DNA of 64,000 nucleotides from Frankia casuarinae (GTDB lineage: Bacteria; Actinomycetota; Actinomycetes; Frankiales; Frankiaceae). Below are positions 1 through 64,000 of this stretch, piece by piece. The stretch is from positions 2,480,001-2,544,000 of the forward strand of contig NC_007777.1 in assembly GCF_000013345.1 (NCBI RefSeq). The letters are read 5' to 3'. Each line of letters begins with the position of its first letter. The first letter of the stretch is position 1. The notes below the pieces were generated by a model. It was not told the DNA's origin, searched no databases, and worked only from the letters and a program-made list of their open reading frames with translations. A program made the translations under genes and the position numbers.

Positions 1-749
1 CCTGCTATGACCTGTCCACGCTCGCCGGGGACGCGGCGGACGTCATCACCGGACTGGGACTGGCATCCGCACACGTGGTGGGCCAGTCCGCGGGCGGCAT
101 CGTGGCCCAGCTGCTCGCGCTGGAGGAGCCGAGCCTGGTTCGCTCCCTGGTCCTGCTGTCCTGCTCCCCGGATGCCAACGGCGACGTCCATCTGCCGCCC
201 CTGACCGGCCTGCCCGGTCCGGAGCGGCCGTTGCTCGACCACGTCGCCGCGCTGAACGACAACCCGCCGACGACCAGAGCGGCGCGCGTCGCGGCGGCGG
301 TGCGCGGCTGGCGCGTGCTCGTGGGGGCCGGCGCGCCGTTCAGTGAGACCTACTGGCGGGACCTGGTCGAGCGCTCGATGCGACGGGAGGCGGGCTCGGA
401 CCTTGGCAGTAACCATCTGCGGGCACTGGACCGCACGCCGCCGCTGACCGCGAGGATCGGCGCGATCCGGGTGCCGGCCCTGGTGGTGCACGGCCGGCGC
501 GACACCGTTTTTCCCCTCGCGCACGGCGAAACGCTGGCCCGCGAGATCGCCGCCGCGCGGCTGGTGGTTGTCGACGAGCTGGGCCACATCTTTCCCCCGC
601 AGTGGTGCCCGCTCGTGCACGGGCTCGTGACGCGGCATCTCCGCGAGGCCGGGGCGCATCCCGCCGGGCAGGTGCGGTCACCCGGTGCGGGCGGGACGTC
701 CGACCGGCGGGGGGCGACGGCCGCGGACGTCCCGCCCGCGGCCCTCTGA
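1..749 (+). CDS. alpha/beta hydrolase, 5'-truncated by window edge
   Basis: The reading frame is open from base 3, so the start lies upstream of the window. About 248 residues are visible. They show the alpha/beta-hydrolase fold: the nucleophile elbow GQSAGG early in the visible part, a likely acid Asp in HGRRDTVFP, and a likely catalytic His in ELGHIFPP near the end. The family covers esterases, lactonases and C-C hydrolases, and the substrate cannot be read from sequence. It ends 32 bp before the GTG of the peptide-binding lipoprotein on the same strand, so it may head or belong to that operon. The last 30 or so residues are Gly/Arg-rich and low in complexity. Confidence 0.85.
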   Translation, partial: CYDLSTLAGDAADVITGLGLASAHVVGQSAGGIVAQLLALEEPSLVRSLVLLSCSPDANGDVHLPPLTGLPGPERPLLDHVAALNDNPPTTRAARVAAAVRGWRVLVGAGAPFSETYWRDLVERSMRREAGSDLGSNHLRALDRTPPLTARIGAIRVPALVVHGRRDTVFPLAHGETLAREIAAARLVVVDELGHIFPPQWCPLVHGLVTRHLREAGAHPAGQVRSPGAGGTSDRRGATAADVPPAAL

Positions 750-781
750 CCACACCGGCCCTCGACCCCCGGAGCTCTGCT

Positions 782-2434
782 GTGCACCCCATCGTGTCCG
801 TACGGTCCGCGCTCGGACTCCTCGTTGTCGCGGCGATACTTCTGCTCACCGGGTGCGGTCCCGACACCGCCGCGGTTCCCGCAGGCGGTGGTCGACCCGT
901 GCGCGGGGGAACCCTGACCTACGCGATCGACGCGGAGCCGACCTGCTTCGACATCCACGCCAGCCAGCAGGACGTCACCGCGAGCGTCCTCCGCAACGTC
1001 TTCGACTCACTCGTCGCGCAGGACGACGCCGGTCATTTCCACCCCTGGCTGGCGACGTCCTGGGACATCACCGACGGCTTGCGCACCTACACCTTTCATC
1101 TGCGCCACGGCGTGACCTTCACCGACGGCAGCGCCTTCGACGCGGCGGCGGTGCGGGCCAACTTCGCGCACATCGTCGCGAAGCAGACCAGGTCGCAGTA
1201 CGCCGCGAGCCTGCTCGGCCCGTACGCCGGCACCGACGTCGTCGATCTCTACACCGTACGGGTGCGTTTCAGCCGGCCGTTCGCCCCGTTCCTCCAGGCC
1301 GCCAGCACCACCTATCTCGGCTTCTACTCGCCGAAGGTCCTCGCCACCGACGCCGCGCAGCTGTGCGCGGGCGGGCCACGAGCGGTTGGTACCGGGCCGT
1401 TCTCCGTCACCAGTCGCACCCGAGGCCAGCGCATCGTCCTGACCAGGAATCCGGCCTATGACTGGGCGCCCGCGACCGCGCGGCACTCCGGCCCCGCCTA
1501 CCTCGACCGGATCGTCATCCGCATCCTGAAGGAGAACTCCATCCGGGTCGGCGCGCTGACCAGCGGGCAGGTCGACGTCGCCGCCGCCGTGCCACCGGCG
1601 GACGCGCGGTCCGTCGGCGCCGACCGGAATCTGCGGCTGCTGCGGAAGGACGTGCCGGGAGTCCCCTACAGTCTCTACCTGAACACGTCGCTGGCGCCTT
1701 TCACCGACCGCCGGGTCCGCACCGCGATCCAGCGGGGAATCAACGTGGACCGGAATGTCGGCGCCGTGTACTTCGGTCAGTACCGGCGAGCCTGGGGCCC
1801 GCTGACGGACGTCACTCCCTCCTACGACGCGACCGTCAGGCAGAGCTGGCCCTACGACCCAGTCAAAGCCGGCCAGCTGCTCGACGAGGCCGGTTGGGCC
1901 AGGCGCGACGGCGCCGGGTTCCGCGTGCGCGACGGCCGGCGGCTGAGCATCTCCTGGCCGGTCGTGCCGACGTACCTGCGCGACCAGCGTGATGTGCTCG
2001 GCCAGGCGATCCAGGCCGACCTGCGGAAGCTGGGCGTGGAGGTCACCCGTCCCAGTCTCGACGTCGGCACCTACCTGGCGCTCTCCTACAGCAACAAGGC
2101 GCAGATGCTGGACTTCAGCTGGAGCCGTGCTGATCCGGATGTGCTGCGGCTGTTCTTCAACTCCGCCAGCTCCCCGGCATCTGGCGGGCAGAACATGGCG
2201 CAGCTGGCCGACGCGGAGGTGGACCGGCTGACGGTCGACGGCGCGGAGAGCCTCGACCGGACGGCCCGCGACGACCTGTACGGGCGGGTCCAGCACGACG
2301 TGCTCGCCAGCGCGGCTGTGGTCCCGCTCTACACGCCCAGCTCGATCCTGGGCGTGGCCCGACGGGTCGACGGCATCGGCGTCGACCCGAACGCCTGGCC
2401 GCTCTTCTTCGATGCCTGGCGCGTCTCCGGGTAG
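782..2434 (+). CDS. ABC transporter substrate-binding lipoprotein (SBP family 5, peptide type)
   Basis: This is the extracellular solute receptor of a Dpp/Opp-type importer, about 550 residues and normal for the family. I start at GTG 782 because it gives a textbook lipoprotein signal: a hydrophobic stretch (LLVVAAILLLTGC) with lipobox LTGC, so the mature protein would begin at that Cys and be lipid-anchored. An open frame continues upstream to 602 but has no signal and overlaps the hydrolase. The body begins with the family-5 pattern GGTLTYAIDAEPTCFD and has the usual mid-region VTFTDGSAFDAAAVRANF. Two permeases and a double ATPase follow directly. Likely ligands are di- or oligopeptides, or nickel or glycosides as in some family members; the specificity is inferred only. 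Confidence 0.92.
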   Translation: MHPIVSVRSALGLLVVAAILLLTGCGPDTAAVPAGGGRPVRGGTLTYAIDAEPTCFDIHASQQDVTASVLRNVFDSLVAQDDAGHFHPWLATSWDITDGLRTYTFHLRHGVTFTDGSAFDAAAVRANFAHIVAKQTRSQYAASLLGPYAGTDVVDLYTVRVRFSRPFAPFLQAASTTYLGFYSPKVLATDAAQLCAGGPRAVGTGPFSVTSRTRGQRIVLTRNPAYDWAPATARHSGPAYLDRIVIRILKENSIRVGALTSGQVDVAAAVPPADARSVGADRNLRLLRKDVPGVPYSLYLNTSLAPFTDRRVRTAIQRGINVDRNVGAVYFGQYRRAWGPLTDVTPSYDATVRQSWPYDPVKAGQLLDEAGWARRDGAGFRVRDGRRLSISWPVVPTYLRDQRDVLGQAIQADLRKLGVEVTRPSLDVGTYLALSYSNKAQMLDFSWSRADPDVLRLFFNSASSPASGGQNMAQLADAEVDRLTVDGAESLDRTARDDLYGRVQHDVLASAAVVPLYTPSSILGVARRVDGIGVDPNAWPLFFDAWRVSG

Positions 2435-2457
2435 CGCGGCGGATGTCTGGAGGCGAC

Positions 2458-3465
2458 ATGCATGTCCTCGAGCAGGCGCCGGCGACGGAGGATCGCGGCC
2501 CCGCCCCCGAACCCGCGCGCCGCCGGACCGTCCTGCGACACCTGCTGCGACACCTGTTCTCCGGTGCCGCGGTACTGCTGGGCGCCGCCACGCTCACCTT
2601 CACCGCGCTGCAGCTGGCCCCGGGCGATCCGGTGGCGGTCCTGCTAGGGCCGGGAACGTCCGCCTCGCCCCAGGTACGGGCGGAAATCCAGGCAGAGTAC
2701 GGTCTCGGCGAGCCGGCTCCGCTGAGGTACGTCCACTATCTCGGCCATCTCGCCCGCGGCGACCTGGGTACCTCGTATCAACTCCAGCAGCCGGTCAGCG
2801 AGGTGATCGTGGATCAGCTGCGACCCACGGCCGAACTCGCGGCCGCGGCGCTGGTGCTCGCGGTCCTGACCGGGGTGGCCATCGCCGTCGCGACCGCGGG
2901 CCGCCGACCGGGACTGCGCGCCGCGGCGATGGCCTGGGAGTCACTGGCCCTGTCCGTGCCCTCGTTCTGGGTGGGCATCGTGCTGGTGAGCGTGTTCTCG
3001 TTCCAGTTGCGGATCTTCCCCGGAGCGGGGGCCCAGGGCGCGGCCAGCCTTGTGTTGCCGTCGGTGACCCTCGCCATGCCGGCCGCCGGCGCGCTTTCCC
3101 GGACGCTGCGGGAGGGACTGGAAGCCGCCCTCGCGCAGCCGTTCGCCGCCGCCGCTCGGGCCCGCGGCCTGAGCCCCACCGGCGTCACAATGCGCCACGC
3201 CCTGCGCCACGCCGCCGCAAGCGCGCTCAACCTCGGCGGCTGGCTCGCCGGGACGCTGCTCGCCGGCACCGTCCTCGTCGAGACGGTCTTCGCCCGCCCG
3301 GGGCTCGGCGCGCTGACCGTGCACGCCGTCATCGACCGGGACATGCCCGTGGTGATGGGGGTCGTCCTCACATCGGCCCTGGTCTCGGCCGTCGTCTTCA
3401 CCGTCGTGGATCTGCTGCAACGCGTCCTCGACCCGCGGCTTCGGATCGAGGTGATGGACCGGTGA
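2458..3465 (+). CDS. ABC transporter permease, DppB/OppB type
   Basis: This is the first inner-membrane permease of the peptide-type importer, 335 residues. It has a cytoplasmic N-terminus, a first transmembrane segment (LFSGAAVLLGAATLTFTALQ), the family pattern LAPGDPV, and a C-terminal five-helix core. The EAA-like cytoplasmic loop that contacts the ATPase reads AAAARARGLSPTGVTMRHALRHA. I choose ATG 2458 because GGAGG lies 4 bp upstream; an in-frame ATG at 2443 has no such site. Its TGA overlaps the GTG of the second permease, which indicates translational coupling. Confidence 0.92.
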   Translation: MHVLEQAPATEDRGPAPEPARRRTVLRHLLRHLFSGAAVLLGAATLTFTALQLAPGDPVAVLLGPGTSASPQVRAEIQAEYGLGEPAPLRYVHYLGHLARGDLGTSYQLQQPVSEVIVDQLRPTAELAAAALVLAVLTGVAIAVATAGRRPGLRAAAMAWESLALSVPSFWVGIVLVSVFSFQLRIFPGAGAQGAASLVLPSVTLAMPAAGALSRTLREGLEAALAQPFAAAARARGLSPTGVTMRHALRHAAASALNLGGWLAGTLLAGTVLVETVFARPGLGALTVHAVIDRDMPVVMGVVLTSALVSAVVFTVVDLLQRVLDPRLRIEVMDR

Positions 3466-4322
3466 CCAACGTCCTGGCAGCGCCTCCGACGCTGTCTGAC
3501 CGGCCCGCGCCGCGTCTCGTCGCCCGCGCGTCGACGATCCTGCTCACTGGCATCCTCCTGGTGATCGCCCTGGCGGTGACGGCACCGGGGATCCTCACGG
3601 GCGCCTCGCCGACCGTCGTCGACCCGTCAGGCGTGCTGGCAGCGCCGAGCGGCTCGCACTGGTGTGGGACCGACCAGCTCGGGCGGGACGTGTGCGCCCG
3701 GGTGCTGCATGGTGCCCGGGCGTCCCTGCTGCTCGGCGTCGGCTCCGTCGCGCTGGCCGTGGGGATCGGTGCGGCTCTGGGCCTCGCGGCGGCGCTCGGC
3801 GGGCGCCTCGTCGACCTGGTGCTCACCCGGGTGATGGATGTGCTGATCGCGATACCCCCGTTGATGCTCGCCCTCCTGGTCATCGCGGTGCTCGGGCCCG
3901 GCAGCGGCAGGACCATGATTGCCACGGTGGTGGCGCTGACGCCTCTGTACGGCCGCCTCGTCCGCGCCGAGGCGATGGTCGCCCGCCGAGCGGGTTACGT
4001 CGAGGCGGCCCGCGGACTCGGCGTCGGCCGGATGGCGCTGGTCGTGCGCCACGTGCTGCCAAACGCGCTCGGTCCGGCGCTGGCGCTGGCGACCACGGGG
4101 GTCGGCTCGGCCATCGTGTACGTGGCGGGGCTGAGCTTCCTCGGGTTGGGCCCGCAGCCCTCCACCGCGCAGTGGGGTCTGATGCTGGCGGAAGGCCGGG
4201 ACTTCCTACGGTCCGCGTGGTGGGTCGGGGTGTGCCCGGGTGCGGCGCTCGCGCTGACCGTGCTCGCCGTCCAGGCCGCCGGCCGCCGGGCCCAGCAGCG
4301 GCTTGTCCGGCGCGGCGGATGA
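3462..4322 (+). CDS. ABC transporter permease, DppC/OppC type
   Basis: This is the second permease, 286 residues. It starts at GTG 3462, which overlaps the TGA of the DppB-like gene as GTGA. The N-terminal helix is followed by the typical periplasmic pattern HWCGTDQLGRDVCARVLHGAR (compare HxxGTDxLGRDxxSR in DppC). The ATPase-contacting loop is AARGLGVGRMALVVRHVLPN, and the C-terminal part has SFLGLGPQPSTAQWGLML, another family hallmark. The upstream open frame in this phase overlaps the DppB-like gene and is not coding. The ATPase gene begins inside its last codons (ATGA-type overlap at 4319-4322). Confidence 0.93.
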   Translation: MTNVLAAPPTLSDRPAPRLVARASTILLTGILLVIALAVTAPGILTGASPTVVDPSGVLAAPSGSHWCGTDQLGRDVCARVLHGARASLLLGVGSVALAVGIGAALGLAAALGGRLVDLVLTRVMDVLIAIPPLMLALLVIAVLGPGSGRTMIATVVALTPLYGRLVRAEAMVARRAGYVEAARGLGVGRMALVVRHVLPNALGPALALATTGVGSAIVYVAGLSFLGLGPQPSTAQWGLMLAEGRDFLRSAWWVGVCPGAALALTVLAVQAAGRRAQQRLVRRGG

Positions 4323-6136
4323 GCCCGGACGTGACCGCCGCCGAGCCGACCCTGGTCGTCGAGCGGCTGGACGTGACGTTTCGGGACGGCGTCGCCGGCG
4401 TGCGTGCGGTGCGGGACGTGTCGATCGCCGTCCGTCCCGGCGAGTGTCTCGCGGTCGTGGGCGAGTCCGGTGCCGGCAAGAGCGTGCTCGCCCGGACGCT
4501 GATCGGACTGGCCGGGCGCGGTGCGATGGTCCGTGCTGGCCGGCTGGACCTGCAGGGCGTGGATCTGACCGCCTTGACCGAACCGGGGTGGCGGGTGTTG
4601 CGAGGCCGCCGGATCGGGTTGGTGCCCCAGGACGCGTTGGCCTCCCTGGATCCGCTGCGGACGGTGGGAGCGGAGGTGGCCGAGCCCCTGCGCGTCCACC
4701 GGATCGTGGCCCGTCGCGACGTCCGCGAGCGGGCCGTCGCGACGCTTGGGCAGGTGGGGGTGCCGGAGCCGGCCCGGCGCGCCGGGCAGTACCCGCATCA
4801 GCTCTCTGGCGGTCTGCGACAGCGGGCCCTGATCGCCTCGACGGTCGCGGCCGGACCCGACCTGCTGCTGGTCGACGAACCCACGACCGCGTTGGATGCC
4901 GCCTCCCGGGAGCGGATCGTCGAGGTGCTGCGCGGCCTGGTACGCGGCGGTGTCGCTCTGCTGTTGATTAGTCACGATCTTGCCACGGTGGCCGCCGTCG
5001 CCGACCGGGTGGCGGTCATGTACGAGGGGCGGATCATCGAGCAGGGACCGGCCGTCGACGTGCTTGGCGGTCCACGGCATCCGTACACCTGCGCGTTGCT
5101 CGCGGCGGCCCCCTCGCGGCACTCGCGGGGCACCGTGCTGTCCCCGGACCTGCCGCGCCGTCCACCGGCCGGGCCGGACGGCTGCCCATACGCGGTGCGC
5201 TGCCCACTCGCCGACCACTGGTGCCGCGAGGAACTGCCGCGCCCCGATCACCCGGGTCTCGAACCCGGCGTCCTGTGCTGGCGGCCCGGAACGGAAACGG
5301 AGCGGGCCGGACCGCCACGGGTCGTCGCCCCGGCCCGCAGGGACACCGCCGAGGCTCTCGTCGAAGCCACCGGCATCACCAAACGTTTCCGCGATCCCGA
5401 CGGGGGGTGGCGGGACGCCGTCCGTGCCGTGACGTTCGAGCTTCGTGCCGCCGAGACACTCGGCGTCATCGGTGGGTCCGGGTCCGGCAAGACCACGCTG
5501 GCCCGCATCGTGCTCGGCCTGCTCGAACCGGACGAGGGTACCGTCCGGTTCGCCGGCGCGCCCTGGGTGGCGGCCGCGGCGGCGACCGCCTCGCCCAGCC
5601 GGGTACGCGAACGTGACCGCAGGCCTCGGCGGCACCGGATACAGGCCGTCCACCAGGACTGCCTGAGCTCATTCGACCCGCGTCACACCGCCGAGCGGAT
5701 CGTCGGCGACGCCATGTCCGGTCCGGATCGGGGCCGGGCGCGACGAGATCGGATCGTCGCACTCCTCGACCAGGTAGGGCTGTCCGAACAGGTGCTGCGA
5801 CGCCACCCTCGCGAGCTGTCCGGCGGGCAGCGTCAGCGGCTGGCGATCGCGCGTGCGCTCGCGCCGTCACCCGAGGTCCTCGTCTGCGACGAACCGGTGT
5901 CCGCGCTCGACCTGTCGGTGCAGGCCCAGATCCTCGACCTGCTGGCGGGACTGCGCGACGAACTCGGCTTGGCCCTGCTGTTCATCTCCCACGATATCGC
6001 AGTGATCCGGCACGTCAGCGACCGCGTCCTGGTGATGAAGGACGGGCAGGTGGCCGAGATCGGCGGCGCGGAGCAGGTGCTCGAGCGCCCCGCGCACCCG
6101 TACACCCGGCATCTGCTGGCCGCGGCCCGCACCTGA
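4319..6136 (+). CDS. fused double ATP-binding protein of peptide ABC importer (DppD-DppF)
   Basis: One 605-residue cytoplasmic protein carries both nucleotide-binding domains. Domain 1 (about residues 10-270) has Walker A GESGAGKS, signature LSGGLRQR and Walker B LLLVDEPTTALD. It is followed by the Cys-containing oligopeptide-transporter tail (GCPYAVRCPLADHWC). Domain 2 (about 345-600) has Walker A GGSGSGKT, signature LSGGQRQR and Walker B VLVCDEPVSALDLS, with an H-loop (ISHD) in both. Most Dpp/Opp systems encode two separate ATPases, but fusions of this length are common in actinobacteria. The signature Q is absent in domain 1 (LSGGL instead of LSGGQ), as often seen. It is the last gene of the operon; a convergent gene ends 38 bp downstream. 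Confidence 0.93.
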   Translation: MSPDVTAAEPTLVVERLDVTFRDGVAGVRAVRDVSIAVRPGECLAVVGESGAGKSVLARTLIGLAGRGAMVRAGRLDLQGVDLTALTEPGWRVLRGRRIGLVPQDALASLDPLRTVGAEVAEPLRVHRIVARRDVRERAVATLGQVGVPEPARRAGQYPHQLSGGLRQRALIASTVAAGPDLLLVDEPTTALDAASRERIVEVLRGLVRGGVALLLISHDLATVAAVADRVAVMYEGRIIEQGPAVDVLGGPRHPYTCALLAAAPSRHSRGTVLSPDLPRRPPAGPDGCPYAVRCPLADHWCREELPRPDHPGLEPGVLCWRPGTETERAGPPRVVAPARRDTAEALVEATGITKRFRDPDGGWRDAVRAVTFELRAAETLGVIGGSGSGKTTLARIVLGLLEPDEGTVRFAGAPWVAAAAATASPSRVRERDRRPRRHRIQAVHQDCLSSFDPRHTAERIVGDAMSGPDRGRARRDRIVALLDQVGLSEQVLRRHPRELSGGQRQRLAIARALAPSPEVLVCDEPVSALDLSVQAQILDLLAGLRDELGLALLFISHDIAVIRHVSDRVLVMKDGQVAEIGGAEQVLERPAHPYTRHLLAAART

Positions 6137-6174
6137 CGGCGGCGCGGACTGTCCGCACCCGGTCGGGGTTGCGC

Positions 6175-6879
6175 CTACAGGCCCATCGCGATGCCGCCGC
6201 CGACGGGGAGGACGGTGCCAGTGACGTAGCTTGCCTCGTCGCTGGCGAGGAACCGGATGGCGGCGACGACCTCGTCCACTGTCCCCATCCGGCGCAGCGG
6301 GGTCATCCGCATCAGCTCCTGCCTGCGCTGTTCGGTCAGCGGCCTGGTCATGTCGGTGTCAATGATCCCCGGTGCCACCACGTTCACGGTGATGTCGCGG
6401 TTCCCGAGCTCCCACACGACGGACCGTGCCATGCCGAGGAGGGCGGACTTGGACGCGGCGTAGTTGCTCTGCCCGGGGGAGCCGAGGAAACCAAGTGCCG
6501 ACGACACGCACACCACTCGCCCACGCCGGGCCGGAAGCATGCTGGCGACGGCGGCCCGGACGGCTCTGAACGCTCCGGCCAGGTTCGTGTCGACCACGGT
6601 CTCGAACTGTTCGTCGGACATCCGCAGCAGCGGGACGTCGATGGTGATGCCCGCGTTGGCGACGAGTACCTCGACCGTTCCGTGCGCCTCCTCCGCCTCT
6701 CGCAGCGCACGCTCGACGTCGCCAGGTACCCTGACGTCCGCGCGCAGACCGAGCACGCCTTCCGGGGCGGCCCCCGACCGGCCGGCGACGGCGACCCGGT
6801 CGCCCCCCTCGGCGAACGACCGTGCGGCGGCCAGGCCGATGCCCCGGCTCCCGCCCGTGATGAAGATCGATCGGCCCAT
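6175..6879 (-). CDS. SDR-family ketoreductase (FabG-like)
   Basis: This is a classical short-chain dehydrogenase of 234 residues with an N-terminal Rossmann motif (GGSRGIG), NAG, the active-site Ser (VSSALG) and YxxxK (YAASK). It ends with VGGGIAMGL. I start at the ATG at 6879 because GGAGGAG lies just upstream; an open frame begins ten codons earlier. It lies 82 bp downstream of the AfsA-like gene on the same strand. In Streptomyces gamma-butyrolactone loci an SDR of this kind acts next to AfsA homologues and reduces the keto group of the signal precursor. That role is therefore plausible here. A generic 3-oxoacyl-ACP reductase is the alternative. Confidence 0.88.
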   Translation of the reverse strand: MGRSIFITGGSRGIGLAAARSFAEGGDRVAVAGRSGAAPEGVLGLRADVRVPGDVERALREAEEAHGTVEVLVANAGITIDVPLLRMSDEQFETVVDTNLAGAFRAVRAAVASMLPARRGRVVCVSSALGFLGSPGQSNYAASKSALLGMARSVVWELGNRDITVNVVAPGIIDTDMTRPLTEQRRQELMRMTPLRRMGTVDEVVAAIRFLASDEASYVTGTVLPVGGGIAMGL

Positions 6880-7839
6880 CGCATTCTCCTCCCGGGCCCG
6901 CGGCGCCACCGCCGGTGCCCGTCCTCGCCCTGTGCAGCTGGCGTTGTGTGCGGCTGTGGGTTCAGTCGTCGGTGAGATGACTGGTGGGAACCGGGCAGAT
7001 GGTCATGGTTCCCGCCGCGATGACGGCGTCGTTCTGCTGGAAGGACACGGCGAAGGTGGACCCGCCGACCACGTCCTCATGCTGGTGGACCGCTGCCACG
7101 GTGGTTGTCACATCCAGCTCGGCGAACCGGGTGAAGGCCAGGTCGAAGGCGACGACGGTGGCCGCGGTGGCCGGCACGCCGAGCAGGTCCGCGCCGGACC
7201 ACAGGCACAGCTGCCGGGCCGCCTCGGTGAGTACCATGCCGGGGAAATGGTCCAGTGCGTGGTCGAACATGCTGCGGTTGTCGACGGGCACCCGAATGGT
7301 GGCCGTGGCCCCGCCAGCGAACTGGACGGGATCCACGAGGATTGTGTTGACGCTGCTGGCTCGCCCGACAGCGGCCGGCGCGATCGTCGCGGGCGTGGGC
7401 CGGATGTCGTCCGATGTGTGCGGCGCGCTTCCCCGGCGGAGCGCCCGCACGTGTTCGTAGGCGGAGTCAGACAGGTAGCCCACCGCGATCCGGGTGTCGC
7501 CGATGGCCACGCCGTCCAGGGAAAGCCGGATGTCGTAGGCCAGCGACCGACTGGTCGGCCGGTCGCCGACGAGTGGGCGCGTGCCGACCGCCATCGTCAG
7601 CTCGCTGGCGCCTCGGGTGCGGATGGCGAACAGCCCCGGCAGCTGCATGGACCACGACCTCAGGACGAACCGGGTGTCCCGTGCCACGCCGAAATGCACG
7701 TGGGCGCCGTAGGTCTCAGCCTGGCGTGAGCATTCCAGCAGAAGCAGTGGATCCACCGCGCCGTGTCGGACGTGGTCGGTGAAGTACGCGTGGGACGACG
7801 GCAGTTGGGCGGCAGCCAGGTAGGACGTCGCACCGGTGG

Positions 7840-7848
7840 GCACGGTGT
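7840..7848. repeat. target-site duplication, left copy
   Basis: GCACGGTGT directly abuts the left terminus (CAGGGCC) of the ISAs1-type element and recurs at 9211-9219. Confidence 0.9.
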
Positions 7849-9210
7849 CAGGGCCCCGGCAAAGTTGTCGGTTAGCAAGCAAGGCTCTTGATCGTCTCTA
7901 GTGGTCGTTCGGGGCGCCGCGCGTGGTGTCGGATTGCCTGGGCGATGTTCGTGGCGCCGGTCAGGCGAAGGATCGCGATCGCCAGGTTGCGCAGGCTGGC
8001 CATGACCTGGGGAGCGTGGCCGGTCCGGACCTGGCTGAGGTCCTCCCCGAAGGTGACGTCGCGGACCCAGTGCAGCCGGTTCTCCACGAGCCAGTGCTCG
8101 CGGGCGTAGGTGGCCAGCAGCGTGGGGCTGGCCTGGTGGGTCGGCAGGCTGGTGACAAGGTAGACGATCTCGGTCGTGGCCGGCCCGTCGGCGAGCGGCT
8201 GGCGGCGGCGGGTGACCTGCACTGCCTGCACGGCGTGCGGGAAGAGTAGTCCCGCGCGGACCTCGGTGGTCTTCACGGTGCGCCGCTCGCGGCGGCCGTG
8301 GCCGCGTTCGACGGTGCGCGCGGCGGTCTTCACCCGGCGCCAGGGCAGGGCGGCGAGCTGGGCGTATAGCGCCGGCTGGTTGGCCTTCACCGTCAGGATG
8401 TAGTGCGCATGCCGGCTGACCAGCCAGGATGCGGTCTGTCGCTGGGTGTGTAGAGCATCCGCGGTCACGATCACATCGGTCAGGTCCAGGTCGGCGAGCA
8501 GGACGGGCAGCGCCGGGATCTCGTTCGACTTCGCGTCGACGGCGACCTGGCCGAGCACGACACCGCTGGTGTGGTCGAGCGCGGCGAGCAGGTGGCGGCC
8601 CGGACTGTCAGGCGTGCGGGAGCCGCGCAGCGTCTTGCCGTCGACCGCGAGCCGCCGCCGCGTCCCGGCCGGCGGGGTGGTCGCCGCGGCGGCCCATGCT
8701 CCCAGCGCCGTATCCAGGGCGTCGGCGTCGAGTGCGGCGAGTACCCGGCGAAACGTCGACTCCTCGGGCACTCGAGAGACGCCGAGCAGGCCCGCGACCG
8801 CCTGGCCGGCGTCGGCGGACCATTCACCGATCGCGGTGAACGACCGCGCCCCGGCGAGCACCGCGCAGGTCGCCAGCGTCAGCACAGCGGCCAGGCTGTG
8901 CCGCCTGCCGCGGGGCTTCCGGGGGTCCGGTAGCTGGTTGAAGACCGCCAGCAGACCCGCCGGCGACGGAGGCTGGTTGCCGGCGCCGACGGCAGCCAGC
9001 CGATCGAGAACAGGGGCAGGCGGTAATACTGGTGCGGCGGGCATGGCACCTCGAGACGATCATGACGGTGTAGGAACCTCCATGATCTCCAGGAGCCGTG
9101 CCCGCACCCATGACGCCCCCGGCCTCGCGTCAGAAGCGCGCTACGCAACCCCACTGGAAGCCCCACACAACGCCGAAAGTCTGCTTACCAGCAAACTTGC
9201 CGAGGCCCTG
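7849..9210. mobile_element. ISAs1-family insertion sequence, 1362 bp, complete
   Basis: The element is bounded by imperfect terminal inverted repeats: the left end reads CAGGGCCCCGGCAAAGTTG and the reverse complement of the right end reads CAGGGCCTCGGCAAGTTTG, with similarity running on through GGT-AGCA. It is flanked by 9-bp direct repeats. Length, CAGGG-type termini and duplication size all fit the ISAs1 family. It holds one transposase gene and lies inside the AfsA-like gene, in the same orientation as that gene. Confidence 0.9.
7872..9044 (-). CDS. ISAs1-family transposase (DDE)
   Basis: This intact 390-residue transposase fills the insertion sequence. The N-terminal associated domain contains FNQLPDPRKPRGRRHSLA. 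The DDE core shows LAVDGKTLRGS, VIVTADALHTQ and, near the C-terminus, ENRLHWVRDVTFGEDLSQVR, the block that marks this family. No frameshift is visible, so the copy may be active, in line with the well-conserved terminal repeats and target duplication. Its stop lies 23 bp inside the IS terminus. Confidence 0.93.
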   Translation of the reverse strand: MPAAPVLPPAPVLDRLAAVGAGNQPPSPAGLLAVFNQLPDPRKPRGRRHSLAAVLTLATCAVLAGARSFTAIGEWSADAGQAVAGLLGVSRVPEESTFRRVLAALDADALDTALGAWAAAATTPPAGTRRRLAVDGKTLRGSRTPDSPGRHLLAALDHTSGVVLGQVAVDAKSNEIPALPVLLADLDLTDVIVTADALHTQRQTASWLVSRHAHYILTVKANQPALYAQLAALPWRRVKTAARTVERGHGRRERRTVKTTEVRAGLLFPHAVQAVQVTRRRQPLADGPATTEIVYLVTSLPTHQASPTLLATYAREHWLVENRLHWVRDVTFGEDLSQVRTGHAPQVMASLRNLAIAILRLTGATNIAQAIRHHARRPERPLETIKSLAC

Positions 9211-9219
9211 GCACGGTGT
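9211..9219. repeat. target-site duplication, right copy
   Basis: GCACGGTGT follows the right terminus of the ISAs1-type element and matches the copy at 7840-7848. Reading through one copy restores the AfsA frame (Asp-Thr-Val-Pro). Confidence 0.9.
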
Positions 9220-9624
9220 CGGTCAGGAACACTTCGGAAAGCGCGTGACGGTGGATGAGGGAACGGTCGACCGTCTGCATGAAGTGCAGCTCGCGGAGAG
9301 AGTCCTCGGTGTGTGCGATCTCAGTGTCAGCCGGCATCTACGGATCCTTCGCTGGGGTCCTGCGCGGGATTTCTTCCGCTGATTGCTGCGCCCGTCGCCA
9401 GGACGGCATCTGCTTGTACTGGGCGCATATTTCCTGCGCAGGACAAAGCTACCCCGACCATCCTTTCGTGCCGCTGACGGCTGGCTGGCGGTTGACATCA
9501 GCGGGACCACGCCGGCGTATCAGACCAGTTCCGCCGAGGGGCGCATGATCAGAGGGTGAGAAAGGCCGGATGTCGCGCGGTCCGCGCACCCGGGTTGTAT
9601 CAGGCACGCGGTCCAGCCGACGGT

Positions 9625-12600
9625 CTACGACGCTTCGTTCCGGAGGGGTTCGGCGGATGGCAAAAGGTTCGACCGGCGCGTGACCAGGGCCATAATCCTT
9701 TTCGCCTCGGCCGCGCCCAGAAGCTGCCCGGTCTCCTCCGAGATGGTGCGCAGGCGTTGTGCGCATTCGGTGGCTCGCTCGAACTCCTGCTGCTCGGCGT
9801 ACATCAGCCCGAGGTCTACCAGGATCCTGCGCTGAGTGATCCGGTTGGTGCCGGCCACCAGGGCGAAGGCGTCTGCCGCGTGCAGCGCCGCGGCGGCGGC
9901 ACGGCCGAAGTGGTCGTCCGCGAGCGCGATCCGGACGAGCGAGTAGGCCTTCCCGTCGGTGTAGTCGATGGCGTTTGCCCGTTCGAATGCCTGCCGGGCG
10001 CACTGGATGGATGCGGTCCAGTCCCCGCGCTCGGCGTTGATCCCCGACATGATGCAGAGGGTCTCCGCCTCAAAGGTCCGGTCACCGCACTCCTGGAAGG
10101 CGCCCAGCGCCTGCTCGGCGAACTCAAGCGCGGCCTGGTTGTCACCGACATCGTGGTGCACCAGCGCGAGCCCGTAGAGCGAGATGCTCCGGTCGTAGAA
10201 GGAGTCGATACGCGTGGAGACCTCAAGAGCCTGGGAGAAGCAGGACTTCGCAGCGTCCAGATCTCCCAACGCCTCACGTACCAGGCCCAGGTTCCTCAGG
10301 CTGTACGAGGTGATGTGATGCAGCCCGAGCTCGCCGGCGGCCCGCAGCGACGACGTGATGTAGATCGTGGCCACAGTCATGTCGCCCTGAGCCCAGTGGA
10401 TCTGGCCGAGTAGTCCAAGCGCGGCGGCCTCGGTCCGCGGGGACCCGACTTCCCGGGCGATCGCCAAGGCCTCCTGCCCGATGCGCTCGGCCTGATCGAC
10501 CTGGCTGAGACTCAGATGGGCGAGACTGAGGTTGTTCAGGATGGCGGCCACCTCCTCGGACATGCCGAGGTCGGTGTGCAGGGCGACACTTTCAGCAAGG
10601 TGGTTTATCGCCTGACGATAGTCACCTAGCGTGTTATACAGGTTGGCGAGACTGCGGTGCATCGCGGCCATGCCGAGCTTGTCCTTACTCCGACCGGCCG
10701 CAATCAGACCGCCGTGCGCCGCCTCCGACCATTCAGTCCGATATCTTCCGGTCCAGAAGAACCCGCGGAGCGCATCGGAAAGATGCCAGGTCAGATGGCT
10801 TGAACAGGAACCGTCGAGCGCGCGCATACAAGCAAGGACGTTGCGCCACTCCGCGAGCAGCCAGGCCATCGCCTGGCTCTCGTCGACGAATTCCGGCGCG
10901 TCGATCACGGAGCGTGTTTCTGGCGGCAGCGGGAGCCGGAGGAACTCCACGTGCAGGATATCCACCGCGTTTCTCGTGCCGACCAGGTACCACAGGCCGA
11001 GACGGTCCACTGCCGCCGCTATCTCCTGGGCAGTGAAATGGTCGCCTGCCCGCTTGTAAGCGTATTCCCGCAGCAGGTCGTGAAACTGGTACCGGCCGGG
11101 CGCCTGCTGCTGCAGCAGGTTCGCCACCGTGAGCCTGTTCAACGAGTTGCGGGTCTGGGCTGTGCTCATGTCTGCCAGGACAGCGACGGCATTGGCCGAG
11201 AAGTCGGGCCCGGGGAAGAGCCCGGCCAGGCTGAACAACCGGCGATCGTCCGGCCCGACCGAGTCGTAGGACAGCGCGAAGGCGTTGGACACCGCCGAGA
11301 CCGGGTCGTCGTCCACGGTAAGCGCCGCCAGCCGGTTGCCCGTGCGCAGGCTGTCCACGTATTCGTCGGCGTGGCCGCCCGGGAAACTGATCAGATTGGC
11401 GGCGGCGATGCGCAGGGCGAGGGGGAGATACGCACACAGCGCCACCACCTCCGGAATCAGCGCAGGATCCACCGGGACAGCGACGTTGCGCAACATGCCC
11501 TCGACGAGCTCGCGGGACTCCTCGGGGCTCAGAGTGCCCACTTGGACGACCTGCGCGCCCAGCGTGGCGACCAGGCCACCCAGGTGCCGTCGGCTGGTGA
11601 TGATGACGGAGCAACCGGCGTCGCCGGGCAACAGCGGCATCACCTGGTCAATGCTCGAGGCGTTGTCGAGCATCACCAGCACGTGTCGGCCGGCGACCTT
11701 CGATCGGAACAGGTTCGCCTGCTCGGCCAGCTCGACCGGGATCTGGCCCGGCGGAACGCCGAGGCTGCGTAGGAACTGCGGCAGCACATGCTCCGGAGTG
11801 AGCGGCGGGTCCTGGCCGAGCCGCTCGTGGCTGCGCAGGTTGACGTACAGCTGCCCGTCCGGGAACGCTGGCCGCAACCGGTGGCCGAGACTTACAGCCA
11901 GCGCCGTCTTGCCGATTCCGGGCGGCCCGCACAACACGACGACCGGTACGCCCGGGCGCGTCCCAGACGGGCGCAAGGCCTCGGTGAGCTGGTCCATCAG
12001 CTCCTGCCGGCCGACGAACCCGATCGCGTCGGCGGGGAGCTGGGCCGGCACTGTGGACGGCGTCGCCGCGTCGGGTGCGGACCGATCCGGCAGGCACAGC
12101 TGCGGGTCGGACTCGAGGATCCGCCCGTGCAGGTCCCGCAGGCCGCTGCCGGGCTCGATGCCGAGCTCGTCTACCAGCAGCGTGCGCACCTGCTGGTAGA
12201 CGTCCAGTGCCTCGGCCTGCCGGCCGGCCCGGTACAGGGCCAGCATCAGCAGCTCCCAGAACTTCTCCCGATAGGGATTGTCGATAGCCGCGAGGCGGAT
12301 CTCGCGGACAATCTGGGCGGCTCGGTTCAAGCGCACCTCGAGCTCGAAGCGGGACTCCAGCGCGGACATCCTTTCCTCCTCCAGCGCCGCGCCCTTCTCC
12401 CGGCGCAGGGACTCGGAGGGCACGTCGGCCAGCGCGGGGCCGCGCCAGATCGCCAGCGCGTCGGTCAGCAGTTTCGCCTGAGCCTGCGGGTCCGCCGTCT
12501 CCTCGGCCCCCCTGATCAGCCGGCGGAACTGCTGCAGGTCCAGGACCGCCGTCCCGAGGTTCAGGCGGTAGCCGCTACTGACAGTGCTCAGCATCTTCGG

Positions 12601-12840
12601 GTCGCCCAGGAGCTGACGGAGCCGCCGAATGTACGTGTGTAGCGCTCCCCGCGGGTTCGCTGGCTGGTGGTCGTCCCACAACCAGTCGATCAGCCGATCG
12701 GAGCCGACGACGCTGCCCGCGTCCAGCAGGAGGGCTGCCAGCAGGGTGCGGAGCTTTCCGGACTCAATCGAGATGATCTCTCCTTTGAGAATGATCTCCA
12801 GAGGACCGAAGATCATGAACGCATTGATGCTGTCCACCAT
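9625..12840 (-). CDS. AfsR/SARP-family transcriptional regulator with NB-ARC and TPR domains
   Basis: The protein has 1071 residues, close to AfsR. Domains in order: OmpR-type winged helix (about 8-95, with HTYIRRLRQLLG), bacterial transcriptional activation domain (about 100-245, ending near RTLLVDELGIEPG), NB-ARC ATPase (about 275-560, Walker A GPPGIGKTA, VMLDNASS as Walker B-like), and a C-terminal TPR solenoid (about 690-1050). SARPs bind direct repeats in promoters of antibiotic and other specialised-metabolism genes; AfsR types couple this to ATP binding. GAGGAG lies 9 bp before ATG 12840. It is transcribed toward the AfsA-like and SDR genes, 287 bp away, which suggests a signal/regulator locus. 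Its target genes are not evident. Confidence 0.92.
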   Translation of the reverse strand: MVDSINAFMIFGPLEIILKGEIISIESGKLRTLLAALLLDAGSVVGSDRLIDWLWDDHQPANPRGALHTYIRRLRQLLGDPKMLSTVSSGYRLNLGTAVLDLQQFRRLIRGAEETADPQAQAKLLTDALAIWRGPALADVPSESLRREKGAALEEERMSALESRFELEVRLNRAAQIVREIRLAAIDNPYREKFWELLMLALYRAGRQAEALDVYQQVRTLLVDELGIEPGSGLRDLHGRILESDPQLCLPDRSAPDAATPSTVPAQLPADAIGFVGRQELMDQLTEALRPSGTRPGVPVVVLCGPPGIGKTALAVSLGHRLRPAFPDGQLYVNLRSHERLGQDPPLTPEHVLPQFLRSLGVPPGQIPVELAEQANLFRSKVAGRHVLVMLDNASSIDQVMPLLPGDAGCSVIITSRRHLGGLVATLGAQVVQVGTLSPEESRELVEGMLRNVAVPVDPALIPEVVALCAYLPLALRIAAANLISFPGGHADEYVDSLRTGNRLAALTVDDDPVSAVSNAFALSYDSVGPDDRRLFSLAGLFPGPDFSANAVAVLADMSTAQTRNSLNRLTVANLLQQQAPGRYQFHDLLREYAYKRAGDHFTAQEIAAAVDRLGLWYLVGTRNAVDILHVEFLRLPLPPETRSVIDAPEFVDESQAMAWLLAEWRNVLACMRALDGSCSSHLTWHLSDALRGFFWTGRYRTEWSEAAHGGLIAAGRSKDKLGMAAMHRSLANLYNTLGDYRQAINHLAESVALHTDLGMSEEVAAILNNLSLAHLSLSQVDQAERIGQEALAIAREVGSPRTEAAALGLLGQIHWAQGDMTVATIYITSSLRAAGELGLHHITSYSLRNLGLVREALGDLDAAKSCFSQALEVSTRIDSFYDRSISLYGLALVHHDVGDNQAALEFAEQALGAFQECGDRTFEAETLCIMSGINAERGDWTASIQCARQAFERANAIDYTDGKAYSLVRIALADDHFGRAAAAALHAADAFALVAGTNRITQRRILVDLGLMYAEQQEFERATECAQRLRTISEETGQLLGAAEAKRIMALVTRRSNLLPSAEPLRNEAS

Positions 12841-13767
12841 GCTCGTGGGCTCCTCGCTCGAACCGACCTTCAGTCTTCTGGTCTCGCTTCACTGAATGGA
12901 CATGCTCCTCCTGAGGGTGGTTACGGTCCACGGGCCAGCGGGCCGAAAGGAGAGCTGAGGTCCACGCGCCACGGCTGCTTTCCAGTCGCAGGCGCCAGGC
13001 CCGATGACTCGGCGGCGATTGCAGAGACGTCTGACCAGCGCCGACTGACTCGCGAAGAGCGCGCCGGCACTCAGCGAGGCCCTTTCACTGGCTGGCTTCA
13101 TGATACGAACGATCCGCGACCTTTCATGACGATGTCGCATGCACGACAGAGATATCGCATGCTACTCGCCGGGGTCGGTAAGCACCCAAAGCACTCCGTC
13201 GGCCGGCGTTTCCGAGAGATGAATAAAAATGATCTTACGACTGCCGGACCCTACCACGGTACGGCCTTCCAGGCGCGCGGCGGCGTGGGGAAGATCTCCC
13301 ATCCGCTGCTATTCTCGCCGCCGACCACGGCTTACGCCAAGGTATTTTGATGGGAACCAATGTCGATCTTTCCGGGGTGTGGCCCGACTGTGCCGAACGT
13401 CACCAGATCGCGGGCGGCCCACGGGCGGCACGCGGGATTACCGTCGCGCAGCGGCGGTCTTTACGGGCCTCCGGTTCGATCGAGTTCTTCTACGAGCGAC
13501 GTACCTGCAGTTCTTCGACCGACACGGACCACGCCCCCCGACGCCAGTGAGATTGATCATTGAGCCTTTTCAATCTCTGTTTGTCTGATTCTTTCGGCCG
13601 TTGAGGATCACCAATTGACGAATTGAACGGGCACTGGTTCCGGTCGTTCCGTCATCTGGCGGCGGCGATAGTTGGCCGGGCGGTGGCCGGAGGGGTGCCG
13701 TAAATAGAGAAGTCCCCGGTAGATCACAGGGTGTCTACCCCACTGTGCCCTTGACCGAGGACTTCCG
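12841..13767. other. 927-bp intergenic region upstream of the SARP gene
   Basis: I see no convincing gene. Short open frames around 13229-13588 have no recognisable motif and the DNA is less GC-rich than its surroundings. It contains a spaced direct repeat (13131-13162) and, at its right edge, the end of an IS5-like remnant. Confidence 0.5.
13131..13162. promoter_or_regulatory. spaced 12-bp direct repeat, possible regulator site
   Basis: GATGTCGCATGC (13131-13142) and GATATCGCATGC (13151-13162) differ at one base and are 20 bp apart, about two helical turns. They lie about 290 bp upstream of the SARP start. Direct repeats on one DNA face are the usual SARP or OmpR-type binding geometry; use as an operator is inference. 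Confidence 0.3.
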
Positions 13768-13958
13768 TTGCTAACCTACCCTGGTGTCGTCGACCTGCCC
13801 GAGTCGACCCTGACCTTCCTTGCGGGGCTGCTGGCCGAGGATCGCGCCCAGCGCCGGACCTGGCGCAAGCTGCCCCCACCCGAGCAGGCACTCCTGGTGC
13901 TCGTCCACCTCCGCAAGGGTGAACGCTACGAGCAGCTCGCCGAGGGCTTCCAGGTCAG
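13768..13958 (+). pseudogene. IS5-like transposase, N-terminal fragment
   Basis: About 63 residues of a helix-turn-helix transposase N-terminus (LPPPEQALLVLVHLRKGERYEQLAEGFQV) start at TTG 13768 and stop abruptly where the IS110 left end begins. Upstream DNA (near 13705-13760) carries what looks like the element's end. The DDE catalytic part is absent from the window, so the piece is dead. The sequence type differs from the IS5-like C-terminus at 16940-17260, so I do not join the two. Confidence 0.6.
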
Positions 13959-13959
13959 G

Positions 13960-14165
13960 TCAGTGATCATGACGGCTTGCGCCGGCACCCTGCCCTGATG
14001 AGGATGTTGGTGCCGTCCGGTCCGACGTCGTCCCTCTGTGGTGCCTGCGAGCCCGTAGGTCAGTGTGGCGCGGAGGTCCTGAGGAATCCTGTCCTGCTGC
14101 CACGAGCGCGTACCTCAGAATCTTTGAAGACAGGCCCTCCCCGGGCGGTCCGTGTGGATCACTGA
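13960..14165 (+). ncRNA. candidate bridge-RNA region of the IS110 element
   Basis: IS110-group elements encode a structured bridge RNA in the non-coding left end upstream of the transposase. Here that stretch is about 230 nt with no open frame of note. TCAGTGATC at 13960-13968 has its exact reverse complement GATCACTGA at 14157-14165, which could close a roughly 200-nt fold ending just before the transposase ribosome-binding site. Placement by element type is established knowledge; this particular fold is inference. Confidence 0.4.
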
Positions 14166-14190
14166 TCGTAAGGGGAGGAGGCGGTCTTTC

Positions 14191-15429
14191 ATGGATGTGG
14201 TGATCGACCGGGTCGCCGGGTTGGACGTGCGCCGGGACACGGTCGTGGCGGCGGTCCGGGTTGGCGGGCGTGGTGGCGGCAGGCGGGGGGAGGTGCGGAC
14301 CTTCGCCACGACGGGAGCGGGACTGACCCGGCTGGCCGGGTGGCTGTCGGAACAGCGGGTTTCTCTGGTGGGTATGGAATCCACCGGCGTCTACTGGAAG
14401 CCGGTGTTCCACCTGCTGGAAGACCGGTTCGAGTGCTGGCTCCTCAACGCCACCCACGTCCGCAACGTACCAGGCCGAAAAACAGACGTCGCGGACGCGG
14501 CGTGGATCTCGGACCTCGTCGCGCACGGCCTGGTACGCGCCTCGTTCGTGCCGCCGAAACCCCAGCGGGACCTGCGTGACCTGACCCGGGCCCGGCGGAT
14601 CGTGGTCGAGGAGAAGACCCGGGAGATCCAGCGGCTGGAGAAACTGATGCAGGACGCCGGCGTGAAACTCACCAGCGTCGCCTCCAAGCTACTCGGGGTC
14701 TCGGGCCGTGCGATCCTGGAGAAGATGATCGAGGGAGAGCAGTCCCTGGAATATCTCGCTGATCAGGCCCGTGGCCGACTCCGCAGCAAGATCCCACAGT
14801 TGCAGGAGGCACTCGCGGGAACGTTCCGCTCCGGGCATCACGGGTTCCTCGCCGCGCAGCTCCTGGCCCGGATCGACCTGTGTGACGAGCAGATCGACGA
14901 GCTCGACCACCGGATCGAGGTGATGATCGCCCCTTTTCGGGAGACGGTCGACCGGATCCGCACGATCACCGGGGTCGGTGAGGTCACCGCGACCGTGCTG
15001 CTCGCCGAGGTCGGCCTGGACATGAGCCGGTTCCCCACCGCCGGCCATCTCGCGTCCTGGGCGGGTATCTGTCCGGGGAACAACACCTCGGGAGGGAAAC
15101 GCCTGTCCGGGCGGACCCGACACGGTAACAAGTGGTTACGTACCGCGTTGACCGAGGCCGCGCACGCCGCCGCCCGGAGCAAGGACACCTACCTGGCGTC
15201 CCACCACGCCCAGGTCCGTGGCCGCCGCGGTGTCCTGAAAGCGATCGGCGCGACCCGCCACGACATTCTCATCGCCTACTGGCACATCATCGCGAACAAG
15301 ACCGTCTACCAGGACCTCGGCGGAGACTGGCATGCCCGCCGACGCCGGGACCCTGAACGCCGCCGGAAGAACCTCGTCGGCGAACTGGAGAAACTCGGCT
15401 ACACCGTCACCATCACACCAGCGGCATAG
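14191..15429 (+). CDS. IS110-family transposase (DEDD recombinase)
   Basis: The protein has 412 residues and looks intact. The N-terminal RuvC-like DEDD domain has LDVRRDTVVAAV and GMESTGVYWKPV followed by GRKTDVADAAW. The C-terminal Tnp20 domain shows TITGVGEVTATVLLAEVG and FPTAGHLASWAGICPG, including the region of the catalytic Ser. A strong GGAGGAGG site precedes ATG 14191; an open frame 13 codons longer has no site. It is likely one of the few transposases in this region that could still act. Confidence 0.93.
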   Translation: MDVVIDRVAGLDVRRDTVVAAVRVGGRGGGRRGEVRTFATTGAGLTRLAGWLSEQRVSLVGMESTGVYWKPVFHLLEDRFECWLLNATHVRNVPGRKTDVADAAWISDLVAHGLVRASFVPPKPQRDLRDLTRARRIVVEEKTREIQRLEKLMQDAGVKLTSVASKLLGVSGRAILEKMIEGEQSLEYLADQARGRLRSKIPQLQEALAGTFRSGHHGFLAAQLLARIDLCDEQIDELDHRIEVMIAPFRETVDRIRTITGVGEVTATVLLAEVGLDMSRFPTAGHLASWAGICPGNNTSGGKRLSGRTRHGNKWLRTALTEAAHAAARSKDTYLASHHAQVRGRRGVLKAIGATRHDILIAYWHIIANKTVYQDLGGDWHARRRRDPERRRKNLVGELEKLGYTVTITPAA

Positions 15430-15521
15430 CCGCTACCCCAGACAGAAAGGAACACCCGCAGCACGCGCACCGAATACCGATAAGACCAGCGTTGGAAGCC
15501 CGGCTCCCAGCGCCTTCCCGC

Positions 15522-16934
15522 ATGCCCGGAACCAGCCCCTCCGCGGTCCAGCAATTCACTCCTCAGTTCTATGGCTGTCTGACCCGGCGGGCGGATGCCC
15601 TGTTCGAGCTCACCGACGCCGTGCTGTGCGCGGACGGCCCGGTCCGTGACCTGGTCGGCCTGTCGCCGGCAGCGGAGCACCGCCGAGGGCACGGCGCGTT
15701 GTACGGCGCGATCAACCACGGCCGGGTCGAGATCAGCCGGCTGCGCCGCGCGCTGGCCGGGCTGCCGCTGCCGCGCGCTGCCGACGGCCGGATCGTGCTG
15801 GGTGTGGACGTCAGCCCGTGGCTGCGCCCGGACGCGGCCACCAGCCCGGGCCGGCTGTTCTGCCACACCTACGGCCGGGGCAAGGGCAACGCCCAGATGA
15901 TCCCGGGCTGGCCCTACTCGTTCGTCGCCGCCCTCGAACCGGGCCGCACCTCGTGGACGGCGCCGCTGGACGCGGTCCGTCTCGGCCCCGACGACGACCT
16001 CACCACGGTGACCGCCGCCCAGGTCCGGGACGTGGTCGGCCGGCTCGCAGCCGTCGGCCACCACACCGCCGGTGATCCGAACATCCTCGTCGTGTTCGAC
16101 GCCGGCTACGACGTCACCCGCCTGGCCTTCCTGCTGGCCGGCCTGCCCGTCGACCTCGTCGGCCGGCTGCGTTCCGACCGGGTCTTCCGCCTGCCCGTCC
16201 TCCCGCGGCCGCCGAAGGCGTCCGGCCGGCCACCACGGCACGGCCCCGAGCTGCCCCTGGCCGACCCGGCCAGCCTGCCCACCCCTACGGTCACCACGAC
16301 CACCGAGACCCGCCGGTACGGCACCGCGGTCGCCACCTGCTGGGACCGGGCCCACCCCCGGCTGACCCGCCGTGGCGGATGGGAACACCACACCGGCCAG
16401 CTCCCGATCATCGAGGGCACCCTGATCCGTCTCGTCGTCGACCGCCTCCCGGGCGAACGGCGCCCGAAACCGGTCTGGTTGTGGCACTCCACCGCCGACG
16501 CCGGCAGCGCCGACGTCGACCGCGCCTGGCAGGCGTTCCTGCGAAGATTCGACCTGGAACACACCTTCCGCATGGTCAAGCAGACCCTCGGCTGGACCGC
16601 CCCGAAGATCCGGGACCCCGCCGCGGCGGACCGCTGGACTTGGCTTGTCCTCACCGCCTACACCCAGCTCCGGCTCGCCCGCGCGCTCACCACCGACCTG
16701 CGCCGCCCCTGGGAACGACCCGCCGAACCCACAAGGCTGACTCCGGCCCGTGCCCGCCGGGGATTCCGCAACCTCCGCCCGAAGACACCGCTACCGGCCC
16801 GCGCACCGAAACCCGCCCGACCCGGCCCCGGACGCCCACCCGGCCGCACCAACCGACGACCAGCGATCATCCAACCAGTCGGGAAGACCACGGACAGGTC
16901 AACAGCCGCAGGATCTGAAGGACCGACAGGTTAA
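15522..16934 (+). CDS. DDE transposase (IS701/IS4-like, actinobacterial type)
   Basis: The 470-residue transposase has no visible break. It has an N-terminal region of Frankia/Streptomyces elements (FTPQFYGCLTRRADALFEL), a first catalytic Asp region (GRIVLGVDVSPWLRPDA), a second (ILVVFDAGYDVTRLAFLLAG), and a late Glu-containing block (RFDLEHTFRMVKQTLGW). The last 60 residues are Pro/Arg-rich. I start at ATG 15522; an in-frame TTG at 15492 is weaker. It sits between the IS110 element and the IS5-like C-terminal fragment, into which it appears to have inserted or recombined. Family assignment within the DDE group is approximate. Confidence 0.8.
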   Translation: MPGTSPSAVQQFTPQFYGCLTRRADALFELTDAVLCADGPVRDLVGLSPAAEHRRGHGALYGAINHGRVEISRLRRALAGLPLPRAADGRIVLGVDVSPWLRPDAATSPGRLFCHTYGRGKGNAQMIPGWPYSFVAALEPGRTSWTAPLDAVRLGPDDDLTTVTAAQVRDVVGRLAAVGHHTAGDPNILVVFDAGYDVTRLAFLLAGLPVDLVGRLRSDRVFRLPVLPRPPKASGRPPRHGPELPLADPASLPTPTVTTTTETRRYGTAVATCWDRAHPRLTRRGGWEHHTGQLPIIEGTLIRLVVDRLPGERRPKPVWLWHSTADAGSADVDRAWQAFLRRFDLEHTFRMVKQTLGWTAPKIRDPAAADRWTWLVLTAYTQLRLARALTTDLRRPWERPAEPTRLTPARARRGFRNLRPKTPLPARAPKPARPGPGRPPGRTNRRPAIIQPVGKTTDRSTAAGSEGPTG

Positions 16935-16939
16935 GGAAT

Positions 16940-17260
16940 CGTAGCCGCCGTCATCTGTTCGCCGACGGCGGTTTCGCTGGCGAGCCTGTTGCATGGGCGC
17001 GGACCATCATGAGGACCACCGTCGAGATCGTTCGGAAGAAACCCGGTCAGAAAACCTTCGAGGCCCTGCCGAAACGATGGGTGGTCGAACGTACCCTTGT
17101 CTGGCTCACCGCCCACCGGCGGCTTGCCCGCGACTACGAACGCCACCCCGCCACCTCCGCATCGTTCATCCACTGGGCGATGATCCGCACCATGGTCCGC
17201 CGTCTCGTTCGCGGGAATCCCGTCCCACGCTGGCAACCCCGCGACACTACAGAGCGTTAA
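16940..17260 (+). pseudogene. IS5-family transposase, C-terminal fragment
   Basis: About 106 residues in one frame keep the end of an IS5 (IS427-type) transposase: LFADGGFAGEPVAWAR, FEALPKRWVVERTLVWL and RRLARDYERHPATS, which include the last catalytic Glu region. The N-terminal two thirds are missing, replaced by the neighbouring transposase. The right end of the element (near 17262-17288, with GGACAGGCTCTT) abuts a fragment of an ISL3-type gene, so this IS5 copy had inserted into an older ISL3 element. Confidence 0.75.
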
Positions 17261-17287
17261 CATCACTCAAGATCCAGGACAGGCTCT

Positions 17288-17437
17288 TACAGCCACGGTG
17301 GCACCGAAGGCGTCAACACCAAGACCAAGAAGATCATGCGCCAGATGCACCGCCGAGCTGACTTCCCGCTTCTCCGCCACCGGATCCTGCCCGGCTGGTG
17401 CGCTGACCACGAACGTTTCCGGCCGTGGAGTAGGTAG
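17288..17437 (+). pseudogene. ISL3-family transposase, C-terminal fragment
   Basis: Fifty codons read YSHGGTEGVNTKTKKIMRQM then ADFPLLRHRILPG. TEGxNTKxKxIKRQxYGxxxFxxLRxRIL is the standard C-terminus of ISL3 transposases. The frame begins at the right end of the IS5 remnant and ends at TAG 17437. Everything upstream of the conserved tail is lost. Confidence 0.7.
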
Positions 17438-17502
17438 AGGCGGGTGATCACGGGCACACCATCCCCGATGAGGACGGCGACCAGCCCTGGAGGTGAACCG
17501 CG

Positions 17503-18177
17503 ATGGCGCGGCCGGTACGGGCACGGCGGCTGACCGATGAGGAAGGCCAACGACTCCAAGCGATCGCGCGCCGCGGGAAACACGGCGCGATCCGAGTCCG
17601 CCGCGCACTGATCATCATGGCGTCGGCGAGTGGGACCCCGGTCCCCGCGATCGCTCGTCTCGTCGCGGCGGACGAGGACACGGTCCGGGGGGTGATCCAC
17701 CGGTTCAACGAGATCGGCCTGGACGCGTTGGACCCTCGTTGGGCGGGAGGCCGTCCCCGCCTGATCAGCTCTGACGACGAGGTGTTCGCCGTGGCGACGG
17801 CCCGCACCCGCCCGGAGAGACTCGGGCAGCCGTTCACGCACTGGAGCCTGCGCAAGCTCGCCGCCTACCTGGCCGACAACCCCGACCGCACCGTCACCAT
17901 CGGTCGGGAACGGCTGCGGCAGCTCCTGCACCACCATCGGATCTCGTTCCCACGCACGAGGACGTGGAAGGAGTCCACCGACCCGGACAAGAACCGCAAG
18001 CTCGACCGGATCGAGTACCTCACCGGCACCTGTCCGAACCGGTGCTTCGCGTTCGACCAGTTCGGACCGCTACTGAAACGTCCCGGCTTCGTCAGGGCTG
18101 CTCCCACCCAGACCGGCACTACCCGGACCAGGCAGCCCTCAGCTCCACCCACCCTGCAGCGACAGGGCAGACGGTGA
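17503..18177 (+). pseudogene. IS630-family transposase, 3'-truncated
   Basis: The gene starts at ATG 17503 behind GGAGGTG. The first about 190 residues are a good IS630 N-terminus: a winged HTH region (AIARLVAADEDTVRGVIHRF) and the linker FTHWSLRKLAAYL, up to the first catalytic Asp block (CFAFDQFGPL). The frame then leaves family sequence (LKRPGFVRAAPTQ...) and stops at residue 224, while full proteins have about 350. The second and third catalytic acids are absent, so it cannot be active. Confidence 0.75.
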
Positions 18178-18394
18178 AGGTCTCTCACCTCCACTCGAAC
18201 CACAGCGCCTCACGGCGCAAACCGGATGTGCGACAGAGCCGTTTTCTTGACACACCCGGGTCAGTCCCAGCCACCCTCGCGGGTGCGGGTGGGCTGCCGC
18301 AGGATGCCGAGACACAGAGGGTACGGCGCTACGCTGGTTCGGCGGGGATCAGGTCTGTTGGATCATCTGAAGGAGGTGTGCCATCACTGCGGGG

Positions 18395-18949
18395 ATGATC
18401 GCTCCTGCCTGGATGCACCAGCAGATCACGGCGGAGGAATACGACTCCTGGTCCGAGGAGCGGTGCGCGGGCATCGAGATCGTGGACGGGACGGTCGTTG
18501 TGAGCCCCAGCGCGTCCAAGCGTCACAACCGGCTGGTCAAGATCCTCGCGGTCGCGTTGGAGGCTGCTGCCGGGCCGGGCTGGAACGCGGACTTCGACGT
18601 CGATGTTCGGCTTCAGGACGTGCCGTTGACGAATCGGCGTCCGGACGTGGCCGTGTACCGCGCCGACACGATCGACATCATGTCGGCCCGTCCCGAGCAT
18701 CTTCTGCTCGTCGTCGAGGTGGTCTCACCGGGCTCTGAGACGACCGACCGGATTGTCAAGGCCGAGCAGTATGCGAAGGCTGGAATCTCGTATTACTGGC
18801 GGGTCGAGCAGCCCCCCGCCGGCGTCCCGGTCGTCTATACCTACGTCCTCGACCCGGCGACCGGAACGTACCGTGGCGCTGAGGTCTTCACGGGCGCCGT
18901 CGATGCTGCCGCACCTTTCCCGGTCAAGATCGATCTCGGTCGGTTGTAG
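18395..18949 (+). CDS. Uma2-family (DUF820) restriction-endonuclease-fold protein
   Basis: The protein has 184 residues, normal for Uma2. Visible hallmarks are YDSWSEE near the N-terminus, IVDGTVVVSPSASKRHNRL, the PD-(D/E)xK-like core RRPDVAVYR followed by LLLVVEVVSPGSETTDRIVKA, and KAEQYAKAGISYYW. These small proteins are abundant in actinobacteria and cyanobacteria. They are thought to be nucleases, often linked to mobile DNA; their in vivo role is unclear. GGAGGTG lies 16-20 bp upstream of ATG 18395, rather far, so a slightly earlier non-ATG start is possible. It stands alone amid IS debris. Confidence 0.85.
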   Translation: MIAPAWMHQQITAEEYDSWSEERCAGIEIVDGTVVVSPSASKRHNRLVKILAVALEAAAGPGWNADFDVDVRLQDVPLTNRRPDVAVYRADTIDIMSARPEHLLLVVEVVSPGSETTDRIVKAEQYAKAGISYYWRVEQPPAGVPVVYTYVLDPATGTYRGAEVFTGAVDAAAPFPVKIDLGRL

Positions 18950-19047
18950 CGGCGTCTGCTGGGCGTTGCCGGGCAAGCCGGCCGGCAGGATTCCGGGGGC
19001 GCATGAGTGTTCGGTGCGGCGGTGACGCAGGGCCGGCACGCGGGCTG

Positions 19048-19368
19048 TTACCGGTCGCCCGCTTGCCGGGCAACCGGTATGCGCCTGCGCTGGTTAAGGG
19101 CGTGTGCGTAGTGGCCGAATCCCCCCTCGGACACAGACACTACGCACGCCGATGATCTTGGTGTGGCTTCGGCTGTGATCGTCTCTGTTTCGTGATCGTA
19201 GATAAGCTTCAGGCCAAGTTCACGGTAGACCTCGGCCTTGCCGGTGGAGTCGGCTTCACGCAGGATCACCAGCAGGGCTCGTGCGCGGGCGATCTGCCAG
19301 TTACGGGAGGCCTCTGGATCCTGCTGGTCTTCGGTGGAGACCCTGCCGTAAAACGCGAGTCTGATCAT
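19048..19368 (-). pseudogene. large serine recombinase, internally deleted
   Basis: The frame opens with a serine-recombinase N-terminus (MIRLAFYGRVSTEDQQDPEAS, nucleophile Ser in GRVST). After about 33 residues it jumps to what looks like the extreme C-terminus of the same kind of protein (STGKAEVYRELGLKLIYDHE, then CVVSVSEGG). Roughly 400 residues of catalytic and DNA-binding sequence are missing, yet the frame is kept. It is a scar of an integrated element and lies just left of the IS4-type element. Confidence 0.65.
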
Positions 19369-19585
19369 GGGGGCGGTCCTTTGTGGTGAGGCGACGCGGA
19401 TGAGTCTGAGGTGGCAATGCCGCTCGATTAAGTTAGAGGGACGCCTGTCCATCCCGACATGCCAACGTCCGATCCCGCGTCGATCAATTTTCGAACACGG
19501 CGTTCGGTCCAGTTCCTCAACGTCGATCAGTGGGCGGCGGAGAGTTCACATCGGGAGTCGGGCGGTCGGCAGATAGCATCCGGGT

Positions 19586-20650
19586 GTGGTGCGCCTTCGT
19601 CAGGTAGTGGAATTGCCAGCCGTGGACAGCGAGCGGCTGACCGACCGTATTTCGATCGGTGTGCTCGCCAGAATCGTTCCCCGGGATCTCGTCGATGAAG
19701 CGCTGGTGGAGACGAAACGGCAGGAACGGCGTACCAGGCTGCTGCCAGCCCGGGTCATGGTGTACTTCACGATGGCGATGTGCCTCTTCTTCGACGATGA
19801 CTACGAAGAAGTCATGCGTAAACTCGCCGGTGCGTTGAGGTGGCTGGGGAACTGGAAGGGTGACTGGCAGGTCCCAACTAGCGGGGCGATCTCGCAGGCA
19901 CGGATCAGACTCGGCGCCGCGCCTCTGAAACTGTTGTTTGAACGTGTCGCGGTGCCGGTCGCGGGGCGGGGTACCAAGGGCGCATGGCTGCGTTCCCGGC
20001 GGCTGACGGCGATCGACGGGTTCTTCCTCGACGCCGCGGACACCCCCGAGAACGTGGCCAGGTTCGGACGGCACACCAACGGACACAAGGCCAGCGCCCT
20101 GCCACAGGTCCATGTTGTCGCGCTCGCCGAATGCGGCACGCACGCGATCGTCGCCGCCGCGGTCGGCCCCCGGGCGAGCGACGAACGCACCCTCGCCGCC
20201 ACTCTCTTCGACGCCTGCGAACCCGGGATGCTCCTCACCGCCGACCGCAACTTCTACGGCCGCGACCTGTGGCACCAGGCACTTGACACCGGCGCGGACC
20301 TGCTCTGGCGAGTCAGGTCCAACCTCGCGCTACCGGTCATCCAACCGCTCCCTGACGGCTCCTACCTCTCCATTGTCATCAATCCGAAACTAAGCGGGAA
20401 ACGGCGGGAACAGCTCATCGTCGACGCCCGCGCGGGCCGCGATTTTCCCGAGGACTACGCGACACCCGTCCGCGTCATCGAATACACGGTGCCCGACCGC
20501 ACCGGAGCCGGCACCGGAGAACTGATCTGCCTCATCACCAACATCCTTGACCAAACCGATATATCCGCGGTGGAACTCGCCACGGGCTACCATGAGCGGT
20601 GGGAAATTGAAAGAATCTTCGATGAGGTGAAGACCCACCAGCGGGGCGAA
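19586..20650 (+). pseudogene. IS4-family transposase, N-terminal and catalytic part
   Basis: About 355 residues are intact: N-terminal DUF4372-like segment (LTDRISIGVLARIVPRDLVDEAL), MVYFTMAMCLFFDDDYEEVM, first Asp block (LTAIDGFFLDAADT), second (LLTADRNFYG), and the Glu block YHERWEIERIFDEVKTHQRG. At about 20650 the family sequence ends and IS30-like DNA begins; the frame nominally runs on to 20761. The C-terminus resumes at about 20991-21230 in another frame. Confidence 0.8.
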
Positions 20651-20742
20651 GCCCGCTCGGTCTCAATAGGTCAGTGCACCACGTATGAATCCGGTCATAG
20701 ATCGGGTCTGGTAGGAACGTGGCCTACTGATCTGGAGGTTCG

Positions 20743-20990
20743 GTGCGCGGCGCGGTGTTGACAGCGGAGGATCGCGAGGTCATTTCCCGTGGGATCACGG
20801 AGGGAAAATCGGACGCTGGATCGTCGGCTAGTCGTCGAAGAACTACCTCGGGCTACTAGTCATGTCACGGACCGCCAGACCCATTCCGCCCTGGCCGAAC
20901 AAGCCATGGCGAGGCAAGGCCGAACGCCGACGGTGAAGAACGTCGGAGAGCCGTGTGCCGGAGAACGGCATGCACGGATCGATGTGGCGG
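20743..20990 (+). pseudogene. IS30-like transposase 5' remnant
   Basis: TCTGGAGGTTCG precedes GTG 20743, which opens VRGAVLTAEDREVISRGITEG, the usual start of an IS30-family transposase. After about 23 codons frameshifts and a TAG break it. A later stretch in another frame (ALAEQAMARQGRTPTVKN) resembles the segment that follows the HTH. No catalytic core remains. It lies inside the IS4 element. Confidence 0.45.
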
Positions 20991-21230
20991 GGAATGGAAA
21001 CGGAGCCGACGGCCACCGCGCCATTCCCCGACCCTACTGAGGACCACACGCACGCGCTTCGGGAAATCTTCACAGAGATCATCGAACAGCTCAACCCGGT
21101 GCGCCGCCACCGCACGTACCCACGCGCCATCAGACGAGGCCGCCACAGCGCCTACCGAGTCAAACGCCCAACAGACACCGGCATCCGTCATGATCAACAA
21201 TCGAAGATCATCCTTGCTCGGACCGCTTAA
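20991..21230 (+). pseudogene. IS4-family transposase, C-terminal fragment
   Basis: About 60 residues (ALREIFTEIIEQLNPVRRHR, then TYPRAIRRGRHSAYRVK) match the C-terminal tail typical of actinobacterial IS4 transposases, ending at TAA 21230, 13 bp inside the element's right end. It belongs with 19586-20650; the roughly 60-residue piece between them is missing. Confidence 0.6.
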
Positions 21231-21243
21231 CTAAGCGCCATTG

Positions 21244-21372
21244 GGCTATGCCGGGGCTGTGACGGCAGCGGTGAGCCAGGCTGCGCTGGACGCGGGAGCG
21301 CACGAGGTCCTGCTGTTCACCGATCCGGCTGATCCGACCAGCAACGGCGTGTATCAGCGGCTCGGCTTCTAG
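21244..21372 (+). pseudogene. GNAT acetyltransferase, C-terminal scar
   Basis: Immediately after the IS4 right end the frame reads GYAGAVTAAVSQAALDAGA, then VLLFTDPADPTSNGVYQRLGF and a stop. This is the acetyl-CoA-binding half of a GNAT N-acetyltransferase (NxxYxxxGF end motif). The N-terminal part was removed by the IS4-associated rearrangement. Confidence 0.7.
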
Positions 21373-21482
21373 GACCACACGCGGAGCCCGCTTGCCACGG
21401 GACAGCCGAACGTCGCTCGGCGCGCGGCGGCTGGATCGGCTGGATACAGTCTGACGATGCTGATCATTGAGGTTGAGCTGCC

Positions 21483-22199
21483 ATGATGGGACGGACCCAC
21501 GCCCTGAGCGGGGCGGTGGTCTGGTTGGCCGTCGCACCCCTGCTGTCCCGGGAGCAGTGGTTGGGCTCGCACGCGGTGTCCTTGTCCTCGTCCCAGGTGA
21601 TCGCCGGCGCGGTGGTATCCGCGGGCGCGGCGCTCCTGCCCGACATCGACCATCCCCACGGTCGGATCGCCAACACCTTCGGGCCGGTCACCCGGGTTAT
21701 GTGCAGGTGGATCAGCAGGGCCGCCGGTGGCCACCGGCACGCCACCCACTCGATCCTCTTCGCGCTCGGCATGGGTGTGGTCATGGGCCTGCTGGCTGCC
21801 CGTTTCGAGTATGGGTGGTGGGCCGCGCTGTTCGTCCTCGTGGGCTTCGGGTTACGTGGGCTCGGCCTGGACTTCGAGAAGCACGAGCACTGGTCGTCCG
21901 TCATGGACTGCGTGACCGCCGGGGTCGCTGTCTTTCTCATGCACGGCATTGACATGAGCTTCGCCGGCTACGCGGTCACCCTGGGCTGTCTCGCCCACCT
22001 GGCCGGGGACTGCCTGACCCCGCGCGGCTGCCCTCTTCTCTGGCCGGTCACCTGGCGGATGGAGACAGTCCTGGTTCCCCGGACGGACGGCAGGATCGAA
22101 CACTGGGTCGTCGTTCCGCTTCTCGCGGTCGCCGCGGTAATCCTGACCGTGCGAGTCGTGACGGGCGACGCCGTGTCCCACTGGCTCACCGCCGGTTGA
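21483..22199 (+). CDS. membrane-bound metal-dependent hydrolase, YdjM/DUF457 type
   Basis: The protein has 238 residues and about five hydrophobic segments. The family's metal-ligand pattern is complete: N-terminal His in GRTHALSG, LLPDIDHPHGRIAN, GHRHATHS, and LAHLAGDCLTPRG near the C-terminus. Family members are integral inner-membrane proteins; E. coli YdjM is part of the LexA regulon, but the reaction is unknown. Start at ATG 21483 (a second ATG follows at once). It lies 110 bp after the GNAT scar and appears to be the first intact gene after the IS region. Confidence 0.88.
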   Translation: MMGRTHALSGAVVWLAVAPLLSREQWLGSHAVSLSSSQVIAGAVVSAGAALLPDIDHPHGRIANTFGPVTRVMCRWISRAAGGHRHATHSILFALGMGVVMGLLAARFEYGWWAALFVLVGFGLRGLGLDFEKHEHWSSVMDCVTAGVAVFLMHGIDMSFAGYAVTLGCLAHLAGDCLTPRGCPLLWPVTWRMETVLVPRTDGRIEHWVVVPLLAVAAVILTVRVVTGDAVSHWLTAG

Positions 22200-22290
22200 G
22201 ACACCCGGCGCCGCCCCGCGAACACCGGCTGGGCGGCGCCAGCGTAGGCGGTGTGCCCGCTGGGGTATTCGGGGTGCGCCGGTGGCGGTG

Positions 22291-22346
22291 TCGTAGCGCC
22301 GTGACATCGTAGCGCCGTGACCTCGCAGTGCCGTGACGTCGTAGCC
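22291..22346. repeat. 16-bp tandem repeat, 3.5 units
   Basis: Units of 16 bp at 22291, 22307 and 22323 (TCGTAGCGCCGTGACA, then ...GACC, then TCGCAGTGCCGTGACG), followed by a partial TCGTAGCC. They lie between two convergent genes, 34-92 bp from the DUF2784 stop. No function is evident. Confidence 0.85.
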
Positions 22347-22379
22347 GGCCTCGGCCTGACCCACCGCCGGTCATCACGG

Positions 22380-22793
22380 TCATCGCTGGCCGGGGTCGGA
22401 TGATGCCGGATCCGGTCCGGTGTCCACCGTCGGTCGGGACCGTCGTCGGTGTAGGTCCAGGCAGACGCGCACGTAGGCAACGACCACGATCAGCGCGGCC
22501 AGCGAGCGGACGAGCCAGGTGAGATCGTCCGGGTAGAGGACGCCCGCAAGGTAATGATCGATGAAACCGCCCTGGTAGGCCGGTTGACCATCGAGCCGTC
22601 GCAGATACTTCTCCAGCGGGGTCAGCGGACAGGTGAACCCGATCGTGATGATCGTTACACCCCAGATGACGGCGGGCACATGCAGCCAGAGCAGCCAGCG
22701 CCGCCGCCGGACCAGCAGCCCACCGAAGATGATGAACGCGATCCCGAGCAGGTGGGCCACCACGACGAGGTCGGCGAGAATATCGTACGTCAT
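22380..22793 (-). CDS. DUF2784 family membrane protein
   Basis: The protein has 137 residues with three or four transmembrane helices. The DUF2784 signature is clear: LADLVVVAHLLGIAFIIFGG at the N-terminus, then CPLTPLEKYLRRLDG and YQGGFIDHYLAGVLYP. Function is unknown; members are small inner-membrane proteins in many actinobacteria and proteobacteria. The last 25 residues are hydrophilic. It is convergent with the YdjM-like gene and divergent from lipB. Confidence 0.9.
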   Translation of the reverse strand: MTYDILADLVVVAHLLGIAFIIFGGLLVRRRRWLLWLHVPAVIWGVTIITIGFTCPLTPLEKYLRRLDGQPAYQGGFIDHYLAGVLYPDDLTWLVRSLAALIVVVAYVRVCLDLHRRRSRPTVDTGPDPASSDPGQR

Positions 22794-22902
22794 CGCTGCT
22801 CCCTGTGGGCCACGGTACGCCGACCGCGCGGGATCATCCCGGCCCGGACCGCCGGAACCCGGGCATACGGTGGACCGGGCATACGGTGGAGAGGTGAATG
22901 CC

Positions 22903-23706
22903 GTGAACCCCGCGAATGCTATCGACCGGGTGGACGCCGTCGACGGGGTGGACAGCGGCCCGGGCCCGGGCCCGGGCCCGGTGACCTGGCCTGAGATCCT
23001 GCTGCGCCTCGACGACGATCTTGTCGACTACGAGGTTGCCATGGCACGGATGCGGGTGATGGTGCGGGAACGGATCGACGGCGTGCGGCCGGACACGCTG
23101 TGGTTCCTGTCGCATCCGCCGGTCTACACCGTCGGCAAGCGGACCCCGCCCGAGCACCGCCCGCTCGCGGGGCTGGGCATCCCGGTTCACGAGACCAACC
23201 GGGGTGGGCTGCTGACGTACCACGCCCCCGGCCAGCTGGTGGGCTACGTGATGTGTCATATCGGCGCGATGAACGCGGTGGTGCCGTTCCTGCGGCTGTT
23301 GGAGGCCCGGTTGGTGGACACGGTCGAGGCGCTCGGCATTCCGGCCGAGCGGCGGGACACCCCGCCCGGGTCCGTCGAGCTCACGGGGGTCTGGACCCGC
23401 CGGACCAACCGGAAGATCGCGTCCATCGGCCTGCGGTGCACGCGCAAGGTGACCAGCCACGGATTCGCGCTCAACGTCGACTGCGACATGCGGCCATGGA
23501 CCTGGGCGACGCCCTGCGGCATGCCCGAGGTGGAGATGACCTCCGTGCAGCGGGAGCTGACCGACGCGGGGCACGCCGTCCCGAGCATGGCCGAGGTCCG
23601 CGAGATCGCCGCCGAGATGCTCGGCGCACGCAACGCCCCGCACCCCCCGGCGCCGAACCTGAGCTCGGGGGATCTGGGCACGGGGACCCGAGCCGGTCGA
23701 ACCTGA
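22903..23706 (+). CDS. lipB: lipoyl(octanoyl) transferase
   Basis: LipB moves octanoate from octanoyl-ACP to lipoyl domains of 2-oxo-acid dehydrogenases and GcvH, in the cytoplasm. Visible hallmarks: LWFLSHPPVYTVGKR, HETNRGGLLTYHAPGQLVGY (RGG-TYHxPGQ), the catalytic-Lys region KIASIGLRCTRKVTSHGFALNV and the catalytic-Cys region WATPCGMPEVEMTS. The protein is 267 residues from GTG 22903 behind GGAGAGG; GTG 22894 is an alternative. It has an extra N-terminus (about 27 residues with a Gly-Pro run). The C-terminal tail ends inside a 29-bp repeat. lipA is not in the window. Confidence 0.92.
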   Translation: MNPANAIDRVDAVDGVDSGPGPGPGPVTWPEILLRLDDDLVDYEVAMARMRVMVRERIDGVRPDTLWFLSHPPVYTVGKRTPPEHRPLAGLGIPVHETNRGGLLTYHAPGQLVGYVMCHIGAMNAVVPFLRLLEARLVDTVEALGIPAERRDTPPGSVELTGVWTRRTNRKIASIGLRCTRKVTSHGFALNVDCDMRPWTWATPCGMPEVEMTSVQRELTDAGHAVPSMAEVREIAAEMLGARNAPHPPAPNLSSGDLGTGTRAGRT

Positions 23707-23727
23707 GTTCGGGGGACCTGGGTACGG
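23655..23727. repeat. 29-bp direct repeat, two copies, at lipB 3' end
   Basis: Copies at 23655-23683 and 23699-23727 share the core GAACCTGAG-TCGGGGGA-CTGGG-ACGG. The lipB stop lies in the second copy, so the last lipB codons are repeat-derived. Confidence 0.75.
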
Positions 23728-23925
23728 TCGGTGGCCCCTGGACCGTTATTTCCTCCCCTGAATTCGGCGGCCCCACGACGAGTGCGCGATCGGCGACCTG
23801 GTAAGTCGGGATCAGGTCGACCGGGTCGACCGGGCCGGCGGGGAGACATCCACGGAACCCTCACTAAAGTAGCCGTCCAGAACGGACGGCACGGACGGCA
23901 CGGACGGGGAGGATCGGGGAGAACC

Positions 23926-25908
23926 GTGGTAGGCCATGCGGGACTGGTCGTCGCCGGCCGTTACCGACTCCAGGACCGCCTCGGGGCTGGCGGGATGGGG
24001 GCCGTCTGGCGGGCGACCGACCAGATGCTGCGGGTCGACGTCGCGCTCAAGGAAGTCTCGATCCCCGTCGACTCCACGCCGGGGGAGTGGACCGAACGGA
24101 TCGCCCGCGCACGGCGGGAAGGGATGAACGCCGCCCGCCTTCGGGGTCACCCCGGGATCGTCAGCGTCCATGACGTGGTCGAGGACGGCGGGCTGCCGTG
24201 GATCGTCATGGACCTCATCATCCCGGCTCGGTCGGTAGCGGACCGGCTGCGGGGATCGGGCGGGCTACGGCCGGATGAGACAGCGTCGATCGGAGCGGCG
24301 GTCGCCGATGCCCTCGCCTTCGCCCATGCGAAGGGCGTCGTTCATCGCGACATCAAACCGGGCAACATCCTGTTGGCGGAGAGTGGCCGGGCACTCGTCA
24401 CCGACTTCGGTATCGCCGCGCACAACGACGACAGTCGGATGACCGCCGCCGGAGTGGTCGGCACCATCGCCTATGTCGCTCCCGAACGGCTTGGCGGTCA
24501 GCCCGCGGACGGGCGTAGTGACGTGTTCTCCCTGGGAGTCACCCTTTACCAGATGGTGGAGGGGAGGTTACCGTTCCAGGCCGACACGACCGCCGGGCTG
24601 CTCAGCGCGATCCTGTTCGAACCGCCGCGCCCGACCGTGCTCGCCGGTCCACTTCGGCCGGTGCTGGATGCGATGCTCGAGAAGGACCCGGTAGTCCGGC
24701 TGGATGCCGCGGCTGCCGCGCGCGCCCTCGCCTCCCTCGCGGCCGGGGGACCGGCATCACCGGTGCTGGTGCCGGCACAGGTACCGACACCGACACCGGC
24801 ACAGCTACCACCGCCGGCACAGGTACCGACACCGCCGTTGCCGCGGGTACCTACGGTCTCGCGACCGGCAACGGCCCTGCTGCCGCCCGTCGGCGAGCCG
24901 GAGGCAGGCGGTTCGCGGTGGCCTGACTCCGGGATGCCTGGGACGCCTGGGCTGTCCGGGGCGCCTGGCCGTCCCTCAGGACGGGTGTGGCTCGTGGCCG
25001 GGACGTTGACAGCCGTCCTCGCGATCCTGGCCGGGGTGTTCCTCGCCCGCGGTGGTGTCGGCGCCCATCCGGGCGACGGGTCCCTGACCGGCACCGCGTC
25101 CGCGACGGTGGCCGCGACCGGACCGGAAGACGGCGTCCCGAGGGTATCGCCGTCCGCGGCCGCGAGCGGGGCGGGGAGCGGGGCCGCGAGCGGTGCGGGG
25201 ACCAGTGCGGGGACCGGGGCGCGAACGAGTTCGGCCACTGCAGCAGGCTCCCCCCGACCGTCCCAGGAGCTCACCGTCGTGCCCTCCTTCTCCGCCGCCG
25301 CGCCCGGGGTGTCGCAGTACAGCGCCGACTATTACGCAACTCTCACCAGAAGCCGGCAGGACGGCTTCCTGCTGCGGGTCGGATTCGACGCGACCGGCCG
25401 TAGCGACCTGCGGGATCCGCGGACATCCTGCGTGCTGGTCTCGTCGGGTTCTCGCGAGCTCCGGCTGTTTCCCGTCCAGGCCGACGTGCCGGTGAGCTCC
25501 TCCGGACGGTATTCCGGAACACTGACGTTCTCGCTCGCGCTGCCGGGAAGCTACCGTTTCCGCTACTCGTGCCAGGCGGACTACTCGGCCGCGCTCCTCG
25601 GCACGGTGACGATGCCATCGGTGGCGGTGAGCGTTTACGACGACAACTACTTCGTGAACGTGCTGGAGGTACGCGTCGGAGCCGGTCGGACGGTCGTGTT
25701 TTTCGCCGCAGCGGGAGCGGCGGACCTCCGGGTGCCGGTTACGTCGTGCCTTCGGTTGGAAAGCGGGATCCGTAGGCCTGTCGTGGAGCTGAAGACCTCG
25801 CGGAAGTCGCCGACGGGGGCGACGTACATCGGAACGATGCGGTTCGAGGGGACCCCGCCGGCTACCCTCGTCTATTCCTGCTCCGATTACTCGCCTGTCA
25901 ACCTGTGA
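23926..25908 (+). CDS. serine/threonine protein kinase, PknB type, with extracellular domain
   Basis: The protein is 660 residues from GTG 23926, placed behind GGGGAG; the upstream in-frame region is repetitive and has no site. Kinase domain about 10-270: Gly loop [10 protein letters not shown], Lys in [33 protein letters not shown]. Then comes a Pro-rich linker with Val-Pro-Thr repeats, one transmembrane helix ([21 protein letters not shown]) and an extracellular Ser/Ala-rich stalk plus a roughly 200-residue C-terminal domain with four Cys. That domain lacks PASTA repeats and I do not recognise it; paired Cys suggest disulphides. It is likely a sensor kinase of the envelope. No phosphatase gene is adjacent. 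Confidence 0.92.
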
Positions 25909-25973
25909 CGGCCTTCGGGCCTTCGGGCTTGTCGCAGACCTGTCTTCGAACGTGTGTTTGGTAGTGTCGAAGC

Positions 25974-26609
25974 ATGGAGATCGCGGCGTTCCAGGCCTCG
26001 TTGCTCGATGACGCCCCGGCGATCGAGGTCGGCCCACTCGGGACGTCCGTCCGACGAGTCGGGCTCGCGCGGGGTGCGTGGGTCGATGTGCGGCCCCGCT
26101 GGATCGTTGGAGCCGACGTGCTCTTCGAGCGGCTGCGCGATCGTGTCCCCTGGCGGGCGGAGCAGCGGACGATGTACGACAGGGTCGTCGACATTCCCCG
26201 GCTGCTCGCCTTCTACGACGAGCGTGCGTCGCTGCCCGATCCGGCGCTCGGCGCGGCGAAGCGGGTCCTCGACGAGCACTATGCGGCCGAGTTGGGCGAG
26301 GGCTTCGCCACCGCCGGGCTGTGCCTGTATCGCGACGGGCGTGACAGTGTGGCCTGGCATGGCGATCGCGTCGGGCCGGGTGGGTTCCGCGACACCATGG
26401 TCGCGATCGCCGTCCTGGGCGCCCCGCGTGCGTTGCTGCTGCGGCCGCGGGGCGGGGGCGGCCCGGCGATCCGGCACGACCTGGGCCACGGCGACCTGCT
26501 CGTGATGGGAGGCAGTTGCCAGCGCACGTGGGATCATGCCGTGCCCAAGACGGCGCGGCCGGTCGGGCCGCGGATCAGCGTTCAGTTCCGCCCGCGCGGC
26601 GTGCGCTGA
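25974..26609 (+). CDS. alkB: AlkB-like 2-oxoglutarate/Fe(II) dioxygenase
   Basis: The protein has 211 residues. Family members oxidatively demethylate 1-methyladenine and 3-methylcytosine in DNA or RNA. The Fe(II) triad is visible: HGD in DSVAWHGDRVG and the distal His in TWDHAVPK; the 2-oxoglutarate-binding Arg pair is in PRISVQFRPR. The region LGAPRALLLRPRGGG fits the core strand. Family identity is firm, the substrate is inferred. It starts 65 bp after the kinase stop. Confidence 0.92.
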   Translation: MEIAAFQASLLDDAPAIEVGPLGTSVRRVGLARGAWVDVRPRWIVGADVLFERLRDRVPWRAEQRTMYDRVVDIPRLLAFYDERASLPDPALGAAKRVLDEHYAAELGEGFATAGLCLYRDGRDSVAWHGDRVGPGGFRDTMVAIAVLGAPRALLLRPRGGGGPAIRHDLGHGDLLVMGGSCQRTWDHAVPKTARPVGPRISVQFRPRGVR

Positions 26610-26743
26610 GCTGGACCGTTCCCGCTTCGGTGGACCTCGCTCGGGCGTACGGGAAGAAGGCCCGGCGGGCGGCCCTGGCCCGGTACGGTCTCGATCGTTT
26701 CCTGCGGGACTGGGACGAGGTGCTCGCGCGGGTCACGGACTGA
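26610..26743 (+). pseudogene. glycosyltransferase C-terminal remnant
   Basis: Directly after the alkB stop an open frame reads SVDLARAYGKKARRAALARY, GLDRFLRDWDEVLARV and stops. The pattern RxxxxxRYGLxRFLxDWDxLL is the usual C-terminal helix of GT4-family glycosyltransferases. Only about 38 residues remain and there is no start, so it is a relic. The match is short, hence the low confidence. Confidence 0.4.
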
Positions 26744-26791
26744 GCTCCGACACCGGGTTTATCCACATGATTGCAAGGAAATGTCTTTCAC

Positions 26792-27259
26792 ATGACGGGT
26801 AAACCGGAGCTGCCCGGCGAGTCGGGCGAGTCGGGCGAGCCCGGCGAGCCCGGCGAGCCCGGCGAGCCGTTGGACAGGTTCGTGCTGCCGCTCAGCCCGA
26901 TCGCGCCCCGGCAGGCCCGGGTCCGGCTGGCCGCGGGCCTCGCCGGCACCGGCTTCGCGGCGGAGCTGACCGAGATCGTCGTGCTGCTCGCCAGCGAACT
27001 GGTCACCAACGCCGTCGTGCACGGCCGCGGTGAGCCGGTTCTGGAGATCCGGACAACCGACCACCAGGTGTGGGTCGGCGTCCAGGATCCGGACAGCCGC
27101 CTCCCGCAGGTGCAGCAGGTCGACACCGACTCGCTCGGCGGGCGGGGTATGCACCTGGTGGCCGAGCTCGCTGAGACCTGGGGCGCCGACGTCATCCCCG
27201 GCGACGGGAAGGTCGTCTGGTTCCGGTTGCGTCGGGAGAGCCCCGCCGTCGATGGTTGA
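26792..27259 (+). CDS. RsbW/SpoIIAB-like ATP-binding protein (HATPase_c_2)
   Basis: The protein has 155 residues. The GHKL ATPase N box is LLASELVTNAVVHG, the G1 region VGVQDPDSRLP and the G2 region LGGRGMHLVAELAETWG, as in anti-sigma-factor kinases of actinobacteria. Such proteins phosphorylate anti-sigma antagonists or bind sigma factors. No partner gene is adjacent, as is typical for the many orphan copies in this phylum. ATG 26792 is chosen; AAGGAA is 11 bp upstream. The N-terminus holds a tripeptide repeat (GES GES GEP GEP GEP GEP) from a 9-bp DNA repeat, likely disordered. Confidence 0.88.
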   Translation: MTGKPELPGESGESGEPGEPGEPGEPLDRFVLPLSPIAPRQARVRLAAGLAGTGFAAELTEIVVLLASELVTNAVVHGRGEPVLEIRTTDHQVWVGVQDPDSRLPQVQQVDTDSLGGRGMHLVAELAETWGADVIPGDGKVVWFRLRRESPAVDG

Positions 27260-27307
27260 CCGCCGCCGCTGCGGCCGGGCGCGCCGGGGCTTACCTGACG
27301 CCGGGGC

Positions 27308-28519
27308 TTACCTGACGGCCTCGGGCAGGACGGGGGTGGGCGGGCCGAGAAGGAAGCCCTGGCCGTAGGGGATCGCGGTCTCCCGGGTGGCCTGGAGTTC
27401 GGCCGCGGTCTCGATGCCCTCGGCGACCACGCTGCCTCCGATCTCCTTGGCGACGTGCACCAGCCCGGCGGCCACGGCCCGCCGGGCCGGGTCGGTGTCG
27501 ATGCCCTGGGTCAGGCAGCAGTCCATCTTGATGATCTCCGGTCGCAGCCGGACGAGCTGTTCCAGCCCGGCATAGCCGGTACCCACGTCGTCGGCGGCGA
27601 TGCGGACGCCGAGCCGGCGCAGGTGCTCGATGTCGCGGTTGATCGCCGGAGTGTCGCCGATCCGTTCGTGCTCGGTGATCTCCACGAGGATGCGTTCGGC
27701 ATCCTCGTTCATGATCATGTCCACCAGGCCGGCCGAGAGGGTCGTCGCCGAGACGTTAATCGCGAGGATCATGTGCGTCGGCAGCCGGGGCAGCACGGCG
27801 AGCGCGCGTCGGACCGCGGCGAGTTCGAGATCGACGTTGAGGCCGACGGAGCCTGCCGCGGTGAACCACTGTGACGGGCTGCGGGCGTAGTCCGAGAACC
27901 GGGACAGCGCCTCCACTCCGATGATCTTTCCGTGTTCGAGGTCGAGCACCGGCTGGAAGGCGAGCGCGGGCCCCCCGCCGTCGATCACATGGCTGACGTC
28001 GCGCCAGACGCGGCTGCGGACCTCCCACATCCGGTGCAGGTCGGTCACGGAATCGCCGAGGATCTCCGCGATCATCCGCAGGAACCGGCCGTCGCGCGGC
28101 CGCAGGTGCGGATGCGGCCCGTGCCCGAGACAGCCGGCCAGGCCGTAGACGATGCCGTCGCTGTCGACCACCGGCACGGCGGCGTAGGCCCCCACGTCGA
28201 GTTCGTCGACGACGGGCAGTCGCAGGATGCGCGGATCGGCTCGGGTGTCCGGGATGACGGTGGGAAACTCACCGGACAGGACGCGTCCGAACAGGGCGCT
28301 CTCGCGCCGAACGGTGGAGCCCGGGGCCAGCTGGAACGACGCGCCGTCCCCGTTGATGACCTGCACGACGAGGACGTCCGCCTCGATGCGACCGAGCCAG
28401 GCAAGATCCATGCCCAGATGGCGGCGCAGTATCCCCAGCAGCTCCACCACCGCCGTCGCCGGCTCGGGAACCTCGGCCTTCGGCCCGAGCACCGAGGCGG
28501 GGGTTGGACGGACCGACAT
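27308..28519 (-). CDS. GAF-EAL cyclic-di-GMP phosphodiesterase-like protein
   Basis: The protein has 403 residues. The N-terminal half (about 25-150) is GAF-like (DVGAYAAVPVVDSDGIVYGLAGC), then an EAL domain (about 165-400). The catalytic set is visible: EALSRF (EAL), NVSATT, EITEHE, DDVGTGYAGLEQL, IKMDCCL, EGIE and YGQGFLLGPP. An active c-di-GMP hydrolase is likely. AGGAGGTGG lies just upstream of ATG 28519. The open frame continues far upstream (to 29989), but that part is antisense to the stress protein. It is divergent from the USP gene with 250 bp between. Confidence 0.92.
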   Translation of the reverse strand: MSVRPTPASVLGPKAEVPEPATAVVELLGILRRHLGMDLAWLGRIEADVLVVQVINGDGASFQLAPGSTVRRESALFGRVLSGEFPTVIPDTRADPRILRLPVVDELDVGAYAAVPVVDSDGIVYGLAGCLGHGPHPHLRPRDGRFLRMIAEILGDSVTDLHRMWEVRSRVWRDVSHVIDGGGPALAFQPVLDLEHGKIIGVEALSRFSDYARSPSQWFTAAGSVGLNVDLELAAVRRALAVLPRLPTHMILAINVSATTLSAGLVDMIMNEDAERILVEITEHERIGDTPAINRDIEHLRRLGVRIAADDVGTGYAGLEQLVRLRPEIIKMDCCLTQGIDTDPARRAVAAGLVHVAKEIGGSVVAEGIETAAELQATRETAIPYGQGFLLGPPTPVLPEAVR

Positions 28520-28769
28520 CCGTACCACCTCCTCTCCTGGTGTTCCCTCGGGTTTTCCGCGCACACCCTGGTCGGCACCGAGATCTGTTACCGTTTCATG
28601 AACGATATCGACCTGTTCATGACCGGCGTCCGCCACTGCCGGGAGATCCATCCACTGTCTCCCGTCTGTCTCCCCTCGCGTCCGTTGTCTCTTCGTGTTG
28701 TAGTAGACACGGGATCGGGACGGATGCCTGCTCGGCGAGCGAGGATGCTCGGAGGGGAGGCGGTGTCGC

Positions 28770-30017
28770 GTGGCGGACATCGTGGTCGGGATCGACGGGT
28801 CGACAGATGCCGAGCGCGCGCTGCGGTGGGCCGTGCGCGCGGGGCGTCGTTGTAGCGCGCGGGTGCGTGCCGTGCTCGTCTGGGCCGCGGCCGGCCCGTT
28901 CTGCACGCGGGTGAAGCCGCCGCCCGCCACCTCACCGGAGCATCCCCGCTGGACGGCCCAGTGGATGCTGCACGACGTCGTCAACCGGGTCCGCGAGGCC
29001 CAGCCCGACGCCTGGATCGTCGAGCGGACCGTGTACGGGAGCCCGGTGGACACGATACTGACCGAGTCGGAGGGCGCGGTCATGCTCGTCCTCGGTGCCC
29101 GCGGCCGTGACCGGCCGCGCCGCCTGCCGGCCGGTTCGGTCAGCATGGCGTGCGTGTACGGGGCGTCGGTGCCGGTGGTCGTGGTCCACGGCAGGTCGGC
29201 GGAGCCGGCCGAGAGCGGGCCCGTCGTCGTCGGGGTGGACGGGTCCGCCTGCTCGTTGGCCGCGCTGCGGTGGGCCGCCCAGGAGGCGGCGCTGCGCCGG
29301 GCGTCGCTGCGCATCATGCACGCCTGGGCGCCGCTGCCACCGGAGTGCGTTGTCCGGCTGGGACTCTGCGGTGCCAGGTCCGCTGGTGCGGTACCCACGG
29401 TGGGCGCTGGGGCCGTTCGTGCCGGGCCGGCTGGTGCGGCGCCGGCTGGTGCGGCGTCGGCTGGTGCGGGGCTCGGCGACACGGATCCGGGCGGGACCGG
29501 ATCCATCCGGACGGACCCGGGCGAAACGGGCTTCGCTCCGGGATTCGCCGGCCGTGGAGTTCGGGGCACGGCATCGGGGGGCACGGTACTCGATGATCGT
29601 CCAGGATTTGGTGACCCGGGGTCCGCCGATGCGGCGCTCGGCGGGTCGGCGTTCGGCGGGTCGGCGTTCGGGGGTCCCGCGTTCGGGGGTCCCGCGCTCG
29701 ATGCGACGGGATCCGGCGGAACGGCCCTCGTCGACGCCGCCCTCGAAGGCGCCGCGCGAGCCGTGCTGGACGAGGCGGTGCGCGTGGGTCTGCCCGAGCC
29801 GGGTGATCTCGATGTGCGCACGGACCTGATCCGCGGAGCGGCCGCGTCCAGCCTGCTGCGGGCCGCGGCGGGGGCGCAGCTCCTGGTCATCGGAGCCCGG
29901 GGCCGCGGCGGATTCGCCGAGCTGCTGCTGGGCTCCATCAGTTCACAGTGTGTGACACACGCCCAGTGCGCGGTCGCGGTCATCCGCACGCCCGGAAGTA
30001 CGACGTGTAGTGATTAG
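28770..30017 (+). CDS. tandem universal stress protein with a large low-complexity insert
   Basis: The protein has 415 residues, while tandem USPs usually have about 290. USP domain 1 (about 1-140) begins IVVGIDGSTDAERALRWA and has the ATP-binding GARGRDRPRRLPAGSVS. Domain 2 starts VVVGVDGSACSLAALRWAAQ and finishes with LLVIGARGRGGFAELLLGSIS. Between strand 2 and the rest of domain 2 lie about 130 residues rich in Gly, Ala, Pro and Asp, made of short repeats (PAGAA, GGSAFGG, GGPAFGG). The fold would have to tolerate this as a loop. GTG 28770 is the start. USPs bind ATP and help under starvation or hypoxia. Confidence 0.9.
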   Translation: MADIVVGIDGSTDAERALRWAVRAGRRCSARVRAVLVWAAAGPFCTRVKPPPATSPEHPRWTAQWMLHDVVNRVREAQPDAWIVERTVYGSPVDTILTESEGAVMLVLGARGRDRPRRLPAGSVSMACVYGASVPVVVVHGRSAEPAESGPVVVGVDGSACSLAALRWAAQEAALRRASLRIMHAWAPLPPECVVRLGLCGARSAGAVPTVGAGAVRAGPAGAAPAGAASAGAGLGDTDPGGTGSIRTDPGETGFAPGFAGRGVRGTASGGTVLDDRPGFGDPGSADAALGGSAFGGSAFGGPAFGGPALDATGSGGTALVDAALEGAARAVLDEAVRVGLPEPGDLDVRTDLIRGAAASSLLRAAAGAQLLVIGARGRGGFAELLLGSISSQCVTHAQCAVAVIRTPGSTTCSD

Positions 30018-30422
30018 TGCGACGTGTGGTGACTCCGCCGCGGCGGACCTTCGACCCGGTGCGAGTCCCTTTCCCTCGGGTCGTGGGCTCTTGGGCCGTG
30101 AGCCGCGAGCTTTCGGGTCGTGGGCCGAGATCGAGGGCCCCGGGCGGGGATGCCCGATCGGGCACGTACCGAGCGGGTGGACGGCGGGTCACCGGCGGCG
30201 CCACCTGCCGCGCCACCTGCCGCGCCACCTGCGGTGTCGGCTCTCGCGGCCCGCCGAGCGCGGCCCGCGATCCAGCGGTGACGGCGCGGCGGGCAGGTGA
30301 TCCTCCCGAAACGGCCCGGCTTTCCCTCGTCTTGGGGGAGGATGGGCAGATCGGGGCGTGATGTCCCCGTGAGGTACGGGGGCATCACGGCGCCGGCCGT
30401 GGGAGGGGAGCGTCGAGCGACT
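30018..30422. other. 405-bp intergenic region
   Basis: No gene is supported. It is very GC-rich and contains three near-identical CGCCACCTGC units around 30200-30232 and a GGGAGGGGAG tract just before the next gene. Confidence 0.5.
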
Positions 30423-30890
30423 ATGGCGGATCAGTACTATGGCGGTTCCGGTCGGCGCGGCGAACGGTTCGCCCAGGCGCGCTGGCTCGCCGGTCAGGCC
30501 CGGCAGGACCGCACCACCTCCTGGTACGTCCCGCTGATGATCACCGTGATCGGCGCCGGTGCGGCGTTCGACGCCTTCGGCCGCGGCGTGGGGCTCCTCT
30601 ACGCCCTCGGGCTGTCGATCGCCTTCGTCCTGCTGACGTGGACGACGATCCGGCTCATGCCGTCGGTGTCCGACGAGCTGAACGTCAACCGGGTGACAGG
30701 CCCGCGCAAGATCATCGCCATGGTGAACACGCCGGTGCGCACCCACGGCGTGTTCCTGCTGGCCGCGGCGTTGCCGATCGCGATCGCCCTGATCAGGACG
30801 GTCGGTTTCTTCGTGTTCGGCGGGGCGCTGCTCGTCGGGATCGTGGTCGGCGTAGCGCTGGCCGCGGCCTGGATGTTCGAACGCCGGTAG
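30423..30890 (+). CDS. small integral membrane protein, unknown function
   Basis: The protein has 155 residues from ATG 30423, with GGAGGGGAG 14-22 bp upstream. After a basic, Gly-rich N-terminus there are four hydrophobic segments: WYVPLMITVIGAGAAFDAF, VGLLYALGLSIAFVLLTW, HGVFLLAAALPIAIALI and VFGGALLVGIVVGVALAAAW. The loop after segment 2 is polar (RLMPSVSDELNVNRVTGPRK). I do not recognise a family. It stands alone. Confidence 0.7.
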   Translation: MADQYYGGSGRRGERFAQARWLAGQARQDRTTSWYVPLMITVIGAGAAFDAFGRGVGLLYALGLSIAFVLLTWTTIRLMPSVSDELNVNRVTGPRKIIAMVNTPVRTHGVFLLAAALPIAIALIRTVGFFVFGGALLVGIVVGVALAAAWMFERR

Positions 30891-30904
30891 ACCCGCCCGG
30901 CGCC

Positions 30905-30964
30905 GACGAACCTCCTGATTCCGAATGACGAACCTCCTGATTCCGAATTCCGAAGAACCTCCTG
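30905..30964. repeat. 22-bp perfect tandem duplication plus partial third copy
   Basis: Identical 22-bp units at 30905-30926 and 30927-30948 start GACGAACCTCCTGATT; a partial third (CCGAAGAACCTCCTG) follows. Each unit carries ACCTCCT, so the minus strand shows AGGAGGT three times. It lies between two plus-strand genes. Confidence 0.85.
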
Positions 30965-31105
30965 CTCTCCTCTCAGAGCGCCCATCCCTGGGCCTGGACA
31001 TCCCGGTCCGGCGCATCCCCCGCTCGGACCAGGTTCCTGTTCCCGCCAAGCGGGCAGGCCAGCAGGGACACGGTCCGGTGCGCGGTCCGCGATGAGGAGA
31101 GTGCG

Positions 31106-31699
31106 ATGACGGTCAGCAAGGCCACGAGGGAACGAACCCGGGCGAGTCAGCTCCCCGAGGACGATGTGGTCGGGATCCTGCTCGCGCAGCATGCCGAGAT
31201 CCGCGAGCTGTTCGGGAAGGTCAGGACGTCGACGGGCCGACGCCGCCAGGAGACGTTCGACGAGCTGCGGGCGCTGCTCGCGGCCCACGAGACCGGCGAG
31301 GAGGTGGTGCTGCGCCCGATCAGCCGGCAGGTGGTGGGGCCCGAGGTGACCGATGCCCGCAACCACGAGGAGAAGGCTGCGAGTCGGGACCTCGCCGACC
31401 TCGATCGGATGGAGGCGAGCAGCGTCGAGTTCGGGGCCAAGCTCGCCGCGTTCGAGCACACGGTGCTGGAACACGCCGAGCGCGAGGAGCGGGAGGAGTT
31501 CGAGGCGCTGCGCCAGGTCCGTCCCGAATCCGAACTCGTGCGCCTGGGCCGCAGACTGCGGGCCATTCAGGCGATCGCCCCCACCCATCCGCACCCCTCG
31601 GTCGCGGGATCCCCCACCGCTCAGCGGGTATTCGGGCCGGTGGTGTCCCTCGTCGACCGGCTGCGCGACGCTCGGCGGCAGACGGCGGCGGCGGGATGA
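31106..31699 (+). CDS. hemerythrin HHE-domain protein
   Basis: The protein has 197 residues. The N-terminal four-helix bundle (about 15-135) has metal-ligand candidates in the HHE pattern: AQHAEIRELF, LAAHETGEEVVLRP, RNHEEKAAS and FEHTVLEHAEREEREEF. Such proteins bind a di-iron centre and may sense O2 or NO or act in oxidative stress. The C-terminal about 60 residues are Arg/Pro-rich and not part of the domain. ATG 31106 is preceded by GAGGAGAG. A membrane-protein gene follows after 10 bp, likely co-transcribed. Confidence 0.88.
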   Translation: MTVSKATRERTRASQLPEDDVVGILLAQHAEIRELFGKVRTSTGRRRQETFDELRALLAAHETGEEVVLRPISRQVVGPEVTDARNHEEKAASRDLADLDRMEASSVEFGAKLAAFEHTVLEHAEREEREEFEALRQVRPESELVRLGRRLRAIQAIAPTHPHPSVAGSPTAQRVFGPVVSLVDRLRDARRQTAAAG

Positions 31700-31709
31700 C
31701 GGCGGCGGG

Positions 31710-32234
31710 ATGACGGCGAGGAGTTCCACCGCCCGGGGGAGCTCCTCGAACGGCGGGCCGGACCCTTCGGAGACCCCGGCGCAACGCCGGTACCGCAACT
31801 GGGGAGATCTGCTGCAGGAGTTGCGCGTCGTCCAGACGGGCGTGCAGCTGCTGACCGCCTTCCTGCTCGCCATCCCGTTCCAGCAGCGGTTCACGACGTT
31901 GAGCAACGAGCAGAAGTCGCTCTATCTCGTGATCGTGCTGCTGACGGTCAGCGCCACCGGGCTGCTCATCATGCCGGTGAGCCTGCACCGCGCGGTCTTC
32001 CGGCGCAAGGAGAAGGAGACGCTGATCCGGGTGGCGAACCGGCTCGCCCAGGTGGGCCTGGCATTGTTCGCCGTGGCCGTCTCCGGGGTCGTCCTGCTCA
32101 TCTTCGACGTGGTCAGGGGGGCGCCGGCCGGCTGGATCGCCGGGGGCTGCACCTTCGTCGTGCTGGTCGTGCTGTGGGCCGTCGTGCCCGCCGCCATCCG
32201 CCTCGCCGCCGGCGGCTGGGCGTCCGGACCGTAG
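31710..32234 (+). CDS. DUF6328-type membrane protein
   Basis: The protein has 174 residues with four transmembrane segments: VQLLTAFLLAIPF, SLYLVIVLLTVSATGLLIMP, VGLALFAVAVSGVVLLIFDV and AGGCTFVVLVVLWAVVPA. The block NWGDLLQELRVVQTGVQLLTAFLLAIPFQ is characteristic of this actinobacterial family of unknown function. ATG 31710 begins 10 bp after the hemerythrin stop, so the two are likely one operon. Confidence 0.82.
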   Translation: MTARSSTARGSSSNGGPDPSETPAQRRYRNWGDLLQELRVVQTGVQLLTAFLLAIPFQQRFTTLSNEQKSLYLVIVLLTVSATGLLIMPVSLHRAVFRRKEKETLIRVANRLAQVGLALFAVAVSGVVLLIFDVVRGAPAGWIAGGCTFVVLVVLWAVVPAAIRLAAGGWASGP

Positions 32235-32329
32235 CCGGGTGCCCAGACGGTTCGCAGCGGCTTGCCGTGCGGACAGGTACCCGCTCTTGGCACGGGCTTG
32301 ACGCTGCCCGTCGCGTGAAACTGGGCGCC

Positions 32330-32803
32330 ATGGCGACGGCGGCATCCCCCCGGACCCGGGTGGTCGACGAGCACATGTTCACCGTCGCGCGGGCGCTGGG
32401 TCCGACGACGTTCCGGTTGCAACTGTTCACGGCGACTGGCCTGCGGCCGGTGGCTGTCGTGACCCAGCCGGAGCGGGAAGGCTTGTCGCTGATGAACGGC
32501 GCCGAGCGCTACGCAGCGGCGGTGTGGATGCGGTACCTCCCGGACGATCCCGAGCCGCCGATCTGGGTCCAGCGCCAGTTCGTCAACAGCACGGCCGACG
32601 CCTTCACCCAGGTGCTGTTCACGGTCACCGGCCCACACACGCCGGCGAACCCTCGGTGGCGCAGGCTGACCGACCAGACGCTGGCCGCTCTGGTCGGTGC
32701 TCCGGTCGACGCGGACCGCGGCGCCGGCGGGTACGCCAGATCCGCCCGCGCCGCGGCGGGCGGGACTGCTGCTGGTACCACCAGGGCGACTGGCACCGGG
32801 TGA
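32330..32803 (+). CDS. conserved hypothetical protein, possible C-terminal frameshift
   Basis: The protein has 157 residues from ATG 32330. The core (TVARALGPTTFRLQLFTATG, then GLSLMNGAERYAAAVW and PPIWVQRQF) has the look of a conserved soluble domain. I know no name for it. From about residue 135 the frame becomes Ala/Gly/Thr-rich, while another frame just downstream reads CWYHQGDWHRV, so a frameshift near 32740-32770 is possible. Its 3' end overlaps the antisense XRE-regulator relic. Confidence 0.6.
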   Translation: MATAASPRTRVVDEHMFTVARALGPTTFRLQLFTATGLRPVAVVTQPEREGLSLMNGAERYAAAVWMRYLPDDPEPPIWVQRQFVNSTADAFTQVLFTVTGPHTPANPRWRRLTDQTLAALVGAPVDADRGAGGYARSARAAAGGTAAGTTRATGTG

Positions 32804-33150
32804 ACGCGGCCGCCGGGACCGGCGGTGACAGCTGCCCGCTGGGCCGGGCGGCCAGCGCGACGGTCACCGGCGTCGGCCGGGGTCGCCCGGGGAGGTCGAA
32901 CCACAGCAGGTGCGGCGGCATCCGCGGGGTCCGCGCCCAGTGCGCCAGCCGGTCAAGATCACGGATAGGTGGCCCGCTCTCGATCCGGCTGACCTGGGCC
33001 TGCGTCAGGGTGTGCCACCGACCCAGCCGTTCCTGGCTGATGGGCCCGGAGGTGGTGGGGGTGCAGGCGATAGGCCGCGGAGACCCGGCCTATGTGCTGG
33101 GCCGCGAAGGCATCACGCATCTGGTCGGTGTGCCAGAACCGCTCCGGCAC
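32625..33150 (-). pseudogene. XRE-type helix-turn-helix regulator, frameshifted
   Basis: From GTG 33150 the protein starts like a common actinobacterial XRE regulator (VPERFWHTDQMRDAF, AAQHIGRVSAAYRLHPHH). A frame change near 33040 is needed to continue with GPISQERLGRWHTLTQAQVS then RIESGPPIRDLDRLAHWART and LLWFDLPG. The HTH itself is thus split. After LPG the open frame runs to 32625 without family sequence. The full-length family is about 300-400 residues, so the 3' part is also lost. Confidence 0.65.
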
Positions 33151-33326
33151 GCGCGCCGGGCCTGCCGGACACCACCTTCAGTACGGATCCCGCGGTCGTG
33201 GCGCGGGTTGCCGAGCGCCTGCGCGCTCCACCCCTGGCACTAACTTCCCACCCCGTGGGGCAACGGACCGCGGCGGACACCGGCCCAGAGCGTTCCGAGG
33301 CCGAGCGGACGTCAGCCGAAATTGGA

Positions 33327-33779
33327 TCAGACTGACAGGTGGGCGTTCATGGCGCGGGCCTGTTCACCGAGCTCGGGTAGTTCCACGACGGTGACGCCCG
33401 CCTGGGTGAGGAGTTCGTAGCCTTGGCAGTCGGCGACGAAGAGGCTGGGTTCGCGCCAGGCGATGACCACTCGCGGGATCTTTGCTTCCAGGATGAGCTG
33501 GGTGCAGGTGCGGGGCCGGGACTTGCGCTGGGAGCAGGGTTCGAGGGTGCTGTAGATCGTCGCGGTGGCGAGCCGAGGGTCGCCCGGGCCGATCTTCGCG
33601 AGTGCGGACTCCTCGGCGTGTACCGCGTCGTCGACCTCGCGGGAGAAGCCGAAGGCGATCTCCTGGTTGTTCTTGTCGACGATGACGGCGCCCACGGAGT
33701 AGGCGCCGGCGGCGGGTGGGCAGCGGTGGGCGAGTTCGATGGCCCGGGTCATCCAACGGTGATCGTCGAGCTGGGGCAT
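33327..33779 (-). CDS. cytidine/deoxycytidylate deaminase-family protein (RibD deaminase-like)
   Basis: The protein has 150 residues from the ATG at 33779 behind GGAAGGAGG; the open frame extends 29 codons further without a site. The zinc and proton-shuttle motif is VDDAVHAEESAL (HAE). The Cys pair is in STLEPCSQRKSRPRTC, with a longer spacer than the usual PCxxC. The fold resembles the deaminase half of RibD, but no reductase half follows. The substrate is unknown: dCMP, a riboflavin intermediate or a specialised nucleoside are possible. Confidence 0.8.
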   Translation of the reverse strand: MPQLDDHRWMTRAIELAHRCPPAAGAYSVGAVIVDKNNQEIAFGFSREVDDAVHAEESALAKIGPGDPRLATATIYSTLEPCSQRKSRPRTCTQLILEAKIPRVVIAWREPSLFVADCQGYELLTQAGVTVVELPELGEQARAMNAHLSV

Positions 33780-34199
33780 GGAGCGGCTCCTCCTTCCCTG
33801 GGGTCCGGTCCCGCAGGGCGGTGGACCGGATGGCCGGTGGCGTGCCGGTGGCCGCAGTGGGTGCAACTGCGTCGCGGGCGTGGCGTCGTCATCCCTGGCC
33901 GCCTTCCCCGATCCGTACGCGGCGGGCGGTCAACGCGCGAACCGTAGCACCGTCCGTGTCGATGTCAATGCCTAAAGCTCATTGCAGATAACGCTGCGCG
34001 GTATAGCCACCACCTCCAGCAAAGCCCACGCTCGGGAGCGTGGCAGGCCCGGGACGCGTGGCAGCGTGCTGTCCGCTGTTCGATCGGATCATCGTTACGG
34101 AACTGTTGACCGGACTTTCCTGAGGTCGAACGGCGTGTCGTAGGGCAGGGTCGGACAGGTCGGAACAGTCTGCATCTCTCTGATCTTGGAGGGTGCTGG
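33780..34199. other. 420-bp intergenic region left of the recombinase cassette
   Basis: No gene is supported. It holds a 7-bp-stem hairpin (34026-34043) and a ribosome-binding site (TTGGAGGGTG) before GTG 34200. The left edge of the recombinase cassette probably lies here. Confidence 0.5.
34026..34043. other. hairpin, CCACGCT-CGGG-AGCGTGG
   Basis: A perfect 7-bp stem with a 4-nt loop, preceded by AGCAAAGC and not followed by a T run. It resembles the terminal hairpin of IS200/IS605-type ends, or it may be a weak terminator for the deaminase strand. No tnpA or tnpB is near. Confidence 0.35.
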
Positions 34200-35435
34200 G
34201 TGTTTGAGGACAGCGATCATCGGGTGATCGAGGCGATCCGGCTTCCGCTGTGGGGAAGCGTGGTCGCGTCCGACGGCGTGGTGCCGTGGAGGCTGGTCGA
34301 CGGCCTCGGTGAGCCGGTCGAGCCGGTCGAGGTCTTCCTACGGGACTTCGTCGCGCAGGGCCGGTCGGCGAACTCGGTGCGCAGCTATGCGCTGGCGTTG
34401 CTGCGGTGGTGGCGGTTTCTGGTCGCGGTTGGAGTGGCCTGGGACCGGGTGAGTCCGGCGGAGGTCCGGGACTTCGTGCTGTGGCTCGGGCAGGCGACCA
34501 AGCCGGTCGCGGCGGCGCGGGTCGGGTCGCGGGCGACCGTGGGGCAGGTCAACCCGGTGACCCGTAAGCGCCACCTCGGGGACGGCTACGGGCCGGCGAC
34601 GGTGCGGCACAGCAACGCCGTGCTGCGGACCTTCTATGAGTTCTGGCTGGAGCGTGGTGAGGGGCCGCTGGTGAATCCGGTTGTGCTTGCTCGGGCGGGC
34701 CGGGGCCGGGCGCACGCGCACCACAACCCGCTGGAGGCATTCCGTCCGGAGGGGCGGCTGCGTTATAACCCTCGGCTGCCGAAGCGGAAGCCGAGGGCGA
34801 TGCCGGACGAGCGGTGGGACGCGCTGTTTGCGGCGATGGGCCGTAACCGGGACCGGGCGATCCTGGCGCTGGGCGTGTCCACCGGTGCCCGCGCGGCCGA
34901 GCTGCTCGGCATGCGCGGCGCGGACCTGGACTGGGGTGGCCAGCTGGTGCGGGTGGTCCGCAAGGGGACGCGGGCCGAGCAGTGGCTGCCGGCGAGCCCG
35001 GAGGCGTTCGTCTGGCTGCGTCTCTACCTGGCCGACGTCGGCGGCGGTGTGCTGGGCGCGGGTGATCCGGTCTGGCGGACGGTCTATCGGCGCGGCGGGG
35101 TCCACGAGCCGTTGAACTACGAGGCGCTGCGGGCGGTCTTCCGTCGGGCGAACCGCCGGTTGGGCGCGAACTGGACGATGCACGATTTGAGGCACACCTG
35201 TGCGATTCGGATGGTGCGCGACGGCCGGCTGTCGCTGCGCGACGCGCAGACGATCCTCGGCCACGCCCACCTGTCGACGACCCAGCTCTACCTGGAGCAG
35301 GACGACGAGGAGGTCTTCGCTCGGGTCCGGGAGCATTTGGCTGCGCGGGAAAGACCTCGCCCCGCGCCCCCAGCGCCGGCGGCCCTCGGCTACGACCCCG
35401 CTGACCTCGCGGTCCTGTTCGGGAACCCGAGGTGA
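34200..35435 (+). CDS. tyrosine recombinase/integrase (TnpA-like)
   Basis: The protein has 411 residues. The N-terminal SAM-like core-binding domain has FVAQGRSANSVRSYALALL. The catalytic domain carries the R-H-R-H-Y set: Arg in STGARAAELLG, HDLRHTCAIRM, LGHAHLSTTQLYL with the Tyr nucleophile in TQLYLEQD. It starts at GTG 34200 behind GGAGG. The TGA overlaps the GTG of the next recombinase gene (GTGA), as in Tn554-like cassettes where two or three recombinases are made from one transcript. It appears intact. Confidence 0.9.
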   Translation: MFEDSDHRVIEAIRLPLWGSVVASDGVVPWRLVDGLGEPVEPVEVFLRDFVAQGRSANSVRSYALALLRWWRFLVAVGVAWDRVSPAEVRDFVLWLGQATKPVAAARVGSRATVGQVNPVTRKRHLGDGYGPATVRHSNAVLRTFYEFWLERGEGPLVNPVVLARAGRGRAHAHHNPLEAFRPEGRLRYNPRLPKRKPRAMPDERWDALFAAMGRNRDRAILALGVSTGARAAELLGMRGADLDWGGQLVRVVRKGTRAEQWLPASPEAFVWLRLYLADVGGGVLGAGDPVWRTVYRRGGVHEPLNYEALRAVFRRANRRLGANWTMHDLRHTCAIRMVRDGRLSLRDAQTILGHAHLSTTQLYLEQDDEEVFARVREHLAARERPRPAPPAPAALGYDPADLAVLFGNPR

Positions 35436-36903
35436 TGCCTACCGCGGTCGCGGCCCCAGCCACCAAGCAGGCCATCGGCCCAGGGGCGTCGGGCTGGGAG
35501 CCGGCCGCGCGGCCGGTCGGCCCGTGGGATACGGCGTCGTTGGACGACGTGCTCGCGGCTGTGCCGACCTTGTCGTGGTGGAACGCGAAGCGGCAGCAGG
35601 CGCAGCGGTCGGTTGCCGGTGTCGAGCTGCTGCTGGACTGGCTGGGCCGGGTGCCCGGCGGCTGGCAGGACCGGTGGGAGCATGCCGAGGCGATGCTCGG
35701 TCCCAGGTGGGCGACCTGGTCAGCCGCCATTCCCGAGCCCGACAGGCCCTGCGGCGAACGCCATCGCGTGGTGCTGACCCGAGGGCTGGCCTGTCTGCTG
35801 CGGATGAGGCTCGTCCGGCCGAGCTACCCGTTCCTGACCACCTACGGGCCGACGACGACGTTCGCGGTCGTCCGCGACCTGGTGAGCCCGGAGTTGTTCG
35901 CCTGCGCGGCCGACGCCGCGCGGGCGTGTGGCGGCCATTCCGAGAACGTGCTCAGGAAGGCGCTGAACGTCCTGACCGCGATCGTGATCCATACCGGTGG
36001 CAGCCTGAACGAGGTGACCACAGGCGACCTCCTCGCGTTCCAGTCAGCCACGGCGCCCAGCCGCGGCCGGACGCGTGACGGTTCCCACCTGGCCTGGCAG
36101 ATGATGGTCGACCTGGGCGTCTTCCCACCGCACTCCACGCTGCACGCCGCCATGCGCACCGGCCCGCAGAGCACCGCCGAACTCGTGGACCGCCACGGCA
36201 TCGCCGACCGGCAGATCCGCGAGTTGCTGATCCGCTACCTCGACGAGCGGCGTCCCGCGCTCGACTACAGCACCTTCCGCATGCTCGTCGGCCGTCTCGC
36301 CGGGGCGTTCTGGGCCGACCTCGAACGCCATCACCCCGGCATCGACACCCTCAATCTGCCACGCGAGGTCACGGATCCCTGGAAGGAACGGCTGCGTTTT
36401 CCCCAGAACGGCGGCAGCCGCCCGACCCGGCAACGACACATCGACACCCTGATCACGGTCCGCGCCTTCTACCTCGACATCGCCGAATGGGCACTGTCGG
36501 ACCCTTCCTGGGCGCCTTGGGCGTTCCCCAGCCCGGTGCGCAAGAGCGACACCGCGGGAGTCGTCAAACAGCGCCGCGCCACAACGGCCTCGAACTCGGC
36601 GACTGCGGACGCCCCTACGGCACCCCCTGCATCCACGAACACGCCTGCGTCCGCTGCCCCATGCTCCGCGTCGACCCCCGCCAACGCACCCGCCTCGAAC
36701 AGATCATCCGCAACCTCGGCGAACGCATCGAGGAAGCCAAAGCCAACGGCTGGCAGGGCGAAGTCGAGGGCCTCAAGACCAGCCTCGAAGCCGCACAGCG
36801 CAAGCTCGCCGGCCTGGACCGCGCAGCCCGCAACACCTCCAAACCAGCACCACTCGGAATGCCACCAATCCCACCCAAAATTTCAAGATCAAAATCCGGA
36901 TAA
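35432..36903 (+). pseudogene. large integrase (TnpB-like), internally deleted and frameshifted
   Basis: The first about 380 residues resemble the long (around 700-residue) recombinases that pair with the upstream type (VRPSYPFLTTYGPTTTFAVV, ending SDPSWAPWAFPSPVRK). At about 36570-36580 (VVKQRR) the sequence jumps, one frame off, to the family's C-terminal tail: RHNGLELGDCGRPYGTPCIH, then HACVRCPMLRVDPRQR and a coiled-coil-like helix (LEQIIRNLGERIEEAKANG). The catalytic domain is deleted. The native frame would run to 36991 as noise; the tail frame ends at 36903. The third partner (TnpC-like) is absent. Confidence 0.72.
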
Positions 36904-37656
36904 GCGGGTGCCTGGGATATCCCGCGAGCTTGGTGGGTGCAGCTGGCCGAGGACGGGCGTCTGGTGGTGCCGCTGCGGATCCTCGGGCTGACTCGAACGG
37001 TCGTGTTCGAGCGGGCCGGAGCGGTTCTACGGAGCCGGTCGGTCGTGGAGGACGGGTTCATGCCGATGCGTGCTCTCGGTGCCGTTCGCGAGCAGAACAT
37101 CCGGGTCGGTGCCGGCCCGGACCTGACAATTCGGCTCGATGACGATCGCCCGGTGGATGCCTCGGCGTTGCGGGGCGCGTTGGATCACCCTGTGGCGGCG
37201 TGCTGGACCGGGGTCGCCGTCCCGTGGGGCTGGACAGAGCATCTCGATTTCTGGCTGGCCACGCTGGAGGGCTTCTGCCGGCTCCTAGTGTCGCGGGCTG
37301 CGGTCGATGACGGCCGACTGATGGCGCCGAAGGGACCGTGGGGAAGCATGGGGATTGTTGAGGGCGGGACTCTGGCCTATCTCACGACGCGGCCGAGTCC
37401 TACCGGCGATGCGAAGATGCCCAGCTACGAGATCGGTGCCTGCGGCTACGGCCCGCGGGGCGGCGAGCTGGCGTCCCGGCTCGCCGAGCGGGTCCGCGAC
37501 TGGGACCGTGACGGTGGGCAGGGCGTCCGGCTGTGGATCGAGGCATATCCGGCTGACGCCGTCCCTCCGGAGATGCCAGGTGTGCTGCTTGCGGTCGACA
37601 AGCGCGACAGTCGGGTTCTCGTCCGGGTGGCCGAGCAGGTACCCGCCGCGGTTTGA
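36904..37656 (+). pseudogene. FxLD-type protein-L-isoaspartate methyltransferase, N-terminally truncated
   Basis: The frame opens immediately after the integrase tail with GAWDIPRAWWVQLAEDGRLV, which is the end of a PIMT-like Rossmann domain (DIPxAWWxQLxxGGRLVVPLR). About 220 residues of the family's C-terminal region follow (DGRLMAPKGPWGSMGIVEGG, YEIGACGYGPRGGELASRL, VLLAVDKRDSRVLVRV). The SAM-binding half is missing, removed at the recombinase-cassette junction. Methyltransferases of this architecture accompany FxLD-type lanthipeptide-like clusters; that link rests on memory of the family and on the LanC-like neighbour. Confidence 0.6.
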
Positions 37657-37675
37657 CCGCCTCGGCCGGGCAGGG

Positions 37676-38265
37676 TCAGGACAAGAGCAGCAGGGCGTCC
37701 CAAGTCGTGCGCAGGTCCTCGGGCATGGGGCACCCGGCGTACTCGGCGAGAGCGAGCGCCGTTCCGGCAGCGCCAGTGAGGAAGCCGGGCCGGACGGTGG
37801 CCGCGTTCCCGGCGAGGTGGGCGAAGCCGAAACGGCGCGTGGGGTCGAACGCGCCGGAGGGGTGCACGGTGACAGCGTCTGGGTGACGGTCCGCTGAGGC
37901 CGCTGATGACGTCGTAGACGTGCCATGGAGTGCTCACCGGCCGATGGGTGAGGGCGGTGCGGTGGTACCCGGCGATGATCAGCGAAGCGGCCAGGCCAGC
38001 GCCGGCGTGGTACACGCCAGTGGGGTGGGCGCCTCGCGGGGTCTGGCGGGCTGCGTGGGTCCAGTGGTTCGCCGCGGCTGTGGCGAAATCAGGGTGGACG
38101 GCCGCCAGCCGGGCGTGCAGCAGTGCCGTCCCGGGCAGGCCGTCGGCGAGACTGGCCGCGGCCTCGGCCGGGAGAGCGGCCGTGACCGTCTCGGGGCGCA
38201 GGAGCCGTTCGGCGAGGGCGGTCAGTGATACCGGGCTCTGGACGCGGCGGGAACGATCTGCGATG
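37676..38265 (-). pseudogene. LanC-like lanthionine cyclase, internally deleted
   Basis: Read leftward: ALAERLLRPETVTAALPAEA, SLADGLPGTALLHARLAAVH, GVYHAGAGLAASLIIAGY, HVYDVISGLSG (the LanC N-terminal half, ending at the GLSGxG turn). A frame change at about 37890 then gives FGFAHLAGNAATVRPGFLTG, AAGTALALAEYAGCP and WDALLLLS, the C-terminal end. The middle, which would hold the Cys/Cys-His zinc site (WCxG and CHG), is deleted. LanC enzymes add Cys to dehydrated residues in lanthipeptide precursors. It is convergent with the methyltransferase, 19 bp apart. Confidence 0.65.
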
Positions 38266-38533
38266 AGTCGTTACTCTTTGCAGCTAGGCTGTGACAGCAC
38301 CAGTCCAACTGTGACAGCCGGAAGTCACGTTGGTTGGCCAATCCGGCGCTTGCGGCTCCTGGACCCGGGCGGCGGTCAGGAAGCCGCCGACGACGACACG
38401 CCCAGGTCTGGACATCACGAGCGTCGGTCCTTCAGGACTGATGTGGCTATGCCAGAGACCGATGGCAGGCATACACAACACGCATAGACATCGTCACCTG
38501 GAGTCCTAGTGGGTGTCGCTGCAAGTTCGTCGG

Positions 38534-39284
38534 TTATGCGGCGAGGTTGAGGCGGCTGGCGGTCTTCAGCAGGTCCGCACGGGTGTACTTCCAGTCGAAC
38601 CGGGTCGCGGTCTGGTTGTAGAGCGTTTGGAAGCCCATGACGCGGGCGGCGAGCGCGTCGAGGTCGGCGAAGTCGGCGAGGTCGCCACGCTCGATCGCCT
38701 TGCGCTGCAGGATCGAGAAGTACACCTCTACCTGGTTGAGCCAGGACGCGTGGACCGGCAGGTGGACCAGCGTCGCGGTCGGGTGGGCTGCGCGCATCCG
38801 GTCGATGGAGGCTTGGCCCCGGTGGGACGAGCCGTTGTCGACGATCCAGAACACCCGCCGCGCCGAGGCGTACGGCTCGCTGTTCATGACCTGGGCGGCG
38901 AGCCGGCCGAAAGGGACGATCCCGGTGGTGTCCTCGATCCGGCCGATGACCTGGGCGCGCTGGACGTCGTAGGCGGCGAAGTAGGCCACCGTCCCGCCGC
39001 GTTCGTACTCGAACTCCACCCGCGGACCGTGGCCGGCCCGAGCGGCGCCGGTCAGCCAACCCCGCCAGGCCCTCGCGGGCGAACCGGCCCCGCCACTTGC
39101 TGACGGTGTCCTCGCAGACATCAAGCTGAGCGGCGATCGCCGCGTTGCCCGCTCCACCGGCCGCCGCGAGCACGATCCTCGCGCGCAGCCAGGCACGGCG
39201 GAGCACGGTCGCCGACCGGACACGGCGGGCCAGCTCGGCGCGGACGTCGTCCGTCAGAATGATCGCGGTGGCACGGCGAGACAC
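38534..39284 (-). pseudogene. IS630-family transposase, internally deleted
   Basis: From GTG 39284 the N-terminal HTH region is read (TAIILTDDVRAELARRV, AAIAAQLDVCEDTVSKWRGR, LADRRRSGRP). At about 39030-39050 the frame changes and joins the catalytic part: FEYERGGTVAYFAAYD, VFWIVDNGSSHRG (second Asp), HLPVHASWLNQVEVYFSILQ (Glu). The first catalytic Asp and about 120 residues are missing. The copy is dead. Confidence 0.72.
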
Positions 39285-39375
39285 TCCCGATGTCCTAGCG
39301 GGCAGGTCACACCGGCCCACCGCCCCGGCCCCGCCCACAGGCAACCCGCCGACACCCCCGGCCACAATCAGGGCT

Positions 39376-40083
39376 GTGGCCGGTATCCCAGAATCGACGA
39401 AGATCTCCCTGCGGCAGCGGCTGGTCGAGCACGCCACCGGCAGGTGGCCCAGGATCACCGCGCTGTCCACCCGCTACCGTGGCCCGTTCGTCTACGTCAC
39501 CGCGACCGATCCCGACGGCGACGCCCAGCCACTGTGCCGGCTGCGCTACGTCGGCTACGCCAACAACTGGGGCTTCGCCATCTGGCGAGCCAGCCACAAC
39601 GACTACGCCGACTCCATACTGGCCGACGGATCCCCGACCGGCACCGCCGAAGCCGCCCTCGACCTTGCCGCCGGCCTCTACCTACCCGCCACCGCCGATA
39701 ACCGACGAACTAACGGCGACGCCCACTATCTGGGGCTTCGGGAGATCCGCCTGCCCGCCACGATCTGGGATCAGATCCTCGCCGCGATTCGGTCCCGTGC
39801 GGTCACGGCCTCGACCGGTGACAGCGCGGGCTCAGATCTGCAAGGGCTGCGACGGGCACGGGGTCCGGGTCACCGTCCACGCCACGGTCCTCGGCCACCC
39901 GGAAAAGTTGATCTCGTGCTGCCCGTGGTGCGCCGGCACGGCCGCACCATCTGCACCGCCGGTCAGCGTGGGTGCAGGGTTCGTTCCAGGCTGTCGAGAA
40001 GGGCGCGGGCGGTGAACGGCTTCTGGAGGTGGGCGACGCCGGGCGGGAAGCCGGCCACGGACTTCTCGGCGCCGGCGGCGTAG
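39376..40083 (+). CDS. conserved hypothetical protein, 3' end probably disrupted
   Basis: From GTG 39376 about 110 residues look like a real conserved domain: RWPRITALSTRYRGPFVYVT, PLCRLRYVGYANNWGFAIWR, ASHNDYADSILADG and EAALDLAAGLYL. This pattern is common in uncharacterised actinobacterial proteins near mobile DNA. After GLYL (about 39700) the frame is not convincing. It nominally reaches 40083, overlapping the end of the antisense histidine kinase, so the true end was probably lost. Function unknown. Confidence 0.5.
   Translation: MAGIPESTKISLRQRLVEHATGRWPRITALSTRYRGPFVYVTATDPDGDAQPLCRLRYVGYANNWGFAIWRASHNDYADSILADGSPTGTAEAALDLAAGLYLPATADNRRTNGDAHYLGLREIRLPATIWDQILAAIRSRAVTASTGDSAGSDLQGLRRARGPGHRPRHGPRPPGKVDLVLPVVRRHGRTICTAGQRGCRVRSRLSRRARAVNGFWRWATPGGKPATDFSAPAA
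39818..40015 (+). CDS. possible small CxxC zinc-ribbon protein or remnant
   Basis: In a second frame GTG 39818 opens 65 codons with AQICKGCDGHGVRVTVHATV and ISCCPWCAGT, two CxxC pairs 20-25 residues apart, as in small zinc ribbons. The C-terminal 20 residues overlap the kinase gene on the other strand. There is no clear ribosome-binding site. A similar double CxxC arrangement is seen at 63210-63377. Confidence 0.3.
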   Translation: MTARAQICKGCDGHGVRVTVHATVLGHPEKLISCCPWCAGTAAPSAPPVSVGAGFVPGCREGRGR

Positions 40084-41954
40084 CCCGACATCAGCATGAC
40101 CGGCAGCTCGGGGCGGGTCCGACGGAACTGTTCGATGAGCTGGTAGCCCGTCATGCCGGGCATGATCGCGTCGGTGAGCAGGGCGTCGATCCGCGTCGTC
40201 CCGGGACCGAACCGGTCGAGGGCCTCGGCCGGGGAACCCGCCTCGTGGACGAGGTAGCCGGACCGTACGAGGATGCGCGTGGTGACGGCGCGCACGGCCG
40301 CGTCGTCCTCGACGACGAGGATCGTCTTCCCCTGCCCGCGGGTGGCGTCGTCCCGGGTGGTGTCGTCCCGGGTGGTGTCGACGGGAGCGGGCCCGCTCCT
40401 CGCCGTGGCGGGCAGCAGGATCCGGATGGTCGTCCCCTTCCCGACCTCGGACTCGATGTCGACCTCGCCGCCGGCCGCCTTGACCACCCCGTAGACGGTG
40501 GCGAGGCCGAGTCCCGTCCCCTCACCGGGTCCCTTGGTGGTGAAGAAGGGTTCGACGGCGCGACGGATCACCTCCGGGCTCATGCCGCACCCGGTGTCGG
40601 CGACCGCCAGGCAGGCCCAGCCGCGCTTCGGGCGTTCTTCCGGCGACGGCCGCCCGTGCGCGGCCGGGCGGTCCGCGGGAGACGGGCCCCGGTCCCGGTC
40701 CAGGTTCGCCGTGCTGAGGGTGAGGCGGCCGCCGTCGGGCATGGCCGCACGGGAGTTGACGACCAGGTTCATCACCACCTGTTGGATCTTGCTCGGGTCG
40801 ATCGTGACGGGGTGGAGATCGGGATCGAGGAGGGTGACGATCTCGATGTCCTCGCCGATGGTGCGTCGCAGCAGGTTCCGCGTCCCCTCGACCACCGCGT
40901 TGAGGTCGAGGGTCTCCGGCTTCGACGACTCCTGCCGGCTGAAGGTGAGCAGTTGACGGGTCAGTCCGGCGGCCTGGTCGGCGGCACGGCTGATCTCGTC
41001 CATGTCGGCCCGGCACGGGTCGTCGTCGGGAAGGGTGTCGAGGACGATCTCCGCATAGCCGGTGATCACGCCGAGCAGGTTGTTGAAGTCGTGCGCCACG
41101 CCGCCCGCGAGCCGGCCGAGGGACTCCAGCCGCTCGGTCTGATCCAGCTGGCGTCGCAGCCGCTCCCGTTCCTCGTCGGCATGGACCTGCTCGGTCACGT
41201 CACGCAGGATGCCCTGCACCGCGACGAGGTGGCCCTGGTCGTCGTGGACGCCGACCACGCGTTGCTCCGTCCAGACCTCGACGCCCTCTCGCGGGTGCCA
41301 ACGGACCCGCAGCGGTTCGGGGTTCGCCGTGCGCCACGAGCCCTTGAGGGTGGGCCGGTCCTCCTCGTCGACCAGCGAGAACAGGGTGTCGGGGCGGCCG
41401 CACAGGTCCTCGGGCGGGTAGCCGGTGATCATCCTGATCGCCGGGCTGACGTACTCGACCTCGGCCCGCGGGCACAGCCGGCAGCGGAAGAGGACGTCCG
41501 TCGCCTGCTCGGCGAGCAGCCGGAACCGCTCCTCGCTGCGTCGTAGGGCGGCCTCGGCCTGCCGTCGTCTCTGCCGGTCGTCGGCCTCCCGCAGTTCGCG
41601 CTGCACCGCGGGGACGAGTCGGCTCATGCGATCCTTGAGCAGGAAGTCGTGCGCGCCGGCCCGCATGAGTGCCGCCGCCGTCTCCTCGCCGACCTGGCCG
41701 GAGACGACGATGAACGGGATATCGAGGCCGCTGGCGCGCAGCTGCATCAGGGCCGCCTCGGCGCCGAACGCCGGCATGTGGTAATCGCAGATCACCAGGT
41801 CCGGAGGCCGGGTACGGAGAACCGACGCGGCCGCCTCGGAGTCCTCCACCCGATCGGAGGTCACCTCGAAACCGCCGCGTCGCAGTCGTTCGATGACGAG
41901 CACGGCATCGTCGTCGCTGTCCTCGATCATGAGGACGTGAATGCGTGGCATCAT
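39963..41954 (-). CDS. hybrid sensor histidine kinase: REC-PAS-HisKA-HATPase-REC
   Basis: The protein has about 663 residues from ATG 41954; an open frame starts seven codons earlier. The N-terminal receiver has its phosphoacceptor Asp in LVICDYHMPAFG and Lys in LLKDRMS. Then a PAS fold (EVEYVSPAIRMITGYPPEDL), a HisKA dimerisation domain with the His in GGVAHDFNNLLGVI, an ATPase with N box QVVMNLVVNSRAAM, G1 DTGCGMS and G2 GEGTGLGLATVYG, and a C-terminal receiver (DALLTDAIMPGMTG). There is no membrane segment, so it is cytosolic. It is last in a three-gene signalling operon on the minus strand. Confidence 0.93.
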   Translation of the reverse strand: MMPRIHVLMIEDSDDDAVLVIERLRRGGFEVTSDRVEDSEAAASVLRTRPPDLVICDYHMPAFGAEAALMQLRASGLDIPFIVVSGQVGEETAAALMRAGAHDFLLKDRMSRLVPAVQRELREADDRQRRRQAEAALRRSEERFRLLAEQATDVLFRCRLCPRAEVEYVSPAIRMITGYPPEDLCGRPDTLFSLVDEEDRPTLKGSWRTANPEPLRVRWHPREGVEVWTEQRVVGVHDDQGHLVAVQGILRDVTEQVHADEERERLRRQLDQTERLESLGRLAGGVAHDFNNLLGVITGYAEIVLDTLPDDDPCRADMDEISRAADQAAGLTRQLLTFSRQESSKPETLDLNAVVEGTRNLLRRTIGEDIEIVTLLDPDLHPVTIDPSKIQQVVMNLVVNSRAAMPDGGRLTLSTANLDRDRGPSPADRPAAHGRPSPEERPKRGWACLAVADTGCGMSPEVIRRAVEPFFTTKGPGEGTGLGLATVYGVVKAAGGEVDIESEVGKGTTIRILLPATARSGPAPVDTTRDDTTRDDATRGQGKTILVVEDDAAVRAVTTRILVRSGYLVHEAGSPAEALDRFGPGTTRIDALLTDAIMPGMTGYQLIEQFRRTRPELPVMLMSGYAAGAEKSVAGFPPGVAHLQKPFTARALLDSLERTLHPR

Positions 41955-42040
41955 GCGCACCTGTCTCGCCGTCATCTAGCCGGCCGTCACCCAGCCCGCC
42001 ACCACCTACATCTCCGGCCGCCGCTCAGCCAGCTGCCGCT

Positions 42041-42544
42041 TCACCCTTCCGCGGCGGGTGAGGCATCGGCATTGGCACCGGAATCGGCATCGCTCTGGGT
42101 GTTCTGGGTGGACTGCCGGTTGAGCAGCAGCCAGTACATTCCCGCCGTCCGCACCGCCTCGGTGAACTGGCCGAAGTCGACCGGTTTGACGATGTAGCTG
42201 TTGACGCCGAGATCGTAGCTGGCCACGATGTCCCGTTCCTCGTGGGAGGAAGTCAGCATCACCACCGGCACGGTCCGAAGGGCCGGGTCGCCTTTCAGTC
42301 GTTGCAGGACCTCCAGGCCGTCGACCTTCGGCAGCTTGAGATCGAGTAGAACGACCTTCGGATCCCTGTCCGGCGACCGGTCGGCGTAGGGGCCGGTACG
42401 GAAGAGGAAGGCGAGCGCCTCGGCTCCGTCCCGGAGAACCTCGATCGAAGCCATGATGTTCTTTGTATGCAGCGCGTGCAGGGTAAGTTCGATATCGTCG
42501 GGATCATCCTCCACCAGCAGAATGTTCGGTCTTTCGATGTTCAC
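42041..42544 (-). CDS. single-domain response regulator (Rcp1-like)
   Basis: The protein has 167 residues from GTG 42544, which overlaps the TGA of the upstream kinase gene (GTGA) behind GAGGAGG. The receiver is complete: LLVEDDPDDIELTLHAL, phosphoacceptor VVLLDLKLPKVDG, MLTSSHEE and NSYIVKPVDF. The last about 25 residues are a Gln/Asn/Asp-rich tail. Stand-alone receivers of this type usually relay from a phytochrome-like kinase to a further hybrid protein, both of which flank it here. Confidence 0.93.
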   Translation of the reverse strand: MNIERPNILLVEDDPDDIELTLHALHTKNIMASIEVLRDGAEALAFLFRTGPYADRSPDRDPKVVLLDLKLPKVDGLEVLQRLKGDPALRTVPVVMLTSSHEERDIVASYDLGVNSYIVKPVDFGQFTEAVRTAGMYWLLLNRQSTQNTQSDADSGANADASPAAEG

Positions 42545-44259
42545 GCCGATACCTCCTCGCTCAGAGTGAAGAAGAAGGTCGCGCCTTTCCCCTGCGCCGC
42601 CTCCGCCCAGATCCGCCCGCCATGGCGGGCGATGACGCGCTGGCACAGCGCGAGACCGACACCCGTTCCCTCGAACTGTTCCGAGCGGTGCAGCCGCTGG
42701 AACACCCCGAACAGCTTGTCCGCATACCGCGGATCGAAACCGGCCCCGTTGTCGGCGACGTAGAAGACCACCCGCCCGTTCTCGCGGCGGCTGCCGATCT
42801 CGATGCGGGCGGGGTCACGGCCCCGGGTGAACTTGACCGCGTTCGACAGCAGGTTGGTGTAGACCACCTTGAGCAGCACCGGGTCGGCCACCCCACGGGG
42901 AAGATCCCCGACGGTGATCCGCACCGGGCGGCCGGCGCGGTCGCCCTCTTGCTCCGCCAGCACCGCGGACACGATCGCCGCCGGGTCCACCTCCCGCTTA
43001 CTCATGGGCTGCCTGCCCAGGCGGGAGAAGGCGAGCAGGTCGTCGATCAACGCGCCCATCCGGTCGGAGCTGCGTTGCACCCGGTCGAGATAGCCGCGGG
43101 CCTGCTCGGGCATGTCCTCGGCGTACTCGTCCATCAGGATTCGGGAGAAACCGCTCATCGACCGCAGTGGCGCCCGCAGGTCGTGGGAGACGCTGTAGGT
43201 GAAACTGCCGAGCTCGTCGATGGCCTCGTGCATCCGCTTGTTGGCCTCGACGAGGCGCGTGTTCGCCTCCGCCAACCGGGCGTTCGTCCCCGCCAACCGC
43301 TCGTTGGCCGCGGCCAGATCGGCGGAGACGCGCAGTCTTTCGGCATCGGCATGATCCAGCCGCCGGCAGATCCCGACGGTGACCGCCAGCAGCATGACCA
43401 CGGTATAGGAGACCACCAGGGCACCCCGGAACGCGACGCCGTAGAACCCGAGCCGCCACAGCGCCACCGCGGTCGTCCCGACAAGGACCGGGACGATGAC
43501 CGTGGCCGGCAGCAACTGGCGGGCGACGCCCCCGCCGGCCCCGGAACTCGCCAGGATCGCCAGCGGGGTATAACCCAACCGCGCCAGCGTCGCTCCGACC
43601 GACAGCACCAGCGTGGCGACCGCCGCCGGGACGGCGACCCTCGTGTAACCGGAAGTGAAATCGACCCCGTACAGATAGCTCAGCAGCACCGTAAAGGAGA
43701 TGAACCCCGCGACGCAGACCAGGGCCTGGGCCACGTACCTTCCTCGCCACCGGCGGGTATCGAACAGTAGCAGGGCGAGCGACAACAGCGCCAGAATGGC
43801 CGCGCCGAAAGGCACGATCCGCCCCGGATGAGACTGCGAGGCTGTGGCCTGGTCGATGAAGAGAAGTTCGTCTATGCCGAAATTCCGATCCACGGCCGAC
43901 TCGACGAGAGAGAGTCCGGAGATCGCCAGTGCAAGGGCGGCGGCCCCCTGTCCCGCCGCCCGGACGGCGGTTCGCCGCCGGCCGAGTCGGCTCCACAGCG
44001 AGAACCCGAGCAGCAGACCGCAGACGGCTCCGTTTGGTTTCGTCGACGGCCAGACGGGTTTGATGCTCGTGAGCACGTGGTTGTCCAGGGTCCAACCGAG
44101 TAGCGTGACCGCGGCCATCACGATCGTGAACACGGCGGCCCAGGATGCGACGGTCTCAAGTCGCGACGCGTGCGCACCGTCGCCGGCGGGCCAGGCCGGT
44201 GTCCCGCTGCCCGCACCCACCCGCACCGGCTTGGCCGGTCCGCGACCCTCTGGGTTCAT
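42541..44259 (-). CDS. membrane sensor histidine kinase
   Basis: The protein has 572 residues from the ATG at 44259, with AGGAGAG just upstream; the longer open frame to 44496 has no site. The N-terminal part (about 45-320) has roughly seven or eight hydrophobic helices, a MASE-like sensor region. A coiled coil of Leu/Ala/Glu/Asn heptads follows (ANERLAGTNARLAEANTRLV), then HisKA (SYSVSHDLRAPLRSMSGFS) and the ATPase (NLLSNAVKF, DNGAGFDPRY, GTGVGLALCQRVI). It is first in the operon with the receiver and the hybrid kinase. The signal sensed is unknown. Confidence 0.93.
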   Translation of the reverse strand: MNPEGRGPAKPVRVGAGSGTPAWPAGDGAHASRLETVASWAAVFTIVMAAVTLLGWTLDNHVLTSIKPVWPSTKPNGAVCGLLLGFSLWSRLGRRRTAVRAAGQGAAALALAISGLSLVESAVDRNFGIDELLFIDQATASQSHPGRIVPFGAAILALLSLALLLFDTRRWRGRYVAQALVCVAGFISFTVLLSYLYGVDFTSGYTRVAVPAAVATLVLSVGATLARLGYTPLAILASSGAGGGVARQLLPATVIVPVLVGTTAVALWRLGFYGVAFRGALVVSYTVVMLLAVTVGICRRLDHADAERLRVSADLAAANERLAGTNARLAEANTRLVEANKRMHEAIDELGSFTYSVSHDLRAPLRSMSGFSRILMDEYAEDMPEQARGYLDRVQRSSDRMGALIDDLLAFSRLGRQPMSKREVDPAAIVSAVLAEQEGDRAGRPVRITVGDLPRGVADPVLLKVVYTNLLSNAVKFTRGRDPARIEIGSRRENGRVVFYVADNGAGFDPRYADKLFGVFQRLHRSEQFEGTGVGLALCQRVIARHGGRIWAEAAQGKGATFFFTLSEEVSA

Positions 44260-44458
44260 GGCTCTCCTAGCGCCCGAACACGATCGAAAGATTCGCTCTT
44301 CGTGAGAGGTCATGACCGTTGCGTGATACCCGCGATCGCCGCCCTCACGCCGCCATCCACCAGCGACCACCTCCCCGGGGAGGTCTTGGGAACGGTGGAT
44401 CGCCCCGCTGGGCGAGGTCGGGTAGAGCGCCCAGCCGAGGAGACGCCGGCTGACTGAC

Positions 44459-45286
44459 ATGATCAGCGGGCCGGTGGTCGGGGGCAGGTCCGCCAAACTT
44501 CAGGAGGACTACCAGTCCTCGATCGATTTGCTGCGGAAGGAAACCGGGAAGACGATCCGGTTCCAGCGGGCAACCGACTACGCCGCCGTCATCGAGGGGC
44601 AGCGCAGCGGCAAGGTCGATATCGCGCTGTACGGGGCACTGTCCTATCTGGTCGCCCGCACCTCCGGAGTGCGGGCGACGGCGGTCGCCGCGGCGCTCGC
44701 GGAGAAAGGTGGTTCGCCGGGCTATCGCTCCTACGGCGTGGTGAAGACCGGTTCGCCGATTCACGACCTCGCGGGTTTCAAGGGTAAGAAGGTCTGCCTC
44801 GTCGACCCGAACTCGACCTCGGGCTACCTCTATCCGCGGGCTGGGCTGATCGACGCCGGGGTGAACCCCGACAGCGAGATCACCGCGGTGCTGGCCGGCA
44901 CGCACGATGCGTCGGCGCTCGGCGTGGCCAAGGGGCAGTGCGACGCCGGGTTCGCCTACGACGCGATGGTCGACAAGAAGCTGATCGAGAAGGGTCAGCT
45001 CAAGGCCGGCGAGCTGACCACGGTGTGGAAGTCCGACCTCATCCCCGGATCACCGATCGCGATCAGTGACGACCTCGATCCCGCGCTCAAGGACAAGATC
45101 GCCAAAGTGATCCAGGAGCACATGAACATCGACTACCTCGAGTCCCATGGGTTCTGCACACCCGGTAAGTGCATGGTCGACGAGTCCGGCGACTGGGGTT
45201 TCGTCAAGGTCGCCGACACCTTCTTCGACCCGGTGCGGCACGTCTGCGAGGTCACGAAGGCCAAGAGCTGCACGGCGGCGGAGTGA
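44459..45286 (+). CDS. phnD: PhnD-like phosphonate/phosphite-binding protein, N-terminally truncated
   Basis: About 275 residues of a PhnD/PtxB-type periplasmic receptor: AKLQEDYQSSIDLLRKETGK, VDIALYGALSYLVAR, FKGKKVCLVDPNSTSGYLYP, CDAGFAYDAMVD. Family members have about 310-330 residues with a lipoprotein signal. Here ATG 44459 follows an unrelated 200-bp gap, has no signal peptide and lacks the first beta strand, so an export-competent start has been lost. As made, the protein would stay in the cytoplasm. The stop overlaps the phnC start (GTGA). Whether the gene is still useful is doubtful. Confidence 0.75.
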   Translation: MISGPVVGGRSAKLQEDYQSSIDLLRKETGKTIRFQRATDYAAVIEGQRSGKVDIALYGALSYLVARTSGVRATAVAAALAEKGGSPGYRSYGVVKTGSPIHDLAGFKGKKVCLVDPNSTSGYLYPRAGLIDAGVNPDSEITAVLAGTHDASALGVAKGQCDAGFAYDAMVDKKLIEKGQLKAGELTTVWKSDLIPGSPIAISDDLDPALKDKIAKVIQEHMNIDYLESHGFCTPGKCMVDESGDWGFVKVADTFFDPVRHVCEVTKAKSCTAAE

Positions 45287-46044
45287 GCGCCGTCCGCTTC
45301 GAGGGGGTGACCAAGCGGTTCGGCCAGACGCTCGCCCTCGACGAGGTGTCGTTCACCGTCGAGCCCGGCGAGGTGGTCGTCCTGCTGGGGCTGTCCGGTT
45401 CGGGCAAGTCGACGCTCCTGCGGCACGTCGACGGCCTGCATGGGGCAAGCGCGGGCCGGGTCATCGCGCTCGGCACGGACGTCGGCCAGGCGCGGGGCGC
45501 GCGGTTGCGGGAGCTGCGTCGCCGGATCAGCTTCGTGTTCCAGCAGTTTCACCTGGTCGACAGCCTCTCGGTGCTGGAGAACGTGTGCACCGGCGCGCTC
45601 GGCAGGCTGCGTGGCCTGCGGCTGGGTCTGGTCACCTATCCGCGGGCGGTGCGACTCGAGGCGCTGGAGCACTTGGAACGGGTCGGGCTCGCGTCACAGG
45701 CGTTCCAGCGCGCGGACACGCTGTCGGGCGGGCAGCAGCAGCGGGTCGCGGTCGCGCGGGCACTCATGCAACGCCCGGAGATCCTGCTCGCGGACGAGCC
45801 GGTTGCCTCCCTGGACCCGGAGTCCTCGGCGCAGGTGATGGGCCTGATCCGCGAAATCGCGAGCGAACGGAACCTGACCGTGCTGTGCAGCCTGCACCAG
45901 GTCGAGCTGGCGCTGTCGTGGGCCGACCGGATCGTCGGGTTGCGCTCGGGCCAGGTCGTGCTGGACAAGGCTGCGGGCGACCTTGACCACCAGCAGGCCG
46001 TTGCCATGATCTACCGAGCCGGCCCGCTGCGGGCCATCGCGTGA
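45283..46044 (+). CDS. phnC: phosphonate ABC transporter ATP-binding protein
   Basis: The protein has 253 residues and looks intact. It has Walker A LGLSGSGKST, Q loop FVFQQFHLVD, signature LSGGQQQR, Walker B LLADEPVASLD and an H loop in CSLHQVE. The PhnC-type extension LGLVTYPRAVRLEALEHLERV between Q loop and signature supports the phosphonate assignment. It starts at GTG 45283 overlapping the phnD stop, and ends overlapping the phnE start. It is the only gene of this transporter without visible damage. Confidence 0.88.
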   Translation: MSAVRFEGVTKRFGQTLALDEVSFTVEPGEVVVLLGLSGSGKSTLLRHVDGLHGASAGRVIALGTDVGQARGARLRELRRRISFVFQQFHLVDSLSVLENVCTGALGRLRGLRLGLVTYPRAVRLEALEHLERVGLASQAFQRADTLSGGQQQRVAVARALMQRPEILLADEPVASLDPESSAQVMGLIREIASERNLTVLCSLHQVELALSWADRIVGLRSGQVVLDKAAGDLDHQQAVAMIYRAGPLRAIA

Positions 46045-46720
46045 CGGGGCGAACCCTCGCCCGGCCCAGGACCGATTCGGTCCTGGGCATGGCCGCGCTG
46101 CTGGGGCTGCTCGGCCTGGCCGGGTGGGCCTTCGCCGCGCTGTCGATCAACGTCGCGACGCTGATCGACAGCGGGCGGAACGCGGCCGACTTCGCCGCCC
46201 GGATGCTCCCCCTGGACTTCCCCACCGCGGGGGAGCTGCTGCGCCTGACCGGCCAGACCATGTCGATCGTCATCTGCGCCACGCTGCTGTCGGTGGTGCT
46301 CAGCACGGGGCTTGCGGTCTTGGCTGCCGGGAACACGGCGCCGCACCGCGGTGCACGGTTCGGCGCGCGGACAGTGATCGTCGCGGCCCGCGCGGTGCCG
46401 GACGTGGTGCTGGCGACCGTGTTCTTTCGGCTGTTCGGGTTCGGCGCGCTGGCCGGGGTTCTCGCGATGGGACTGCATTCGGTCGGCATGGTCGGCAAGC
46501 TCTACGCCGACGCGGTCGAGCAGATCGACGAGGGCCCGCGTGAGGCCATGCGCGCGGGCGGCGCGGGCCGTGGGAGCTGGTGGCCGGCGTGCTGCCGCAG
46601 GTGCTGCCCGCGTTCGTGGCGACCGCGCTGCACCGGCTGGACATCAACCTGCGGGTCTCGGTCGTCCTCGGCTTCGTGGGTATCGACGGGCTCGGCCGCG
46701 CCATCGCGACCGGCTGCTGA
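46041..46720 (+). pseudogene. phnE: phosphonate ABC permease phnE, frameshifted and 3'-truncated
   Basis: From GTG 46041 the first about 175 residues are a PhnE permease: helices in MAALLGLLGLAGWAFAALS, the block ELLRLTGQTMSIVICATLLS, and ARAVPDVVLATVFFRLFGFG. Near 46570 one base is missing: the native continuation WELVAGVLPQVLPAFVATAL, HRLDINLRVSVVLGFVGIDG is in the next frame and ends at TGA 46720 after GRAIATGC. The last helix of the family is not present; the sequence runs straight into a second phnE fragment. Confidence 0.78.
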
Positions 46721-46910
46721 TCGTGTGTGTGCGGGGCATCCCCGATCTGGTGCTGGCGATCGTGTTCGTGGTGATCACCGGGCTCGGTGCGGTCGCCGGG
46801 GTGCTCGCGCTGGGCGTCGGTGCTGTCGGGCTGCTCGGCAAGCTCGTCGCGGACTCCGTGGAAGAGGTCGACCCGGGTGTCGAGGACGCGCTGCGCGCCA
46901 CGGGATCGAG
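46711..46910 (+). pseudogene. phnE: second phosphonate permease, middle fragment
   Basis: About 65 codons (VRGIPDLVLAIVFVVITGLG, VAGVLALGVGAVGLLGKLVA, DSVEEVDPGVEDALRATG) equal the central permease segment, including the ATPase-contacting EAA-like loop. There is no start and no C-terminus. It is a different copy from the gene just upstream, which already contains its own version of this segment. So a two-permease operon has lost DNA at both joints. Confidence 0.7.
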
Positions 46911-47858
46911 AACGAGCAGCTGCCCCGACCGGGCGCCGAGCTGCCGATCGAGTTCGCGCTGCTGTCCTTCGAGGGCAAGCTGCGGGCCGCGGGCGTGACG
47001 ACCGTGTTCCACGGCATCTCCTTCGAGGACACCCACCACGACATCCCGCGCAGCGTGGGCCAGGCGGAGAAGACGTGCGAGGCGATCGATGCTTATACCG
47101 GCGGGCTCGTCGACCACCGGATCCTGTACCGGCTCGACGTGCGCAGCCCGGAAGCGCTGTCCGCGCTGGCGCGGCGGTTGGACCAGGTTCCCGACGGCGC
47201 CCTGGTCTCCCACGAGGACCACACCCCGGGCCAGGGCCAGTACGCCGTCCGCGAGCACTACGAGCGCTATTTGATGGGCAGCCGCGGCATGTCCGACGCG
47301 GAGGCTCGCGAGCATGTCGACCAGCTCATCGCCGACCGGGACGGCAGGCTCGACATCCGCGAGGAGGCCCTGGTCTGGCTCGCCGCGCGCTCGGCGCGAA
47401 TCCGGCTGCTCGGGCACGATCCCAGCTCGGCCGCCGAGATCGCCGAGCTGCGGGACCGCGGCTGCGCGGTCGCCGAGTTCCCCACCACGATCGAAGCGGC
47501 GGAAGCCGCCCGCGCCCACGGACTTCCCGTCGTCATAGGCGCCCCGAACATCCTGCGGGGACGTTCCCACAACGGCAACGCCTCCGGCCGTGACCTGGTC
47601 GGCCGCGGCCTGGTGACCGCGCTGGTGTCGGACTACCTGCCCTCCGGTCTGCTCGCGGCCGCCATGCTGCTCGCCGAGCAGGGGCTCGCCACCCTGCCGG
47701 CCGCCATCGGCCTGGTGACCGCCGGGCCGGCCGAGGTCGCCGGACTTCCCGACCGCGGTCGGCTCGAGCCGGGGCTGCGCGCTGACTTTGTGCTGGTCGA
47801 GCCGCGCCGCCCGTGGCCGGTGGTGCGGTCCGTGTTGTCATCCTGGGGTGTCTGGTGA
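46899..47858 (+). pseudogene. phnM: PhnM-like phosphonate amidohydrolase, 5'-truncated
   Basis: PhnM (alpha-D-ribose 1-methylphosphonate 5-triphosphate diphosphatase) acts in C-P lyase-type phosphonate breakdown. The remaining about 319 codons begin at GIENEQLPRPGAELPIEFAL, directly after the permease fragment, and continue cleanly: ALVSHEDHTPGQGQYAVREH, VVIGAPNILRGRSHNGNASG, LVSDYLPSGLLAAAMLLA. The first about 60 residues, including the N-terminal metal-binding strand, are gone, as is any start codon. It ends at TGA 47858, overlapping the next gene's GTG. Confidence 0.8.
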
Positions 47859-48698
47859 CAATCGGGGGTGCGGCGGTGACCCGGTGGCCGGTTCCCGAGC
47901 CGGAGATTCCGGCCGGGACGGATCCCGCGCTGGCCGCAGCCGCCCGCGCGGCGGTGGGCGCCTTTCGCGATGCGCGCGAGCGGTATACGCGCGCGGAGCT
48001 CGCCGAGAAGGTCGGCATGGGCGCCGACGGCACCCTCACCACGCGTCTGGACCTGCTGGTCGACACCGCCGTGGCGGAGGTGGTGAACGCCCAGCGGGTC
48101 AACCTGATCAGCGAGGAGATCGGTGTCATCGACAACGGTTCGGCGGTCACGCTCGTGGTCGATCCGGTCGACGGCACCGCCAACGCGGTCGCGGAGGTGC
48201 CGTTGTCGGCCTTCTCCGGCGTGGTCGCCGTCGACGGCAGGGCGACCGAGGCCCTCACCGTACGTATGGTTGGACACCGGCCGCGGCTGGCATGCGAAAG
48301 TCGGCCTCCCGTCGCCCTACTGGACAACAGGCCGGCGCGCACTCGACGGCGCCGCGGTCAGCCTCCTGCGGCCGCAGGCCAAGAACGAGGCGGCGTGGCT
48401 GCGGGTAAGCCGCCGGGCCGCGCGGGTGCGCATCCTGTCCAGTAGCTGCCTGGAGGCCGCCCTCGTGGCGCAGGGCTCCACGGACGCCTTCGCGGACGCC
48501 GGCTCGGACACGCACCGCATCATGGACATCGCCGCCGCGTCCGTGCTGGTCCCGGCGGCGGGCGGCGCGGTGATCGACGCCTTCGGCCGCCCGGTCGAGA
48601 TCGTCCCCGACCTCAGCCGCCGATGGTCCGGCGTGATCGCGGCGACCCCGGAGCTGGCGCACCAGCTCGCGGACGAGATCAGCGGCTCTTCCTACTGA
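47855..48698 (+). pseudogene. inositol-monophosphatase-family phosphatase, frameshifted by a 4-bp duplication
   Basis: From GTG 47855 the sequence is a lithium-sensitive phosphatase-fold protein: TTRLDLLVDTAVAEVV, NLISEEIGVID, and the metal-binding motif VVDPVDGTANAVAEVP. At about 48259-48266 CGTA is present twice (ACCGTACGTATGG), which shifts the frame. The native continuation YVWLDTGRGWHAKVGLPSPY, then AGSDTHRIMDIAAASVLVPA to TGA 48698 lies in the next frame. Deleting one CGTA restores about 280 residues. It follows phnM with a GTGA overlap, so it belonged to the phosphonate operon. Confidence 0.78.
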
Positions 48699-48809
48699 TC
48701 CGTTCGCGTTACCCGGCCTTTTCCCGGGGAACGGCGCGTCGCCGCCGCTGGTTGCCTGCGCCGGCATGATGGTGAGCCGGACAGCAGGTGACGCACGACA
48801 ACAGCCCGC

Positions 48810-48890
48810 CGGCGCATGCGCATACGACCGGACCGTGTTCGGCGACGAGCCGATCAGCCGGTGATGCTCAAGAAACTCCTTGACCGGCCC
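48810..48890 (-). pseudogene. integrase N-terminal relic
   Basis: About 25 residues (EFLEHHRLIGSSPNTVRSYA) fit the core-binding domain of tyrosine recombinases, compare FVAQGRSANSVRSYALALL in the integrase at 34200. Nothing else of the gene is seen. Confidence 0.35.
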
Positions 48891-49589
48891 GATCGGCAGA
48901 CGGTCCTCCGTCCACTGCGACGCTCCTCGTCGTCGTCGGCGACCAGCTCGCCGCCGGGGGTGCGGCCGCTCCTTGCGGATGATGACCCGTATCCCCGGCG
49001 GCCAGCGTCCACACCCGTTTCTGGACCACCAGCCGCCGGGAGATCGCCGGCAGGGTCTTCTCCACGCCGTCGACCGGATCGAGCCGATCGCGGCCATGTA
49101 CGCCGCGGGGGCAGAAGCCGCTGTCGCCGGTCATCACCCGGACCAGATGGCCTGGAACGGGACAGCGCGGCCACCGGCTCGGCCCCGTCGATCCGGTCAT
49201 GGTCGCTCCCAACGCCGTCACCATCCTCGCAGCCTGCCGGTTCAACAGGTCCGTGCCGCAATGGTCTTCGTTGATCTCCTGGTCGCCGATCAACACGTTG
49301 CTCTCATAGGACCTGTTGACCAAGTTCCTCTCGTTCCCAGCGCACCCGCCGGAACCCGTCAAGCGGCCCAGATCGATGATCGTAAACTTGATCGAATTTT
49401 GATTACTGCAAGCGTTTTCTAGGTCGCACCCACTTTGGATCATGGGGAAGCGTGATCCGATGCGCACGATCGGGTGAGGCGGAGTCGCGGCCATGTGCCT
49501 GTAGCCTGCAGATTCAGGGAAGCCTCGCGTGTGTGGCGACCATTACCTCCAGGGATGCGGACGGCGAAGTAGACTTAAGGCCGATTAAG

Positions 49590-49613
49590 ATCGGTATGCG
49601 CTTGCATACCGAT
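49590..49613. promoter_or_regulatory. perfect 10-bp inverted repeat, 4-nt centre
   Basis: ATCGGTATGC-GCTT-GCATACCGAT lies 33 bp upstream of the phnW/pepM relic's ATG, in an AT-richer stretch. There is no T run, so an operator is more likely than a terminator. Confidence 0.45.
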
Positions 49614-49645
49614 GGCGGCATCCGCGCAGGAGGCAGGAGGCAGCG

Positions 49646-49880
49646 GTGGCAGACGGCCAGCACCAGCCCGGCGGGGAGCGGACGTCGACTGACGTCAACC
49701 CTAAGGTTGTGGTCGCGGCGTTGCGAAGGGATCCGGCGATCCGGTTGCAGGTCCTTGTTCATCACGAGACGACCACCAGGTTGCTGGCACCACTGCGCGA
49801 GCTGTGCCGGGTGGCCGTCGACGACGGTGAGACCACTGTCGTCAACGCGATCAGCAGCGTGGGAGCGCACCGGCTCGACC
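49646..49880 (+). pseudogene. phnW: 2-aminoethylphosphonate transaminase (PhnW-like), internal fragment
   Basis: After GCAGGAGGCAGGAGGCAGCGGTGG-type purine-rich DNA (split site), ATG 49646 opens about 78 family-like residues: PKVVVAALRRDPAIRLQVLV, HHETTTRLLAPLRELCRVAV, TTVVNAISSVGAHRLDL. This equals the middle of class-V aminotransferases of the PhnW type (VHxETTTGxLNPL, VDAxSSxGxxPxD). The Asp that contacts the PLP ring nitrogen is Asn here (VNAISS). The active-site Lys region and both ends are absent. The frame then runs into PEP-mutase sequence in another phase. Confidence 0.6.
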
Positions 49881-50200
49881 TCTCATCGCGGGCTGTGACA
49901 TCGGGTTCGGTGATATCAACAATCTGATCCACCTCGTCCGCGAGTACGAGCACGCAGGTGTTTACGCTGTGTGAATTGAGGACAAGGCATTCCCTAAGAG
50001 GAACAGTTTCCCGCCCGGTCAGGAGCTCGCCGACGCAAACGAGTTCGTCACTAAAATTATGATGGTGAAGGATGTTCTCCAGGGCAAGGGCTTCATGTTG
50101 ATCGCCCGGGTGGACTCCCCGATCGCGGGAACCGGCGAGGAGGACGCGATCTGGCGGGCCACTCTGTACCGGTGGTCCGGTGCTGAATCTTGCGCGTCGT
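49881..50200 (+). pseudogene. pepM: phosphoenolpyruvate mutase-like gene (pepM) fragment with internal TGA
   Basis: The frame reads PLIAGCDIGFGDINNLIHLV, REYEHAGVYAV, then TGA (49972-49974) where a Cys codon is expected, then IEDKAFPKRNSFPPGQELAD, ANEFVTKIMMVKDVLQGKGF, MLIARVDSPIAGTGEEDAIW. EDKx5NS is the diagnostic loop of PEP mutase, the enzyme that makes the C-P bond in phosphonate biosynthesis; DxGFGD/N and ARxDSxIAG are isocitrate-lyase superfamily motifs. Both ends are missing. A possible C-terminal tail in another frame (ILESGSAAIESRLASVAQVL) ends at TAG 50370. Confidence 0.65.
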
Positions 50201-50373
50201 TTTCGCGGCGGTGGATGCCGCTCTCCCCAGCATTCTCGAGTCCGGTTCCGCCGCCATCGAGTCGCGGCTCGCCTCAGTCGCCCAGGTGCTCGAGATGATT
50301 GGAAACGGCAAAGTGACCGCCGCTGACATCGCCTTCGCCGAGGAGGTGAAGCGCCGGCGCGCAGGGTAGGTCC

Positions 50374-50481
50374 ATGAGCAATGCCGCCGGTGGCCTGACA
50401 GGCGGTTTTACTCGCCGTAACCAGCGCCGCCCGAGTGCGGGCACTCAGGCTGGTCAACCCCATGACGACAGTGTGTGTTGA
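50374..50481 (+). CDS. tiny ORF 1 (35 aa), paired with 51516-51668
   Basis: ATG 50374 follows GGGTAGGTCC and encodes MSNAAGGLTGGFTRRNQRRP then SAGTQAGQPHDDSVC. The first 21 codons match tiny ORF 2 at 11 or 12 positions, and several differences at shared residues are silent. It ends 17 bp before the methyltransferase ATG. It may be a peptide gene or just the copied 5' end of a lost gene. Confidence 0.35.
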   Translation: MSNAAGGLTGGFTRRNQRRPSAGTQAGQPHDDSVC

Positions 50482-50498
50482 CGATCGAAGGAAGGGCC

Positions 50499-51476
50499 AT
50501 GGAGAACGTGTCTGACAATGCCAACGATCGTGCGGACGCCGAACTGCGACGCCGCTTGGAGGAGGACGTACACGCGGCGGCCATGCACGACGGGCTCGAC
50601 GTCCCGCCCTCCACCTGGCACGGTTTGGAGGTGGCAAGGCGGGCCCGGGGCCCGATGACGAGCTGGGAGTACAACCGCGCGCGGCTGGCCGACACACTCG
50701 ACGCGGTGGCAAGTCACATTCCCAGCCTTGATCGGGCCATACTGGACTGGGCCGTGGCCGCCAAACTCCCTGGCCAGTCGTTCTTCGACGCCTGGGAGCG
50801 GGACGGCTACCAACTGCCCGGGTTGCGGCAACACTCCAAGCTGCTAGAAGCGTGCATCACGGCCGCAAACCCTCAGCCAGCGGACGTCGTCCTAGATCTC
50901 GGTTGCGGCGACGGCGCGCTCGTGGCCAGGCTCCCGCTCGTCGCGCGTCTGGACCTGCTCGACAGCAGCGTGCGGATGCTCGAGCGCGTCCCACTGAGCC
51001 GGCCGGGCAGGAAGGAGACCCGACTGGTCCACGCCGATTACCTCGACTACAGACCGGACACACGGTACGATGCGATCATCGCGGTCATGTCGTTGCATCA
51101 CGTCGACCACGACCAGATTTCTCGGGCCCTGGAAAAATGCTACCGGGAGCTTTTCCCTGGTGGCCGCCTGGTCCTTGGCGAGACATTTCTCGACACCTCG
51201 GCACTATCGAGCCAGAACGACATCGACGATGTCTGCGACGTCTACTATCGGAAGATAGTCAATGCTGCGGAGCAGAACTGTTACCGCCATGCGCTCAAGG
51301 ACGCACAGATACTCGACCGGATCCTTCGGCGCTCCGGGGAGTACATGCGGACTCGGGAGCAGTGGAGAAGGTTGCTGACACGGGCGGGATTCTCGGTGAA
51401 AGCCAGCCGGACGACTTCACCCGAGATCCGCTACGGCTACCTGCTGGCCGTTCGTCCTCCCGAGGACGACCAGTAA
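50499..51476 (+). CDS. class I SAM-dependent methyltransferase
   Basis: The protein has 325 residues from ATG 50499, behind AAGGAAGG. The N-terminal about 110 residues are helical and substrate-specific (WEYNRARLADTLDAVASHIP). The Rossmann core follows with motif I VVLDLGCGDGALVARL, motif II-like LDLLDSSVRMLERV, and MSLHHVDHDQISRALEKCYR, LFPGGRLVLGETF. The C-terminus has RTREQWRRLLTRAGF. The substrate is unknown. It sits between two tiny related ORFs, just after the phnW/pepM relic, so a phosphonate-tailoring or peptide-modifying role is possible but unproven. Confidence 0.85.
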   Translation: MENVSDNANDRADAELRRRLEEDVHAAAMHDGLDVPPSTWHGLEVARRARGPMTSWEYNRARLADTLDAVASHIPSLDRAILDWAVAAKLPGQSFFDAWERDGYQLPGLRQHSKLLEACITAANPQPADVVLDLGCGDGALVARLPLVARLDLLDSSVRMLERVPLSRPGRKETRLVHADYLDYRPDTRYDAIIAVMSLHHVDHDQISRALEKCYRELFPGGRLVLGETFLDTSALSSQNDIDDVCDVYYRKIVNAAEQNCYRHALKDAQILDRILRRSGEYMRTREQWRRLLTRAGFSVKASRTTSPEIRYGYLLAVRPPEDDQ

Positions 51477-51515
51477 GTCGGCCGGTCGTGAAGCATCTGC
51501 GCCCGGGGTAGGTCC

Positions 51516-51668
51516 ATGAGCAACACCGCCGGCGGTCTGACACCGGGTATTCACCCGCTGAACCAGCGCCACCCGAGTTCCTGGCACTCTAGCTTGGACG
51601 GCGCGGAATCAATGGGCCGGAATGATATGAGGAATCGTTATGGAAGAGAGTGCCGTGAACAAATCTGA
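51516..51668 (+). CDS. tiny ORF 2 (50 aa), paired with 50374-50481
   Basis: ATG 51516 lies behind GGGGTAGGTCC, the same leader as tiny ORF 1, and encodes MSNTAGGLTPGIHPLNQRHP, then SSWHSSLDGAESMGRNDM and a basic end. The DNA match with the other copy covers about 76 bp (51503-51578 against 50361-50436). Beyond that the two diverge. Confidence 0.35.
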   Translation: MSNTAGGLTPGIHPLNQRHPSSWHSSLDGAESMGRNDMRNRYGRECREQI

Positions 51669-51954
51669 GGATGAATCTGATGCGGAAGCCCTGGCACGGG
51701 CCTACGAGAAATCGCGATCCGCTGTTCCGCTTCATCCGCGGCGGGAAGCCCTGGTCGGCGGCCATGCGGTCCGCATTGGGCGTGTGTTCAGCGACACACG
51801 TCCGGTTTCCGTAAGCGCTTGCAGTAGAGTTGCCATGCGAGCTCGGTCGCTGGGATCTAGTTCGCCTGAGGGGTTGGCCGGGGTTCCGGCGGCCCCAGGG
51901 CTCTTGCAAGGATGCGATTCGGTCGGTTTAGCCAGCTCTGTCGGTTTCGGGTGA
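51640..51954 (+). CDS. hypothetical ORF, doubtful
   Basis: ATG 51640 is preceded by GAGGAATCG. The first about 45 residues are acidic and helical (NKSEDESDAEALARAYEKSR) and could be a real N-terminus; the remainder is low-information Ser/Gly/Val sequence. I recognise no family. It overlaps tiny ORF 2 by 29 bp. Confidence 0.25.
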   Translation: MEESAVNKSEDESDAEALARAYEKSRSAVPLHPRREALVGGHAVRIGRVFSDTRPVSVSACSRVAMRARSLGSSSPEGLAGVPAAPGLLQGCDSVGLASSVGFG

Positions 51955-52544
51955 TCGGTCCTGGTAGAGCGGTATGGGGGACCGCGGGCACGGCTGGACC
52001 ACGTGTCGCGGACACGAAAGCAGGCACGCCGCTTGTAGATCACGGAGATGTCTTATGTCCTCGTGGTCTGGAGTGCGGCGTGCCTGTGGGCGCATTGTCG
52101 CGCGCCGCGGCCGGCGCGGCCGAGCTGATCGAACGCGACGGCCGCACCTGGCATGAGGAGGACTCCGAGTGAGACACCCTCTGTCAACCCTCAGGCGGCC
52201 CGGTTCGAGCGCGTGGGCGCGGCAGACAGACCGGCTACACCCACAACACGATCGCGCGGGGTCGCTGGCCGCCCATCCCTGACTCGCCATCAGTCCCCGG
52301 CGTAGCCACCGGGACCCGCCGCCGGGACCCGCCACCCGGTCAGCCCGCCTGGCGACCGGGATCACCGTGCCCGGAGCCTACGTCAAGTTCCACCGCCTTC
52401 TGCAAGGGCTTACACTCAAGCTGGCGGTAGGCGTTTACGGAACCCTCGGTGGCCACCGCCACACCTGCTCGACTCGGGAGGTCCCTCTTTGTCCGCCACG
52501 CCCCAGCGCTCCCCAAGCCCTCGGTCCGCTCCCCGAGGAGACGC
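51955..52544. other. 590-bp region without a supported gene
   Basis: I see no gene here. The last 60 bp hold the GAGGAG site for the SDR. A frame upstream of the SDR start (52449-52544) is open but has no site and no family sequence. Confidence 0.5.
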
Positions 52545-53372
52545 ATGACCTCCGCAGGTGCGCTCGACGGCAAGGTGGCCGTCGTCACCAGTTCCAGCAA
52601 GGGGATTGGCCGTGCGTTGGCGACCGGCCTCGGTCAGGCCGGCGCAAACGTGGTCGTCAACTACAAGAACGACCGCGCGGGCGCCGAGCAGACGTGCCGG
52701 CGTATACAGGAGGCAGGCGGCATCGCCGTGGCGGTCGGCGCTGACGTAGGCGTCCCCGAGGACGCGCAGCGGTTGATCGACACGGCCCATTGCGAGCTTG
52801 GCAGCATCGATGTGCTCGTCAACAACGTCGCGCATGTCCGTCTTGGCCCGGCACAAGCGACGACTCTCGAGGACTGGGGCGACGCCATCAGCACCAACCT
52901 TCGGGGCGCCTTCCTGACGACCATAACCGCGGTGGCCGCAATGGGGGAGCGGGGTGGATCTATCATCAACATCTCAACCTGTGCCGACACCCTGATGCTC
53001 CGATACCACGCCGTCTACACCGCATCAAAGGGCAGCCTGGAGGCGATGACACGCCACCTCGCCCTGAGGCTCGCGCCGCGTGTGCGCGTCAACGCCATCG
53101 CGCCCACGGCCACGCGTATGGAGCGCAACTGGCAGGACAACCCCGACTTCGATCGAAGCTGGAGCGCCGTCATTCCGCTGGGCCGCATGGCGACGCCCGA
53201 GGACTACATCGGCCCGCTGGTGTTCCTGGCGTCGGACGCCTCGTCGTTCGTCACCGGGGAGATCCTCCACGTCGACGGGGGCTGGACACTCCAGGGCCCT
53301 GCCCCGGACATGCGGCACTACGACTTCGAGACGGACCGGCATCGCGGGCGAGGAGGCCCTGACAGATCTTGA
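52545..53372 (+). CDS. SDR-family oxidoreductase
   Basis: The protein has 275 residues from ATG 52545, just behind GAGGAG. Rossmann motif VTSSSKGIGRALA, NNVA in place of NNAG, active-site Ser in NISTCAD and YTASK for the Tyr/Lys pair; C-terminus FVTGEILHVDGGW. NAD(P)-dependent reduction or oxidation of an unknown substrate. Unusual points are TSSSKGIG (Ser for the first Gly) and NNVA. The tail after GGW is about 30 residues longer than normal and His/Asp/Arg-rich. It is convergent with the LacI-type regulator. Confidence 0.85.
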   Translation: MTSAGALDGKVAVVTSSSKGIGRALATGLGQAGANVVVNYKNDRAGAEQTCRRIQEAGGIAVAVGADVGVPEDAQRLIDTAHCELGSIDVLVNNVAHVRLGPAQATTLEDWGDAISTNLRGAFLTTITAVAAMGERGGSIINISTCADTLMLRYHAVYTASKGSLEAMTRHLALRLAPRVRVNAIAPTATRMERNWQDNPDFDRSWSAVIPLGRMATPEDYIGPLVFLASDASSFVTGEILHVDGGWTLQGPAPDMRHYDFETDRHRGRGGPDRS

Positions 53373-53577
53373 ACTGCTGCTTGCGGCGTTCCGCGAGTCC
53401 ATCGTCTCGCGCGGGCTGCGGATCGCCGCGCTGGGGCTGCTACGGGCCCCACTCTCCTACATAGCCATCGACAAGGAGCCATCCGCGACGGCACCGCATA
53501 ACGACGAGCGCGCCATAAGAAGGTGTTTGAGATCGTCGGTTGGACGATGGGACCGCGGGCGGCATAAGCCGGCGGAG

Positions 53578-54621
53578 TTATGTTGTTCCGCTCGCGGGGC
53601 GGCACGTCGTGTCACGGATCTCGATGCTCACGGGCAGCACGACCACTTCCGAGGCGTCCAGGTTCTGGGAAGCATCCGGAACAGCGTCGAGGAGACTGAG
53701 CAGCAACTCGGCGGCGATCTTCCCCTGACGGGCCAGCGGCTGGACGACCGTCGTCAGCTCGAACACCTCTGCCTTGTCGTGCCCGCCGAAGCCGATAACA
53801 GACATGTCCTCCGGCACGCGGAGCCTGGCACGGCGCAACGCCCGCAGCGCACCCATCGCCATCTCGTCGTCCGCGACGAACACCGCCGTGGGCGGCGACT
53901 CGACCGAGAACAGCTCAGCCATGGCCCGCTCACCTCCCCGCCAGGTAAAACCCCCGACCGCCTCCAACCCCGGGTCACATTCGATACCGGCAGCCGCGAG
54001 AGCCTCGCGATACCCGCGCCGCCGATCCGCGGAAGCGGTGGAAAGCGCCGTCTCGCGATTATCTGATCCGTCCCCGGCCGCCTCACCCGAGATCAGCCCG
54101 ATCCGCCGATGACCCAGATTGATCAGGTGCTGCACCGCCGTACGGGCACCGCCGACGTCATCGACCCGCACGCTGGGGAAACCGGGCACGCTCGCGCCGA
54201 CCAGAACACCTGGTATGTTAAGCGCTTGTAGGGAGCGCATCTCCATCAGCGTGAGAGGTGGACACGGGACGAGTACCGCATCGACCCGCTTACGCAGCGG
54301 CAGCGCATCGAAGGGGCCCGAGTCGTCCCCGGGGTTGTACAGCAACAGATCCAGCCCGGCCTCCCGCAGCACCGCCTCGGCCCCCCTGAGGACCTGGAGG
54401 AAAACCCAGCCGGTCAGATCCGCGATCACCCCGATCGTGCGCGTGTGCCCGCTGGCCAGCCGGGACGCCTGCGGCGACGCCACGTACTCCAGCTGCGCGG
54501 CAGCCTCCCGCACCCGTCGTCGGGTGCTTTCGGCGACGTAGGGTAGTCCACGCAACGCCCGCGACACCGTCGCCGTGGAGACGCCCGCCAACGCGGCCAC
54601 CTCCTCGATGCTGCCGCCCAT
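53578..54621 (-). CDS. LacI-family transcriptional regulator
   Basis: The protein has 347 residues from the ATG at 54621, behind GAGGAATCC; the longer frame has no site. HTH and hinge: SIEEVAALAGVSTATVSRAL and VAESTRRRVREAAAQLEY with the hinge AxxLASG. The effector-binding domain is periplasmic-binding-like (IGVIADLTGWVFLQVLRG, HRRIGLISGEAAG, PTAVFVADDEMAMGALRAL, VIGFGGHD). Such regulators respond to sugars. A LacI-style site (CGTTTGCAAGCG, 54715-54726) lies about 95 bp upstream, suggesting autoregulation. No sugar genes are adjacent. Confidence 0.92.
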   Translation of the reverse strand: MGGSIEEVAALAGVSTATVSRALRGLPYVAESTRRRVREAAAQLEYVASPQASRLASGHTRTIGVIADLTGWVFLQVLRGAEAVLREAGLDLLLYNPGDDSGPFDALPLRKRVDAVLVPCPPLTLMEMRSLQALNIPGVLVGASVPGFPSVRVDDVGGARTAVQHLINLGHRRIGLISGEAAGDGSDNRETALSTASADRRRGYREALAAAGIECDPGLEAVGGFTWRGGERAMAELFSVESPPTAVFVADDEMAMGALRALRRARLRVPEDMSVIGFGGHDKAEVFELTTVVQPLARQGKIAAELLLSLLDAVPDASQNLDASEVVVLPVSIEIRDTTCRPASGTT

Positions 54622-55259
54622 CCCGGATTCCTCCTCAGCGCCCGACCTCCCGCCGGAACCCATCAGGCGGCCAATCCACCAGGCGGCCAATCCGTCAGGC
54701 GCCCGGCCCTACAGCGTTTGCAAGCGAGCCTACCTCAACGTGCGCAAGCGTTCACGAAACCGTTGATCTTCGGGGACTTCTTCCGGGTCCGTACATGGGG
54801 GGTCAGCTCGCCATGCCTGCCAAGGTTCGGGTGAGACACTCACACGGGTGCGGTTGGCTACCGGTCGGGGACAGCTCTCGGCCGTAGCAGGTTGTCGATG
54901 TAGTACTCGCGGACGACCCGGTGCGCGGGCGCACCGGGCCTGTCCAGCACAATGCTCGCGCGGCTTGTCCGGACAACTGCGCCGCCTGAAACACGCAAGG
55001 CTGCCTAGGCGAACATGGCAAACAGTTGTTCCCAGCGAACCTGTTTCTCACGAACCACCCGGCGTAGCCACACCGCGAGCGGTTCGACGGCAACGGCGGC
55101 GGCCTGACCAGGCCCGCGTCGACGTCGTGTGGCGTGCGGGTGCAAGCGCCTGTCACCGGCGTACAAGCCCTCGCCGTTTACCGTGCCTACACTTTGGATC
55201 ACACTCGATTCGACAGGTGAGGTTCGACAGCACCCCCCACAGACCCCTGGAGGCCAGCG
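54622..55259. other. 638-bp intergenic region between the LacI gene and the acyl-CoA operon
   Basis: The left part carries the LacI promoter and operator-like sites. On the minus strand at about 54855-55000 one frame reads VVRTSRASIVLDRPG then HRVVREYYIDNLLRP and a stop, probably the C-terminal relic of a lost gene that I cannot name. The right part must hold the promoter of the acyl-CoA synthetase. Confidence 0.45.
54715..54726. promoter_or_regulatory. LacI-type operator-like site
   Basis: CGTTTGCAAGCG is a near-perfect 12-bp palindrome with the central TGCAA of LacI/GalR sites. A related half-site GCGCAAGCG-TTCACG lies at 54742-54756. Confidence 0.4.
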
Positions 55260-56795
55260 ATGTTGGTGCCTTTCGGCGCACGTGATTTCCTTGATCGAGC
55301 GGTCACGGTGTATGGCAGACGTGTCGGTGTCGTGGACGAACCGGACCAGCCCGCCCAGCCGTGGCCGGACCTGACCTACGCCCGCCTGGGTGAGACCGCC
55401 CGTGCGCAGGCGGCGGGCCTGGACGCCTTAGGCGTGGGCCACGGTGAGCGCGTCGCGATCGTGTCGCATAACAGTGCCCGCCTGCTCGCGTCGTTCTTCG
55501 GTGTCAGCGGGTACGGCCGGGTGCTCGTCCCGGTGAACTTCCGTCTCTCGCCGGAGGAGGTCAGCTACATCGTCGAGCACTCCGGCTCCGAGGTGCTGCT
55601 CATCGACCCCGAGCTGGAGGAGAAGCTCTCCGGCGTGACCGCGAAGCAGAAGTTCGTGCTGGGCGCCGAGAGTGACGCCGAGCTCTACCGCTTCGACGCC
55701 GAGCCCACGCCGTGGGAGCCGGATGAGAACGCCACCGCCACGGTCAACTACACCAGCGGTACGACCGCGCGCCCCAAGGGCGTGCAGATCACCCACCGCA
55801 ACATCTGGGTCAACGCGGTCACCTTCGCGCTGCACGCCGGTGTCACCGATCGCGACGTCTACCTGCACACGCTGCCGATGTTCCACGCCAATGGCTGGGG
55901 CATGCCGTTCGGCATGACCGGTCTCGGCGTCCAGCAGGTGGTGCTGCGCAAGATCGACGGCCCGGAGATCCTGCGCCGCGTGGAGCAGCACGGCGTCACC
56001 GTGATGTGCGCCGCGCCGGCTGTGGTCAACGCCGTGCTCGACGCCGTCCGGGACTGGGACGGCGAGGTCCCCGGCCGCGACCGCGTGCGGGTCATCTGCG
56101 CGGGTGCTCCGCCGCCCACCAAGACGATCCAACGGGTCGAGGAGGAGCTCGGCTGGGAGTTCATCCAGATTTACGGCCTCACCGAGACCTCGCCGCTGCT
56201 CACGATCAACCGTTCCCGCGTGGAGTGGGACGACCTGCCGCCCGAGGATCGCGCGGGCAAGCTCGTCCGTGCGGGTGCGCCCGCTCTGGGTGTCACGCTC
56301 AAGCTCTCAGACTCCGGTGAGGTGCTGGCTCGCTCCAACGTGATCTTGGCGGGCTACTGGGAGCGGCCGCAGGAGTCGGCCGGGGCCCTGGCGGGCGGCT
56401 GGTTCCACACCGGTGACGGCGGCGTGATCGACGACGAGGGCTACCTGACGATCAGTGACCGCAAGAAGGATGTGATCATTACCGGCGGTGAGAACGTCTC
56501 GTCGATCCAGGTCGAGGACTGCCTGTTCGGCCACCCGGCAGTGGCCGAGGTCGCGGTGATCGGCGTGCCCGACGAGAAGTGGGGTGAGGCGATCAAAGCG
56601 CTGGTCGTGCTCGCCGAGGGCCGGACGGCGACCGAGGCGGAGCTGATCAAGCACTGCAAGGAGCGGCTCGCCTCCTACAAGGCGCCCACCTCGGTGGAGT
56701 TCCGCGACCAGCTTGCCCGCACCGCCACCGGCAAGCTGCAGAAGTTCAAGCTGCGCGCCCCGTACTGGGAGGGCCACGAGCGCCAGGTCGACTGA
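55260..56795 (+). CDS. AMP-forming acyl-CoA synthetase
   Basis: The protein has 511 residues from ATG 55260. ANL-superfamily motifs in order: P-loop YTSGTTARPKGVQ (about 165-177), LPMFHANGWG, ICAGAPPP, IYGLTETSPL, the hinge WFHTGDGGVIDDEGYLTISDRKKD with the Asp and Lys switch, and the catalytic Lys in RTATGKLQKFKLR. It activates a carboxylic acid to its CoA thioester in the cytoplasm; the short-to-medium chain substrate is not defined. It heads a block of CoA-thioester genes on the same strand, though 358 bp separate it from the next, which may have its own promoter. Confidence 0.93.
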   Translation: MLVPFGARDFLDRAVTVYGRRVGVVDEPDQPAQPWPDLTYARLGETARAQAAGLDALGVGHGERVAIVSHNSARLLASFFGVSGYGRVLVPVNFRLSPEEVSYIVEHSGSEVLLIDPELEEKLSGVTAKQKFVLGAESDAELYRFDAEPTPWEPDENATATVNYTSGTTARPKGVQITHRNIWVNAVTFALHAGVTDRDVYLHTLPMFHANGWGMPFGMTGLGVQQVVLRKIDGPEILRRVEQHGVTVMCAAPAVVNAVLDAVRDWDGEVPGRDRVRVICAGAPPPTKTIQRVEEELGWEFIQIYGLTETSPLLTINRSRVEWDDLPPEDRAGKLVRAGAPALGVTLKLSDSGEVLARSNVILAGYWERPQESAGALAGGWFHTGDGGVIDDEGYLTISDRKKDVIITGGENVSSIQVEDCLFGHPAVAEVAVIGVPDEKWGEAIKALVVLAEGRTATEAELIKHCKERLASYKAPTSVEFRDQLARTATGKLQKFKLRAPYWEGHERQVD

Positions 56796-57153
56796 TCCGA
56801 CCGGAGCGGATCCGTCCCGTGGACGGCACCCGAGGCACCGCGCCGACCGATCCGGCACCTTACCGGTACTCTACATAGAGTGACGAATGTGGTGCGTATG
56901 GTGAGTGTGAATCGGATGCCCGGTGCGGGGGACTGTGATAAAACCTAGATGCACAATTCAAGATTATCGGATGGGCTAATATCGGGCTACCGGGCGATTC
57001 CTGTGATCGGGCGGTTGCGACAGGTGGAGACCCTTGGTATGGGGGTGCGGGGGTCGCGCGGACGGAGGACGAAGCCTCGGTTCCGCGTCGATGTCCCTGT
57101 CCGCCGGGTGTTCGTCCGTTCATCGAAATCCGGCCTGTGAGAGATGTGGGGTA
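56796..57153. other. 358-bp intergenic region, probable promoter of the CoA-ester operon
   Basis: No gene. It contains a 14-bp palindrome (56868-56881) and an AT-richer stretch at 56935-56990 suited to a promoter for the lyase and downstream genes. Confidence 0.45.
56868..56881. promoter_or_regulatory. palindrome ACTCTA-CA-TAGAGT, possible operator
   Basis: A perfect 6-bp inverted repeat with a 2-bp centre, 73 bp after the synthetase stop and about 270 bp before the lyase start. It is short, so chance cannot be excluded. Confidence 0.3.
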
Positions 57154-58107
57154 GTGGTGTCGCTGCGTTCGCGCCGGTCGTGTCTGGCCGTTCCCGGCTC
57201 GTCGCCGAAGATGCTGGGCAAGGCCCAGGGGTTGCCGGCCGATCAGGTGTTCTGTGACCTGGAGGACTCGGTCGCTCCTGGCGCGAAGGAGTCGGCGCGG
57301 GCGAACGTGGTCGCGGCGCTGAACGAGGGCGCCTGGGCGGGGAAGACCCGGGTGGTGCGGGTCAACGACCTGACCACGCGCTGGACCTACCGCGACGTGA
57401 TCGAGGTAGTGGAGGGCGCGGGGGCGAACCTGGACTGCGTGATGCTGCCGAAGGTGCAGTCGGCGGAGCAGGTGGCGTGGCTGGACCTGCTGCTCACCCA
57501 GATCGAGAAGGTCATGGGGTTCGAGGTGGGCCGGATCGGGATCGAGGCGCAGATCGAGAATGCGCTGGGGCTGTCGAACGTCAAGGAGATCGCGTTCGCG
57601 AGCCCGCGGATCGAGACGATCATCTTCGGCCCGGCGGATTTCATGGCGTCGGTGAACATGCCGTCGCTGGTGGTGGGAGCACTCAGTCCGGACTATCCGG
57701 GTGACCCATTTCACTACGTGCTGTTCAAGATTCTCGAGGCCGCGCGCGCCCGCGGGGTGCAGGCGATCGACGGGCCGTTTCTGCAGATCCGTGATGTGGA
57801 CGGATTCCGGGCGGTGGCGGGCAGGTCCGCGGCGCTCGGGTTCGACGGCAAGTGGGTGCTGCACCCGGGCCAGATCGAGGCGGCCAACGAGATCTACGCG
57901 CCCCGGCAGGCCGACTATGACCATGCCGAGCTGATCCTGGAGGCCTATGCCTGGCACACCTCGGCCGCGGGCGGTCTGACCGGTGCGGTGATGCTCGGCG
58001 ACGAGATGATCGACGAGGCGAGCCGGAAGATGGCCGAGGTCGTCGCGGGCAAGGGCCGCGCCGCGGGGATGCAGCGTACGGTGAAGTTCGAACCACCGGT
58101 CGGCTGA
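57154..58107 (+). CDS. CitE-like CoA-ester lyase (malyl/beta-methylmalyl-CoA lyase type)
   Basis: The protein has 317 residues. It is an HpcH/CitE TIM barrel: RSCLAVPGSSPKMLGKA at the N-terminus, the Mg-binding DLEDSVAP, VMLPKVQSAEQVAWLD, IGIEAQIENALGL and GPADFMASVNMP, then DGKWVLHPGQIEAANEIYAP. The C-terminal lid is present. In the ethylmalonyl-CoA pathway such a lyase splits beta-methylmalyl-CoA to glyoxylate and propionyl-CoA, or malyl-CoA thioesters. The neighbours below (dehydrogenase, MaoC hydratase, MeaA) support this role. Start GTG 57154 or 57157; the ribosome site is weak. Confidence 0.88.
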   Translation: MVSLRSRRSCLAVPGSSPKMLGKAQGLPADQVFCDLEDSVAPGAKESARANVVAALNEGAWAGKTRVVRVNDLTTRWTYRDVIEVVEGAGANLDCVMLPKVQSAEQVAWLDLLLTQIEKVMGFEVGRIGIEAQIENALGLSNVKEIAFASPRIETIIFGPADFMASVNMPSLVVGALSPDYPGDPFHYVLFKILEAARARGVQAIDGPFLQIRDVDGFRAVAGRSAALGFDGKWVLHPGQIEAANEIYAPRQADYDHAELILEAYAWHTSAAGGLTGAVMLGDEMIDEASRKMAEVVAGKGRAAGMQRTVKFEPPVG

Positions 58108-58232
58108 ATCCGTCCGAGTCGGGGCGGATCGGCGCGCCGGCACCCGGCGCGTGGCCATGATGAAACCATCCCGCTGCCTGAGTGCGTTTCTGCTCTCCCC
58201 TCAGGCATCGGGGGCAGCGACAGGAGCGGAAC

Positions 58233-59432
58233 ATGGGCAGGATCGCGCAGACCGACGGTCTGACCGAAGTGCAGCGGGACATCCTTGCGGCGGTACGGAC
58301 CTTCGTCGACAAGGAGATTCTTCCCCATGCGAACGACCTCGAGCATCGGGATGAGTATCCCGAGGACATCATCGAGGCGATGAAGGAGATGGGCCTGTTC
58401 GGCATCACCATCCCGGAGGAGTACGGCGGGCTCGGCGAGTCCCTGCTGACCTACGCGCTCGTCGTGGAGGAGATCGCCCGCGGCTGGATGAGTGTCTCCG
58501 GGGTCATCAACACCCACTTCATCGTCGCCTACCTGATCCTCCAGCACGGCTCGGAGGAGCAGAAACGGCGGCTGCTCCCGGTCATGGCCACCGGCGAGCT
58601 CCGCGGGGCGTTCTCGATGAGCGAACCGGGCTGTGGCTCCGACGTTTCCGCGATCACCACCCGGGCCGACCGGGACGGCGATGAATACGTGCTCAACGGC
58701 CAGAAGATGTGGCTGACGAACGGCGCCCGCGCCGGCGTCGTCGCCACCCTGGTCAAGACCGACGAGGGTGCCCAGTCGGTCTACCGGAACATGACGACGT
58801 TTCTCCTGGAGAAGGAACCTGGGTTCCGGACACACGGCGGGATCACCATCCCGGGAAAGCTGGAGAAACTCGGGTACAAGGGGGTCGAGACCACCGAGAT
58901 GGTGCTGGCCGACCATCGGGTGCCCGCGTCGGCGATCCTCGGCGGCGAGGCCGGCCGGGGCCAGGGCTTCTACCAGATGATGGACGGCGTGGAGGTCGGC
59001 CGGGTCAACGTCGCCGCGCGGGCCTGCGGGATCATGATCCGGGCGTTTGAGCTGGGTATCGCCTACGCTCAGCAGCGGCGGACGTTCGGCCGGCCCATCG
59101 CGGAGCATCAGGCCATCGCGTTCAAGCTCGCCGAGATGGCGACCAAGGTGGAGGCCGGGCATCTGATGATGGTCAGCGCCGCCCGCAGGAAGGACGACGG
59201 GCAGCGCAACGACGTCGAGGCCGGGATGGCCAAGTACCTTGCCAGCGAGTACTGCCACGAGGTGACGACCGAGGCTTTCCGGATCCACGGCGGCTACGGC
59301 TACTCCAAGGAGTACGAGATCGAGCGCCTGTACCGGGAGGCCCCCTTCATGCTCATCGGAGAGGGGACCTCCGAGGTACAGAAGCGCATCATCAGCCGGG
59401 CATTGCTGAAGGAGTACCAGCTTCCGGGCTGA
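58233..59432 (+). CDS. acyl-CoA dehydrogenase, candidate (methyl)succinyl-CoA dehydrogenase
   Basis: The protein has 399 residues from ATG 58233 behind CAGGAG. Flavoprotein family blocks: FGITIPEEYGGLGES, FSMSEPGCGSDVSAI, LNGQKMWLTNGARAG, YAQQRRTFGRPIAEHQ, FRIHGGYGYSKEYEIERLYR and the C-terminal IGEGTSEVQKRIISR. It oxidises an acyl-CoA to the 2-enoyl form with electrons passed to ETF. Place in the operon suggests methylsuccinyl-CoA to mesaconyl-CoA. It is shorter than the proteobacterial Mcd (about 550 residues), so the exact substrate is uncertain. Confidence 0.88.
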   Translation: MGRIAQTDGLTEVQRDILAAVRTFVDKEILPHANDLEHRDEYPEDIIEAMKEMGLFGITIPEEYGGLGESLLTYALVVEEIARGWMSVSGVINTHFIVAYLILQHGSEEQKRRLLPVMATGELRGAFSMSEPGCGSDVSAITTRADRDGDEYVLNGQKMWLTNGARAGVVATLVKTDEGAQSVYRNMTTFLLEKEPGFRTHGGITIPGKLEKLGYKGVETTEMVLADHRVPASAILGGEAGRGQGFYQMMDGVEVGRVNVAARACGIMIRAFELGIAYAQQRRTFGRPIAEHQAIAFKLAEMATKVEAGHLMMVSAARRKDDGQRNDVEAGMAKYLASEYCHEVTTEAFRIHGGYGYSKEYEIERLYREAPFMLIGEGTSEVQKRIISRALLKEYQLPG

Positions 59433-59489
59433 GGGGCCGGTGCGTCTCTGACGAGTTGAGTATGCTGTGATCAGGTGAGGGAGTTCCAA

Positions 59490-59999
59490 ATGCAGTTCGG
59501 GCGTTACTTCGAGGAGTTCGAGGTAGGTGCGGTTTACAAGCACTGGCCGGGCAAGACGGTCACCGAGTACGACGACCATCTCTTCTGCCTGCTCACGATG
59601 AACCATCATCCGTTGCACCTGGACTCTCATTTCGCCGAGGAGACCACTCAGTTCAAACGGAACGTCGTCGTCGGGAACTACGTTTACTCCCTGCTGCTGG
59701 GAATGTCGGTGGCCGACGTATCCGGGAAGGCGATCGCCAACCTGGAAGTCGAGTCGCTACGGCACGTGAAGCCGGTGTTCCACGGTGACACGATCTACGG
59801 CGAGTCCACCGTCCTGGACAAGGTCGAGTCGAAGAGCAAGGACGACCGCGGGATCGTCACCGTCGAAACCCGCGGTTACAACCAGGACGGCGTCCTTGTC
59901 TGCATCTACCGCCGCAAGGTCATGGTGCCCAAGCGGGCCTACGGCGAGGCACGCGGCGGCGAGCAGCCTGGCCGGCCGGAACCCCGGACGGAAGGCTGA
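59490..59999 (+). CDS. MaoC-like dehydratase, candidate mesaconyl-CoA hydratase
   Basis: The protein has 169 residues from ATG 59490 (GAGGGAG 7 bp upstream; GTG 59475 also in frame). A single hotdog domain: RYFEEFEVGAVYKHWPGKTV, then YDDHLFCLLTMNHHPLHLDS, the hydratase-2 catalytic pattern (Asp and His of the type D-x4-H), and VVGNYVYSLLLGMSVADVSG. The end has VVLD-type strands and RRKVMVPKR. MaoC enzymes hydrate 2-enoyl-CoA; here mesaconyl-CoA to beta-methylmalyl-CoA would connect the dehydrogenase and the lyase. One base separates its stop from meaA. Confidence 0.88.
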   Translation: MQFGRYFEEFEVGAVYKHWPGKTVTEYDDHLFCLLTMNHHPLHLDSHFAEETTQFKRNVVVGNYVYSLLLGMSVADVSGKAIANLEVESLRHVKPVFHGDTIYGESTVLDKVESKSKDDRGIVTVETRGYNQDGVLVCIYRRKVMVPKRAYGEARGGEQPGRPEPRTEG

Positions 60000-60000
60000 G

Positions 60001-62079
60001 ATGGCGGGCGCGGGCCGGGCGGAGCCGAAGCGGGACCGTCCGTGGATCATCCGCACCTATGCCGGGCATTCGAGCCCGGCCGAGAGTAACGCGCTGTATC
60101 GGCGCAATCTGGCCAAGGGGCAGACCGGGTTGTCGGTGGCGTTCGATCTGCCCACGCAGACGGGCTATGACCCCGATCACGCCCTTGCCCGTGGCGAGGT
60201 GGGCAGGGTAGGGGTGCCGATCGCGCATCTCGGTGACATGCGGCGGTTGTTCGACGGGATTCCGCTGGCGCGGATGAACACGTCGATGACGATCAACGCC
60301 ACCGCGATGTGGCTGCTGGCGTTGTACCAGGTGGTCGCGGAGGAGCAGGGGGCCGATCCGGCGGAGCTGGCCGGGACGACCCAGAACGACATCATCAAGG
60401 AGTATCTGTCGCGGGGGACCTATGTCTTCCCGCCGGGTCCGTCGCTGCGCCTGATCACCGACCTGATCGCCTACACGGTGGCCGAGTTGCCCCGCTGGAA
60501 CCCGATCAACATCTGCAGTTATCACCTGCAGGAGGCCGGGGCCACGCCGGTTCAGGAACTGGCCTATTCCATGTGCACGGCGATCGCGGTGCTCGATGCC
60601 GTGGCCGCCGCGCGGGGGATCCCGGTGGGCCGGGCTGACGCGGTCCGGGCTGGCGCGGTCCGGGCTGGCGCGGACCGCGGGGAGCTGGAGCGGGCGGATT
60701 CGGAGTGGATGGGTGAGGTGTGTGGTCGGATCTCCTTCTTCGTCAACGCCGGAGAGCGTTTCGTGGAGGAGATGTGCAAGATGCGGGCGTTCACGGCGTT
60801 GTGGGATGAGCTGCTGACCTCCCGGTACGGGGTTCGGGAGCCGGCGCAGCGCCGGTTCCGGTACGGGGTGCAGGTCAACTCGCTGGGGCTGACCGAGGCC
60901 CAGCCGGAGAACAACATCATCCGAATTGTGCTGGAGGCGCTGGGGGTAACCCTGTCGAAGGACGCGCGGTGTCGGGCGTTGCAGCTGCCGGCCTGGAACG
61001 AGGCGCTGGGCCTGCCCCGGCCGTGGGACCAGCAGTGGTCGCTGCGCATTCAGCAGATCCTCGCTCATGAGACCGATCTGCTGGAGTATGACGATCTGTT
61101 CGCCGGTTCGGTCGTGGTGGAGAAGCGGGTCGATCAGCTCGTGGCCGCGGCCAGGGCGGAGATCGACCGGGTTCAGGAGATGGGGGGCGCCGTCGCCGCG
61201 GTCGAGAGCGGCTATATGAAGTCGCAGCTGGTGACGTCCCAGGCGGCGCGGCGGGCTCGCATCGAGAGCGGTGAGGATGTTGTCGTCGGGGTGAACCGGT
61301 TCACCGAGACCGAGCCGAATCCGCTGCTCGCCGATCTTTCCGCCGCGATCCAGACGGTCGATCCGGCGCTGGAGGAGGCGACCCGCGCGGAGCTGGCGGC
61401 CTGGCGGGCCGCCCGCGACGACCGGGCGGTGACGGAGGCGCTGCTCGGCCTGCGGACGGCGGCCGGGACGGACGCGAACCTGGTTCCCGCCACGCTGGCC
61501 TGCGCCCGGGCCGGGGTCACGACGGGGGAGTGGGGGGACACGCTGCGGGAGGTGTTCGGGGAGTACCGGGCACCGACGGGGGTCGGCGAGGCCACCGTCG
61601 CCGGTGGTGGCGGGGCCGCCCTCGACGAGCTGCGGGCCCGGGTGGCGCGCACGGGGTCCGAGCTGGGCCGTCCGGTGAAGATGCTGGTCGGTAAGCCCGG
61701 TCTCGACGGGCATTCCAACGGCGCCGAGCAGATCGCGCTGCGGGCCCGTGACGCCGGTTTCGAGGTCGTCTACCAGGGGATCCGGCTGACGCCGGCGCAG
61801 ATCGTGGCCGGGGCCGTCGAGGAGGACGTGCACGTCGTCGGGCTGTCGGTGCTCTCCGGTTCCCATCTCGACCTGGTGCCCCAGGTGCTGACGGGGCTGG
61901 GGGCGGCCGGGGCGGGTGAGATCCCCGTCATCGTGGGCGGCATCATCCCCGCGGCGGACGCGGACGAGCTCGCCCGACTCGGGGTGGCCGCGGTGTTCAC
62001 GCCCAAGGACTACGAGCTCACCGCCATCATCCGGGGCATCCTCGACGTCGTACGGGCCGCCAACAAGCTCGATCAGTGA
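60001..62079 (+). CDS. meaA: MeaA, ethylmalonyl-CoA mutase (B12-dependent)
   Basis: The protein has 692 residues. The N-terminal mutase TIM barrel starts RTYAGHSSPAESNALYRRNL, AKGQTGLSVAFDLPTQTGYD, and continues MNTSMTINATAMWLLALYQV. The C-terminal cobalamin domain has the DxHxxG motif in VGKPGLDGHSNGAEQIALRA, then GLSVLSGSHL and IIVGG-type (VIVGGIIPAAD). This single-chain layout without the methylmalonyl-CoA mutase N-terminal extension is typical of MeaA/Ecm. About 20 residues with an RAGAVRAGAD repeat are inserted after ARGIPVG (around residue 210), a surface site. The last codons are inside a 13-bp tandem repeat leading to meaB. Confidence 0.93.
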   Translation: MAGAGRAEPKRDRPWIIRTYAGHSSPAESNALYRRNLAKGQTGLSVAFDLPTQTGYDPDHALARGEVGRVGVPIAHLGDMRRLFDGIPLARMNTSMTINATAMWLLALYQVVAEEQGADPAELAGTTQNDIIKEYLSRGTYVFPPGPSLRLITDLIAYTVAELPRWNPINICSYHLQEAGATPVQELAYSMCTAIAVLDAVAAARGIPVGRADAVRAGAVRAGADRGELERADSEWMGEVCGRISFFVNAGERFVEEMCKMRAFTALWDELLTSRYGVREPAQRRFRYGVQVNSLGLTEAQPENNIIRIVLEALGVTLSKDARCRALQLPAWNEALGLPRPWDQQWSLRIQQILAHETDLLEYDDLFAGSVVVEKRVDQLVAAARAEIDRVQEMGGAVAAVESGYMKSQLVTSQAARRARIESGEDVVVGVNRFTETEPNPLLADLSAAIQTVDPALEEATRAELAAWRAARDDRAVTEALLGLRTAAGTDANLVPATLACARAGVTTGEWGDTLREVFGEYRAPTGVGEATVAGGGGAALDELRARVARTGSELGRPVKMLVGKPGLDGHSNGAEQIALRARDAGFEVVYQGIRLTPAQIVAGAVEEDVHVVGLSVLSGSHLDLVPQVLTGLGAAGAGEIPVIVGGIIPAADADELARLGVAAVFTPKDYELTAIIRGILDVVRAANKLDQ

Positions 62080-62181
62080 GCTCGATCAGTGAGCTCGATC
62101 ACCGAGCTCGATTGGTGAGCTCGATCACCGAGCTCGATTGGTGAGCTCGATCACCGAGCTCGATTGGTGAGCTCGATTAGT
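62065..62181. repeat. nine 13-bp tandem repeats joining meaA and meaB
   Basis: Units are AAGCTCGATCAGT, GAGCTCGATCAGT, then three pairs of GAGCTCGATCACC plus GAGCTCGATTGGT (a 26-bp higher-order unit), then GAGCTCGATTAGT. The array spans exactly 117 bp, covers the meaA stop and contains the likely meaB GTG. As 13 is not a multiple of 3, each unit moves the frame. Confidence 0.95.
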
Positions 62182-63240
62182 GAGGTGGCCGTGACGGTTG
62201 GGGATGGTACCCGGGTGGGCTCGTCGATCGAGTCGGTGACCGAACTCGTCACCGCCGCCGTCGCGGGCAACCGCCGCGCGGTGGCGAGGCTCATCTCCAT
62301 GGTCGAGGACGGTTCACCGTACCTGCAGCGAACCGAGCAGCTGCTGATGCCTCGCACCGGGGGCGCGCAGGTGATCGGCCTCACCGGGGCGCCGGGGGTC
62401 GGCAAGTCCACCTCCACCTCCGCGCTGGTGGGCGCCTATCGGGCTGCGGGCCGGCGGGTCGGCGTGCTGGCCGTCGACCCCTCGTCCCCGTTCACCGGCG
62501 GCGCGCTGCTCGGCGACCGGATCCGGATGGTCGAGCACGCCACCGATCCGGGCGTCTTCATCCGCTCGCTGGCGACGCGCGGAAGTCTCGGCGGCCTGTC
62601 GACCGCCACGCCCCAGGCCCTGCGGGTTCTCGACGCCGTCGGGTTCGACGTCGTCCTGATCGAGACCGTCGGGGTGGGACAGGCCGAGGTGGACATCGCC
62701 GCCCTGGCGGACACCACGCTCGTCCTGGTCGCCCCAGGGATGGGGGACGGCGTCCAGGCCGCCAAGGCGGGCGTTCTGGAGATCGCCGACGTGCTGGTGG
62801 TCAACAAGGCCGACCGGCCGGGTGCGGACCGGACGGTCAACGAGCTCACCGCCATGCTCCGGATGGGCGGTGCCGGCCGCGGGGAGGACGACCGGCGTCC
62901 GCAGGTCGTGCGGACGGTCGCCGCCACCGGGCAGGGGGTGGCCGAGCTCGTCGAATCGATCGAGGCCCATCGGGACTGGCTGCTGCGCACGGGGCAGCTG
63001 CAGCGCCGACGGCGTCGGCGCGCGGTCGACGAGATCTCGCGGATCGCCTTCGCCCGGCTGCGGGAGCGGATCGGGGACCTGCGGCCCGGAGCCGCGATCG
63101 ACCAGCTCGCCGACGAGGTCGTCGCCGGCGGACTCGACCCCCACACCGCGGCCGATCGTCTCCTCGACGAGGCACTCGCCGCTCAGGCCGCCGTTGGCCT
63201 GGCCGCCGGTCACACCGGTGCGGTGAAACCGACCAGGTAA
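62167..63240 (+). CDS. meaB: MeaB/ArgK-family P-loop GTPase, mutase chaperone
   Basis: The protein has about 357 residues from GTG 62167; GTG 62185 or 62191 may be used instead because the first is inside the repeat array and lacks a clear ribosome site. G1 IGLTGAPGVGKST, G2/Mg region VLAVDPSSPFTGGALLGDRI, G3 VLIETVGVGQAEVDIAAL, G4 VVNKADRPGAD. MeaB proteins gate cofactor loading and protect B12-dependent acyl-CoA mutases from inactivation. Position after meaA fits that job. The C-terminus overlaps a small convergent gene by 31 bp. Confidence 0.92.
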   Translation: MSSISEVAVTVGDGTRVGSSIESVTELVTAAVAGNRRAVARLISMVEDGSPYLQRTEQLLMPRTGGAQVIGLTGAPGVGKSTSTSALVGAYRAAGRRVGVLAVDPSSPFTGGALLGDRIRMVEHATDPGVFIRSLATRGSLGGLSTATPQALRVLDAVGFDVVLIETVGVGQAEVDIAALADTTLVLVAPGMGDGVQAAKAGVLEIADVLVVNKADRPGADRTVNELTAMLRMGGAGRGEDDRRPQVVRTVAATGQGVAELVESIEAHRDWLLRTGQLQRRRRRRAVDEISRIAFARLRERIGDLRPGAAIDQLADEVVAGGLDPHTAADRLLDEALAAQAAVGLAAGHTGAVKPTR

Positions 63241-63377
63241 CCGCGGTCGTGGCAGCAGCGGCAGGGGTCGATCACCAGCACGGTCCGGACCTGACCGGCC
63301 CGGAAGCCCGCCACATGAGACACCGTGCGGCATCGACCATGGCAGGTCGGGCAAATGGTGTTCGGCTTGGCGTCCAC
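63210..63377 (-). CDS. small double-CxxC zinc-ribbon-like protein
   Basis: GTG 63377 with GGAAGG 8 bp upstream gives 55 residues: MDAKPNTICPTCHGRCRTVS then VLVIDPCRCCHDRGYLVGFT. The pairs CPTCHGR and CRCCHDRG about 30 residues apart fit a DnaJ-like zinc ribbon. It overlaps the end of meaB tail to tail by 31 bp. It is upstream of nothing on its strand within view. Unknown function; the Cys pattern is the main support. Confidence 0.5.
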   Translation of the reverse strand: MDAKPNTICPTCHGRCRTVSHVAGFRAGQVRTVLVIDPCRCCHDRGYLVGFTAPV

Positions 63378-63424
63378 GTGACGGTACCTTCCCGGGATGA
63401 CGGGACATAACCTCGGGGCGGCCT

Positions 63425-63458
63425 CCGTACCTCGGGGCACCCCCGTACCTCGGGGCAC
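63425..63458. repeat. 16-bp direct repeat, two copies 18 bp apart
   Basis: CCGTACCTCGGGGCAC at 63425-63440 and 63443-63458, in the gap between the CxxC gene start and the DnaJ stop. Confidence 0.85.
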
Positions 63459-63474
63459 GCGGTGTCGGGCGAGT

Positions 63475-64000
63475 TCACGTTCTCGGGTCGAAGGCCGAGA
63501 CGGCGGCCAGCTGCTCGAACAGCGCGCGTTCCCGGGCGGTCAGGGCCGGCGGCACCGCCACGCGCACCTCGGCGTGCAGGTCGCCGGGCGGGCCGGTGGG
63601 GTTGGGTAGGCCGGCGCCGCGTAGGCGCAGCCGCCGGCCGCTGGACGATCCTGCCGGGACGCGCACCTTGATCTCGCCGCCGGGGGTGGTGACCGGGACC
63701 CGGGCGCCCAGGGCGGCCTCCCAGGGGGTGACCGGCAGCGGGACGTTGATGTCTCGTCCGGACAGCCGGTAATACGGATGCGGCGCGATCTTCACGTGTA
63801 GGTAGAGGTCGCCGGGCTGGCCGTGCCTGCTGCCGCGGCCGCCTTGGCCGGCCAGCCGGACGCGCTGGCCTTCGACCACCCCCCGCGGGATGGTGACCTG
63901 GTAGCTGCGTGGGCTCCCGCCGGGGCCGGCGAGGGTGATCTGACGCCGCCCGCCCCGGTAGGCCTCCTCGACGGTCAGCTCGAGCTCGGCTTCCTGGTCG
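63475..64000 (-). CDS. DnaJ/CbpA-type chaperone, C-terminal part (runs off window)
   Basis: The visible 174 codons cover the two beta-barrel substrate-binding domains of a DnaJ protein: LELTVEEAYRGGRRQITLAG, YQVTIPRGVVEGQRVRLAGQ, GDLYLHVKIAPHPYYRLSGR, DINVPLPVTPWEAALGARVP and GRRLRLRGAGLPNPTGPPGD. There is no Cys-rich zinc domain between the barrels here, which suggests the CbpA (type B) kind. The J domain lies beyond base 64000. The C-terminus ends with a short helix (LTARERALFEQLAAVSAF). Confidence 0.92.
   Translation of the reverse strand, partial: DQEAELELTVEEAYRGGRRQITLAGPGGSPRSYQVTIPRGVVEGQRVRLAGQGGRGSRHGQPGDLYLHVKIAPHPYYRLSGRDINVPLPVTPWEAALGARVPVTTPGGEIKVRVPAGSSSGRRLRLRGAGLPNPTGPPGDLHAEVRVAVPPALTARERALFEQLAAVSAFDPRT

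Follow-up and report, generated by a model that had tools for sequence, protein, structure and literature searches.

The locus at positions 49688-50369 (+) of the window, the 64,000-nucleotide stretch of DNA analyzed here (bases 2480001-2544000 of the single-contig genome, 5,433,628 bases, of the nitrogen-fixing soil bacterium Frankia casuarinae), is very probably the pseudogene of an adjacent, co-directional gene pair, phnW-like and pepM, from a phosphonate-biosynthesis cluster that was most likely acquired horizontally and then lost. It consists of three collinear pieces, the middle of PhnW, the middle of PepM and the PepM C-terminus, with frame changes, an internal stop and missing segments. 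When intact, PepM would have converted phosphoenolpyruvate to phosphonopyruvate, and the aminotransferase would have used a phosphono-aldehyde or phosphono-oxoacid further along the pathway as its substrate. The middles of phnW and pepM would have been brought together by one deletion; another would have taken out an internal part of pepM, and point changes would also have arisen. The relic has no function now. The relic shows that this small-genome Frankia lineage formerly had, and then lost, a phosphonate-making capacity, probably of another lineage than that of its relatives and lying beside a decaying phosphonate-uptake set.

The first piece (49688-49891, +) lies in the frame of 49646, encodes 68 residues and matched TIGR03301, the model of PhnW/AepZ-type class V aminotransferases, over residues 109-176 of 355 (E 4.5e-15). 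It was the top match to TIGR03301 in the genome, and TIGR03301 was the best NCBIfam model reported for it; its score of 55.9 bits, that of a fragment only, is below the curated cut-off of 360.8. The piece could be aligned to PhnW structures, with the HHETTT and ISS core kept, and is 48% identical over 56 amino acids to PhnW of Kribbella. Homology ends after GAHRLDL, ahead of the segment with the PLP-binding lysine.

The second piece (49882-50208, +; homology fades at ~50196) matched TIGR02320, the PEP mutase model, over residues 79-190 of 284 with 88.3 bits (E 4.3e-25), compared to 69.3 bits (E 2.9e-19) for phosphonopyruvate hydrolase and 64.2 bits (E 1.1e-17) for methylisocitrate lyase. Its best structure match was PDB 5unc, which is named PEP phosphomutase (E 1.5e-24). 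The motif EDKAFPKRNS, read from the sequence at 49978-50007 (+), conforms to EDKx5NS, which parts of PMC12723261 and PMC6697681 use as a criterion for PEP mutase (PepM/Ppm/AepX; TIGR02320, PF13714). A six-frame scan of the window gave a single EDKx5NS, and none of 200 shuffles contained one. Among the seven PF13714 matches in the genome only the relic carries EDKx5NS in any frame of the stretches around these loci. The earlier note, made from the letters of this DNA, had named EDKAFPKRNS as the PEP mutase signature behind a PhnW-type fragment; both assignments were borne out.

A profile was built from 62 PEP-mutase-family relatives, namely 57 of 80 loci (those left out were mostly from Burkholderiaceae) and five others; EDKx5NS is present in 58 of the 62 and absent from L120, L137, L147 and L161. 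When 1268 six-frame segments from the window were searched with this profile (E <=1), three matches were obtained, ordered along the strand: 49831-49971 (E 4.9e-11), 49975-50295 (E 1.8e-23) and 50187-50366 (E 0.0037). The first two are a single piece split by a TGA, while the third aligns with profile positions 245-290 of 293. With Kribbella PepM as single query the same three segments were obtained (E 2.3e-6, 2.2e-17 and 0.025), along with three weak, unrelated segments of the window (E 0.71-0.91). The third piece of the relic (50187-50369, +), in another frame, is the PepM C-terminus with its stop codon TAG (50367-50369). Since 50187-50366 matches both the end of the profile and the C-terminus of Kribbella PepM, the 3' end of pepM is retained. 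Taken alone this C-terminal match is modestly significant (E 0.0037), and it is order and position that make the assignment probable. Of the missing ends claimed before, the PhnW N-terminus is indeed lost; the PepM 3' end with its stop is present after a second gap. A chance occurrence of EDKx5NS was rejected on the family matches, the collinear PepM segments and the shuffles. Methylisocitrate lyase, which had been proposed as the outcome that would contradict a PEP mutase, was rejected on the profile scores and on the tree, in which the PepM rows including the relic are split from four methylisocitrate-lyase-like rows with 100/100 support.

The closest matching gene pair is that of Kribbella steppae, another actinobacterium, and not one of the own genus. 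Its phnW-pepM pair (L100:5566-7708) resembles the relic in order, strand, the KRNSF..GQELAD loop and the C-terminus, and differs in that its reading frames are open; over the aligned parts PhnW is 48% and PepM 41% identical. Gene arrangement was compared over 86 PEP-mutase-family loci (EDKx5NS in some frame in 81; L044 and L115 cover one stretch). A PhnW-like match is present in at least 47 of them, 44 downstream, two on the other strand and one upstream. Only in Kribbella steppae is the phnW-like gene directly upstream of pepM on the same strand, and this locus also holds the best match to the PhnW fragment among the loci. As flanks are short at some loci (less than 2.5 kb upstream in two of the 86, less than 4 kb after the start of the match in seven), these counts of arrangements are lower bounds. 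The Kribbella steppae locus further carries asparagine-synthase-like, nucleotidyltransferase-like, transketolase-like and methyltransferase genes, none of which was found in the window; among 11 reading frames of L100 searched there, only phnW and pepM gave assigned matches. In addition, a frame without assignment, o410, showed 70% identity over 20 residues to 48957-49016 (-) with the low-complexity filter off (E 3.7e-5).

Several observations bear on the origin of the relic. The nearest relatives of its PepM found by a search of genome contigs are ~50% identical; at 1e-3 the class yielded relatives in 134 of the 393 genomes searched, and the top one from another genome is 49% identical. The Kribbella pair is rare: within its family, at 1e-25, a match to its PepM was found in Kribbella steppae itself and in just one of the 37 other genomes (two of 38 in all), the latter 31% identical. 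At 1e-35 matches to Kribbella PepM were found in four of 35 genomes of Frankia's order, all from Frankia's family, and in at least 14 of 396 genomes of the phylum, with 41% identity as the best among the matches listed. The GC content is 62-64% at 49000-50500 and 69% for the window. An open methyltransferase gene (50475-51476, +; Pfam Methyltransf_25, E 1.5e-13) follows the relic, with a GC content of 64.5%, close to that of the relic pieces. No ortholog-like match to it was found in 12 congeners (best 43% over ~100 amino acids), and at 1e-15 relatives were found in the own genome alone of 393, among the matches listed. The gene is flanked by the two copies found in the genome of a 91-bp direct repeat, which are 77% identical: copy 1 (50346-50436, +) overlaps the end of the pepM remnant and copy 2 (51488-51578, +) lies 3' of the gene. 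The methyltransferase gene is possibly a survivor of the same acquired block. Together, the rare Kribbella pair, the tree, the lower GC content and the methyltransferase gene without congener ortholog suggest that the relic is part of such a block.

In the tree, the relic, Kribbella and Nocardia takedensis form a weak group (83/62), to which L104, L119 and L124 are loosely attached (84/39). A quick tree comprised 70 rows and a careful tree 35 of these, neither with a row for a known phosphonopyruvate hydrolase; L057 and L003 were left out as outgroup rows. An alternative, though an unlikely one, is that the relic descends vertically from the PepM cluster still carried by other Frankia and decayed in place. 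Strong PepM matches (>220 bits) with EDKx5NS are indeed present in three of 12 congeners (L042-L044), each with a Ppd-like gene beside PepM; two are full length, and in F. canadensis the frame is open from profile residue 50 onwards only. However, the relic is only 42-47% identical to these three, none of the three loci has a PhnW-like match at 1e-5, and in the tree they represent another PepM lineage. Forcing the relic to group with them was 15.3 log-likelihood units worse (p-AU 0.025, in a clade test run once the quick first tree was known, and with long branches involved). Because the relatives are ~50% identical, the join at 83/62 is weak and branches are long, the horizontal origin is one that we infer only. 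No long DNA match to the stretch upstream of the relic was found in the 12 congeners, only short matches among those listed. In strain CcI3 the largest transposase cluster, at 2-2.5 Mb, is tied to gene deletions according to PMC2770080; if coordinates agree, the relic sits slightly beyond this range, near 2.53 Mb. One of the Frankia loci (L043:2870-13101) holds, besides full-length PepM and the Ppd-like gene, genes for an aldehyde dehydrogenase, a 2-hydroxyacid dehydrogenase and an iron alcohol dehydrogenase.

Directly upstream of the relic lies a decayed phosphonate uptake and metabolism set (44459-48698, +), in which phnD and phnC are open, phnE is truncated and accompanied by a second phnE piece, phnM lacks ~57 N-terminal residues, and an inositol-monophosphatase-like gene is split over two frames. 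With the phnD, phnC, phnE and phnM remnants so close, the relic could be read as catabolic, i.e. as phosphonopyruvate hydrolase and PhnW of a phosphonate-degradation set, and PhnW does open a known degradation route for 2-aminoethylphosphonate (PMC8154272). We consider this very improbable: the PEP mutase model exceeds that of phosphonopyruvate hydrolase by 19 bits, and the loop of the relic has NS where phosphonopyruvate hydrolase 2dua has TS. The row with a TS loop, L120, stood elsewhere in the quick tree and was left out of the careful tree. For seven open frames in 48258-49494 and 51592-54066 no Pfam match was found at E 0.1, and a stretch near 48900 (-) that by eye resembles a recombinase N-terminus found no confirmation in this Pfam search.

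The biosynthetic gene pair is clearly non-functional today, an ordinary pseudogene of known families. In comparison with Kribbella steppae, the relic lacks ~830 bp between its PhnW and PepM pieces and ~160 bp inside PepM, before the C-terminal piece, and the frame changes at both junctions, the first of which lies at ~49885. Unlike intact PhnW/AepZ, the relic keeps 68 of 355 profile positions, without the N-terminus, the C-terminus and the PLP-lysine region, and the VDA motif reads VNA (Asp to Asn). In PepM, an in-frame TGA (49972-49974, +) precedes the signature loop, and Gly replaces the first Asp of DxD (AGCD versus xDxD of the relatives); the pattern was located in 51 of the 57 relatives, all of which have D at this position. 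The functional roles assigned to the DxD and VDA aspartates and to the PLP lysine come from published work on Mytilus PEP mutase and Salmonella PhnW. The locus contains no complete PEP mutase reading frame with both conserved Asp residues; truncated, split between frames, with an internal TGA and Gly in DxD, the relic cannot be an active PEP mutase. A sequencing error may lie behind any single lesion. The previous verdict of a dead locus, drawn from the TGA and the missing ends, stands with the TGA, the frame changes, the missing segments and the lost conserved Asp. In the assigned frames GC is 0.59-0.71, 0.42-0.49 and 0.75-0.81 at codon positions 1, 2 and 3, which is still coding-like, as expected of a former gene. 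That the TGA is instead recoded as selenocysteine in a working gene has next to no chance of being right: it coincides exactly with the Cys of 48 of the 57 relatives, but TGC or TGT to TGA is a single substitution, a stable hairpin behind the TGA is absent (z +1.78; 197 of 200 shuffles fold as stably or more so), and recoding leaves the missing segments, the frame changes and the lost conserved Asp.

The PhnW and PepM pieces had also been described as fused. They are juxtaposed in differing frames, and no single frame holds both domains; in Kribbella the two genes are adjacent and separate. In the accessible part of the PMC6697681 inventory of 1485 EDKx5NS proteins, fusions to nucleotidyltransferase and TPP-binding domains were seen and none to an aminotransferase. 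A true phnW-pepM fusion is thus disfavoured, and the relic was probably never a fused gene.

In the route to 2-aminoethylphosphonate, phosphonopyruvate decarboxylase (Ppd) acts between PepM and PhnW. A search of the window with three Ppd-like queries yielded no Ppd (the top match had E 0.35), whereas Ppd-like genes were found in at least 70 of the 86 loci at E 1e-10, a count that was unchanged when a fourth, wrong-frame query was included, at different E limits. A Ppd-like gene was also not found in L100, L104, L105, L119 and L124 (14.3 kb each), the loci of the relic's tentative clade. Phosphonopyruvate can safely be taken as the first intermediate; 2-aminoethylphosphonate, the product proposed before, appears doubtful for the relic's pathway, since Ppd was found neither in the window nor in these five loci. 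Tentatively, the relic and its Kribbella cousin may represent a Ppd-free branch in which a PhnW-family enzyme, its gene lying immediately ahead of pepM and with a transketolase-like partner, acts on phosphonopyruvate or a derivative, with a product other than 2-aminoethylphosphonate; this is conceivable rather than likely. PnaA is known to transaminate phosphonopyruvate to phosphonoalanine, but PMC11867202 likens its reaction to that of aspartate aminotransferase. As the grouping of the five loci with the relic is weak, the Ppd-less reading is a lead, not proof. In Kribbella steppae the transketolase-like gene adjoins pepM; a transketolase-like match is present in L105 (Nocardia takedensis) as well. 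The Kribbella steppae locus (L100:1932-12967) appears to be a Ppd-less phosphonate cluster, with phnW-pepM and the transketolase-, asparagine-synthase-, nucleotidyltransferase-like and methyltransferase genes. A pointer to this rare open cluster, with PepM, a PhnW-type enzyme and no Ppd found nearby, is the more useful outcome of the relic.

A literature search found no paper joining Frankia with phosphonate and PEP mutase, none on Kribbella with phosphonate and pepM, and no mention of Frankia in the phosphonate-biosynthesis literature found. PMC3848822 matched a search on Frankia, pepM and phosphonate in actinomycetes, and both PMC3848822 and PMC9760358 matched one on Frankia alni with a phosphonate gene cluster.

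Two other PEP-mutase-family remnants, with an EDNTLDK loop, were observed elsewhere in the genome, near 1.838 Mb (L003:1396-2148, -) and 4.135 Mb (L045, ~4807-5311, +). They have 564 bp in common at 93% identity, with shifted frames, and together with the relic in the window they make three broken members of the PEP mutase family. A LacI-family regulator gene of the window (53575-54432) is 93% identical over 879 bp to a copy beside the 1.838 Mb remnant.
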